Origin: Solirubrobacterales bacterium
GTDB taxonomy: Bacteria > Actinomycetota > Thermoleophilia > Solirubrobacterales > Solirubrobacteraceae
NCBI GenBank assembly: GCA_003165655.1
Contig: PMOY01000232.1
Location: 1 to 45,786, forward strand
Reading direction: 5' to 3'
DNA: 45,786 nt
The notes under the pieces are model-generated. The model saw only the letters and a program-made list of their open reading frames with translations. It ran no database searches and was not told the DNA's origin. Of the stretch, positions 1-45,786 are shown piece after piece; within the stretch, counting starts at the first letter, position 1; every line of letters begins with the position of its first letter. The position numbers were made by a program, and so were the translations under genes.

Positions 1-10
1 TCGGCGGGAC

Positions 11-3000
11 GTGGTCTCGATCGATTGCCTGCTCGACGAGTTGTGGGGGGAGCGTCCGCCGCCGACGGCGGTCCAGACGGTCCGGGTGTACGTCTCGCGC
101 CTACGCAAAGCGCTCGGCGACGGGGTCTTGGAGACGCACGGCCGGGGATATCTGCTCGCGGTCGATCCAGCCCAGATCGATGCAGAGCGCTTCGAGGCGT
201 TCGTCGCCGACGGTCGCGCTGCGCTCGAATCGGGCGAGGCCGGACGCGCCGTCGAGCTGCTGGTCGCCGGGCTTGAGCTGTGGCGCGGCCGGCCGTTGGA
301 AGAGTTCTCGTACGAGCCGTTCGCTCAGCCTGAGATCGCAAGGCTCGACGAGGCGCGGCTCGCGGCGCTCGAGGATCGCATCGACGCTGAGCTGCGCGTG
401 GGTGGCGGGGCGGAGCTCGTGCCCGAGCTCGAGCGGCTCGTGACCGAGCATCCGCTGCGTGAGCGGCTGCTCGCGGGGCTGATGCTCGCCCTTTACCGGG
501 CCGGGCGGCAGGCGGACTCGCTCGCCGCGTACCGGGCCGCGCACCAGCGGCTCGTCGAGGAGCTTGGGTTGGAGCCCGGGCCGGAGCTGCGCGAGCTCGA
601 GCGGCGGATCCTCGAGCACGATCCGACACTCGCGGCGGCGCGTGTCGCCGTTCGCGCTGCAGGACCGCGGATTCGCCGCACCCGCCTGGCTGTGGTGGCG
701 CTCGCGCTCGGGGCGGCGTTCGTAGCCGTGTTTCTGTTCAGCTCCGGGGCTGCTCACCAAGGACCGCCGATGCTCGCCGGCTCGAACGGAATCGTTGAGG
801 TGAACGCCGCGTCTGGCAGGCTTGTGAGCGCGACGCAGCTGTCCGGAACGCCGGGCGCGGTCAGTGGCGGCGGCGGTTCGGTGTGGGTGGCAGATCCGGG
901 TGCGGGGGAGGTCTCGCGGATCGATCCCGGGTCTGGTGTCGTGGTCGATCAGGTCCTGGTGGGCGGCGAGCCAGGGAGCATCGTTGGCGGCGGCGGAGCG
1001 ATCTGGGTGGCGAGCACCGTCGGTGCCACCGTCACGCGGATTGACCCGACGACGGAGGCTGTGACGCAGACGATCTCGCTCCCCGGGGCAAACCCTGGCG
1101 CGATCGCATACGGCAATGGAAGGCTCTGGGTCGCCGATTCAGTCGAGCACGAAGTGTTCGAGATCGACCCAATGACCGGATCGCTGCAGCGAACGTTGTC
1201 GCTTGACCTACAGCCGAGCGCGGTCGTGATCGCGGGCGGTGCGGTCTGGGTGGCGGGGTACAGCAACGCCACGGTCGAGAAGCTTGACCCGATCTCGGGG
1301 CGGGTGCTCGCGCGCGTCCGTGTCGGCGATGGCCCGGCTGCGCTTGCGTTCCAAGCAGGCTCGCTGTGGGTCGCCAACAGCTTGGACGCGACCGTCTCTC
1401 GGATCGACCCAGCCACCCTCGCCGTGACGGCCACGATCCCGGTCGGGAGCGGGCCTACTGCGCTGGCCGCCGGCTCTGGGTCGTTGTGGGTCGCAAATCA
1501 AGACTCCGGCACCGTCTCCCGGGTCGACCCGCGGCTCGATCGCGTCGCGGCCAGCATCGGCGCCGGCGGCGCCCCAACCTCGCTCACGATCAGCGGCAGC
1601 CGCCTATTGGTAGGAGTCGCGGCGAATAGCGGCAGCCACCGCGGCGGGACGCTGGTGATCGTCACACCAGAGACCCTCACCTCATCCAACCCGATGACCC
1701 TCGCTTCTGTCGATCCATTCTTCTACAACTCCGCCAACAACCCCCAGTTCACTGGGCTGGCGTACGACTCCCTGGTCAACTTCCAGCAGAGCCCCGGCGC
1801 CGACGGTCTGCGGCTCGTCCCCGACCTCGCGCTGTCGATCCCGACGCCAAGCTACGGCGGCGCGACCTACGCGTTCCGGATCCGGCCAGGCATCCGCTAC
1901 TCAAACGGGCAGCCACTACGCGCCGGAGACTTCCGACGCGCCTTCGAGCGCCTGTTTCGCGTCGGATCCCCAGGCACCTCGCTGTTCGAGGATGTCGTTG
2001 GAGCTGGCGCATGCATCCAAAAACCGCGCACGTGCAACCTCTCCCAAGGGATTGTCACCAACAACCCCACAAGCGCGGTCACCTTCCACCTCACCGCACC
2101 AGATCCGGATTTCCTGTTCAAGCTCACCGAGTTCGGCTTCTCGGCGCCGATCCCGCCCGGAACGCCAGACCACGAAACCGGCCAGCACGCCGTGCCCGGC
2201 ACCGGGCCCTACGAAATCGCCAGCGTCAGCGACACGGAGGCCCGTTTCGTTCGCAATCCTTTCTTTCGCGAGTGGTCCCATGCCGCACAGCCAGAAGGTA
2301 ATCCCGACTCGATCGTGTGGCGCACAGTGTCTACCGCGCAAGCCGCTGTGACTGCGATCGAGCGGGGACGAGCCGACTGGCTGTTCGGCCAGATCCCAGC
2401 GGCCCAGTACGACCAGCTCAAGCTACGGGACCCGGCTCAGCTGCACTCAAACCCCGAGTTCGCCGTCGAGTTCGTGCCGCTCAACACGCACCTCGCGCCG
2501 TTCAATGACGTTCGCGTCCGGCAGGCGCTCAACTACGCGATCGACCGCGCCAAGATCGCCCGGCTGTACGGCGGCCCGACCTTCGCCACCCCGGCCTGTC
2601 AGCTGATCGCGCCCGGTCTACCCGGCTACCGCCGCTACTGCCCTTACACGCTGCACCCCAGCACCGACGGCGCCTGGAGCGCCCCAGACATGGCGCGCGC
2701 GCGACTGCTTGTCGCGCAGTCTGGAACCCTGGGCGAGCGGATCGACGTTTGGGGCGAGCCCGACCAGGGCTTCGTTCCCCCCACCACCCCGGCGTACGTC
2801 GCCGGCGTCCTCCGCGCGCTCGGTTACCGCGTCCGCCTCCATCTCGTCCCGTCCGCAACCCTCACTGAAGCTATGCACCGGCGGTTCCAGCTGTCCGTCG
2901 ACGGCGACTGGGTAGCCGCCTACCCCTACCCGTCCTCCTACGTGCCCGGGTTCGTCAGCTGCGGTGGTGGCACCAGCAACGGCTACTACTGCAACCCATC

Positions 3001-3217
3001 GCTCGACCGCGAGATGCAAGAAGCTGGGCGGCTCGAACTCGGCGATCCCCGGAAGGCAAGCGCCCTCTGGGCATCGATCGATCGCCAACTCACCGACGAT
3101 GCCGTTTGGGTGCCAACCGTGACCCTGCGCGACGTCGAGGTCACGTCCAGCCATCTCCGCAACTACCAATACAACCCGGTGTGGGGCTTTCTCGCCGACC
3201 AAAGCTGGCTCCGATAG
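11..3217 (+). CDS. BTAD-type transcriptional regulator fused to a TM segment, YVTN-like beta-propeller and family 5 (peptide/oligopeptide) solute-binding domain; 5' end probably lies upstream of the window
   Basis: wHTH tail (TVRVYVSRLRKALG...GRGYLL), BTAD helices (HPLRERLLAGLMLALYRAGRQADSLAAYR...LGLEPGPELRELERRIL), TM RTRLAVVALALGAAFVAVFLF, repeated 'GSLWVAN..TVSRIDP' blades, then SBP_bac_5-like 'RGGTLVIVTPE...LNYAIDRAKIARLYGG'. Confidence 0.9.
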   Translation: MVSIDCLLDELWGERPPPTAVQTVRVYVSRLRKALGDGVLETHGRGYLLAVDPAQIDAERFEAFVADGRAALESGEAGRAVELLVAGLELWRGRPLEEFSYEPFAQPEIARLDEARLAALEDRIDAELRVGGGAELVPELERLVTEHPLRERLLAGLMLALYRAGRQADSLAAYRAAHQRLVEELGLEPGPELRELERRILEHDPTLAAARVAVRAAGPRIRRTRLAVVALALGAAFVAVFLFSSGAAHQGPPMLAGSNGIVEVNAASGRLVSATQLSGTPGAVSGGGGSVWVADPGAGEVSRIDPGSGVVVDQVLVGGEPGSIVGGGGAIWVASTVGATVTRIDPTTEAVTQTISLPGANPGAIAYGNGRLWVADSVEHEVFEIDPMTGSLQRTLSLDLQPSAVVIAGGAVWVAGYSNATVEKLDPISGRVLARVRVGDGPAALAFQAGSLWVANSLDATVSRIDPATLAVTATIPVGSGPTALAAGSGSLWVANQDSGTVSRVDPRLDRVAASIGAGGAPTSLTISGSRLLVGVAANSGSHRGGTLVIVTPETLTSSNPMTLASVDPFFYNSANNPQFTGLAYDSLVNFQQSPGADGLRLVPDLALSIPTPSYGGATYAFRIRPGIRYSNGQPLRAGDFRRAFERLFRVGSPGTSLFEDVVGAGACIQKPRTCNLSQGIVTNNPTSAVTFHLTAPDPDFLFKLTEFGFSAPIPPGTPDHETGQHAVPGTGPYEIASVSDTEARFVRNPFFREWSHAAQPEGNPDSIVWRTVSTAQAAVTAIERGRADWLFGQIPAAQYDQLKLRDPAQLHSNPEFAVEFVPLNTHLAPFNDVRVRQALNYAIDRAKIARLYGGPTFATPACQLIAPGLPGYRRYCPYTLHPSTDGAWSAPDMARARLLVAQSGTLGERIDVWGEPDQGFVPPTTPAYVAGVLRALGYRVRLHLVPSATLTEAMHRRFQLSVDGDWVAAYPYPSSYVPGFVSCGGGTSNGYYCNPSLDREMQEAGRLELGDPRKASALWASIDRQLTDDAVWVPTVTLRDVEVTSSHLRNYQYNPVWGFLADQSWLR
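780..1620 (+). repeat. Tandem beta-propeller blade repeats (~40 aa period) inside the BTAD fusion protein
   Basis: Repeated motif (G)GSVWVADPGAGEVSRIDP / GAIWVASTVGATVTRIDP / GRLWVADSVEHEVFEIDP / GAVWVAGYSNATVEKLDP / GSLWVANSLDATVSRIDP / GSLWVANQDSGTVSRVDP. Confidence 0.85.
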
Positions 3218-3253
3218 CCACAGCCAACCACCTCGCCGGCCCTCGTCGCCCAC

Positions 3254-4063
3254 CTAATCGGACGCAAACCGCCGGCACATCAGGGCCTGCCGCGTCCGGC
3301 GGAAACGGTCACGAACTCGGCAGCGAGCACGTAGCTCGTATCGGTGCGAAGCGGTGCCGAGCTTGTGGAGCTCGAACGCCCGCCCATGACGGGTGTCTTG
3401 CGGGCGCGGGATGCCGTGCGCGCTGATCGTCGGCCTGCCAGCAACCTCGGAGCTCCCCGTCGGCTGAAACCGCAGCGAACTCAGCAGCGCTACCGGGTTT
3501 AGCATGATCTGAAGCTCCTCGCCGATTCCACTCCCCACGCTGGGATCGTCCTGGTTGCTGTGGGCACCGCTTCGCTCGTCCCAGATCCACCCCGGCAGCC
3601 GCGTGATGTAGCTGTTTGCGCGCGGCCGCGCTTCCCAGCGTCGGCCCGCGCTCGGTCCGTGGATCACGCACAACAGCGCGCCGATCGGGAGCTGGCGGCG
3701 GATCTCGAGCCATGAGTCGAGCTGCTCCCACGCCCATCGGTCCATCCCGACCTCGCGTCTCCTGCCGCCCTTACCACGCCGAACGAGCACTGCGCCTCGG
3801 GAACGGTCAAGGTCGCTCTCCTGGAGCGCGAGCGCCTCGCTGATCCGCAGGCCGGCGCGCCAGAGCAGGACGATGAGCGCCCGAAGTCGGTGACCGTCGG
3901 AGCGGTCACCGACGGTACGCATCACGACGACGATCTCCTCAACGGACGGCGGGTCGGCCGGGTACTGCTCGCCTTTGTTTTCGGGGCGGACGCCCTCGGT
4001 TGTAGCCGGGCATGGTCGCCGGTGAGCGGCGATGCCCGCGATGTCCAGCAGCACGGATCCCAT
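3254..4063 (-). pseudogene. Tyrosine recombinase/integrase remnant (frameshifted)
   Basis: RALIVLLWRAGLRISEALALQESDLDRSRGAVLVRRGKGGRRREVGMDRWAWEQLDSWL is integrase-like; downstream homology (SAAARKQLHHAAAGVDLGR) is in another frame and the R-HxxR-H/W-Y box is not intact. Confidence 0.7.
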
Positions 4064-4316
4064 AGCTCCTCCCTTGGTGGGATTGGTTGACGGTACGCTG
4101 TTATTGGAACTCAGTGGCCCTAGTGCCGGAAGGGCTGCCAGCTACCGCACCGCGCCGTGCTCCTGACCGCTCAGATCAGGACGGCACCCCGCTCAACGTG
4201 AGACGTGCTCAGAGCGCGGCAGGGCCACGCGCCAGACTATCGACGTAAACGCCTCGCCGCGAATCCGTTTCACGACGGCCGGTCCCGGGCTCTGGGGCTA
4301 CCGGTACCCTGTCGGC

Positions 4317-4541
4317 ATGGCACCTGCGCAGGAGGTTGAGTTCGTCTTCGAGCCCCAGCAGGAGGGCGGTTACCACGTCTACGCGCCCGAACTTCCCGGG
4401 CTCCACACCCAAGGCGACACGCTCGAGGAGGCGACTGAGAGCGCCCGCGAAGCCTTAGAGCTCTACGTAGAGGGGCTGCGTGCGGACGGTCGCTCGCTCG
4501 AGATGGGGATCGTCCGGCGCACGCTGCCGCTGCCGGGGTGA
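4317..4541 (+). CDS. hicB: HicB family antitoxin
   Basis: 74 aa EFVFEPQQEGGYHVYAPELPGLHTQGDTLEEATESAREALELYVEGL; overlaps the downstream HicA start. Confidence 0.85.
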   Translation: MAPAQEVEFVFEPQQEGGYHVYAPELPGLHTQGDTLEEATESAREALELYVEGLRADGRSLEMGIVRRTLPLPG

Positions 4542-4762
4542 GCGAGCGGCTGCCGGTCCTTTCCGGCCAGCAGCTGATCGGCGCGCTTGAGAAGGTTGGA
4601 TGGGTCGCCGTCCGCCAGCGCGGCAGTCATGTGCGCCTCAAGCACGACGAGCGCGCAATTTCGCTGGTGGTCCCGCTTCATCGTGAACTCAAGCGCGGCA
4701 CTCTCGCCGGGATCCTGCGCGACGCCGGGATTGACCGCGACGACCTTCGGCAGCTCCTTTGA
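4538..4762 (+). CDS. hicA: HicA family mRNA interferase toxin
   Basis: 74 aa; LSGQQLIGALEKVGWVAVRQRGSHVRLKH with catalytic-type G-S-H; GTG start overlaps hicB stop (GTGA). Confidence 0.88.
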   Translation: MSERLPVLSGQQLIGALEKVGWVAVRQRGSHVRLKHDERAISLVVPLHRELKRGTLAGILRDAGIDRDDLRQLL

Positions 4763-5090
4763 GAAGCCCGCCTCAGGGGGCTCCCCGGTTCAGAGTTCGT
4801 CGGCGTGGAAGACGGCCCTTCCGCGCGAAGGGGAACCACCCGACTCGTGCGCCGGCAGGTACGTCTGAACGTCAAAGGAGGTCCCGACCGACCGGGCGAT
4901 CGCAAGCGTGGCAAGGCGGGGGGGGCCCTACGGTGTAGCGGCTGCTCGTGCAGAGCAAGGGAACCGCGCCGAGTTGGGCTCTCGACGCGATCCTGCTGCG
5001 ACGAACACGACGTCGGGCAACTAGAGTCATTCGCAGTTGACCGCAGACGGTCCAGGGAGGAGGATGGGCGAGACCGGAAGGAGGTCCCGC

Positions 5091-5315
5091 ATGTCGCGGA
5101 TGATGGCTGATTGCCGTCGGTTTCCAAGCGAGTCGAACTGCTCGCTGACGATCATCGGTGAGGAGGAGGAGGTTGTCCGGGCAGCGGCCGAGCACGCCGC
5201 CACTGTCCACGGACACGAGAACACTGAGGAGCTGCACAAGCAGATCCGGGAGTTTCTCGAGCCCGCCGAGACGTACTCCAACGACCCGCGTGCGCACGAG
5301 GCGATGCCCGCCTAG
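5091..5315 (+). CDS. DUF1059 family small protein
   Basis: MADCRRFPSESNCSLTIIGEEEEVVRAAAEHAATVHGHENTEELHKQIREFL resembles DUF1059; ATG at 5091 or 5100. Confidence 0.75.
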   Translation: MSRMMADCRRFPSESNCSLTIIGEEEEVVRAAAEHAATVHGHENTEELHKQIREFLEPAETYSNDPRAHEAMPA

Positions 5316-5899
5316 CTGCTACGACCACCGCGCGCGCCGCGGCACTGTCAGCCGCGGCGGGCGACGGTGTTGGCGCGGTATCTCTCTAAAGCCGGGGGCT
5401 CGCATGCGAATCGCTCGTGTTGGCTCGGCCCGGAGAAATGGCACGCGGCCGCGAGCGCCGCGGGTCGGGCGGGGCCCTCGTCCAGCGTTCGTCCGCGGTC
5501 AGGCGTCTTCATTGCCACGGTTGAATTCGCCCCTGAGCGCCCGGAGGTCGACTGCCACGACACCCGCGCAATCACTGAAGCAGGACGCAACCGGTCCGCG
5601 GGCTGACGTGCCCTGCATCGCGCGGAAACCGCGCATCCCGCTGGTGATCGCTTTTGCGTTTGGGACGGCCCCGAAGCGCACGACCGCATCGGCGACGGAA
5701 TGATCACGCCGGCCGCCGTCGAGGGCGCGATCGCTCCGCCACGAACTCGATCGTCCGCGGCGAACGGAGGAGAACGAGCCTGAGTTTTCCGCGCCCGTCA
5801 CGAGACGATCATCCCAACGCGGCACCACCTCGGTGACGAGCCGCGCCCTCGTCTTCCGTCAGCCGGGACTTTTGCGGCCAAGCTGGGCGTATTGGGGTC

Positions 5900-6811
5900 A
5901 TGCGGCCCGCCGCGTTACTGGCTGTCCTGGCGTTGCTGTTGTCGGCCTGCGGTGGCTCGCATCGACTGGCCAGTCCGAGCCCGGCGATCGCCATCGCCGG
6001 CTGCGTGAACGAAGGGCTCGCTCGGGCCCCGCTATCCGGTGAGAGTGGCGTCTACCGAGCGGGGCCGTTGACGCTCTCGATCGGCGAGGACCTCGCGCAG
6101 ATCCCCCGCCGACAGCTCGCCCAGCCGATGGGAAGCGAGGCGATCGCGTTGATCACCGGTGACCGACCTGTGCTGGTGCGCGTCCACTCGGCCGCACATG
6201 CACGGATGTCGCTCGAGTTCACGCCGCTGTTCCCGGGGCACCCGAACGCGGTCATGAGCGACGGGCTTCCCGCGGTGCGTTTCCCTGCTTGCGGACGCTC
6301 CGCGCACCGGTTCGGCGGCGGTGTCCTGTTCACCGGCCGAGGGTGTGTGCGGCTCGATGTCACGACCGCGAAGGGTCCGCCATCGACGATGCTGATCCCA
6401 ATTGGGGACAGCCTGAAAGGCTGTCCGGCTAAGGACACGTCTGCGTCGCTGCCCTCCACGTCGCTGCCGTTTCTCGGCATCGCATGCGGCAAGGCCAACT
6501 CGATTCAGTGCGATCGCATCGGTGTCGGCGTGACGCTCGACGAGGACGCGACGCTCGTCGTCGTGCGGATCGCCGGTCGACTGGTGACCCTCAGTCCTCC
6601 TGGCCCGCCCGGGTCCAGCAATATATGGCTCGGCTACTTGTATGGCGCGGGCCCGGCTAACGGCGCTCTCCGCGTCCGCTCACCCCGGCACGACGGGCTG
6701 TGGCCCGGGACCCCGTTGAGGTACGCGAGGGTTCGTGTGACCGCCTTCTTCCTCCACGGCCGCGTCGCCTCAGAGGCAGCCACTGTGATGCTCCACCCCG
6801 GGTTCGGGTGA
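5900..6811 (+). CDS. Hypothetical lipoprotein
   Basis: Signal peptide with lipobox: MRPAALLAVLALLLSACGGS. Confidence 0.65.
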   Translation: MRPAALLAVLALLLSACGGSHRLASPSPAIAIAGCVNEGLARAPLSGESGVYRAGPLTLSIGEDLAQIPRRQLAQPMGSEAIALITGDRPVLVRVHSAAHARMSLEFTPLFPGHPNAVMSDGLPAVRFPACGRSAHRFGGGVLFTGRGCVRLDVTTAKGPPSTMLIPIGDSLKGCPAKDTSASLPSTSLPFLGIACGKANSIQCDRIGVGVTLDEDATLVVVRIAGRLVTLSPPGPPGSSNIWLGYLYGAGPANGALRVRSPRHDGLWPGTPLRYARVRVTAFFLHGRVASEAATVMLHPGFG

Positions 6812-7905
6812 GACTTCCCCCGGCGACCGCGCTCACGAGGTCAACCCTGGTGCTGCTGGCTGGTCTTGCCGGTTGCGGCCGCACCGGCCATCACGAGCCG
6901 CGTCACACCCCGCTCACAGTGACGGCGACCCATGCCCAGCCGCGCAGATCCCGACCTAGCCGGTCACAGCTCGCGGTTGCGCAGCCGCCGCTGCAGGCCC
7001 TCGTCACCTCACCATCCGAAGATCGACTTCTCGTAGTGGATCTGCGCAGCGGCCGAGTGCTGCGACAGATAAGAGTTCCGGGCGACCCCGGATACCTCGC
7101 CGCGATCGGCTCCGGCGGACCGGTCGTCGTCGCCAGCTCATTGGCCGGCACCGTCACCCTGCTAGGAGGAACTTCGCTGCACGTGATGAGGGTGCTAAAC
7201 GGCTTTACGGATCCCGAGATGCCGGCGATGTCGCCGGACGGTGAATACGCCTATGTCACCGAGGGCGCGCCGGGGCGGGTCGCGGTGATCCAGTTGACCG
7301 ACGACAAGATCACGTCGCGGGTCTTCGTCGGCGCCGGCGCTCAGCACCTCGCCTTCAGCCCGAACCTGCAGCAGGTTTGGGTCGCGCTCGGACAGTCGGC
7401 CGCAACGATCGTGATCCTCAGCACCGTTCTAGACAGCCCTCCGTCGCCGTCGAGCGTCGTAGGGGATCCGGGGCGCCCTCACCTGGTCGCACGGCTCGGA
7501 CCCGGCTACCTCGCACACGACGTGCAGTTCACGCCCGACGGCCGGCAGGTCTGGATCACCTCCGCCAGCTCAACCAGCGTTGGCGTCTTCAGCGCTCGCA
7601 CCCGTCGCCTCCTGTTCCGCATCCCCGGCGGCCCACCCCCGCAGCACGTCGTCTTCGCCGGGCACTATGCGTATATCACCAGCGGCTACGGCAGCTCCAT
7701 CGAACAAGTCTCTCTACTCAGCGGTCGCGTGCTCACGCGCGTCGCGGCCCCCTACGGCTCATTCGATCTCGACGCCAGCGGCGGATACGTAGTCACCTCA
7801 TCGCTGCTGCGCGGCACCCTCGCCATCTACAACACCCGGCTCCACCTGCTCCGCGTCCGCCGCATCGCCCCCTCAGCCGAGGACGTCATCCTCTACCAGC
7901 CGTAA
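6808..7905 (+). CDS. Beta-propeller (YncE-like) lipoprotein
   Basis: GTG at 6808 overlaps the preceding stop (GTGA); lipobox STLVLLAGLAGCG; propeller-like LLVVDLRSGRVLRQIRVPG...AYVTEGAPGRVAVIQL...QVWITSASSTSVGVFSARTRRLLFRI. Confidence 0.75.
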   Translation: MRLPPATALTRSTLVLLAGLAGCGRTGHHEPRHTPLTVTATHAQPRRSRPSRSQLAVAQPPLQALVTSPSEDRLLVVDLRSGRVLRQIRVPGDPGYLAAIGSGGPVVVASSLAGTVTLLGGTSLHVMRVLNGFTDPEMPAMSPDGEYAYVTEGAPGRVAVIQLTDDKITSRVFVGAGAQHLAFSPNLQQVWVALGQSAATIVILSTVLDSPPSPSSVVGDPGRPHLVARLGPGYLAHDVQFTPDGRQVWITSASSTSVGVFSARTRRLLFRIPGGPPPQHVVFAGHYAYITSGYGSSIEQVSLLSGRVLTRVAAPYGSFDLDASGGYVVTSSLLRGTLAIYNTRLHLLRVRRIAPSAEDVILYQP

Positions 7906-8465
7906 CAGCCCGCCCGAAGCACAGCGGACAGCCGAAACCTGACCACTCGAGATCGACAACCTCGTGTCGCGCCGCAAAAGGCCGCAGTCACGCCGAAAGC
8001 ACAGACCCTCGTCAGATGCTGCCTCCGCATAACAAAGCGGTCATCACGACAGCATCCGGGTTGGCTCACGGGAGGACAACGAGCACGCGTCATGGAGCGA
8101 GCTCGACGCTCATCGTTCGGTCGAAGGGAGCACAGATACTCGCGCCCGCGATCTGTTCACCTGCGGCTGGTGACGGCACAGATCGGACGTTCGTCCTCGA
8201 AGTCGCGGACGTCTCGATAGTCCATCCACAGCCGAACGCTTTTGGCGGCCCGTTTGCCCTCCGGCGCAGGCCCAGGAGGTCGTCGCACATACCAACGACG
8301 TCTGCGACGGGCGACGCTGCCGTGAGCGCACCTGGCTTGGGCGACATTTGATCTGCGTCTGGGCTGGGATCGTGGCTGCATTCGGCGCGGAAGCGATCGC
8401 CTCGCGTGTGGCAGCAGGACTGCTCGAGGCTCCCGGTGCTTCGTGGAAGCGGCGCTCTGCTCGAG

Positions 8466-9656
8466 TCAGAGGCTGGGCATCGCGCGTCGGCGTGTGCCGT
8501 CGAGGGGCAGCAGCGTGCCGTCCTCCAGCTCGCGCGCGCAGATCAGCCATCGCTCGCCATCCAGAAACGAAACGAGCGTGCCGTTGAACGGTCCATCGGG
8601 GTCTTCGACGAGGCGGATCGCGATCCGCTCGCCGAGCGAGGTATCGCCCTTGATCGGCGCGGTCACGACTGCCGACACGGGCTCCTTCCAGCGGGCGGGG
8701 GATGTACCAAGCACCCGCATCTCGCAGATCACCTCAGCCACCGCTTCCTCTGCGGTCCAGTCCAGGCCCCACAGCTGCTGGTGGCTGGGCGCGAGCTTGG
8801 CGATCTGGGCCTCGATCAACGCCCGGCACTCCGGGTCAGAGACCCTGGGGGCTGCCAGACGCAGCCAGTGATCTCTCGGGTGACGCAGGAGCCACCCAAC
8901 CGAGAAACTCTCCTCCGGCTCGGCGTGCCCCCGGCTCAGACGAAGCTCCTGGCCACGCTGCCTGCCTCGCTGGCGCGCGTCGACGAGCTCTTGGACCCGG
9001 CGGCGGGCGACATCGTCCCAGTCCTCCTCAGGCCAAGTACCGATCAGCGCGTTGATCCGATCGAGCAGCCGCAGGTTGTCGGCCGCGAGCCCTCGGTCGA
9101 TCCCCGCCGCCTTCTGGGCTAGCACGCTGCGGCGCGCCAGCGCGACACTCGCAGCCCATGACGCGTCCTCTTTCGCATCAGCGCCGGGTGCCGGTCCGGC
9201 GCCCAGCTTGATCGTGATCGCGATGACGGGTTGAAGCGCCTCAGATAACCTCAGCGCCTCGCGCGCGCAGGCAGGCAGGCCGCGATCGGACTCCGATGGT
9301 GAGGCCGCGTCCTCGCGATCCCAATCGTCGAGCACAGATCCAATCCGAGTCAGGTGTTCGTGCGCGACCGTCACGCGCACAATCATCCCCTCAACAGACC
9401 AGCCCGACAAGTCGCCTTGGCGCCGAACGCGGCGATGAGCATCGTCGCGGGCAGCGTACGCGACCGCCACCACCAACGGCGGACCCACGAGCTGGACGTA
9501 CGCGACCCACGACCACGGCCGCCACTGAGCGACGATCACGATGGGCTGCCGTGGACCCCACCGCCCGCGGTCGGTGATGCCGTGCTGTGGGATGTGTGCG
9601 GGGCGCACGCGGTCGCGACTCCGACGACGGCGGCCAGCACTGCCATGTGCGCCCAA
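8466..9656 (-). CDS. Hypothetical protein with a possible N-terminal TM segment
   Basis: Long ORF; WSWVAYVQLVGPPLVVAVAYAARDD hydrophobic stretch; coherent acidic/hydrophobic C-terminal half; start uncertain (alternative near 9383). Confidence 0.5.
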   Translation of the reverse strand: MGAHGSAGRRRRSRDRVRPAHIPQHGITDRGRWGPRQPIVIVAQWRPWSWVAYVQLVGPPLVVAVAYAARDDAHRRVRRQGDLSGWSVEGMIVRVTVAHEHLTRIGSVLDDWDREDAASPSESDRGLPACAREALRLSEALQPVIAITIKLGAGPAPGADAKEDASWAASVALARRSVLAQKAAGIDRGLAADNLRLLDRINALIGTWPEEDWDDVARRRVQELVDARQRGRQRGQELRLSRGHAEPEESFSVGWLLRHPRDHWLRLAAPRVSDPECRALIEAQIAKLAPSHQQLWGLDWTAEEAVAEVICEMRVLGTSPARWKEPVSAVVTAPIKGDTSLGERIAIRLVEDPDGPFNGTLVSFLDGERWLICARELEDGTLLPLDGTRRRAMPSL

Positions 9657-10284
9657 TCACCGTCGGCGCCCACCTGCAACTCGTGCCGGTCTCGGCCAGG
9701 AACGCGTGGGCGGTCACCCGCCACACCGCGCTCGTGCGCACGACGGCGGCCGCACCTGCCACGCCTACCTATATCCGGTCTCGACGGGACCGGCGGGCTA
9801 TCCCGGAATCGTCGGGCCGCTCGGCGTGCTCAGGGCCACCAGCGCCGCGATCGAGTTCGACGACCCCACGGGCCACGGCCGCACACAGATCATGGTCGGC
9901 CGCGCGATCGGGCGCGCTAACCCGTCGAGCTTTATCAAGCTGCCGCCCGGTCTGCGCTGACGCGATCACGCGAACGTTGTCGATCGTGTTCGGAGGGTCG
10001 AACACATCGGCAGAGTCCGCACGCAGCCGCTGTAACCCAGGGCGGCATGGATATGCTCCATGGGAGTGAGGGTAGGCGCTGCCTATCGCTTCCGCGTTGG
10101 GCTGTGGCATAAGCCACGGCTGATTGCGACACCGAACGCCCGATTGGCGATCCGCCAGCTGACCTCCGAACGTTCGACCAGACGCGCCGACTCAGGCGCC
10201 CCTGGCGTCTAATGGTCGACCGTCTTGGAATGCCGTTGAGAGACGCGCATCTGGGCAAGAAGCGGCTGCCATGGTAGAAGGCAG

Positions 10285-10755
10285 ATGATGCGTTTGGTCG
10301 AAACGGCGGTCCTTGAGATCGAACTCGAGGAGGGAGGTCCGGTGGACGGTCGGCCGGTGCTCTTACTGCACGGATGGCCTGACGCGCCGCGTGGCTGGCG
10401 GCCCGTGGTTAAGCGACTGCATCAGCGCGGCTGGCGCACGATCGTCCCGGCGCTGCGCGGGTCGGGCGCGACCCGATTGCGCTCGCGTGAAACGACGCGC
10501 GATGGACGCGGGATCGCGCTTGCTGGGGATGCGATCGATCTGCTGGATGTCCTCGAGCTCGATCGTGTCGCGGTGGTGGGACACGACTGGGGCGCGCGCG
10601 CGGCGTACACGCTGGCAGCGGTCGCGCCGGAGCGCGTCGGTGCGATTGTCGCCTTGGCACTTCCCTATCAACCCCGAGGGGCGTTCACGATCCCACCGTT
10701 CGAGCAGGCACGTGCCTTCTGGTACCAGTGGCTGATGTACCTCGACGCCGGGCTC
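10285..10755 (+). pseudogene. Alpha/beta hydrolase, 3'-truncated
   Basis: HGWPDAPRGW...VVGHDWGARAAYTLAAVAPERV...FEQARAFWYQWLMYLDAG is hydrolase-like; coding character ends at ~10755 and the ORF runs into low-complexity PRRPRIPPPRSRRPRR. Confidence 0.7.
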
Positions 10756-10869
10756 CGCCACCAGCGCGATGACGTACACGATGCCCGCCGCCCACGCATA
10801 CCGCCCCCACGGTCTCGACGTCCGCGCCGCTAGCACGATGCGAACTTCCCCCGTGACGTCAGCCCGCAT
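10750..10869 (-). pseudogene. N-terminal fragment of a membrane protein, 3'-truncated
   Basis: Minus-strand MRADVTGEVRIVLAARTSRPWGRYAWAAGIVYVIALVAE then switches into sequence antisense to the hydrolase. Confidence 0.5.
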
Positions 10870-11153
10870 CGTCCCGCTGAGGAAATTGTCATCACCATCA
10901 ACTCCCTTTCGTGAGCCCCAGCCACACGACCGTTCTCCCGACGGACGGCCTCAAGGTCAACCCACGCCGACACTGGCGCAAAGGGGCTAATTCCAGCAGC
11001 CAGCGCCCGTAAGGGGATCCATCAGCGCACGCACGCCAACCAGGCGTCTCAGCACGCCGATCGCAGCATCTGCGTCTCACATAGGCTGTTCGTTGAAGCT
11101 GCGCGTGATCGAGTTCCCTGACCCCGCGATCGGGTCGTATTCGCCCCAACAGC

Positions 11154-11351
11154 GAGGACATCTACGGCTGGGACAACAACAATGACGTCCGCGAGTGGGA
11201 CGCGTGCCCTGACTGCGAGAATCCCCGGGCCCTGCTCGCGCTCGCGAGAACCCGCGTGACCCGCACGCTCTCACGGGAGGAGCTGCAAGAGTTCGGGGTC
11301 GGTGAGACCTCGGCGGCGTGGGCGTCGGCGTCGCCGTTGCGGTGGAATTGA
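11154..11351 (+). pseudogene. C-terminal tail of a WD40-repeat protein (orphan remnant)
   Basis: Translation EDIYGWDNNNDVREWDACPDCENPRALLALARTRVTRTLSREELQEFGVGE resembles tails of actinobacterial WD40 proteins (VWDxCPDCxxxxALLxLAxxRVTRxLTxxE); no blades upstream. Confidence 0.6.
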
Positions 11352-12214
11352 TGCGGATCGCGACCTGGAACGTCAACTCAGTCAAGCAGCGGCTGCCTCG
11401 GCTGCTCCCGTGGCTCGATGAGCGCCAGCCCGACGTCGTGTGTCTCCAGGAGACGAAGCTTGCCGACGATGCGTTCGTCGATCTGGTCGGTGACGAGCTC
11501 GCCAACCGCAGGTATACCGTCGCGCTTCACGGCGAGGCGACGTGGAACGGGGTGGCGATCCTCTCGCGCGTCGGGCTGAGCGACGTTGTCGCGGGCGTCC
11601 CCGGTGCGCCCGGCTTCCCGCATCCGGAGGCGCGCGCGGTGTCGGCGACCTGTGGCGAGATCCGGGTGGTCTCGGTATACGTGCCCAATGGGCGCACGCC
11701 GGGCTCCGAGCACTACCGGTACAAGCTCGCCTGGCTGGCTTCGCTACGGGAGATGGTTGCCGCCGGTCCTCAGGCGACGATCGTATGTGGCGACATGAAC
11801 ATCGCACCGACCGACGACGACGTTTTCGATCCGGACGCCTATGTCGGCCAGACTCATGTCACGCCGCCCGAGCGGGCGGCACTGGCCGAGCTGCAGGCGC
11901 TCGGCTTGCACGACGTGGTGCGCGATCGCTGGCCGAACGAGCGGGTATTCAGCTACTGGGACTACCGGGCAGGGATGTTCCACCAGGACCTCGGGATGCG
12001 GATCGATCTGATCCTTGCCAGCACCCCGGTCGCGAGTCGGGTTCGGGCGGCGTGGGTCGATCGCCAGGCCCGCAAGGGCCGGGGACCAAGCGATCACGCG
12101 CCTGTGATCGCCGACCTGGACGAGGCGCCGGACGGGGACATCGGGCCGGTGGTGCCGCCGCCGTCGGCGCCCGTGACCAAGCGCCGCTCGGTCAAGCTAC
12201 CCCAGTCCCGGTGA
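11351..12214 (+). CDS. xthA: Exodeoxyribonuclease III
   Basis: MRIATWNVNSVKQRLPRLLPWLDERQPDVVCLQETKL...GDMNIAPTDDD...RIDLIL...SDHAPV. Confidence 0.95.
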   Translation: MRIATWNVNSVKQRLPRLLPWLDERQPDVVCLQETKLADDAFVDLVGDELANRRYTVALHGEATWNGVAILSRVGLSDVVAGVPGAPGFPHPEARAVSATCGEIRVVSVYVPNGRTPGSEHYRYKLAWLASLREMVAAGPQATIVCGDMNIAPTDDDVFDPDAYVGQTHVTPPERAALAELQALGLHDVVRDRWPNERVFSYWDYRAGMFHQDLGMRIDLILASTPVASRVRAAWVDRQARKGRGPSDHAPVIADLDEAPDGDIGPVVPPPSAPVTKRRSVKLPQSR

Positions 12215-12217
12215 CGG

Positions 12218-13279
12218 CTACCGGCGGTCTCGATCGCGCGAAGGCTGCACCCGCTTAGGCTCTCCCGGCATCTTCGGGTAGTCGGGCGGGTAGGGTAGGT
12301 CTCCCTTGCCCTCGGTGCCATCGGTCTCGTACATGTCCAAGAGCGGCTGCAACGAGTGGGCCGCGTCGTCGATGGCAGCGTGGAGATCGCCCACCTCGGC
12401 GAAGCGAGCGGGCATCGTCGCCACGGTGAAGTCCTCGGGCGCGACCGTGGGGAGCTCATCCCAGGCCACCGGCGCGGACACCGGCGCGCCCGCCTTGGGC
12501 CGAATGCTGTACGCGGAGGCGATGGTGCGATCACGCGCGTTCTGGTTGTAGTCGACGAAGATGCGCTGGCCGCGCTCCTCCTTCCACCAGTTGGTCGTCA
12601 CCTGGCCGGGGAGACGCCGCTCGAGCTCACGACCGAAGGTGATCGCGGCGTGGCGGACGTCGGTGAACGTCCAGCGTGGCGCGATCCGGACGTAGATATG
12701 GACACCCCGGCCGCCCGACGTCTTCGGGAAGCCGATGTAGCCCAGCTCATGCAAGAGCACGCGGGCCTCGGCGGCGACCCGCACGGCGTCCGCGAAGTCG
12801 GTGCCCGGCTGCGGGTCGAGGTCGATGCGCAGCTCGTCTGGATGGTCAACGTCGTCGCTGCGAACCGGCCACGGGTGAAAGGTGATCGTGCCCATCTGCG
12901 CCGCCCAGCCGACAACTGCCACCTCGGTGGGGCAGATCTCATCCGCGGAGCGCCCCGACGGGAACTGGATCCGTGAAGTCTGCACGTAGTCCGGAGCTCC
13001 CCGCGGGATGCGCTTCTGAAAGAAGGCGTCGCCGCCACCCCGCTCACGGGTCGAGATGACGATGCCCGGGTGGACGCCCTTCGGCCAGCGCTCGAGCGTC
13101 GTCGGTCGCCGCTGGAGTGCGCGCATGATGCCGTCGCCAACGGCGAGGTAGTACTCGACGATGTCGAGCTTTGTCACTGCCCGTGAGCGTTCGGTCATCG
13201 GGAAGATCACGCGCTCGGGGTTGGACACGCGCAAATCGCGCCCACCGGCGTCGACCATGATTGCCTCAGACGCAGCCAT
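12218..13279 (-). CDS. ligD: LigD-type polymerase domain protein (NHEJ primase-polymerase), stand-alone
   Basis: VSNPERVIFP...GPVRSDDVDHPDELRIDLDPQPG...FPKTSGGRGVHIYVRI...FVDYNQNARDRTIASAYSIRP. Confidence 0.92.
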   Translation of the reverse strand: MAASEAIMVDAGGRDLRVSNPERVIFPMTERSRAVTKLDIVEYYLAVGDGIMRALQRRPTTLERWPKGVHPGIVISTRERGGGDAFFQKRIPRGAPDYVQTSRIQFPSGRSADEICPTEVAVVGWAAQMGTITFHPWPVRSDDVDHPDELRIDLDPQPGTDFADAVRVAAEARVLLHELGYIGFPKTSGGRGVHIYVRIAPRWTFTDVRHAAITFGRELERRLPGQVTTNWWKEERGQRIFVDYNQNARDRTIASAYSIRPKAGAPVSAPVAWDELPTVAPEDFTVATMPARFAEVGDLHAAIDDAAHSLQPLLDMYETDGTEGKGDLPYPPDYPKMPGEPKRVQPSRDRDRR

Positions 13280-13353
13280 GCACCCGGAGTTCTACGGCAC
13301 CGCCGGCCGAGTGGTCGGTCGGCCGCGACCCGGCGGGCTCCGGCACCCCGGGC

Positions 13354-13403
13354 TCATCGGGTCATGCGGGGCGTATGTCATCGGGTCATGCGGAGACGTA
13401 TCG
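13354..13403. repeat. Direct tandem repeat, ~24 bp
   Basis: tcatcgggtcatgcggggcgtatg followed directly by tcatcgggtcatgcggagacgtatcg. Confidence 0.8.
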
Positions 13404-15086
13404 GGCTCCGAGCGTCGCCGCGAGCGTGCGATGAGCCGGTCCGGCTCCGATGAGGATCGAGCGTGAGAGCTCGAGCTCGTGTGCTCGCGCGAAAGCGAGC
13501 GCGAGCCCTGGCAGCGGCGGCCGACACCAGCAGCTCGGGGGGCCGCCTGCGTGGGGACAGAGCGCGCTCTGCACCGGGCCAGAGACCGCGCCGGTGAGGC
13601 GGACGACACAGGGGTCGAGCATGTCCAGTGCGCCGTCGGGGATCCAGTCGAAGATCAGATGTGGCGCGTCGCGATCGCCGCTTTGCAGTGCGTGCTCCCA
13701 AGCTGGTTCCCGCAGCGCCGCTGCCGCAACGAAGACACCCCTGCGCGCACGCTCTGATGATCGGTGGATGCGCCTGAAGGGCATCACCTCCACGCCCGCG
13801 AATCCCTCGTCGGCAGAGGGCGGCTCGAGCTCGCGAAGGGCGCGCATTTGGGACGTCGGGGTGAGCACGCCCTGCGCTCCTCGCGCCAGCTTTCGCAGCT
13901 CGTCGGGGGTCGGGAGAGTCCCGAAACGCTCGAGCAGACGCTCGACAAGATTGACCTGCGCTTGCGCGAGCGGCGTGCTGAGCCACACGCACCTCGTCGG
14001 GATCTGGTGTCGGCTCGCCGCCTCGATCACGTAGCTTCGCGCAGCACGCGCGAGATACGTGTTGTCGAGGACGACCCGCCGAACGCCTGACGACAGCTCC
14101 TCTTCCAGCGCATGGGCGAGCTCGCGCAAGCCGCCGCCGCGCTCGTCGCGGTTGAGACGCAGGTAGCCGCGGGCGACGTACTCCGCGGCGATTCGGCTCT
14201 TCCCGGCGCCCGGGATTCCCATCACGAGGAGCACTTCAGCGTCATCCGGCGGTCGCGGTGGCTCGCGCCGAGCCCGACGGGAGCCGCCGAACACGCGGCC
14301 CAGGACGGCTCGGTCCTCAGCGCCAAGGCCGAGCTGTGCCGCGTGAGCTGCGCTGCGCGCCGTTTCGGGGCGCCGTGCGCCTGGGATCGCGATCACGGCC
14401 GGGGACAGCTCGAGCACCCACGCGAGGGCGACCTCGGCCGGGTCAACGCCGTGTGCGTGCGCGACATCAGCCAACGGCCGGCGTCGAGCCAGGGCGACCG
14501 CGCGACGCGGCCCGCCAAGCGGGGAGTGGGCGATCACCGCGATTCCCATCTCGGCGCAGCGCTCGACGACACCTCCGCGAAGCGCGCGATCATCGTCGAG
14601 ACTGAGCGCGACCTCGACCGCCGTCACCGGAGCGAGCTCGAGCGCCTCGTCGAGTTGCGCGCGATTGACATTCGACAGCCCGACGCGACGCACGACGCCT
14701 TCGGAGATCAGTCGAGCGAGTGCGCGCACCGAGGTGCGCCATGGTGTCCGCGGATCGGGCGCGTGGATGAGATAGACGTCAATCGGTAAGCCGTCGAGGG
14801 CGACCAGGCTCGCCTCGCAGTCACTGAGGATCGCCTTCGCGCGCCCGTCGGGCACCCACGCGCCGTCCGATCGCGTCATGCCCCCTTTTGTCACGATCCG
14901 CGCGGTCCGCTGCCGGCCACACTGTCGCAGAGCAGCGGCCAGGAGCCGCTCGTTGTGACCGAGCTCAGCCTCGCCGCGCCCGTACGCGCGAGCGGTGTCG
15001 AACACGGTGATGCCCGCCTCGGCGGCCGCCGCGATCGTCTCGCCGGCGAGCTCCTCGTCACCGCTCTCGTCGGTCGATAGACGCAT
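13386..15086 (-). CDS. Fusion: aldo/keto reductase - polynucleotide-kinase-like P-loop kinase - HAD-phosphatase-like C-terminal domain (start probably a little upstream of 15086)
   Basis: AKR: GITVFDTARAYGRGEAELGHNERLLAAAL...VYLIHAPDP...VGLSNVN; kinase: LLVMGIPGAGKSRIAAEYVARGYLRLNRDE...RRVVLDNTY; HAD-like: CPHAGGPPSCWCRPPLPGLALAFARAHELELSRSILIGAGPAHRTLAATLGARYV. Confidence 0.85.
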   Translation of the reverse strand: MRLSTDESGDEELAGETIAAAAEAGITVFDTARAYGRGEAELGHNERLLAAALRQCGRQRTARIVTKGGMTRSDGAWVPDGRAKAILSDCEASLVALDGLPIDVYLIHAPDPRTPWRTSVRALARLISEGVVRRVGLSNVNRAQLDEALELAPVTAVEVALSLDDDRALRGGVVERCAEMGIAVIAHSPLGGPRRAVALARRRPLADVAHAHGVDPAEVALAWVLELSPAVIAIPGARRPETARSAAHAAQLGLGAEDRAVLGRVFGGSRRARREPPRPPDDAEVLLVMGIPGAGKSRIAAEYVARGYLRLNRDERGGGLRELAHALEEELSSGVRRVVLDNTYLARAARSYVIEAASRHQIPTRCVWLSTPLAQAQVNLVERLLERFGTLPTPDELRKLARGAQGVLTPTSQMRALRELEPPSADEGFAGVEVMPFRRIHRSSERARRGVFVAAAALREPAWEHALQSGDRDAPHLIFDWIPDGALDMLDPCVVRLTGAVSGPVQSALCPHAGGPPSCWCRPPLPGLALAFARAHELELSRSILIGAGPAHRTLAATLGARYVSA

Positions 15087-15275
15087 GCAGCCGAGGCCGA
15101 CGCGAAGCTCCGAGGGGTCAAGCCATGGAGGGCGACTCAGGCCATAGAGGATAGCCGCGAACCGCCCTCCGGCTGAGTCTCAGGGAGGGCCTGTCGATGA
15201 GATGCGCCCGCGGCATCGCACGATGCGCCACTGCGATCTGGAAATCGGGAGGGTCAACCCGTAGCGTGCCGCGGC

Positions 15276-17117
15276 GTGGCTTTGTTGCGACGTCTGGTGA
15301 CACGCGGGTCGTTCGCTTGGTGGCGGTCGCCCGAGGGCCACCCAGCTTGGGCGCGTCCCGCGCTCCTGGCCCTGACGGCCCTGGCGGGCTTCCTCTACTC
15401 GTGGAACGCCACGGGCAACCTCGAGATCTATTACGCGGCGGCCGTGCGCAGCATGTCGATGAGCTGGCACAACTTCTTCTTCGCGGCATTCGACCCGGCC
15501 GGCACGGTCACCGTCGACAAGCTCCCCGGGGCATTCTGGGTACAGGCTCTGTCCGTGCGCGTGTTCGGGCTCCACGCGTGGGCCATCGTTGCCCCCCAGA
15601 TCGTGGAAGGGATGGCGAGCGTCCTCATCCTGTACCACGCCGTCCGCCGGCTGTCAGGAGCCCTCGCCGGCATCGCCGCGGCTGCCGTGCTCGTGCTCTC
15701 TCCGGCGACGGTTGCTCTCAACCGGGGCAACATCTCCGACACCCTGTTGGTCCTCCTGCTCCTCCTCGCAGCCGACGCCACCGTCACCGCCGTGATCTCC
15801 GGGCGCATGCGAAGCCTGATCCTCGCCGGGATCTTCGTCGGACTGGCTTTCCAAGCGAAGATGATCGAGGCGTGGCTCGTCCTGCCGGCGCTCGCTCTCG
15901 CCTATCTGCTCGCTGGCCCCGGCGGACGGGGCCGCCGGCTCGGGCGACTCGGCGCCACCGGGGTCGTCGTGGCTGCGGTGTCGCTTAGCTGGATGCTCGT
16001 TGTCTCCCTCTCGCTCGCGACCGGCCGCCCCTACGTCGACGGCAGCAGCGGAAACTCGATCTTCAGCCAAGTGTTCGTGTACAACGGCTTCGGCCGGCTC
16101 GACCAGGCGTCACCCAATCAGCTGCTCTCGAAGGTCATCGGTCTGCCACTGGGCTCGGGCGCGGCGGGTTGGAGCCGCCTGCTCACCGGGTCCTACGGGC
16201 GCGACACGGCCTGGCTGATCCCGGCGGCGCTCCTCGCGCTCGCCGCTTGCCTGATCATCAGCAGGCGGAAAGATGATCTGCTCCGCGCCGGCAGTGTGCT
16301 GTGGGGGACATGGCTGATCGTGCTCCTGGCCACCTTCAGTGCAAGCTCATCGATCAATCCCTATTACACCGCGGCGCTGTCACCGCCGATCGCGGGGTTG
16401 CTCGGGGCGGGTCTTGCGGTGGCCTCCGAGCGCCGGGGCAGCAGGTCGGCTCGGCTCGTGGTGGCCGCCGCGGTTGCCGTGACCTGCGGGCTCGCGGCGT
16501 GGCTTCTTCCCACCAGGGGAGTCGGCCTTGTGGCCGGCTTACCGGAGGTCGAGGTCGCGCTCGGTCTCGCCGCCATCGCGGTCCTGCTCATCCCCACCGC
16601 ACTGGCAACGAGAGCCGGCGCCTTGGGCCTCGCTGCCGTCGCCGCCGTCGCAGTTCCCGCGGTGGCGTCGATCTCTCTCGTGGCCAACGGTTTCGGGCCG
16701 TTTGACACCCCCTTCGAGCCGACTGCCGCCTCGACGCTCGCGCGAACCCTGGGTGGCATCGCGAGCCAGACAGCACCTCTGCTCGCGCCCTTGGAGCAGG
16801 CCGACGACGGCCGGCCGGATCTGATGGCGACGCAAACCTCGGCTATCGCCGCTCCGTTCATCTACGATAGTGGAGAGGAGGTGCTGCCGATCGGCGGTTA
16901 CACCGGGACCATTCCCGAACCGTCACTCACCGTCCTGAAATCGATGATCGCCAAGGGCGATTTCCACATCGTCATCCAGGCGCCCACGGTCAGCGATCCG
17001 CGCCTCGTGTGGGTGGCCCGTCACTGTCTGCCCCTTAACTCGGCCACGGGATCGTCGAGCCCCGCGGGCGGGCTGGGTTTCGCCGTCTACTACTGCGGGC
17101 GCCGCCAAGGTCTGTGA
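15276..17117 (+). CDS. Glycosyltransferase family 39 (ArnT/PMT-like membrane glycosyltransferase)
   Basis: Multi-TM; LYSWNATGNLEIYYAAAVRSMSMSWHNFFFAAFDPAGTVTVDKLPGAFWVQALSVRVFG...AFQAKMIEAWLVLPALALAYLLAGPG; GTG start. Confidence 0.9.
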   Translation: MALLRRLVTRGSFAWWRSPEGHPAWARPALLALTALAGFLYSWNATGNLEIYYAAAVRSMSMSWHNFFFAAFDPAGTVTVDKLPGAFWVQALSVRVFGLHAWAIVAPQIVEGMASVLILYHAVRRLSGALAGIAAAAVLVLSPATVALNRGNISDTLLVLLLLLAADATVTAVISGRMRSLILAGIFVGLAFQAKMIEAWLVLPALALAYLLAGPGGRGRRLGRLGATGVVVAAVSLSWMLVVSLSLATGRPYVDGSSGNSIFSQVFVYNGFGRLDQASPNQLLSKVIGLPLGSGAAGWSRLLTGSYGRDTAWLIPAALLALAACLIISRRKDDLLRAGSVLWGTWLIVLLATFSASSSINPYYTAALSPPIAGLLGAGLAVASERRGSRSARLVVAAAVAVTCGLAAWLLPTRGVGLVAGLPEVEVALGLAAIAVLLIPTALATRAGALGLAAVAAVAVPAVASISLVANGFGPFDTPFEPTAASTLARTLGGIASQTAPLLAPLEQADDGRPDLMATQTSAIAAPFIYDSGEEVLPIGGYTGTIPEPSLTVLKSMIAKGDFHIVIQAPTVSDPRLVWVARHCLPLNSATGSSSPAGGLGFAVYYCGRRQGL

Positions 17118-17136
17118 ACGCTGGATGCCGGTGTGC

Positions 17137-17742
17137 TCATGGCTGGCCCGGAACGAACAAAAGGTCGCGAGCAGCGTCTCGGACGAGCGCGGCGAGCTCG
17201 GCTGACGACACGTCGCTGAACACCCCGCCGGCGCCGATGATGACGCCGATCACCGCGCCGATCGAGCACGCCATGCGCACCCGCTGGGCGAGCGGTATAT
17301 CGGGGCTTGCGAGCAGTCGACCCATCTGCTGCTGGATGTCCTCGTTCTCGGCCTGGTGGCGCTCGTTGTGCGCGAGCTGGTCAAGCGCGTTGGGGTTTCG
17401 CACGTGGAGGAGGAGGAGGTCGCGGTTGCCAATGAGTTGATCGATGAAGTGATCGAGGACGTGTGGCCACGCATCGGCGCGCTGTTGGCCATCGTGCAAA
17501 CTCTCAAGCTCGTCAAATGCCTCCCGCCCGAGGGCGTGAAGGCGCAGGTGGAGCTCGAGGAAAATGTCCTCTTTGTGCTCGAAGTGGAAGTAGAGCGCGG
17601 CCTTCGTGACGCCAAGCTTCTGTGCGATTTCGCGAAGCGATGTCTTTTCATAGCCCTGCTCGCTGAATAGCTCGAGCGCGACGTCGAGAATGCGCTCGCG
17701 CATCGAACCGCGGGGCCGTCCCCGTCGCGAGTGCTGGACCAT
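17137..17742 (-). CDS. TetR/AcrR family transcriptional regulator
   Basis: [47 protein letters not shown]. Confidence 0.93.
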
Positions 17743-17754
17743 GTTGACCCTAGT

Positions 17755-17820
17755 TTACTTGACGGCCGGCTAGAAAATGCGTAGGGTGCGGTCGTCACTA
17801 GCTAGCCGGTCGACAAGTAA
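17755..17820. promoter_or_regulatory. Inverted-repeat operator in the divergent TetR/ABC intergenic region
   Basis: ttacttgacggccggctag (17755-17773) and ctagccggtcgacaagtaa (17802-17820): 17/19 complementary. Confidence 0.75.
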
Positions 17821-17829
17821 GGATTCGCG

Positions 17830-18830
17830 ATGACGAGCACGCTGATGATCGAAGCCCACGGCCTGACGAAGCGATTCGGCTCGACCGTCGCGCTCGACGG
17901 TCTCGACCTCGAGGTCCCGGGCGGAGCCATCCTCGGAGTGCTTGGACCGAACGGTGCCGGCAAAACCACGGCGGTTCGCATCCTCACCACGCTTTCGCTG
18001 CCCGATAGCGGTTCGGCGCGTGTCGCTGGCTACGACGTGGTGCGCGAGGCGGCCGCGGTGCGGGGGAACATCGGCGTCACGGCTCAGGATGCCACCCTCG
18101 ATGGGGTTCTCACCGGTCGTCAGAACCTGGTGATGATCGGACGCCTCAGCGGATTGCGCCGCGCCGACGCACGGGCGCGAGCGATCGACCTGCTCGAGCG
18201 GTTCGACCTCGCCGATGCCGCGGACCGGGTGCTGAAGGGGTACTCGGGCGGGATGCGCCGCCGCCTCGACCTCGCCGCCGGCCTCGTGACGCGACCATCG
18301 GTGCTCTTCCTCGACGAGCCGACGACCGGTCTCGATCCCACGAGCAGAGTGCGCATGTGGGGCGTGATCCGGGAGCTCGTCGCCGACGGCGTGACGCTGC
18401 TGCTCACGACCCAGACTCTCGACGAGCCGACGAGCTCGCCGACCGGATCGTGGTCATCGATCACGGCCGGGTGATCGCCGGCGGCACGGCCGCCGAGCTC
18501 AAGGCGCAGATCGGTGGCGCACGCCTCGAGGTCACGCTCAGCGAGGCGGACACTGCTGCCTCCGTCGCGCTCGCGCCCTTCGCCGCCGGTCCTGTACGCG
18601 TGAGCCACGATGGGCGCCGATTGCGAGCGCCGGTCCATCGAGCTCGCGGTTTGGCGACGGCGGTGGTGCGGGCCCTCGACTCGGCCGGTGTCACCGTCGA
18701 CGACGTCGACGTGCATCAACCCTCACTCGACGACGTGTTCTTCGCGCTGACCGGCCATCCGACGGATGGGCTCGGGGCAGCCGCCGAGCCTGGGGGATCT
18801 GAAGCGGCGCTGGAGGTTGCGCACCGATGA
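17830..18830 (+). pseudogene. DrrA-type ABC exporter ATPase, interrupted by an apparent single-base deletion near 18427
   Basis: Walker A GPNGAGKT, signature YSGGMRRRLDLAAGL and Walker B in ORF 17830-18474; homology continues as DELADRIVVIDHGRVIAGGTAAELKAQIG in another frame to 18830. Confidence 0.85.
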
Positions 18831-19681
18831 CTGCCACCACGCTAGTTCCCAGCGCGCCGGTCGCGAGCTCGCAGATCTCCCGTGGCCTCGTGCGAGCGCT
18901 GTGCGACGTCGCCGTGCTCACTGGACGCAACCTCGTCCACATCGCCCGCGAGCCGCTCCGGCTCTCGGATGTGACGATCCAGCCGGTCCTCTTCACGCTG
19001 TTATTCGTCTACGTGTTCGGCTCCGGCGTCGTGCTGCCGCACGGCGGCAGCTACACGGACTACGCGATCGCCGGTCTGCTCGCGATCAACCTCACGACCT
19101 CCGCGATCGGGACCGCGGTCGGACTCAGCGACGATCTGGGCAGCGGCGTCATCGACCGCTTCAGGACCCTCCCGATGTGGCGACCCGCGGTGCTCGTCGG
19201 GCGATCGCTCTCTGACCTTTTGACTGCCGCCATCTGCGCTGCCTTTGTCGCCGCCACCGGCCTCGTCATCGGCTGGCGACCGGAGGCCGGCGTGGCCTCG
19301 GCAATGGGTGGGTTCGGCCTTTTCCTGCTCTTCAGCTACGCCTTGTCCTGGGGCTGCGCCTGCCTGGGCATGATCAGCGAAAGCGCCGAGTCGGCCCAGG
19401 GGCTCGGCCTCGTCATCCTCTTCCCCCTCGCGATCGTCTCCGACGCACTGGTCCCCACCCAGCACATGCCGACGGTACTGCGGGTGATCGCCGACTGGAA
19501 TCCCGTGAGCGCCGTCACCGCCGCCTGCCGGGGGCTCTTCGCGAACCCAAATCCCTCCGCCACGATTCACGCCTGGCCGATGCAACACGCGGTGCTCGCG
19601 TCGCTGCTGTGGTCCGTCGCGCTGTTGGCGATCTTCGCTCCCTTGGCCACGCATCTGTATCGGCGTCGCACCACCGACTGA
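18827..19681 (+). CDS. DrrB-type ABC-2 transporter permease
   Basis: VLTGRNLVHIAREPLRLSDVTIQPVLFTLLFVYVFG...GVIDRFRTLPMWRPAVLVGRSLSDL; ATGA overlap with the ATPase. Confidence 0.92.
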   Translation: MTATTLVPSAPVASSQISRGLVRALCDVAVLTGRNLVHIAREPLRLSDVTIQPVLFTLLFVYVFGSGVVLPHGGSYTDYAIAGLLAINLTTSAIGTAVGLSDDLGSGVIDRFRTLPMWRPAVLVGRSLSDLLTAAICAAFVAATGLVIGWRPEAGVASAMGGFGLFLLFSYALSWGCACLGMISESAESAQGLGLVILFPLAIVSDALVPTQHMPTVLRVIADWNPVSAVTAACRGLFANPNPSATIHAWPMQHAVLASLLWSVALLAIFAPLATHLYRRRTTD

Positions 19682-19710
19682 CGGCCGATGTCCTCGTCGC
19701 ACCGGGGATC

Positions 19711-20907
19711 TCAGTCGGGCAGCAGGGGCATCGACAGGCCTGGGTCGCGGCCGAGCAGAACGGCCCGAGTCACGGCGCCCGACCCAAACCGCTCACGAAT
19801 GTCGTCGATGGCGGCGTCGAGGGCGCTGCTGCCGCGTCGATCGAACGGCAGCACGAGTTGCACCGCGCCGTCGTTGCTGAGGTTGCCGATCGCGACGCCC
19901 ACGAGCGTGAGGCCCCGACGCTCGATCGTGGGCGCGGCAGCACACACCAGTGCCCTGACCGTGGCGAGGATCGTTCCCGTATGTGCGGTGGCGTGAGCAA
20001 GGGTATGTGAACGCGATGCTCGCGAGAAGTCATCGAAGCGCAAGCGCAGGACGACGGTGCGCCCGACGCGCCCGGACGCGCGCATCCGACGAGTGACGCG
20101 GTCGACGAGGCCGACAACCACGGTATCGATCTCGTCGGGCGATGTTCGTGACCGGCCGAGGGCGTGCTGTGACCCGATCGAGCGACGGCGGCGGCGCCCT
20201 TGCACCGGACGAGGGTCCCGGTTGTGGGACAGCGCGTGCAGGTGGCGCCCCGACGCCCGACCGATGATCGAGACCAACTCCTGCTCGCTGAGGCCGGCGA
20301 TCTCGCCGACGGTCGTGATCCCCCGGCGGCGCAGCTTGAGGGACGTCACTCGCCCCACGCCCCAGAGCCTTTCGACGGGCAGGGGGTGCAGGAAGGCCAG
20401 CTCCCCGTCGGCCGGCACAAGCAGCAGGCCGTCGGGCTTGGCCACGCCGCTCGCAACCTTCGCGAGGAACTTGGTCCGTGCTACTCCAACGGTGATCGGC
20501 AGGCCGACGCGCTGGGCGACACGGTGTCGCAGCCTCGCCGCGATCTCGATCGGCCTGCCCGAAATCCTCCCCAGCCCACGCACGTCGAGGAACGCCTCGT
20601 CGATCGATAGGCCCTCGACCAGCGGCGCCGTCTCCTCGAACACTTCGAACACCGCCTTGCTCGCCTCGGCATAGGCCGACATGCGGGGCGCAACGACGGC
20701 TGCCCGGGGACATAATCGACGCGCCTGGTTCCCGCCCATCGCTGTCCGCACGCCTTGGGCCTTGGCCTCGTAGCTGGCCGCCAGCACGACGCCCGCGCCG
20801 ACGATCACCGGTCGCCCGCGCAAGCGAGGATCGTCTCGCTGCTCGACCGATGCGTAGAACGCGTCGAGATCGGCATGCAAGATCGTGGCCTCAGCCGACA
20901 CGAACAT
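19711..20907 (-). CDS. dinB: DNA polymerase IV (Y-family)
   Basis: ILHADLDAFYASVEQRDDPRLRGRPVIVG...EGLSIDEAFLDV...VARTKFLAKVASGVAKPDGLL. Confidence 0.96.
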   Translation of the reverse strand: MFVSAEATILHADLDAFYASVEQRDDPRLRGRPVIVGAGVVLAASYEAKAQGVRTAMGGNQARRLCPRAAVVAPRMSAYAEASKAVFEVFEETAPLVEGLSIDEAFLDVRGLGRISGRPIEIAARLRHRVAQRVGLPITVGVARTKFLAKVASGVAKPDGLLLVPADGELAFLHPLPVERLWGVGRVTSLKLRRRGITTVGEIAGLSEQELVSIIGRASGRHLHALSHNRDPRPVQGRRRRRSIGSQHALGRSRTSPDEIDTVVVGLVDRVTRRMRASGRVGRTVVLRLRFDDFSRASRSHTLAHATAHTGTILATVRALVCAAAPTIERRGLTLVGVAIGNLSNDGAVQLVLPFDRRGSSALDAAIDDIRERFGSGAVTRAVLLGRDPGLSMPLLPD

Positions 20908-20939
20908 ATGTTCCCAACCCGGGAGGACGGACGTCGAGG

Positions 20940-22013
20940 CTATTCCACGTCGAGCAGCCGCGCTCCCCTCGACGGAGCTACGCGGCGCGCATCGTCGGGC
21001 AATGATGTCTCGGGAGTCAGCAGTGCCAGCACGTGGCCGCCGAACCCGCCTCCCATGATCCGCACGCCCGCTGCGCCGCCGGCGAGCAGCCGCCCGACCG
21101 TCCGCTCGACGGCGTCCGTCGAGGAGTCATAGAGGTCGCGCAAGCTCGCGTGCGAAGCGTTGAGCATTCGCCCGACCTCGGCGAAGTCGCCACGCTGCAG
21201 CGCTTCGACCGTCGCCTCGACGCGCGCGTTCTCCTCGATCACATGCTGTACGCGGCGGTCGAGCGGATCGGGGAGCCGGACGAGGTCTTCCGAGCGCGCG
21301 TCGCGCAGGCTGTCAAGCCCCAGCATGCGCCGCGCGAGCTCGCACTCCGCACGGCGATCGTTGTAGCCGGACTCGGCGAGCGAGTGCTCCTCGCCTGAGG
21401 GAACGGTCACCAGTTTCCACTGGTGCATGCGCAGGGGCACCGGCCGAATCTCGAGCGTGCGGAAGTCGATACGCAGCGCGCGGTCGTGCTCTCCGAATAG
21501 AGAGGCAAGCTGGTCGAGGAGACCGGTATGCGCCCCGACCCAGTCGTTCTCAACGCGCGAGCACAGACGCGCGAGGACCACGCGGTCCTCCGGCTCGGGG
21601 AGGCCCGCGATGGCGAGCAGGGCAAGACAGAGCGCGACTTCGATCGCCGCCGAGGAGGAGAGTCCGCCGCCCTCGGGTACATCGCCCGCGATCTCGAGCT
21701 CGGCGCCGCGCAGATCGAATCCGGCCGCCGAGAGCTCGCCCAGCGTCCCGCGCACGAAGTCGGCCCAGCCGCCCGTGCGCTGCCGGGACCCTCCCGAGAG
21801 CGGAAAGCTCTCCTCCTCGCCGCGGTCGATCGCCCGCGCGATGACATCGTCTCCGTCGCTGGGCGCGGCGGCGACGCGCACCCCCTCCTCGATGGCAAAC
21901 GGGAGGCTCAGCCCGTCGTTGTAGTCGGTGTGCTCTCCGATCAGGTTCGCCCGCCCCGGTGCGAAGGCGATCACCCGCGAGATGCGGGACCGGCGAGGCG
22001 CTGCAGCAGTCAT
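20940..22013 (-). CDS. galK: Galactokinase
   Basis: FAPGRANLIGEHTDYNDGLSLPFAI; PEGGGLSSSAAIEVAL; GGGFGGHVLAL. Confidence 0.93.
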   Translation of the reverse strand: MTAAAPRRSRISRVIAFAPGRANLIGEHTDYNDGLSLPFAIEEGVRVAAAPSDGDDVIARAIDRGEEESFPLSGGSRQRTGGWADFVRGTLGELSAAGFDLRGAELEIAGDVPEGGGLSSSAAIEVALCLALLAIAGLPEPEDRVVLARLCSRVENDWVGAHTGLLDQLASLFGEHDRALRIDFRTLEIRPVPLRMHQWKLVTVPSGEEHSLAESGYNDRRAECELARRMLGLDSLRDARSEDLVRLPDPLDRRVQHVIEENARVEATVEALQRGDFAEVGRMLNASHASLRDLYDSSTDAVERTVGRLLAGGAAGVRIMGGGFGGHVLALLTPETSLPDDARRVAPSRGARLLDVE

Positions 22014-22110
22014 GCGCCGACTCTAAAGGCTCGTATATCCGGCCGACTCGACGTCCGTCCGGTGGGCTCCGTGGGGTGTGTGGCGCTGCGGCGGCGTCGT
22101 GCTGGGCGGG

Positions 22111-22473
22111 TTAGGTCCGTGGCGCCGCGCGCACGGCCCGCGCCTGGTCGGCGTCCATCCACATCTCCCAGCGGCCGGATGGCGACCGGCGATCGTCCTG
22201 GAAGCGATAGGGGCGCCGGCCGCCGAACTCGGTGTGGCGCACGCGCGAGACGCCGCCGAGCATGCTGGCGATCCGGCGCCGTGGCCACCCCAACGCGTCC
22301 TCGATCTCCGGGAAGGTGCGCGGATACTCGGGCGTCGCGGCCAGCGCGTCCAGCAGTTCGCGCATGAGGTCGCTGCAGCGATCGTGGAAGCGCGCGATCT
22401 CGCCGGGATCAGCCATCGCGTTCTCAGGCGCGTGCTGGGCGAGGGCAGGCGGGCTCTCGGTGGGCGACATTCT
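22111..22473 (-). CDS. Hypothetical protein, possibly winged-helix-like
   Basis: MRELLDALAATPEYPRTFPEIEDALGWPRRRIASMLGGVSRVRHTEFGGRRPYRFQ resembles an HTH followed by a wing; start approximate. Confidence 0.5.
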   Translation of the reverse strand, partial: RMSPTESPPALAQHAPENAMADPGEIARFHDRCSDLMRELLDALAATPEYPRTFPEIEDALGWPRRRIASMLGGVSRVRHTEFGGRRPYRFQDDRRSPSGRWEMWMDADQARAVRAAPRT

Positions 22474-22498
22474 GTCTATTGCTCCGGAACCCGCCCTA

Positions 22499-23224
22499 AA
22501 GCGTGCGCACCGGGGCCGTGGTCGCGATCGAGGCACTCGTGCGTTGGGAGCATCACGATCTCGGCCTGCTCATGCCAGCCTCGTTCATCGACGTGGCCGA
22601 GCACACGAACCTGATCAAACCGCTCACCAGCGGGTCCTCGACCGCTCGCTCGCACGGGCAGCACAGTGGCGGAGGACGGGCTTCGATATCGCCGTAGCGG
22701 TGAACATATCCGCCAAGGTGCTCGTCGACGGCGGCTTCGCCGAACGGGTCTTGGACGCCCTCGAGCACGCGGGCGTTCCACCGAGCCGGCTCAAGCTCGA
22801 GGTCACCCAGGGCACGCTGATGGCCGATCCCGTCGCGGCTCGCTCGGTGCTCCAGGAGCTCGATCATGCCGGCGTAGAGAGCTCGATCGATCATTTCGGC
22901 ACCGGTTACTCGTCCCTCGGTTACCTCGCCGATCTCCCGGTTTCCGAGCTTAAGATCGACCCGTTGTTTGTGAGTCGCATGGCCGAGGGCTGCAGCGAAG
23001 CGATCGTCGTCAGCTCGACGATCGATCTCGCCCATCGCCTGGGTCTGCGCGCAGTCGCCGGAGGGGTGCACGACCCCTCGCTGCTCTCCGATCTCCGCGC
23101 GCTTGGCTGCGACGGCGCCCAGGGCTACGCGATCTGCCTTCCCCTCTGCGGTCCCGACGCGACGCGCTGGCTCGAATTTCGCGCTCGCGAGGGAGCGGAG
23201 CCAGCCCTCAGGAGCGTCGCTTGA
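22499..23224 (+). pseudogene. EAL-domain remnant, N-truncated and frameshifted
   Basis: RTGAVVAIEALVRWEHHDLGLLMPASFIDVAEHTNLIKPLT in one frame, then RVLDRSLARAAQWRRTGFDIAVAVNIS...HFGTGYSSLGYLADLPVSELKID in another. Confidence 0.8.
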
Positions 23225-23269
23225 TCCTGATCGGTGATCGAAGCCCGCGTCCTGACCCCAGAGTGCGGG

Positions 23270-23800
23270 TCAGGCTTCGGCCGAGCGAAGGTTATCGGCG
23301 TCCAGCCATCGGCTGAGAGCGTGGCGACCGACCAGCGTGACCTCGCCGTCGGCCGCGATCCAGTCGCGGGCGCGCAGCTCGCCGACCAGCCCTAGCGCGT
23401 CGCTCGGTCCGGGTCCGTCACCTTGAGCCGCGAGCGCGTGACTCCCCGGCTCGACCATCCAGCGGCCCGAATCCAAGGCAGCGAGCGCTTGGCCCTGCTC
23501 CGCCGTCGGCAGATCGAGCGGATGCGGTCCCGCGCGCCGCAGCGGCTCCGCGTGGGACGTCTCGCCCGCCGGCCCGGCTCCCCACACCGCCACATCGTCG
23601 CTGAAGTCCCCCGCATGGGCGCGCAGCCATCCCATGGCGCTGTCGACCAGGTCGGTTGCGCGGCTGGGGTCAACGCCGATCGCCTCAGCGATCTCCTCCA
23701 GATCGACCTGGGCGACCCGCTCGATCGAACGGCTGATCTCGCGCGCGATCGAGCGAATCCGTTCCTCGAAGCTCTCGTGGCCACCATCGTCTGCGGACAT
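23270..23800 (-). CDS. Hypothetical protein downstream of encapsulin
   Basis: MSADDGGHESFEERIRSIAREISRSIERVAQVDLEEIAEAIGVDPSRATDLVDSAMGWL; same strand, ~70 bp after the encapsulin stop. Confidence 0.6.
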   Translation of the reverse strand: MSADDGGHESFEERIRSIAREISRSIERVAQVDLEEIAEAIGVDPSRATDLVDSAMGWLRAHAGDFSDDVAVWGAGPAGETSHAEPLRRAGPHPLDLPTAEQGQALAALDSGRWMVEPGSHALAAQGDGPGPSDALGLVGELRARDWIAADGEVTLVGRHALSRWLDADNLRSAEA

Positions 23801-23873
23801 CGACCAATGATGACATGTGCGCCGGTCCGAGGAAGAACGGCGCCAGGTCGTGGCCCGGCGGCCTTCTTGGTCC

Positions 23874-24674
23874 TTACGGGTCGAGCACAACGGCCGCCTC
23901 CGGCGTCGCGACAGCGAAGCTGAAGCTCTGCTCGAGGTACAGCCGCACCACGTCGCCGTCGTGGCTGTCATAGCCGAGCGCCAGGTCCTGGCCGGATTCG
24001 AACAGGAAGTCGCCGCCGCGGAGGCTCAGCACGACCGCGCCCTTGACTCCCGGGGCCCACACGATCGGCCCTTCGAGGATCTTGCGCAGGTGCTCGAGCA
24101 GGGGATATCCGCCGTGCTCGGCGGTCTCGACCACGCGCTGGTACTGCTCGCCTCCGAGCGCGAGCGCGTACGGACCGCTGATGCCGCTGTGGAGGAGGCG
24201 CTCGATGGCCCCCGCCACTGGTTGCGGATAGGCGTCGGTGAGGTCGCCGAGACGTATCCGCTCGTAGGGCGAAGCCTCCGAGATTCCCGTGATCGCGCCC
24301 TTCCATCCGTGAAACACGGTGACGTTCTCCGCCACCGCGATCTGGTGAGCGGCCTTATCGAGCGACGCGAGGTCGGGGTCGACGGCCCCGCGGTCGGCGT
24401 CCCTGAGCTCTGCCCGCGACACCTCGAAGTCGGCTCGCACCTCGACGAGCGGCAATACCCGTCGCTGGGCGGCGCTCACCCCGTCGCAGGGCGCGGACGC
24501 CAGGGCGACCGTCCGCCCGAGATTGCTCGCCGAGTGCTCCCAGCCGTGCGGGCCGGAGAAATCGACCAGCTTGCGTGCAGCGAGCGCTGGGGTCAGGCGC
24601 TCGCTCGCTTCATCGTCCAGCAGCTTCCAGCCCGATTCGCTGATCGGCGCGAGTGCGCGAAGGAGGTGGTTCAT
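23874..24674 (-). CDS. Family 1 encapsulin nanocompartment shell protein
   Basis: Whole-length resemblance to Thermotoga-type encapsulin: LLRALAPISESGWKLLDDEA...RKLVDFSGPHGWEHSASNLG...LPLVEVRADFEVSRAELRD...GISGPYALALGGEQYQRV...GYPLLEHLRKILEGPIVWAPGVKGAVVLSLRGGDFLFESGQDLALGYDSHDGDVVRLYLEQSFSFAVATPEAAVVL. Confidence 0.95.
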   Translation of the reverse strand: MNHLLRALAPISESGWKLLDDEASERLTPALAARKLVDFSGPHGWEHSASNLGRTVALASAPCDGVSAAQRRVLPLVEVRADFEVSRAELRDADRGAVDPDLASLDKAAHQIAVAENVTVFHGWKGAITGISEASPYERIRLGDLTDAYPQPVAGAIERLLHSGISGPYALALGGEQYQRVVETAEHGGYPLLEHLRKILEGPIVWAPGVKGAVVLSLRGGDFLFESGQDLALGYDSHDGDVVRLYLEQSFSFAVATPEAAVVLDP

Positions 24675-25072
24675 CGCGTCGCTCCCCTCAGGCTGCCGAT
24701 GCCGAGCGAGCCCGAGCCGCCGGTCCGGGCGGCGCCGTCGCCCCCAGAGTCGTCACCTTCGAACGCCTCCGCCTCGGCCGCTTCTCCATGCTCGACGATG
24801 TCGCCGGCCTGGAAGAGGACCCCCTGGGCGATCTCGCGCCACGCCGGGGTGCGACGCAAGAGGAATTCGAGATCCATGCTGAAGTGCTTGAACTCCTCCC
24901 CCTGGGCATCGCGCATGACGGCGAGGGCCTCGGCGTCGGTCTCGACTGCGAGACGCTGCTCGTACCATCCGATCGCCTCGGCCTCCTCGGTGAGCGAGGC
25001 GCACAGGCGCGCGAACGTGCGGGTGGCGGGCGGCAACTCGCCAGGTGGCTCGTGGTATTGGTCGAAACCCAT
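24671..25072 (-). CDS. Encapsulated ferritin-like protein (EncFtn) with C-terminal encapsulin-targeting peptide
   Basis: LTEEAEAIGWYEQRLAVETDAEALAVMRDAQGEEFKHFSMDLEFLLRRTPAWREIAQGVLFQAGDI matches the EncFtn pattern (E..WY.QR ... EE..H); C-terminal GSLGIGSLRGATR; overlaps the encapsulin start. Confidence 0.93.
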   Translation of the reverse strand: MGFDQYHEPPGELPPATRTFARLCASLTEEAEAIGWYEQRLAVETDAEALAVMRDAQGEEFKHFSMDLEFLLRRTPAWREIAQGVLFQAGDIVEHGEAAEAEAFEGDDSGGDGAARTGGSGSLGIGSLRGATR

Positions 25073-25079
25073 CGCATCT

Positions 25080-25113
25080 CCTCGTTTTGACGCGGCCCTC
25101 GTTTTGACGCGGC
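25080..25113. repeat. Perfect 17-bp tandem duplication in the encapsulin operon leader
   Basis: cctcgttttgacgcggc x2 (25080-25096, 25097-25113); the copy nearest the gene contributes part of the GAGGAG RBS on the minus strand. Confidence 0.85.
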
Positions 25114-25285
25114 GCGCGTACGTTACCCGTTGTCATATGAGCCCACACGGCCTCGGCGCAGGACATGGCGGCGCTCGACGCGCTCGACAGAACAGGCGGT
25201 AGCCGCCAGGACCGCGAGCGCAAGTGGCGGTGAGCGGCGGAACGCGTCCGCCGGCCGAACCTGCGCCCCTGCGAGAATCAGACGC

Positions 25286-26350
25286 ATGGACGTACGCCTC
25301 AGCGTGCTCGATCAATCGCCGATTCCCGAGGGCTCCCGTGGCGCCGACGCGCTCCGCAACACGATCGACCTGGCGAAGCTCGCCGACGACCTCGGTTATC
25401 ACCGCTATTGGATCGCCGAGCATCACGGCACGCCGGGGCTCGCGAGCGCCTCGCCGGAGGCGCTGATCGGACCCGTCGCCGCCGCCACGGCGACGCTTCG
25501 GGTCGGAAGTGGCGGCGTGATGCTGCCGCACTACAGCCCGCTCAAGGTGGCGGAGACCTTCAGCGCGCTGAGCGGGCTCTTCCCGGGGCGCATCGACCTC
25601 GGGTTCGGGCGCGCCCCCGGCACCGATCCGATGACGATGTTTGCGCTCCAGCGCGACCGCCGCGGACCTTCTCCCGACGACTTCCCCCAACAGCTGACCG
25701 AGGTGCTCGGTTATCTGAACGACGATCTGCCGACTGAGCATCCGTTCGCGCGACTCGCGGCCACGCTTCCCGGCCTCCCCGAGCGCCCCGAGCCGTGGCT
25801 GCTGGGTTCCTCTCCGCAGAGCGGTATCTGGGCGGCCGAGCTCGGGCTGCGCTATGCCTTCGCCGACTTCATCAACGCCGGCGGTGCGGAGATCGCCGCC
25901 CAATATCGCGCGGAGTTCCACGACAGCGAGGAGCTGCCGTCCCCGGTATTGGCGGTCGCGGCTTGGGCGATCTGCGCGGATACCGAGGAGGAGGCGCAGC
26001 GTCTGGCCTCGAGCACCCAGATGACGCTGCGACTCCTTAACCAGGGCCGCCTGATCCCAGTGCCGCCGGTCGAGAAGGCTCTGCGCTTCCTCGCCTCCCA
26101 GCCTTCGCTCGCCGGGTCCCGCGAGCGGCGCCGGCGGGCGATCATCGGCGACCCCGAGCAGGTACGCGCGGGTCTCGAGTCAGTCGCACTGCAGTACGGA
26201 GCCGACGAGCTCATGGTGGTGACGATCACCCACGATCACGACGCCCGGCGACGCTCCTACGAGCTGATCGCCGAGGCGTTCGGCCTCATGCCCGTGGCGG
26301 GCGAGGCAACAGCCGGGATGGGTGCCGAGGACCGTTCTCGGCGTGGCTAG
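25286..26350 (+). CDS. LLM-class flavin-dependent oxidoreductase (luciferase-like)
   Basis: LSVLDQSPIPEG...LGYHRYWIAEHHGTPGLASASPEALIG...RVGSGGVMLPHYSPLKVAETFSALSGLFPGRIDLGFGRAPGTD. Confidence 0.94.
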   Translation: MDVRLSVLDQSPIPEGSRGADALRNTIDLAKLADDLGYHRYWIAEHHGTPGLASASPEALIGPVAAATATLRVGSGGVMLPHYSPLKVAETFSALSGLFPGRIDLGFGRAPGTDPMTMFALQRDRRGPSPDDFPQQLTEVLGYLNDDLPTEHPFARLAATLPGLPERPEPWLLGSSPQSGIWAAELGLRYAFADFINAGGAEIAAQYRAEFHDSEELPSPVLAVAAWAICADTEEEAQRLASSTQMTLRLLNQGRLIPVPPVEKALRFLASQPSLAGSRERRRRAIIGDPEQVRAGLESVALQYGADELMVVTITHDHDARRRSYELIAEAFGLMPVAGEATAGMGAEDRSRRG

Positions 26351-26368
26351 CGAAGTGATCGCCCGCCG

Positions 26369-26920
26369 CTACACGCCGGCTCGAGCCTTGGACCACTCGG
26401 CCTTGTGGGCGCGCTTGGCTGCTTGGTAGTCCGCGAGCGCCTGCGGCGAGTCGACGTCACCGAGCGTGGGATGCCACGGGACGAGCTCGCGGGCGGCATC
26501 GACACCGAAGCGCTTGGCGAGCACGGCCCCCAGGGCCTTGACCTTCATTTCACCGAAGCCGGGGAGCGCGAGCAGGTTGGCGCGCAGCGCATCCGTGTCG
26601 GCCGCGTCGGTCCAGACGCGCGCGGCATCGCCGTCGTAACGGTTGCCTACATACACCGCGAGGTCGTGCACGCGTCTGGCCATCGAGCCGGGAAAGCGGT
26701 GGATCGCCGGCTTGTCGCGGAATACGGCCTCCAGGTCCGCCGACGCCAGCGTGGCCGCGTCGATCCCACCGAGGCGCTCCTTGAGCTCGAGCGGTCCGGC
26801 GAACGCCTTCTGCACGGTGACCTGCTGATCGAGCACGAAGCCCACGAGCAATGCCATCGGGTCCGCGGCGATCAAGGCGTTAGCCGCGTCGGATTCGGTG
26901 AAGTACAGCCGGTCGGGCAT
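26369..26920 (-). CDS. HhH-GPD-type base excision DNA repair protein
   Basis: LLVGFVLDQQVTVQKAFAGPLELKERLGG...LLALPGFGEMKVKALGAVLAKRFGV. Confidence 0.88.
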   Translation of the reverse strand: MPDRLYFTESDAANALIAADPMALLVGFVLDQQVTVQKAFAGPLELKERLGGIDAATLASADLEAVFRDKPAIHRFPGSMARRVHDLAVYVGNRYDGDAARVWTDAADTDALRANLLALPGFGEMKVKALGAVLAKRFGVDAARELVPWHPTLGDVDSPQALADYQAAKRAHKAEWSKARAGV

Positions 26921-26963
26921 GGCCCGATCCTACCGGTCACCCGCGGGCCGGCCGACGATCCCC

Positions 26964-27160
26964 CTACGCCGCGGCCGCAGACGCGACGGCGCGGTACTCG
27001 GCGACACGGTCGGCGACGTAGCGCGCGTCTCGCTCGATCCCCGCGAACCTGGCCGAGCCCCACGTGTGGAGCCACGGAAGCCCGAGCACGAATAGGCCGG
27101 GAACCGTCGTGACTCCGCGATCGTGGGTGGGATAGCCGCCGCCGCCGCCTATGATCCGCG
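26964..27160 (-). pseudogene. C-terminal fragment of an FAD-dependent monooxygenase-like oxidoreductase
   Basis: GGGGYPTHDRGVTTVPGLFVLGLPWLHTWGSARFAGIERDARYVADRVAEY with no upstream Rossmann domain; abuts corA. Confidence 0.65.
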
Positions 27161-28161
27161 TCGTGGAGGCGAGTCCGCACTCCCGCTCACCCGACGCGAA
27201 GCAACCTATTGGACTGCGCGTCCCGTGCTTCACCGATTCGGAGCACGATGACGTGCGCGCCCATCTGCGCGACGGTCAATTCTTCTGGCTCGACCTGGAG
27301 GGTCCGACCGACGATCAACTCGAGCGCCTCGGCAGGACATTCCGTCTCCACCCGCTCACGGTCGAGGACGCGCGAACGTTCAGCCAGCGACCGAAGTTCG
27401 AGGAGTACGGCTCGTACGTCCTGCTCGTGGTCTACGGGGTGGATGCGGGAATCTCATCCGGCCAGCCGCTGCTGCGCGAGGTCCACGTGATCATCTCCGG
27501 GGACTACGTCATCACCATCCACAGGCGGCCGTTCGGTCCGCTCGCGGCGCTGCGCGAGCGCTATCTCGCGAACACCGTCCGCAGCGAGCAGTTCCTCGTC
27601 TACAAGATCCTCGACGTCGTCACGTCGACGTTCTTCCCGGTGCTCGATCGCATCGACGACGACATCGACGAGATCGAGAAAGCCGTCATCGCCGAGCCGA
27701 CCGAGGAGAGCCTGCAGCGGATCTTCGCGCTCAAGCGTGACCTCGTCGCGATGCGGCGGGTGATCACCCCCAGCCGCGATGTCTTCGCCCGCGACGCGGA
27801 GCGGATCGCGGACCTCCCGGGCCTCGAAGCCGACGATCGCCTGTACTTCCGCGACCTCTACGACAGCCTGATCCGGATCTCCGAGCTGGTCGACTCCTAC
27901 CGGGATCTCCTCAGCGGTACGACCGATATGTATCTCTCCACCGTCGCCAACCGCCAGGGTGAGGTCAACAAGCAGCTCACGATCATCGCCACGATCTTCC
28001 TGCCCCTGACCTTCTTGACCGGGTTCTTCGGCCAGAACTTCTCGTTCCTCACGAACAAGATCCTCAACACGACGTGGTCGTTCGCCGTGTTCGGGGTCGG
28101 GCTCCTGCTCTTGTCCGTACTCGGCCTGTGGGTCTACTTCCGGCGCAAGCGCTGGATGTAG
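27151..28161 (+). CDS. corA: CorA family divalent metal transporter
   Basis: FRLHPLTVEDARTFSQRPKFEEYGSYVLLV...NRQGEVNKQLTIIATIFLPLTFLTGFFGQNF; C-terminal TM pair; start codon uncertain. Confidence 0.92.
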   Translation: MIRVVEASPHSRSPDAKQPIGLRVPCFTDSEHDDVRAHLRDGQFFWLDLEGPTDDQLERLGRTFRLHPLTVEDARTFSQRPKFEEYGSYVLLVVYGVDAGISSGQPLLREVHVIISGDYVITIHRRPFGPLAALRERYLANTVRSEQFLVYKILDVVTSTFFPVLDRIDDDIDEIEKAVIAEPTEESLQRIFALKRDLVAMRRVITPSRDVFARDAERIADLPGLEADDRLYFRDLYDSLIRISELVDSYRDLLSGTTDMYLSTVANRQGEVNKQLTIIATIFLPLTFLTGFFGQNFSFLTNKILNTTWSFAVFGVGLLLLSVLGLWVYFRRKRWM

Positions 28162-28169
28162 TGCGGAGG

Positions 28170-28688
28170 CTAGAGCCGCTCGGCCTCGCGCAGGCCGGCT
28201 TCCGGCGCTCGGATCAGCTCTTTCAGCAGGCTCCGGCCCGCGACTCCCATCGTCAGCAGGCCGCCGAAGATCGCCACGGCGTCGATGCTCTTACGCCCCG
28301 CCTTCGTCCAGTAGTCGTCCTGGAGGTCGAACCACAGCGCGAACTCGTCGAGCGTGAGCGCACCGGCGATTCCGTAGGTGGTCGAGGCGAACCGTGACGC
28401 CACGCGGCTCCCGGGATGGACTCCGATCGCGAGCTGATAGGTCCACAGGTACCCCAGTCCCAGCAGCCCGAAGATCCCGAACGTGCAGTGGTGGAGGTGG
28501 CGACCACCGCTGCTCAGGTTGTGAAACGGCCCGATCCCGGCCCTGATGGAGTGGGTGATGATCCGTACGATCGCGAACGTTGTCGTGAACCCAACGGCGC
28601 TGAGGAACCCACGCTCGCGCCTCGGATCGGTGAAATGCCGTCGGTAAGCGGGGAGGTAACCGTCGTGCGGGCGGAAGACCAAGGCCAC
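28170..28688 (-). CDS. Hypothetical integral membrane protein
   Basis: SAVGFTTTFAIVRIITHSIRAGIGPFHNLSSGGRHLHHCTFGIFGLLGLGYLWTYQLAIG...DEFALWFDLQDDYW. Confidence 0.75.
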   Translation of the reverse strand: MALVFRPHDGYLPAYRRHFTDPRRERGFLSAVGFTTTFAIVRIITHSIRAGIGPFHNLSSGGRHLHHCTFGIFGLLGLGYLWTYQLAIGVHPGSRVASRFASTTYGIAGALTLDEFALWFDLQDDYWTKAGRKSIDAVAIFGGLLTMGVAGRSLLKELIRAPEAGLREAERL

Positions 28689-30332
28689 GGCGCGTACGCT
28701 ACACCGATCGCTATCGGTCTGCCACCGCTTCGCGACGCGACCCTCGTCGATCGTCGCCGCTTCCTCCGCGACGGGGCCGTCGCGATCGCCGCGCTGAGCG
28801 TTCCCGCGCTCGCGGGCTGTGGCGCGTCAGCGACGCGACCGAGCGTTCGCTCGGCGATCCGGACCGCGAAGTCGATGGCGCCGCCGGGCGCGGCGGCATG
28901 GCGGTCGCTCGCGCGCTCGCTCTCGGGCAGCCTGGTGCTGCCATCCGATCGCGGCTACGCGACCGCGCGAGAGCTGTTCGATCCGCGCTTCGACGTCGCC
29001 CGACCGGCGGCGATCGCCTACTGCGCCTCGCCTGTCGACGTGCAACGAACGGTCGACTTCGCTCGCGTCCACGGCATCCGGCCGATCCCCCGTTGCGGCG
29101 GCCACAGCTACGGCGGCTACTCCACGGGATCGGGGCTCGTTATCGACGTGACCAGGATGAGCACGGTTAAGGTCACGCCGGCACAGAAGGGCTCGCCGGC
29201 GACGGCCAACGTGGGCGCCGGCACGCGGTTGGTCGACCTATACGGCGCCCTCTCGCGCGCCGGCGTGCTCGTCCCGGGTGGCTCGTGCCCGACGGTCGGC
29301 ATCTCGGGACTCGCGCTCGGAGGCGGGATCGGCGTCCTCGCACGCAAGTACGGCCTCACCTGCGACGCGACCCGGGCAGTGAAGATCGTTACCGCCGACG
29401 GCCGGCTGCTCACCTGCGACGGCGCCGCCGAGCCGAACCTGTACTGGGCGTCGCGGGGCGGGGGCGGCGGCAACTTCGGGGTCGTCACCTCGTTCACCTT
29501 CGCCGCCCATCCGGTCCCTGAGCTGACCCTGTTCACGGTCGACTGGCCGTGGGCCGCGGCGCGCGACGTGCTCGGGGGCTGGATCCAGTGGCAGCGCGAG
29601 GCGCCGGACGAGCTGTGGTCGAACTGCCAGCTGCTCTCGGCCGGCAGCAGCGGGCTCCTCGTCCGGAGCTCGGGCGTGCTTGTCGGCAGCACGGGCACGC
29701 TCAGCTCGCTGGTGTCCCGGCTCGTCTCAACCGTTGGATCCCCGCCGTCATCGAAGTTCGTGGGCGGGCCAGATCCCTACCTCGACGTGATGCTGGTCGA
29801 GGCCGGGTGCGAGAGCAAGAGCGTGGCCGAGTGCCACCTCCCGAGCCAGAACCCCGCAGGGGTGCTGCAGCGCTCAGCGTACGCCGCCACGTCGGCGTAC
29901 GTATCCAAGCCGCTGCCGAGCGCCGGGCTGGCCGCGGCGGCAGGGGCCGTCGAGGAGCTGCACGCGGAGCAGCCGGGCCTCGGCGGAGGACTTGCGTTCG
30001 ACGCGTACGGCGGCGTGATCAACCGGGTGCCCGCGGAGGCGACAGCGTTCGTGCATCGCGACACGATCTGCGCGATCCAAGCGACGCTCACATGGGGGAG
30101 CGTGCCCTCGGGGTCCGCCTTCGTCGCGGGCCGGGGCTGGCTCAGCACGACCGCCAAGGCGCTCGCGCCCTACACCAACGGCGGGGCCTACCAGAATTAC
30201 ATCGACCCGGAGCTCGTCGACTGGCAACGCGCCTACTACGGGTCGAACCTGAAACGGCTGTCGTCGGTCAAGCGCGCGTACGACCCGGACAACGTGTTCC
30301 ATTTTCCCCAGTCGATCCCGCTGCACGCCTGA
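28635..30332 (+). CDS. FAD-binding berberine-bridge-like oxidoreductase, Tat lipoprotein
   Basis: Tat/lipobox DRRRFLRDGAVAIAALSVPALAGCGA; FAD site RCGGHSYGGYS, VPGGSCPTVGISGLALGGGIG; C-terminal YYGSNLKRLSSVKRAYDPDNVFHFPQSIP. Confidence 0.9.
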   Translation: MPSVSGEVTVVRAEDQGHGAYATPIAIGLPPLRDATLVDRRRFLRDGAVAIAALSVPALAGCGASATRPSVRSAIRTAKSMAPPGAAAWRSLARSLSGSLVLPSDRGYATARELFDPRFDVARPAAIAYCASPVDVQRTVDFARVHGIRPIPRCGGHSYGGYSTGSGLVIDVTRMSTVKVTPAQKGSPATANVGAGTRLVDLYGALSRAGVLVPGGSCPTVGISGLALGGGIGVLARKYGLTCDATRAVKIVTADGRLLTCDGAAEPNLYWASRGGGGGNFGVVTSFTFAAHPVPELTLFTVDWPWAAARDVLGGWIQWQREAPDELWSNCQLLSAGSSGLLVRSSGVLVGSTGTLSSLVSRLVSTVGSPPSSKFVGGPDPYLDVMLVEAGCESKSVAECHLPSQNPAGVLQRSAYAATSAYVSKPLPSAGLAAAAGAVEELHAEQPGLGGGLAFDAYGGVINRVPAEATAFVHRDTICAIQATLTWGSVPSGSAFVAGRGWLSTTAKALAPYTNGGAYQNYIDPELVDWQRAYYGSNLKRLSSVKRAYDPDNVFHFPQSIPLHA

Positions 30333-30421
30333 CGGGCTCGGCCGTCTGCGGGTGCGCGTCAGGCGCGGCGGTGCCTGCCGGCGTGGGCGTCGTCAGGCGC
30401 GCCTCGCAGCGTTTCGCCCGC

Positions 30422-31345
30422 TCACGCCACGGCCCGTAGGTCGCTGATCGGTGGGCGCTCGACCGGCGCGCCGGCGACGTCCAGATGCCCGTCCTCCCCG
30501 GGGAGCAGGAAGGCGGACGGCAGCGGGCCGCGGAGCCGTCCCTCACGCTCGAGTCGTGAGGCGACCGCCTGCAGCACCGCGGATGCCATCGGCCCCAGAT
30601 CACGGAGCGACTGGTGTGCGTTCTGGCGCACATCGAGGTCGACCTGGGCGAGCGCGTCGAGTCCGGTGGATCGGTAGGCGTCGAGCAACAGCGCGATGTC
30701 GACGCCGTAGCCGGTGACGAACGGCAGCCGTTCGAGCAGCTCGCGTCGCGCCGCAATCTCACCCGCCAGCGGCTGGTGGAACGCTGCCAGCGCGGGGTAG
30801 AAGAGGTTCAGCAGCGGCCGCGCCGTGAGCTCGGTCACGCGCCCCCCGCCGTCGGGCAAGACGATCTCGCCGACCTTGAACGGGCGGCGGTAGAACCCCT
30901 TGACGAACGAGATCCCGGGCTCGCACAGCAGGGGTCCGAGCAGTCCGCACGCGAAATGCGCTCCGAACCGCTCGGAATCGGCGTCGAGGAAGCACACCAC
31001 ATCTCCCCGCAGCACGTGGAGCGCCCGCCACATCGCGTCGCCCTTGCCGAGCACCGGTCCGAGCTCGGGAGCGAGCGCCTCTTGATCGTGCACCTCGACG
31101 CCGAGCTTGCGTGCGATCCGAGCCGTCGCGTCGTTCGAGCGGTCGACGACGACGATCTGGTCGATCGCGCCGAGCTCGCGGAGCGGGAGGAGTTGCTCGA
31201 GGATCGGTCCGATCGTCCGCTCCTCGTCGCGCGCCGGCAGGCATACCGACACCGTCACCTGGCGCTCGGCGGCCAGCCGGGCGGCCGGGAAGGCACGGTG
31301 GCTGAACGTATTGGCGGAATGCCAGCGGGCGACACGCGAGGACAT
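30422..31345 (-). CDS. gpgS: Glucosyl-3-phosphoglycerate synthase (GT-A/GT81-like)
   Basis: VSVCLPARDEERTIGPIL...LGKGDAMWRALHVLRGDVVCFLDADSERFGAHFACGLLGPLL...VKGFYRRPF...GGGRVTELTARPLLNLFYP...GYGVDIALLLDAY. Confidence 0.9.
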   Translation of the reverse strand: MSSRVARWHSANTFSHRAFPAARLAAERQVTVSVCLPARDEERTIGPILEQLLPLRELGAIDQIVVVDRSNDATARIARKLGVEVHDQEALAPELGPVLGKGDAMWRALHVLRGDVVCFLDADSERFGAHFACGLLGPLLCEPGISFVKGFYRRPFKVGEIVLPDGGGRVTELTARPLLNLFYPALAAFHQPLAGEIAARRELLERLPFVTGYGVDIALLLDAYRSTGLDALAQVDLDVRQNAHQSLRDLGPMASAVLQAVASRLEREGRLRGPLPSAFLLPGEDGHLDVAGAPVERPPISDLRAVA

Positions 31346-31439
31346 CTGATTACAGGATGACGCAGCCTGCAGGTTGAGGCGTTGGCGGTCGCCTGTGGCT
31401 GCGGAGGCGCAGGTCAGCCGCAGATACCATCGTTACCGA

Positions 31440-32051
31440 ATGGAGATGATCGGTCCGTCGCTCCGGCTCCGCTACGCGACGACGGCGGATGTGCCGGCGT
31501 TGCTCGCGCTTGGGTCTGACCCTGAGGTCACCAGGTTCTTCTCGTGGGGCCCCTATGCGTCCTCGGCAGAGCCGGCCTCGTACGTCTCGCGCCTCGCCGG
31601 CGAGCGCGACCGCGGCGAGCGCCTGGACTTCCTGATCGTCGGTCGCGACGGCGCTGCGATCGGGGTGACGGGCCTGTCCGAGCTCAGTCACCGGGATCGT
31701 CGGGCGGTCGTGGGCACGTGGCTGGGAAGGGCTCGCTGGGGCACGGGAGCGAACGCCGAGACCAAGGCGCTGATCGGCCGCCTCGCGTTCGATCGGCTGG
31801 GGCTCGAACGCCTGGGCGCCTACGCGGACGTCGAGAACGACCGCTCGCAGGCGGCGCTCGAGCGGCTGGGCTTCGTTCACGAGGGGATCCTGCGTCGCTG
31901 GCACCGTCATGGTGAGCGCGTACGCGACGTCGTCGTCTACTCGTGGCTACGCGAGGAGTGGCAGCGCTCACCGCTCGCAAACGTGCCGGTGACGGCGTCG
32001 GGCGAGCCGCCGCCCGCGTTCCTGTGTGCGACTGCGGCGCCCAGACGCTAA
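31440..32051 (+). CDS. GNAT family N-acetyltransferase
   Basis: LRLRYATTADVPALLALGSDPEVTRFFSWGP...LIGRLAFDRLGLERLGAYADVENDRSQAALERLGFVHEG. Confidence 0.9.
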   Translation: MEMIGPSLRLRYATTADVPALLALGSDPEVTRFFSWGPYASSAEPASYVSRLAGERDRGERLDFLIVGRDGAAIGVTGLSELSHRDRRAVVGTWLGRARWGTGANAETKALIGRLAFDRLGLERLGAYADVENDRSQAALERLGFVHEGILRRWHRHGERVRDVVVYSWLREEWQRSPLANVPVTASGEPPPAFLCATAAPRR

Positions 32052-32797
32052 GCCCGCCGCTGCTCCCAGCTGAAGCCTCGGACGGCGAATACGGTACCGA
32101 GCACCGCCCACGCCGCGATCACGCCGAGGGCGCTGACATTCTGAGACAGGTTGGTGCCCTTGACCATCGCGCCCGAGAGCCCGGCGATCAGGTGGTAGAG
32201 CGGGAGTGCCTCCGCGATCCCCTTCATGAAACCCGGTGAATGGGCCGTGTCGAAGAACACGCCGGACACCGCCACGACCGGCAGGAACACCGCATTGACG
32301 TACGCCGGCGCAGAGTCGAAATTCGGGATCACGTGCGAGAACGCGACGCCGAGCGAGGCGAAGCAGACGACTCCGACGATCACGAACACGATCAGCTCGA
32401 CCCATTCGCGAGGCCAGCCGGTCCCGAAGAAGACCCGTCCCGCGACGGTGATGATGACGACCTGGAGCGCGGTGTTGGTGACGGCGTTGCCTGCGATCCC
32501 GAGCAGATAGGAGATCCCCGGCATCGGCGTGCCTCGGATCCGCTTGAGCACGCCCTGCTCGCGTAGGAAGGTCATGTTGAACGCCAGCGCCGTGAACGTC
32601 GTCGACATCACGCTCATCGCGGCGATACCCGGCACGATGATTCGTAGCTCTGTGTGATCGCTGTGGAAGGCGGCGCCGAAGAAGGTCAGGAACAGCAGCG
32701 GCAGGAGGAAATTGAAGAAGGCCGCGCTCGGGTTGCGCCAGAACAGCCGTCGCTCCAGTCGATACTGGCGCCAGGCAAGCGTCGCCACCTCGGTCAT
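32048..32797 (-). CDS. ABC-2 type transporter permease
   Basis: LAWRQYRLERRLFWRNPSAAFFNFLLPLLFLTFFGAAF; multi-TM; overlaps the upstream ATPase. Confidence 0.9.
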   Translation of the reverse strand: MTEVATLAWRQYRLERRLFWRNPSAAFFNFLLPLLFLTFFGAAFHSDHTELRIIVPGIAAMSVMSTTFTALAFNMTFLREQGVLKRIRGTPMPGISYLLGIAGNAVTNTALQVVIITVAGRVFFGTGWPREWVELIVFVIVGVVCFASLGVAFSHVIPNFDSAPAYVNAVFLPVVAVSGVFFDTAHSPGFMKGIAEALPLYHLIAGLSGAMVKGTNLSQNVSALGVIAAWAVLGTVFAVRGFSWEQRRA

Positions 32798-33720
32798 CGC
32801 CGCTTGCCCCTGCGGCGGCTGCCCAGGGGCGCCGCGTCGTCGATCGGCGCAGCGGCCTCATCGGCCTGCCCAGAGGTCAGCTCGAGGTACACGTCCTCAA
32901 GCGTCGGGCGGGCCACCGAGAGCCCCTCGAGCCGCTCGCCGCGGGCCAGCGCCGCCCCCGTGAGCTCGTGCAGGAGCGTGGTCGGATCGTCCGTCTCCTG
33001 CTCGATGTCCCTTCCGGTCCCATTGCGGTAGACCACCCGGTACCGCGCGACGCCCCCATTCGAGCCGAGGTCGTCGGGCGCGCCCTCGATCGCGATCCGC
33101 CCGTCCTTGATGATCGCCACGCGATCGGCGATCGCTTGCGCCTCGTCGAGGTAGTGCGTCGTCAGCAGCACTGTCTTGCCGAGGTCGCGCAGCGACCGGA
33201 TCGTGTCCCACGCGGTCCGGCGGGCCGCCGGATCGAACCCGGTCGTCGGTTCGTCGAGGAACACGAGCTCGGGATCGCCGACGAGCGCGAGCGCGAGGTC
33301 GAGTCGTCTCAGCTGTCCGCCGGAGAGCGTGCGCGCGACGGCGTCCTCCTTCCCCTCCAGGCCGGTCAGCGCGATCACCTCGTCGACATCGCGAGGATGC
33401 GGGTACATCGAGCCGAAATGCGACAGCGCCTCGCGGACGCGGATGTGACGATAGAGGCCGGTGCTCTGCAGCACGATCCCGACGCGCGCGCGCAGCTCCC
33501 GTGGCCGCCGGCCGGGGTCAAAGCCGAGGACGCTGACGTGGCCCGCGCTCCGCTCGCGGTAGCCCTCGAGGATCTCGACCGTCGTCGTCTTACCGGCGCC
33601 GTTCGGTCCCAGGAGCCCGAACACCTCGCCTCGCCGGACCTCGAAGTCGATCCCACGGACCGCTTCGAACTCGCCGTAGGACTTGCGCAGGCCGCGAACG
33701 TCGATGGCGAGCTCGGACAC
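32794..33720 (-). CDS. ABC transporter ATP-binding protein
   Basis: GLLGPNGAGKTTTVEILEGY; LSGGQLRRLDLALALVGDPELVFLDEPTTGFDP; TTHYLDEAQAIADRVAII. Confidence 0.95.
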   Translation of the reverse strand: MSELAIDVRGLRKSYGEFEAVRGIDFEVRRGEVFGLLGPNGAGKTTTVEILEGYRERSAGHVSVLGFDPGRRPRELRARVGIVLQSTGLYRHIRVREALSHFGSMYPHPRDVDEVIALTGLEGKEDAVARTLSGGQLRRLDLALALVGDPELVFLDEPTTGFDPAARRTAWDTIRSLRDLGKTVLLTTHYLDEAQAIADRVAIIKDGRIAIEGAPDDLGSNGGVARYRVVYRNGTGRDIEQETDDPTTLLHELTGAALARGERLEGLSVARPTLEDVYLELTSGQADEAAAPIDDAAPLGSRRRGKRR

Positions 33721-33778
33721 GGAGGGATCATGTCATCCGGCGAGGGCCCCGGCGCGGACGGCGGCGGGCGTAGGTGCG

Positions 33779-35011
33779 CTACTGGTGCTCGACGCCGGCA
33801 AGCGCGTGCGGCAGCCCCTCGCGCCGGAGCACCCTGGGCAACGGAAGACGGTGCAGGACCGGCTGGAAGGCTTGGTCGCGGGCGAACGGCAGCTCGGCGT
33901 TCACGATCTCGCCGGCCGCGGCGACGATGCGCGGGTCGAGCTCGGATCCGGCGGCCAGTTCGAGCCCGAGCAGTGCCTCGGAGTGGGGCAGCTGCTGCGA
34001 GCCGGCGGCGGTCAGCTGTGCCCATTTGACCGCGACGGCGAGGATGCGGCTGTCGAGCGGGATATGGCCGCCGGCCAGGGCGCCGGGGCCACCGCTGCCA
34101 TCGTAACGCTCGCTCGCGTAGGTGGAGGCGAACTCGACGTCGTGAAGGTCGGCCCAGCGCGCGCGGGGGTCGTGCTTGCCGACGTGCATCAGATGCGCCG
34201 CGGCGGCGAGCACGCGGCGCCGGTCACGGCTCAGCCGCAGGACGTCGGCGAGGGCCGTGGCGTAGAGGGCCGTGGCCGCGCCCTGATCGAGTTGACGGAC
34301 CGAGTGCCGCTGAGCCAGGGCGGGGAGGAGGAGGCTCGGGGTCAGGATGACGAGAGCGAAGATCGCGAAGGCCGAGATACCCACGAGCCCGAAGAGCACC
34401 GCGGTGATCGTGCCGAGGAGGACGTCCGCGAGGACGAGGGTGACGAAGTCGGGGAACTCGCTGCGGAGCAGCGGCCACGCGCGGTACCCCTGGTAGAGGG
34501 TGCCGTAGACGAACCTGGCGATCACGAACTGGACCACTCCCATCACGATCCCGGCCGTGAACAGGCCCGTGGCGGCTCGAGGCCCGAGCGCGACCACGTG
34601 ATCGAGCTTGAGAATCTCGGTCGCCGCGAGTGCCGACCACCCGTAGGACGCGAGATTCGCGAGTGCTCCCGGGGTGAAAACCCTGTGCTCGCGCCAGATC
34701 ACACGGCTGGCGAGATCCCAGGTAAGGAAGACGAGCAGGCCGGCGAGGGGCCCGGAGAGAGCCACGGCGACGAGGACGAGCGCATATCCGCCGTCGACCT
34801 TGAACGGCACGTTCGTCTTGAAGTGAACCTCGGCGCGGTAGGCGCAGATCCCGAACGCGAACAGCAGCGCCAAGAGCCCCGGGTGACGCAGGTGAGGACT
34901 GGGCGCCAGCAGCAGGAAGGCGGGCACGAGCGCGACGCTGGCGCACGCAAGCAAGAGGAGCGCCACCCGCCGCGTCCCCACCGTGCTTGCTTGTTGTGTC
35001 GCCTCAACCAT
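33779..35011 (-). CDS. Multi-TM N-terminal sensor domain with degenerate HD-GYP-like C-terminus
   Basis: Several TM segments, then HLMHVGKHDPRARWADLHDVEFASTYASERYDGSGGPGALAGGHIPLDSRILAVAVKWAQL. Confidence 0.75.
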   Translation of the reverse strand: MVEATQQASTVGTRRVALLLLACASVALVPAFLLLAPSPHLRHPGLLALLFAFGICAYRAEVHFKTNVPFKVDGGYALVLVAVALSGPLAGLLVFLTWDLASRVIWREHRVFTPGALANLASYGWSALAATEILKLDHVVALGPRAATGLFTAGIVMGVVQFVIARFVYGTLYQGYRAWPLLRSEFPDFVTLVLADVLLGTITAVLFGLVGISAFAIFALVILTPSLLLPALAQRHSVRQLDQGAATALYATALADVLRLSRDRRRVLAAAAHLMHVGKHDPRARWADLHDVEFASTYASERYDGSGGPGALAGGHIPLDSRILAVAVKWAQLTAAGSQQLPHSEALLGLELAAGSELDPRIVAAAGEIVNAELPFARDQAFQPVLHRLPLPRVLRREGLPHALAGVEHQ

Positions 35012-35360
35012 GACCCACCTGTTCCTCGTCGCTCACCTGCCCGTGCGCGCAACAAGAACTACGACGGAATCATATCGGTTGCCGCCGGTCTGCTGCGCAT
35101 TTATATGGACTCGACCAAATCCAGAACGGTTCGGTACGAGCGGCAGCTAGTCAGACGCTGCGCCGAGTTTCACATCGGGTCCGAAGTCAGTTCCTCAGCC
35201 GTTGCGCGCGGGCATCAAAACCTCCTCGTATGTTGCGATCAGCACGAAATCTACCGAGTCATCGTATGCGAGACGACGCGCGCGCTCATATCCCCTCTCG
35301 GACCGATCGACGAGCTGCGTGAAGCCGGACGCGCTCTGCCGACTATGGTTGACGTGAAAC

Positions 35361-36230
35361 GTGCGCCGCGCTTGTATCGACATCGGCTCGAACACCACCC
35401 GGCTGCTCGTGGCGGAATGCGGGGACGAGCAGCTGCACGAGGTTCATCAGGATCGCGCGTTCACGCGAATCGGTCGCGGGATCGCGAGCGACGGGACGAT
35501 CGCCGAGGCGAAGATCGCCGAGGTCGTCGGGGTCGTCAGGGCGCAGCTCGAATGTGCGCGGGACCTTGGCTCGAGCGAGGTTCTCGGAGTTGCCACTGCG
35601 GCGATCCGTCGCGCGGCGAACGGCGCCGAGCTGGTGGCTGCGATCGAGTCCGCGTGCGGGCTCAGGGTGCGGATCCTCTCGGGTGAGGAGGAGGCACGAC
35701 TCGCCTTCGTCGGCGCCGCGGGCACACTCGGCCACCGCCCGGCGGGCGCGCTCGGCGTCGTGGATGTCGGCGGCGGCTCGTCCGAGATCGTCGTCGGCAC
35801 GGCCCCGCACGACATCGGATGGTGGTTCTCGTTCGCCATCGGCTCGGGCGACCTCGCGGACGAGTATCTGCGCTCTGACCCGCCGCTCGCGAGCGAGCTG
35901 GCGGCCGCACGTGCCTTCATCGCCTCTGCGCTGCAGGGCGTCGACGTGCCGCCCATGCTCGAGGCTGTCGCGGTGGGCGGAAGCACGGCCTCGCTGCGCC
36001 GGCTCGCCGGTTCGCTGCTCGACGCGGCCGCGTTCGAGCGCTCGTTCCGCCTGCTCGGGGCCGAACGTGCCGTCCAGGTTGCGCGCCGATTCGCGTTCGA
36101 CCTCGAGCGCGTGCGGCTCCTGCCCGCCGGCCTGCTGATCCTCGAGGCGGTGTCGAACCTTTTCGGCACCGCGCTCCAGATCGGTTGCGGCGGCATCCGC
36201 GAGGGTGTCCTACTCGAAGCCGGAGCCTGA
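35361..36230 (+). CDS. Ppx/GppA phosphatase family protein
   Basis: CIDIGSNTTRLLVAE; VATAAIRRAANG; LSGEEEARLAF; GVVDVGGGSSEIVVG. Confidence 0.93.
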   Translation: MRRACIDIGSNTTRLLVAECGDEQLHEVHQDRAFTRIGRGIASDGTIAEAKIAEVVGVVRAQLECARDLGSSEVLGVATAAIRRAANGAELVAAIESACGLRVRILSGEEEARLAFVGAAGTLGHRPAGALGVVDVGGGSSEIVVGTAPHDIGWWFSFAIGSGDLADEYLRSDPPLASELAAARAFIASALQGVDVPPMLEAVAVGGSTASLRRLAGSLLDAAAFERSFRLLGAERAVQVARRFAFDLERVRLLPAGLLILEAVSNLFGTALQIGCGGIREGVLLEAGA

Positions 36231-36288
36231 ATCCTGGTCGCGGCGTGCGCGACGAGTGCCCAGGCCTGAGCCGGGTCGCGGACGCGCG

Positions 36289-38268
36289 CTACCAGTGCAC
36301 ACCGCGCATCAAGTGCGCGAGCGCGACCTGCTCCGTCGAGGCGTGTTCGTCGGGATCCTTCGTGCCCTTGGCGGCGGCGGAGTCGGGAAACACCTTGTAT
36401 GCCGCCCCGAGAATCTGGTCGACCGCCTTCGGGAACAGCGCGTAGGCGACCTCGCCGAACGTGCCCAGGCGGGTGTTGATCTGCTTGGGCTTGGATCTGA
36501 TCGCTTCGCAGATCAGATCGGCCGCCTGTTCGGAGGAGATCGTCGGGAAGCTCTCGTAGATCTTCGTGGGAGCGATCATCGGCGTGCGGACGAGCGGCAT
36601 GTGGATGGTCGTGAAATGGACGTTGTCGCCAATGCACTCCGAGCCGACGACTCGCGTCCACGCGTCCAGTGCCGCCTTCGACGCCACGTAAGCCGAGAAC
36701 CGTGGGGGACTCGTCTGGACCCCGATCGAGGAGACATTGACGATCACTCCGGTCCTGCGCTCGCGCATCCCGGGCAGTAGGCCCATGATCAACTTGATCG
36801 TGCCGAGGTAATTGAGCTGGATCGTCCGCTCGAAGTCGTGGAAGCGGTCGTAGGACAGGGCGATCGAGCGCCGGATCGAGCGCCCCGCGTTGTTGACGAG
36901 GACGTCGATCGCGGCGTGATCGCCGAGGACGCGCTCGCAGAGGTCCTCGATCGAGTCCGGGCTCGAGAGGTCGGCCGAGTAGGCGTACGCGGTGCCCCCC
37001 AGGTCTTCGATCTCCTGCCTGGTCTCCTCGAGCTTTTCCATTCCCCGCGCGACGAGGATCGGGATCCCGCCCGCCTTCGCGATCTTGATCGCCGCGGCCC
37101 TGCCGATCCCGCTCGAGGCGCCCGTGATCAGCACCGTCCTGCCGGCGATCGCGCCCTCGAAGCTGCGGTCCTTGAACAGGTCCGGGTCGAGGTTGCGCGC
37201 CCAGAAGTCCCAGAGCTTGTCAGCGTAGGTATCGAGCGGCGGCACCGAGATCCCGGTGCCCTCCAGCGCGCGCTCGGTGTCGCGCGTGTCGAACTGGGCG
37301 GTCAGGCCCACATAGCCGAGCACCTCTTCGGGGATGCCGAAGTCCGCGAGCAGGGCGCGCCGCACGCCGCGGGCCGCCGGGAGCGCCATCAGCATCGACA
37401 GCGTGCCCTTGGGAAGGGCCTGGAGCATGCGCGTGTCGATCCGGAGCGTCAGCTGCGGCGCGTGCGCGGCCCTGGCGAACGTATTGATCACGTCTCCGGA
37501 GCGCTGCGCTTTCGGGGCGGCGAGGTGGAATGCCCGCCCGTCGAGGCCGGGGAGGTGGGCGATGTGGTCGAGCGCGGCGGCGACGAAGTCGACCGGGACG
37601 ATGTTCGTGTAGCCGAGCTCCGGGCCGACGAGGGGAAACCACTCGGGGAGGTAGTGCCGGGCGATCTTAATTGCGGTGAAGAAGTAGTAGGGGCCGTCGA
37701 TCTTGTCCATCTCGCCGGTCTGCGAGTGGCCGACGACGACCGCCGGCCGGTAGACGCGCCACGGGACCGTCGTCTGAGTGCGCGCGATCTTCTCGGACTC
37801 GAACTTGGTGCGGTGGTAGGGATGGCCCAGCTGCTGGCCCTCGTCGAACATGTCCTCGCGGAACAGCCCCTTGTACTGGCCGGCGGCGGCGATCGAGGAG
37901 ACGTGGTGGAAGCGCCCGGCATGGATCGTGTTCGCGAGCTCGACGGCGTGACGCGTTCCTTCGACGTTTGCGATTCGGTTCGCCTCCTCATCCGCGGTCA
38001 TGTCGTACACGGCGGCGAGATGGAAGAAGTGCGCGACGGCACCCGAGAGCTCCGTGATCTGCTCCTCGGAGACCCCGAGCCGCGGTGCGGTCAGGTCGCC
38101 GAGCACCGGGCGGATGCGATCGCCTGCTCCCCAGCGCCGCGTCAACCGATCGAGCCGATCGATCGATCCCTCCCGCACAAGGACGTACACATCCCCGTCA
38201 CGCTCGAGCAGGCGCTCGACGAGATTGCGGCCGATGAACCCGGTCGCGCCGGTGACGAAGTAAGACAT
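36289..38268 (-). CDS. Two-domain SDR protein: extended SDR/NAD-binding-4-like plus classical SDR (acyl-CoA/aldehyde reductase-like)
   Basis: N-terminal YFVTGATGFIGRNLVERLL...YHRTKFESEKIA; C-terminal VLITGASSGIGRAAAIKIAKAG...VNNAGRSI...YVASKAALDAW. Confidence 0.9.
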   Translation of the reverse strand: MSYFVTGATGFIGRNLVERLLERDGDVYVLVREGSIDRLDRLTRRWGAGDRIRPVLGDLTAPRLGVSEEQITELSGAVAHFFHLAAVYDMTADEEANRIANVEGTRHAVELANTIHAGRFHHVSSIAAAGQYKGLFREDMFDEGQQLGHPYHRTKFESEKIARTQTTVPWRVYRPAVVVGHSQTGEMDKIDGPYYFFTAIKIARHYLPEWFPLVGPELGYTNIVPVDFVAAALDHIAHLPGLDGRAFHLAAPKAQRSGDVINTFARAAHAPQLTLRIDTRMLQALPKGTLSMLMALPAARGVRRALLADFGIPEEVLGYVGLTAQFDTRDTERALEGTGISVPPLDTYADKLWDFWARNLDPDLFKDRSFEGAIAGRTVLITGASSGIGRAAAIKIAKAGGIPILVARGMEKLEETRQEIEDLGGTAYAYSADLSSPDSIEDLCERVLGDHAAIDVLVNNAGRSIRRSIALSYDRFHDFERTIQLNYLGTIKLIMGLLPGMRERRTGVIVNVSSIGVQTSPPRFSAYVASKAALDAWTRVVGSECIGDNVHFTTIHMPLVRTPMIAPTKIYESFPTISSEQAADLICEAIRSKPKQINTRLGTFGEVAYALFPKAVDQILGAAYKVFPDSAAAKGTKDPDEHASTEQVALAHLMRGVHW

Positions 38269-38308
38269 GTCGCTCCCTCTGAGATTGGTCAGGGCAAGCG
38301 TAGATGCC

Positions 38309-38995
38309 CTACAGGTTGATTGCGAGCTGGGCGCGGAGCTGGCGGTGTCCGTCACCGGTGATGTTGACGGCGCGGGTGTCCGGGCGGCGGCGAATCCAGT
38401 CGAGCTCGAACAGGCGGGCGGCGAGCGCGGCGCCGAGCGACCCGGCGAGGTGGGGGCGGCGTTCGGTCCAATCCAAGCAGGGGCGAGTGAGGGCCCGCGG
38501 CCGGGAACGCAGGTCGTCGACGTCGATCCCGAACGCGTTCAGGCGTTGGCGGCCCGCGTGGGTGAGGGAGTAACCCTCCTCCTGGGGTCCGATCAGGCCT
38601 GCTCGCAGGAGCGAGTCGGTGAGAGCGACGCCGAGCTCGCCCGCGAGGTGGTCGTAACAGGTGCGTGCGTGGCGGATCGCCTCGCCGCGGCTGGACTCGC
38701 GCAGGCTGCGTGCGCGGCGCTCGGGAGCGATCGCGAGCAGGGCCTCGATGGCTGCGGCGATGTGGCGGTCGGCGAGGCGGTAGTAGCGGTTGCGTCCGCG
38801 GCGCTCGGCGACCAGCAGCCCGCCGTCGGTGAGCTTGCCCAGATGCGCGCTCGCCAGCGACGAGGAGACGCCCGCTCGGGCGGCGAGAGCGCGTGCGGGG
38901 AGCTCATCGCCCCCGAGCAACGCGAGGAGCATGCTCGCGCGGTTGCCTTCGCCCATCAGCGCGGCGACCGCGGCGAGGTCGGCGTCGGCAAGCAT
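38309..38995 (-). CDS. ArsR/SmtB family transcriptional regulator
   Basis: LMGEGNRASMLLALLGGDELPARALAARAGVSSSLASAHLGKLTDGGLLVAERRGRNRYYRLAD. Confidence 0.92.
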   Translation of the reverse strand: MLADADLAAVAALMGEGNRASMLLALLGGDELPARALAARAGVSSSLASAHLGKLTDGGLLVAERRGRNRYYRLADRHIAAAIEALLAIAPERRARSLRESSRGEAIRHARTCYDHLAGELGVALTDSLLRAGLIGPQEEGYSLTHAGRQRLNAFGIDVDDLRSRPRALTRPCLDWTERRPHLAGSLGAALAARLFELDWIRRRPDTRAVNITGDGHRQLRAQLAINL

Positions 38996-39218
38996 GCGCG
39001 GAATGGTAGAGCCCCGATTGCTCAACCGTGATTGAGCGATTGCGGACCGAGCTTCGCCGGGGGCGCGGTCGGCGGCGCCATCCTCGGCTCGCTGTGTGAC
39101 CGCCGCGTCGACGGAGTGAAACCCGGGTGTCGCGCGTGAGCAAGATCACCGTCGCATCGCCGGGCGCCGGCGCGTGACGGTGATACCTCGTGCGCATGGA
39201 CCGCGAGAGCTAGGTGCG

Positions 39219-40361
39219 ATGCGCTGGCTGGTGGGTGCCTGCGGGACGCTGTTCGCGATGGCGATCGCCGTGCTCCTCCTCGCCGGCGTCGAGGGCCGGC
39301 TCGGCTGCCCAGCCGCGGGTCGCCTCGTCGGCGGGGTGCCCGCGAGCCTGGTGCCCGTGTTCCAAGGCGCCGCCGCTGATTTCGACCTCGGGTCCCAGGG
39401 TGCATCGATCCTCGCGGCGGTCAACAACGTGGAATCGGATTTCGATCAGTCGAACCTGCCCGGGGTCGATTCGGCCGCGAACGACGCGGGCGCCGAGGGG
39501 CCGATGCAGTTCGAGCCCGGGACGTGGGCGAGATACCAGGTGCACGGGCCCGGCGGCGCGGCCCCGCCGGACGTGTACGACGAGATCGACGCCGTCTACT
39601 CGGCGGCGAACGATCTCCACGCCTCAGGCGCCCCGGCGAATTGGCCGGCGGCGATCTTTGGCTACAACCACGCGAGCGCGTACGTGATCGAGGTCCTCGC
39701 CGACGCGCGGAACTATTACGCGCAAGGCCTGAGGGCGCTCGGTGCGGGGACGGTCCTGACGGCCAGCGTGTTCTCGACGGCGATCGCGGGTGCGATGAGC
39801 GATGGCGCCGCGCAACCAGGCTGCGCGGCGCCCACTCCCACGGCGACGGTGCCCGGGCCCAAAGCTGTGATCCTGCCCGATGGTGACGCCGAGGCACCCG
39901 CGCGCGCTCCGCAGGCGGTGAGGGAGATGATCGCGGCGGGGAACCGGATCAACCGCTTCGCCTACAGCTACGGCGGCGGGCACGGCGATCCGGCCCAGAC
40001 GATGAGCCAGGACGCTCCCGACCCCGCCGCGGTTCCCGGGGAAGAGGAGAACGGCGGGCCGGGATACGACTGCTCGTCGGCGACCTCATATGTGCTGTGG
40101 GGCGCAGGGCTCGGGGAGGCCCTGCTCGGCGGGCAGGTCGAGGACTCCTCCGAGCTCGAGAGCGTCGGCGACCCTGGCCCGGGGAAGTGGGTCACGATCT
40201 ACGCCAACCCCGAGCATGCGTACATCGAGATCGCGGGTGTCTATCTCGACACCGCCGCCGGTATCGGCAAACCACCAAACCCGCCGAGCACCGGACCGCG
40301 CTGGGCACCGGTCGGGTCCGGACCGGCCGGCTTCACCGTCCGCCACCCACCGGGACTGTAG
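39219..40361 (+). CDS. Lytic transglycosylase plus NlpC/P60-like peptidoglycan hydrolase
   Basis: ILAAVNNVESDFDQSNLPGV..AGAEGPMQFEPGTWARYQVHG; YDCSSATSYVLWGAG...NPEHAYIEIAGVYLDTA. Confidence 0.85.
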   Translation: MRWLVGACGTLFAMAIAVLLLAGVEGRLGCPAAGRLVGGVPASLVPVFQGAAADFDLGSQGASILAAVNNVESDFDQSNLPGVDSAANDAGAEGPMQFEPGTWARYQVHGPGGAAPPDVYDEIDAVYSAANDLHASGAPANWPAAIFGYNHASAYVIEVLADARNYYAQGLRALGAGTVLTASVFSTAIAGAMSDGAAQPGCAAPTPTATVPGPKAVILPDGDAEAPARAPQAVREMIAAGNRINRFAYSYGGGHGDPAQTMSQDAPDPAAVPGEEENGGPGYDCSSATSYVLWGAGLGEALLGGQVEDSSELESVGDPGPGKWVTIYANPEHAYIEIAGVYLDTAAGIGKPPNPPSTGPRWAPVGSGPAGFTVRHPPGL

Positions 40362-40366
40362 CTGCG

Positions 40367-40642
40367 CTACCAGCCGCCGCGCGGGTCGGTGTTCGCGGCG
40401 CTGCGCTTCTTGGCTGCCATCCTCGCATGCTTGCGCTTGTCCAGCCGCCACTGGATCAGGGTCAAGACGATGATGACCGTCGGGAAGAAGATGATGACGA
40501 GGAACATCGCGTTGGTGATGACCACATCGTTCGTCTCGCCGTACCAGCCCTCGCCGCCGTTGCTGGCGAGCGCCACCGGAGCCGCCGCGAGCAGAAGCAA
40601 GCTGGACGACACCACAACGGCAATGGTCCGGACGCGACGCAT
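40367..40642 (-). CDS. Small membrane protein with signal peptide
   Basis: MRRVRTIAVVVSSSLLLLAAAPVALASNGGEGWYGETNDVVITNAMFLVIIFFPTVIIVLTLIQWRLDKRKHARMAAKKR. Confidence 0.75.
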   Translation of the reverse strand: MRRVRTIAVVVSSSLLLLAAAPVALASNGGEGWYGETNDVVITNAMFLVIIFFPTVIIVLTLIQWRLDKRKHARMAAKKRSAANTDPRGGW

Positions 40643-40711
40643 TCGCGGTCGGATCCTACAAGACACCGGCGCGTTCGTCACGCCGTCCCGGCGGCTCGGG
40701 ACGGCGCGCGA

Positions 40712-41596
40712 TCAGGGACGGCGGATCGTGGTGTGCGCGTGCCCGACGGGCTCGTGCGCGCCGACCGCCTGGAGCCCCCCGAGCAGCGCCGGGTTGTAGC
40801 TCGGTTGGACGACCTCCAGATGATCACAGGGCGCCTCGAGTACCCGTGCCCCGAGCGCCGCGGCGAGGCTGCGCTGCTTGCGCGGCGACACCAGCGTGTC
40901 ATGCGTCGTCACGACGACGGCGGCCGGCATCCGCAGCGAGCCGATCCAGGGCCGCGAGTCGAATCGCCCCAGCTCGCGCCCGGCTTCTGCGAGGTCGCCT
41001 GCGGAGGCCCGTAGCAGCTCGGACACGAGCCAGCTCCCCAGTTCAGGGTCGCGGAGCCGCTGACGGCGGAGCTCGTGGCGCCACACCCTGTCGGGCGCGA
41101 GCGCGAGGATCAGCCAAAGTGCCCCCATTCCCCGCCAGAACCCACGTTCCCGGCGATCCTGCCACTCCTGAGACGTACCGGACAGGACGAGGCCGGAGAC
41201 GACGTCGGCGTGATCGCGCGCTAGGAGCTGGGCGATCGCGCCGCCCATCGAGTAACCGACGACGGTCGCCGGGGCGGCGTCGAGGAGCTCCAGCGCCGCC
41301 GCCGCGTCGGCCGCGCAGTCCGACAGCGTGAACGGGGCAATCGAGCGCAGCCCGCGCCCGTGCCCGCGATGGTCGATCGCGAGCACGCGATAGCCGGCCC
41401 CCGTCAGAGCGCCGTAGGCCCCATACCAGTTGAGGTCCGCGCTCGCCATCCAACCGTGCAGCAGCATTACCGGGGGCCCATCGCCGCCCGTGTCGCGGAG
41501 AAACAGCTCGCCGCGGCCCGGCGCGAAGACGGTGCGAGCCGGGGGTAAGGTCACGGGCGGCGCCGGTGGGGCGACCGGATCGGAGGACCGGGACAT
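40712..41596 (-). CDS. Alpha/beta hydrolase
   Basis: VMLLHGWMASADLNWYGAYGALTGAGYRVLAIDHRGHGRG...VVGYSMGGAIAQLLARDH; D/H in C-terminal part. Confidence 0.93.
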   Translation of the reverse strand: MSRSSDPVAPPAPPVTLPPARTVFAPGRGELFLRDTGGDGPPVMLLHGWMASADLNWYGAYGALTGAGYRVLAIDHRGHGRGLRSIAPFTLSDCAADAAAALELLDAAPATVVGYSMGGAIAQLLARDHADVVSGLVLSGTSQEWQDRRERGFWRGMGALWLILALAPDRVWRHELRRQRLRDPELGSWLVSELLRASAGDLAEAGRELGRFDSRPWIGSLRMPAAVVVTTHDTLVSPRKQRSLAAALGARVLEAPCDHLEVVQPSYNPALLGGLQAVGAHEPVGHAHTTIRRP

Positions 41597-41721
41597 CACG
41601 CGGATGCTACGCAGATGCCGCGGCGGCTGGTCCGCATCGGGGCGGCGCGCTGCGCTCGCGGCGCCCGCGGCAGCGGACCGGCCAGCTCTCGCCGCGAGGA
41701 CCTTCCTACCATGAGCGGGTA

Positions 41722-43662
41722 ATGGCCGTATTGATCGCATCCGACGTCGGCAAGGACATCGCCGGCGAGCCGTTGCTGCGCGGGGTGTCGTTCAAGCTCG
41801 AGCGGCGTGACCGCGTGACGCTGTCGGGCCGCAATGGCGCGGGCAAGACGACGCTGCTGCGGATGCTCGCGGGCCAGGCGTCGGTCGACGAGGGCGAGCT
41901 CGTGCTCGCGAAGGGCGCGAAGGTGGCGCTGCACGACCAGCGCCCACCGCGCGATCGCTCGCTGTCGCTGCGCGACTACGTCCTCTCGGGAGCGCGCGAA
42001 TTGGTGACCATCGAGCAAGACCTGGGCGCGCTCGAGCAGTCGATGGCGGAGGGCGCTCACGACGCGGCGACGATGAATCGCTATGCGAAGGCCCAGGCGC
42101 GCCTCGAGCACGCCGGCGGGTACCGCTGGCGCGACCGCGCGTTGGCGACGCTCCACGGGCTCGGGTTTGTCGACGCCGACCTCGATCGCATGCTCGACAC
42201 CTTCTCCGGAGGCGAGTTGACGCGCGGGTCGCTCGCACGCGTCCTCGCCGGCGACCCCGACCTCCTCCTGCTCGACGAACCGACGAACCATCTCGATATC
42301 GCGTCGCTCGAGTGGCTCGAGCAGCATCTCGCCGGCCTCGACGCGGCGATCGTCCTCGTCGCGCACGATCGCTGGTTCCTCGAGGCGGTCGGCACCGCGG
42401 TGCTCGAGCTCGAGGGCGGGCGCGCCCGGTTCTTCGATGGCCCGTGGCATGCGTGGCGCAAGGAGAAGGCGGCCCGCGAGCTCGCGCTCGGACGCGCGAT
42501 CGAGCGCCAGGAGGCGGAGATCGCTCGCCTCGATCGGTTCGTGACCCGCTTCCGCGCCGGCACCCGTGCCCGCCAGGCGCAGTCCCGCGCAAAGAAGCTG
42601 GCGAAGATCGACCGGGTGCAGCGCGGATCCGTCGACGGCGCGGCGCTCAGCTTCGCCTTCAAGCCCCCGGAACGCAGCGGCCGGGTCGTCTTCGAGCTCG
42701 AGGACGGCACGGTCGAAGCAGGCGGGAAGCTGCTGCTCGAACACGCCGAGCTGTGGCTCGAGCGCGGCGAGCACGTCTCGCTCGTGGGACCGAACGGAGC
42801 CGGCAAGACGACCCTGATCGAAACGCTCGCCGAGCGGCGCGAGCTGAAGGTCGGCAAGCTCCGTACCGGACATAACGTCAAGCTCGGCTATCTCTCCCAG
42901 CACACGGACGAGCTCGAGACGGGCACGGCCCGCACCGTGCTCGAGGCCACGCAGCACTTGACCGGGCTGAGTCCGAACCGAGCGCGCGCGCTCCTCGGCC
43001 GATTCCTGTTCTCGGGCGAGGAGGCCGAGAAGCCGCTCGAGGGGGTCTCCGGAGGAGAGCGCCGGCGGCTGTCGCTGGCGATCCTCGTCCACTCCGGCGC
43101 CAACGTGCTGATCCTCGATGAGCCGACCAATCATCTCGACCTCGAGAGCCGCGAGACCCTCGAGGAGGCGCTGAGCGCGTTCGAGGGTTCACTGCTGCTC
43201 GTTTCGCACGACCGGGCGCTGCTCGCCGCCGTCGGCAGCCGGACCGTCGCCGTCGAGGACCGCACGCTGCGCAGCTACGTCGGCGGCTGGGCGGAGTACG
43301 TGCGGGTCCGGGACGAGCGCGGGGCCGCCGCCGCTGCGCACGAGCAGAAGCCGACGGTGGCCACGGCCAATCCCGGTGCCACCAAGCAGAACCCGACGGT
43401 GGTCACGGCCAAGCCCGGTCGCGCCAAGTTGCCGCGCGGGCGCGAAAAGGCCGCGACGCGCCCCGGAGAACCCAAGGCCCAGCGTGACCTCGAGCGCGAG
43501 ATCGAGGCCGCCGAGGCCGCGCTCCAGACGCTCGAGGGCGAGCTGTCCGATCCCGGCGCGTGGTCGGATGCCCGGCGCACCGCCGACTCGACGGCGAGGC
43601 ACGATGCCGCCAAGCGCGCGGTGGAGACCCTGTACGCCCGCTGGGAGCGAACGGCGGGCTGA
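41722..43662 (+). CDS. ABC-F family ATP-binding cassette protein
   Basis: Two Walker A (SGRNGAGKTTLLRML; VGPNGAGKTTLIETL), two signature/Walker B sets with LLLDEPTNHLD. Confidence 0.95.
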   Translation: MAVLIASDVGKDIAGEPLLRGVSFKLERRDRVTLSGRNGAGKTTLLRMLAGQASVDEGELVLAKGAKVALHDQRPPRDRSLSLRDYVLSGARELVTIEQDLGALEQSMAEGAHDAATMNRYAKAQARLEHAGGYRWRDRALATLHGLGFVDADLDRMLDTFSGGELTRGSLARVLAGDPDLLLLDEPTNHLDIASLEWLEQHLAGLDAAIVLVAHDRWFLEAVGTAVLELEGGRARFFDGPWHAWRKEKAARELALGRAIERQEAEIARLDRFVTRFRAGTRARQAQSRAKKLAKIDRVQRGSVDGAALSFAFKPPERSGRVVFELEDGTVEAGGKLLLEHAELWLERGEHVSLVGPNGAGKTTLIETLAERRELKVGKLRTGHNVKLGYLSQHTDELETGTARTVLEATQHLTGLSPNRARALLGRFLFSGEEAEKPLEGVSGGERRRLSLAILVHSGANVLILDEPTNHLDLESRETLEEALSAFEGSLLLVSHDRALLAAVGSRTVAVEDRTLRSYVGGWAEYVRVRDERGAAAAAHEQKPTVATANPGATKQNPTVVTAKPGRAKLPRGREKAATRPGEPKAQRDLEREIEAAEAALQTLEGELSDPGAWSDARRTADSTARHDAAKRAVETLYARWERTAG

Positions 43663-43753
43663 GGGCGGGTGGGGTAGAGCCGGAGATCGGACACGCGGCC
43701 GGCGCTCGTGTGCCCCGCCGCCGTCTCACGGGGCCTCTACACTGAGCGGCCAG

Positions 43754-44527
43754 ATGTCCCCGTCCACCGAGGCGTCCGTCCGGATCGCGCTGATCGACGA
43801 TGACAGCGGCTTCTTCGCGGTTCTGGACAGGCGATTTGATGCGCTCGGATGGGACCGGCGCGTCCTCGGGTACGCCCCAGGGCCGGACCAGCTCGCGGCC
43901 CAGCGCCTGCATATCGTGATCGTAAATCCCGCGCTCACGGGGATCGATTACCTCGAGCGGACCGCGGTCGCGCTCCCGGGGCTGGCGTTACTTGCCTGCA
44001 CGGGCCGATCAACGCTCGCGGATCGGGTTCGCGGCCTGCGCGGCGGAGCCGATGACTGGCTGACCAAGCCTTGCCACCCTGAGGAGCTGGTCGCGCGCGT
44101 CCAGGCGGTGCTGCGGCGACGGCGCCTCGCGGACGTGCCGGCGGAGAATTCGACGATCGTCGCGGGCGGGTTGGCAATCCGTCAAGACCGCTTCCAGGCG
44201 TTCGTCGGCGACGACAGCGCCGACCTGACCCGCAAGGAGTTCGAGCTTCTGCACCTGCTCGCGCAGGCGGAAGGCCGCGTGCTCGAGCGCGAGGAGATCT
44301 ACCAGCGGGTCTGGGGCTACACGATGGTTCGGGGGGACCGCTCGGTGGACGTGTTCGTCCGCAAGCTGCGTCAGAAGCTCGAGCGCATCTCACCCGAGTG
44401 GAACTACCTGCATACGCAGTTCGGTGTCGGCTACCGCTTCGCTGCCGAGCCCCGCGGGAGTTCCCCTACCGCCGCGGGGGAGACGGCGTACGATCACGTT
44501 CTCGGCCCCACGCCATGGTCAAGGTAA
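43754..44527 (+). CDS. OmpR-family response regulator with atypical receiver domain
   Basis: IALIDDDSGFFAVLDRRF...GGADDWLTKPCHPEELVARVQAVLRRR; wHTH LTRKEFELLHLLAQAEGRVLEREEIYQRVWGY...VDVFVRKLRQKLE...FGVGYRF. Confidence 0.92.
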   Translation: MSPSTEASVRIALIDDDSGFFAVLDRRFDALGWDRRVLGYAPGPDQLAAQRLHIVIVNPALTGIDYLERTAVALPGLALLACTGRSTLADRVRGLRGGADDWLTKPCHPEELVARVQAVLRRRRLADVPAENSTIVAGGLAIRQDRFQAFVGDDSADLTRKEFELLHLLAQAEGRVLEREEIYQRVWGYTMVRGDRSVDVFVRKLRQKLERISPEWNYLHTQFGVGYRFAAEPRGSSPTAAGETAYDHVLGPTPWSR

Positions 44528-44868
44528 TCCGCAACATCGTTATCGTCCTCGCCCTCGCGGCGATCGTTGTCTATGCGCCGGGCGGCGGTACCGGCAGCCA
44601 GGTCATCATCCAGGCGGTGTCGATCGCCTTCCTCGCGGTGATCGGGTGGTTCGCCTCGGTGATGTACCGGCAGCATCGCGTGGCGCTCTACTCACTTGGC
44701 GACGGCCGACGGACGGGGCTCTACGCCGCGGCCGCGGTCGCCGTGCTGACGCTGAGCGCGACCTCGCGCCTGTGGGCGACCGGCGTCGGGGTGCTGGTGT
44801 GGTTTGTCTTCATGGGCGCCGCGGTCTACGCGGCGATCGCGATCCTCTGGGCGGCGCGGAGCTACTGA
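44515..44868 (+). CDS. Small hypothetical membrane protein
   Basis: Three hydrophobic segments: VIRNIVIVLALAAIVVYAPGG / VIIQAVSIAFLAVIGWFASVMY / GLYAAAAVAVLTLSATSRLWATGVGVLVWFVFMGAAVYAAIAILW. Confidence 0.7.
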   Translation: MVKVIRNIVIVLALAAIVVYAPGGGTGSQVIIQAVSIAFLAVIGWFASVMYRQHRVALYSLGDGRRTGLYAAAAVAVLTLSATSRLWATGVGVLVWFVFMGAAVYAAIAILWAARSY

Positions 44869-44962
44869 GCGTCGCAGCGGAGCGCGAGCTCCGGGTGGTG
44901 CACGCGCGAGGAGTGCTTCGGGCGGGACGTCCCCGACGTGCGGCGCCGTAGACTGGCGCGCG

Positions 44963-45433
44963 GTGACCAAGGTCGAGGTAGGTGTCGTCGCCGACTGGCT
45001 CGTGCTGCTCAGCGCGATCGTGCTGTTTGATTCGCTGTTCTTGGTCTGGAGTCGCCTGTCGCCGGCGTACCTCGCGATCTCCGACCGGCTGCAGACACTC
45101 CAGGGCGTGCCCCATGACCCGACCGGTTGGCAGGTCTACTCCGCCGCCGACATCGTGCTCGCGCTGCTCGCGGTCGGGTTGTTCGCCGTCGCTCTGATGG
45201 GCACGAGAATGGCGCGGTGCGGCGCCCTCGCGGCTGTCCTCCTGGCGCTGGCGTTCGCGATCCACGCGGCCGACGTCCCGCCGACGAACGGCGCCGCCAG
45301 CGCGTTCCGCCCGAGCCTCGGTGTTGACGGCTACGTCGCGCCCTCGCCGAGGCCGGGGCCCGGGGAGACGGTCGCGATCATCGCCCTCGCAGCGGCGGTC
45401 GTCGGGATCGGGTCGTCACTGGCGGCCGACTGA
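44963..45433 (+). CDS. Hypothetical membrane protein
   Basis: WLVLLSAIVLFDSLFLVWSRLSPAYLAISDRLQTLQG...ADIVLALLAVGLFAVALMGTRMARCGALAAVLLALAFAIHA; GTG start. Confidence 0.65.
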   Translation: MTKVEVGVVADWLVLLSAIVLFDSLFLVWSRLSPAYLAISDRLQTLQGVPHDPTGWQVYSAADIVLALLAVGLFAVALMGTRMARCGALAAVLLALAFAIHAADVPPTNGAASAFRPSLGVDGYVAPSPRPGPGETVAIIALAAAVVGIGSSLAAD

Positions 45434-45445
45434 GTGACAGAGCCG

Positions 45446-45510
45446 GTCGGCGCCGGCGTTGGCGCCTGGCGCTGGCGCTGGCGCGGGGCGCTGGCGCGGG
45501 CGCTGACGTC
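45446..45510. repeat. Low-complexity GGCGCT/GGCGCG hexamer-type repeat upstream of uvrC
   Basis: ggcgccggcgttggcgcctggcgctggcgctggcgcggggcgctggcgcgggcgctgac. Confidence 0.75.
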
Positions 45511-45532
45511 GGCCTTCGTATCCTCGAAGAGA

Positions 45533-45786
45533 ATGTCAGTGATTCCTACCGATCGCCGCCGAGAGCTCCCGGACGAGCCTGGCGTGTACCTGTTCCGCGA
45601 TGGCGGCGGGCGGGTCATCTATGTGGGGAAGGCGAAGTCGATCCGCAAGCGGGTCGCCTCGCACTTCTCGAATCCGAGTACCAAGGCCGGGGGCGAGCTC
45701 TTGCCGATGATCGACCAGATCGAGGCGCTGGTCGTCCATACCGAGGCCGAGGCGCTGCTCGCGGAGCAGAACTTCATCAAGCAGTA
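45533..45786 (+). CDS. uvrC: UvrABC excinuclease subunit C, N-terminal part (truncated by window end)
   Basis: LPDEPGVYLFRDGGGRVIYVGKAKSIRKRVASHF (GIY-YIG), HTEAEALLAEQNFIKQ. Confidence 0.95.
   Translation, partial: MSVIPTDRRRELPDEPGVYLFRDGGGRVIYVGKAKSIRKRVASHFSNPSTKAGGELLPMIDQIEALVVHTEAEALLAEQNFIKQ

Follow-up and report, generated by a model that had tools for sequence, protein, structure and literature searches.

Among polynucleotide kinases, T4 Pnk and C. thermocellum Pnkp are both tied to RNA repair. A bacterial protein that combines such a kinase with another domain, D. radiodurans DRB0098 (HD-PNKP), has reported kinase activity and is encoded in a putative DNA-repair operon (PMC1997131). 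Oxidation of C5' by radicals and enediynes produces nucleoside 5'-aldehyde termini (PMC3825254; PMC3950721). Breaks made by neocarzinostatin carry such 5'-aldehyde ends, which chemists use borohydride to reduce to 5'-OH (PMC3950721), and the enzymatic resolution of these ends has been called 'essentially unknown' in a review (PMC3825254). We searched the literature for a protein or fusion joining an aldo/keto reductase (AKR) to a polynucleotide kinase (PNK) and found no description, although absence there is not proof. Here we analyze such a fusion, encoded within a stretch of 45,786 nucleotides from a Solirubrobacterales bacterium (hereafter the window).

The list of open reading frames contains a single open frame of 566 amino acids on the minus strand at 13386..15086, starting at an ATG (15084-15086). 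The sequence PSELRVGLGC, in frame 5' of this ATG, is conserved in other species in the homologue alignment, and no ATG, GTG or TTG codon occurs in frame from the upstream stop to this ATG. A CTG at 15138-15140 is kept in six species of the genus, and GTG or TTG occurs at or near its position in four other carriers (G349, G246, G002 and G443). Because the upstream frame is conserved and several homologues have CTG, GTG or TTG at or near this position, the CTG is likely to be the true, non-standard start of the gene, which would then span 13386..15140. The earlier note on this DNA had likewise suggested a start further 5'. It had also read an AKR, a kinase and a HAD-like segment in one frame, and domain searches with Pfam and NCBIfam bear out this three-part architecture. 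The AKR domain (14289..15116, minus strand) was identified by Pfam PF00248, Aldo_ket_red, with an E value of 1.6e-42 over residues 7-258 of the 566-aa frame. Its catalytic tetrad, numbered in a 576-aa frame, consists of D40 (14997-14999), Y45 (14982-14984), K77 (14886-14888) and H118 (14763-14765), all on the minus strand and invariant in ten aligned full-length homologues. An AlphaFold2 model of the domain found its best PDB matches with Foldseek among NADPH-dependent AKRs, including perakine reductase, AKR13B2 and Tm1743. The profile match, the invariant tetrad and the fold all place the domain in the (beta/alpha)8 AKR superfamily. Judged by these residues it should be an active reductase, and it probably uses NADPH. 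The solved enzymes closest to it have small-molecule substrates (perakine, tylosin, pyridoxal).

The kinase domain lies at 13770..14240 on the minus strand and contains the motifs GIPGAGKS (14196-14219, with K306), RLNRDERGG (D324), VLDNT (D351), QxNxVERLL (R393) and LEPPxxDEGF. The P-loop, LNRDE and VVLDNTY from which a Pnkp-like kinase had originally been proposed are present as described. The roles given here to K306 (Walker), D324 (NRD), D351 (DNT) and R393 (probable lid arginine) follow established studies of T4 Pnkp and PNKP. These four residues are invariant in the homologue alignment, and the active-site motifs of the AKR and the kinase are invariant across homologues from different families. 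Pfam reports AAA_33 (E 1.5e-12) at residues 285-386 of the 566-aa frame. Among the NCBIfam models, TIGR01663 (polynucleotide phosphatase/kinase) matches the kinase region with an E value of 2.8e-15 (2.9e-16 for the domain alone); the domain alone scores 59 bits against a curated cut-off of 502.8 bits, marking it as related to that family and not as an equivalog. The closest sequence matches are to mammalian PNKP, and the alignment with mouse PNKP in the PDB (E 1.8e-10) takes in the motifs GxPGAGKS, GY..NRD and DNT as well as EGF..F at the end of the domain. Predicted structures had a mean pLDDT of 83.7 for the kinase-HAD part and modest confidence for the full-length protein (pLDDT 79, pTM 0.50). 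With Foldseek, the kinase model came closest to PNKP structures (29% identity, E 2.1e-10), ahead of two fungal kinases whose substrate is not stated, T4 Pnk and C. thermocellum Pnkp, and these together account for its top 18 structural matches, in line with the Pnkp-like assignment. A small-molecule kinase family had been named as the finding that would speak against this assignment; in the sequence, profile and structure searches none matched the domain better. With a P-loop NTPase fold, the NRD and DNT aspartates and a better match to PNKs than to small-molecule kinases, the domain is of PNK type by each sequence and structure test applied, and would be expected to phosphorylate 5'-OH ends.

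The C-terminal segment (13389..13745, minus strand) was compared with GmhB-type structures and with intact phage homologues. NCBIfam gave weak matches to histidinol-phosphate and heptose-bisphosphate (HisB/GmhB) phosphatases (E 0.002-0.005), and the C-terminal 120 residues align with the GmhB-type structures 3l8h (E 8e-9) and 4pnh (E 1e-7). The segment has the CxH...CxC zinc loop of the HAD-IIIA group, here CPH..CWCRPP, in which C520, H522, C529 and C531 are kept and the cysteines and histidine are invariant. The catalytic motifs have fared differently in every homologue aligned. The DxD nucleophile of motif I has given way to a run of alanines, which reads VFVAAAAL in the window, the Thr/Ser of motif II is gone, and the VGDxxxD of motif IV has become IGxxxAHR or similar, with its Asp replaced. 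Because motifs I, II and IV are lost in every member, the segment is, by its motifs, a catalytically dead pseudo-phosphatase throughout the family, and we rejected an active 3'-phosphatase on these grounds. The Cys-rich HAD-like segment of the earlier note is thus real, as its GmhB-type alignment and zinc loop attest, but catalytically degenerate. The kinase-phosphatase pair that the same note implied does not hold, since the HAD nucleophile and metal-binding aspartates are missing in every member. The protein as a whole is, on its motifs, not a PNKP, because an active phosphatase was sought in it and the catalytic residues are lost. The segment now probably serves as a zinc-stabilized binding or structural module.

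Two huge uncultured phages encode the same kinase-HAD pair in T4 order, with a GmhB-like HAD, intact phosphatase motifs and no reductase (LR756511.1 and LR756500.1, at L116 5965-6933 and L117 4001-4927; both records are unannotated). In these proteins the three motifs read ILDYDDTLR or LIDLDGTVR, SNQSG or TNQSG, and VGDQTTDE or IGDSTSDK. The match to the LR756511.1 protein spans 94% of the kinase-HAD part of the fusion, and NCBIfam assigns that protein to PNK-3'Pase (8e-25) and HAD-IIIA (2e-22). From this comparison of motifs, the fusion looks like a T4-order kinase-phosphatase in which the phosphatase has died and a reductase has been added. Near the phage gene we read by eye a short frame resembling an HD hydrolase (L116 4712-4996) and a frame resembling a glutamine-dependent NAD synthetase (L116 7898-9577).

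We found 11 complete and five damaged or contig-cut homologues, in 16 genomes from four families and two classes. Full-length homologues in other genomes are 64-80% identical. Five belong to the same genus (G001 among them) and are 66-79% identical; beyond the genus, two occur in family f7 (G324 and G349), two in family f11 (G228 and G246) and one in a different class (G443). The family is patchy: carriers make up 8 of the 28 genus genomes searched and 5 of 103 in f7, with one further carrier among 397 genomes sampled from the phylum. A single-sequence scan of genome contigs matched ordinary AKRs only, searches of plasmids and IMG/VR with the kinase-HAD part gave no matches, and a search with defence-system models gave none either. 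A search for WhiB, meant to place the genome among Actinomycetota, was negative. It might be argued that assembly or sequencing error fused two genes, since the genome assembly is fragmented and stops or frameshifts interrupt a few copies. G002, of the same genus, has a whole-length homologue interrupted by one in-frame TAG; a stop, frameshifts or lost sequence mark the copies of G002, G365 and G302 as damaged, and contig ends truncate two further copies (G286 and G008). Against this stand the continuous frame in eleven complete copies from different genomes, the presence of both AKR and kinase in one chain at every complete locus, and dN/dS values of 0.14-0.51 across all three domains, which indicate purifying selection and do not exceed 0.51 in any of them. 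We therefore rejected an artefact, whose probability we regard as negligible, and the joining of two genes by sequencing error, which had been raised as a threat to the original reading, is contradicted by independent genomes that carry one continuous gene. In the copy of G302 (L059 900-1700, minus strand) the kinase stretch is apparently lost and the frame shifted, which suggests decay or mis-assembly.

The gene next downstream of the fusion, on the same strand and 106 bases away, encodes a LigD primase-polymerase (12218..13279, minus strand; PF21686 E 3.5e-88, TIGR02778 over its cut-off), the polymerase of non-homologous end joining (NHEJ). Convergent with this LigD-Pol gene lies a gene of the exonuclease III/AP endonuclease family (11318..12214, plus strand; PF03372 E 3.7e-30), and the pair is conserved in the genus even where the fusion lies elsewhere. 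In G001 the fusion and LigD-Pol genes overlap by 11 bases, and in G349, from a different family, LigD-Pol, a PolX-type HHH+PHP gene and the fusion follow one another on one strand. About 0.06 loci with LigD-Pol within 3 kb of the fusion would be expected by chance and two independent ones were seen; from the observed copy numbers, the probability of at least two such loci is ~0.002, in a test made after the first case had been seen. This adjacency in two lineages lends moderate support to work on DNA. An NHEJ component would be expected to show ku or ligD linkage in most carriers; here, linkage to LigD-Pol occurs in two lineages only, the P value of ~0.002 being post hoc. The other carriers have unrelated neighbours, and in most carriers the neighbourhoods differ; many of them hold metabolic genes (LysE, class IV aminotransferase, glyoxalase, epimerase). 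Upstream of orthologous LigD-Pol genes in fusion-free positions we found varied genes, among which no kinase was recognized by eye. The genome encodes Ku and LigD. We discarded their co-occurrence with the fusion as a functional test because it is uninformative: LigD-Pol is found in 35 of 36 genomes and Ku in 26 of 36, fusion present or absent, and LigD-Pol, in one to six copies, is almost ubiquitous among the genomes examined, whether they carry the fusion or not.

Several other features were seen in and around these loci. DNA-repair genes are frequent in the window between 11318 and 26920, where exonuclease III and LigD-Pol are accompanied by DNA polymerase IV (19711-20907) and an HhH-GPD glycosylase (26369-26920). 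A 1068-aa chain at 11-3217 (plus strand) combines a BTAD transcription-activator domain, a beta-propeller region and a family 5 solute-binding domain, and a 688-aa fusion at 36289-38355 (minus strand) joins NAD_binding_4 (fatty-acyl reductase-like) to a short-chain dehydrogenase. A short tyrosine-recombinase (phage integrase) frame at 3254-4063 (minus strand), whose match to the Pfam model is confined to its first half, is possibly a mobile-element remnant. In G246 the fusion is immediately preceded, in the same orientation, by a SurE nucleotidase gene (L057 5255-6100), whose frame abuts or overlaps that of the fusion.

We tentatively favour, at less than even odds, the view that the fusion is an enzyme that heals nucleic-acid ends, most likely of DNA, by two sequential reactions on the 5' side of a strand break. 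The AKR, with NADPH, would reduce a carbonyl on the terminal sugar to an alcohol, the best candidate substrate being a nucleoside 5'-aldehyde from radical or enediyne attack at C5', which would yield a normal 5'-OH. The kinase, whose family and active-site residues are seen in the sequence, would use ATP to convert this 5'-OH to the 5'-phosphate required by LigD or another ligase. The two steps in succession would give a joinable end with no nucleotide lost, and the two domains would be fused because the product of the AKR is the substrate of the kinase. End healing is favoured by a kinase nearest PNKP in sequence and predicted structure, by active-site residues that stay unchanged between families, by the retention of AKR and kinase in one chain at the complete loci, by the LigD-Pol adjacency, and by huge-phage homologues that are two-domain kinase-phosphatases. 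Against it count the patchy distribution, the differing neighbourhoods in most carriers, the small-molecule substrates of the AKR relatives, net domain charges near neutral, and a search of the fusion protein for a DNA-binding domain that found none. The narrower claim, that this is the first enzyme to repair DNA 5'-aldehyde termini directly and without nucleotide loss, serving NHEJ after radical or enediyne damage, is more speculative, and we consider it rather improbable as it stands.

If the protein were instead a small-molecule pathway enzyme, the AKR would reduce an aldehyde or ketone metabolite and the kinase would phosphorylate the resulting alcohol, with no role in nucleic acids. Small-molecule substrates of the related AKRs, metabolic genes in many neighbourhoods and the GmhB/HisB sugar-phosphate type of the HAD relic are all consistent with this alternative, which is possible though on the unlikely side; yet the kinase matches are polynucleotide kinases while small-molecule kinase families gave no match, the phage relatives combine this kinase with a HAD-IIIA phosphatase that is intact and are recognized by the PNK-3'Pase model, and LigD-Pol adjoins the gene in two lineages. 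A role in RNA repair, with the kinase healing 5'-OH RNA ends left by ribonuclease toxins and the AKR acting on oxidized or modified RNA or an associated aldehyde, would accord with the structural kinship of the kinase to T4 Pnk and C. thermocellum Pnkp, and the huge-phage homologues may themselves serve RNA repair. We consider it unlikely, as the neighbours examined included no recognizable RNA ligase, Hen1 or RtcB and the linked genes are those of DNA repair. The earlier note had proposed that the AKR may detoxify a carbonyl on a sugar or abasic DNA end, naming 3'-phospho-unsaturated aldehydes and abasic sites as substrates to try; in this reading the kinase would meanwhile heal the 5' end of that break. 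An abasic site, once reduced, is lyase-resistant, and a reduced 3' aldehyde leaves the 3' end still blocked and not joinable; neither product supplies the kinase with a substrate. Ku, which this genome encodes, speaks for that proposal in that bacterial Ku has AP-lyase activity leaving 3'-unsaturated aldehydes (PMC4245934), but a literature search for AKRs acting on abasic or 3'-unsaturated-aldehyde ends found nothing relevant, and we judge the proposal unlikely. Because reducing a 3' block yields neither a kinase substrate nor a joinable 3' end, a 5'-aldehyde fits the fusion better than a 3'-unsaturated aldehyde or an abasic site and is the most plausible candidate substrate.

The fusion is a concrete candidate enzyme for the 5'-aldehyde DNA ends left by radiation and enediyne antibiotics. 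Should 5'-end healing prove correct, a PNKP-type enzyme with a dead phosphatase and an added redox domain would be a new build of end-healing enzyme, and redox chemistry would join the known end-healing activities (kinase, phosphatase, phosphodiesterase and polymerase). Compared with described systems, the fusion kinase has in common with mammalian PNKP the P-loop, NRD, DNT and EGF motifs and the predicted fold, but PNKP carries an active HAD 3'-phosphatase N-terminal to its kinase, whereas the fusion carries a reductase N-terminally and a dead HAD C-terminally. T4 Pnkp and the proteins of LR756511.1 and LR756500.1 have the same kinase-then-HAD order as the fusion; unlike it, they keep their phosphatase motifs intact and have no reductase. 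The bacterial AKRs Tm1743, AKR13, perakine reductase and PdxI share the fold, the catalytic tetrad and probable NADPH use with the fusion AKR, to which they are ~30% identical, but they are stand-alone small-molecule reductases. LigD, the multi-tool of bacterial NHEJ, likewise processes DNA ends, and a homologue of its polymerase domain is encoded by the gene neighbouring the fusion. The nearest bacterial analogue is DRB0098, in which a PNK is also fused to another domain and encoded in a putative DNA-repair operon, with an HD hydrolase as the partner where the fusion has a reductase.
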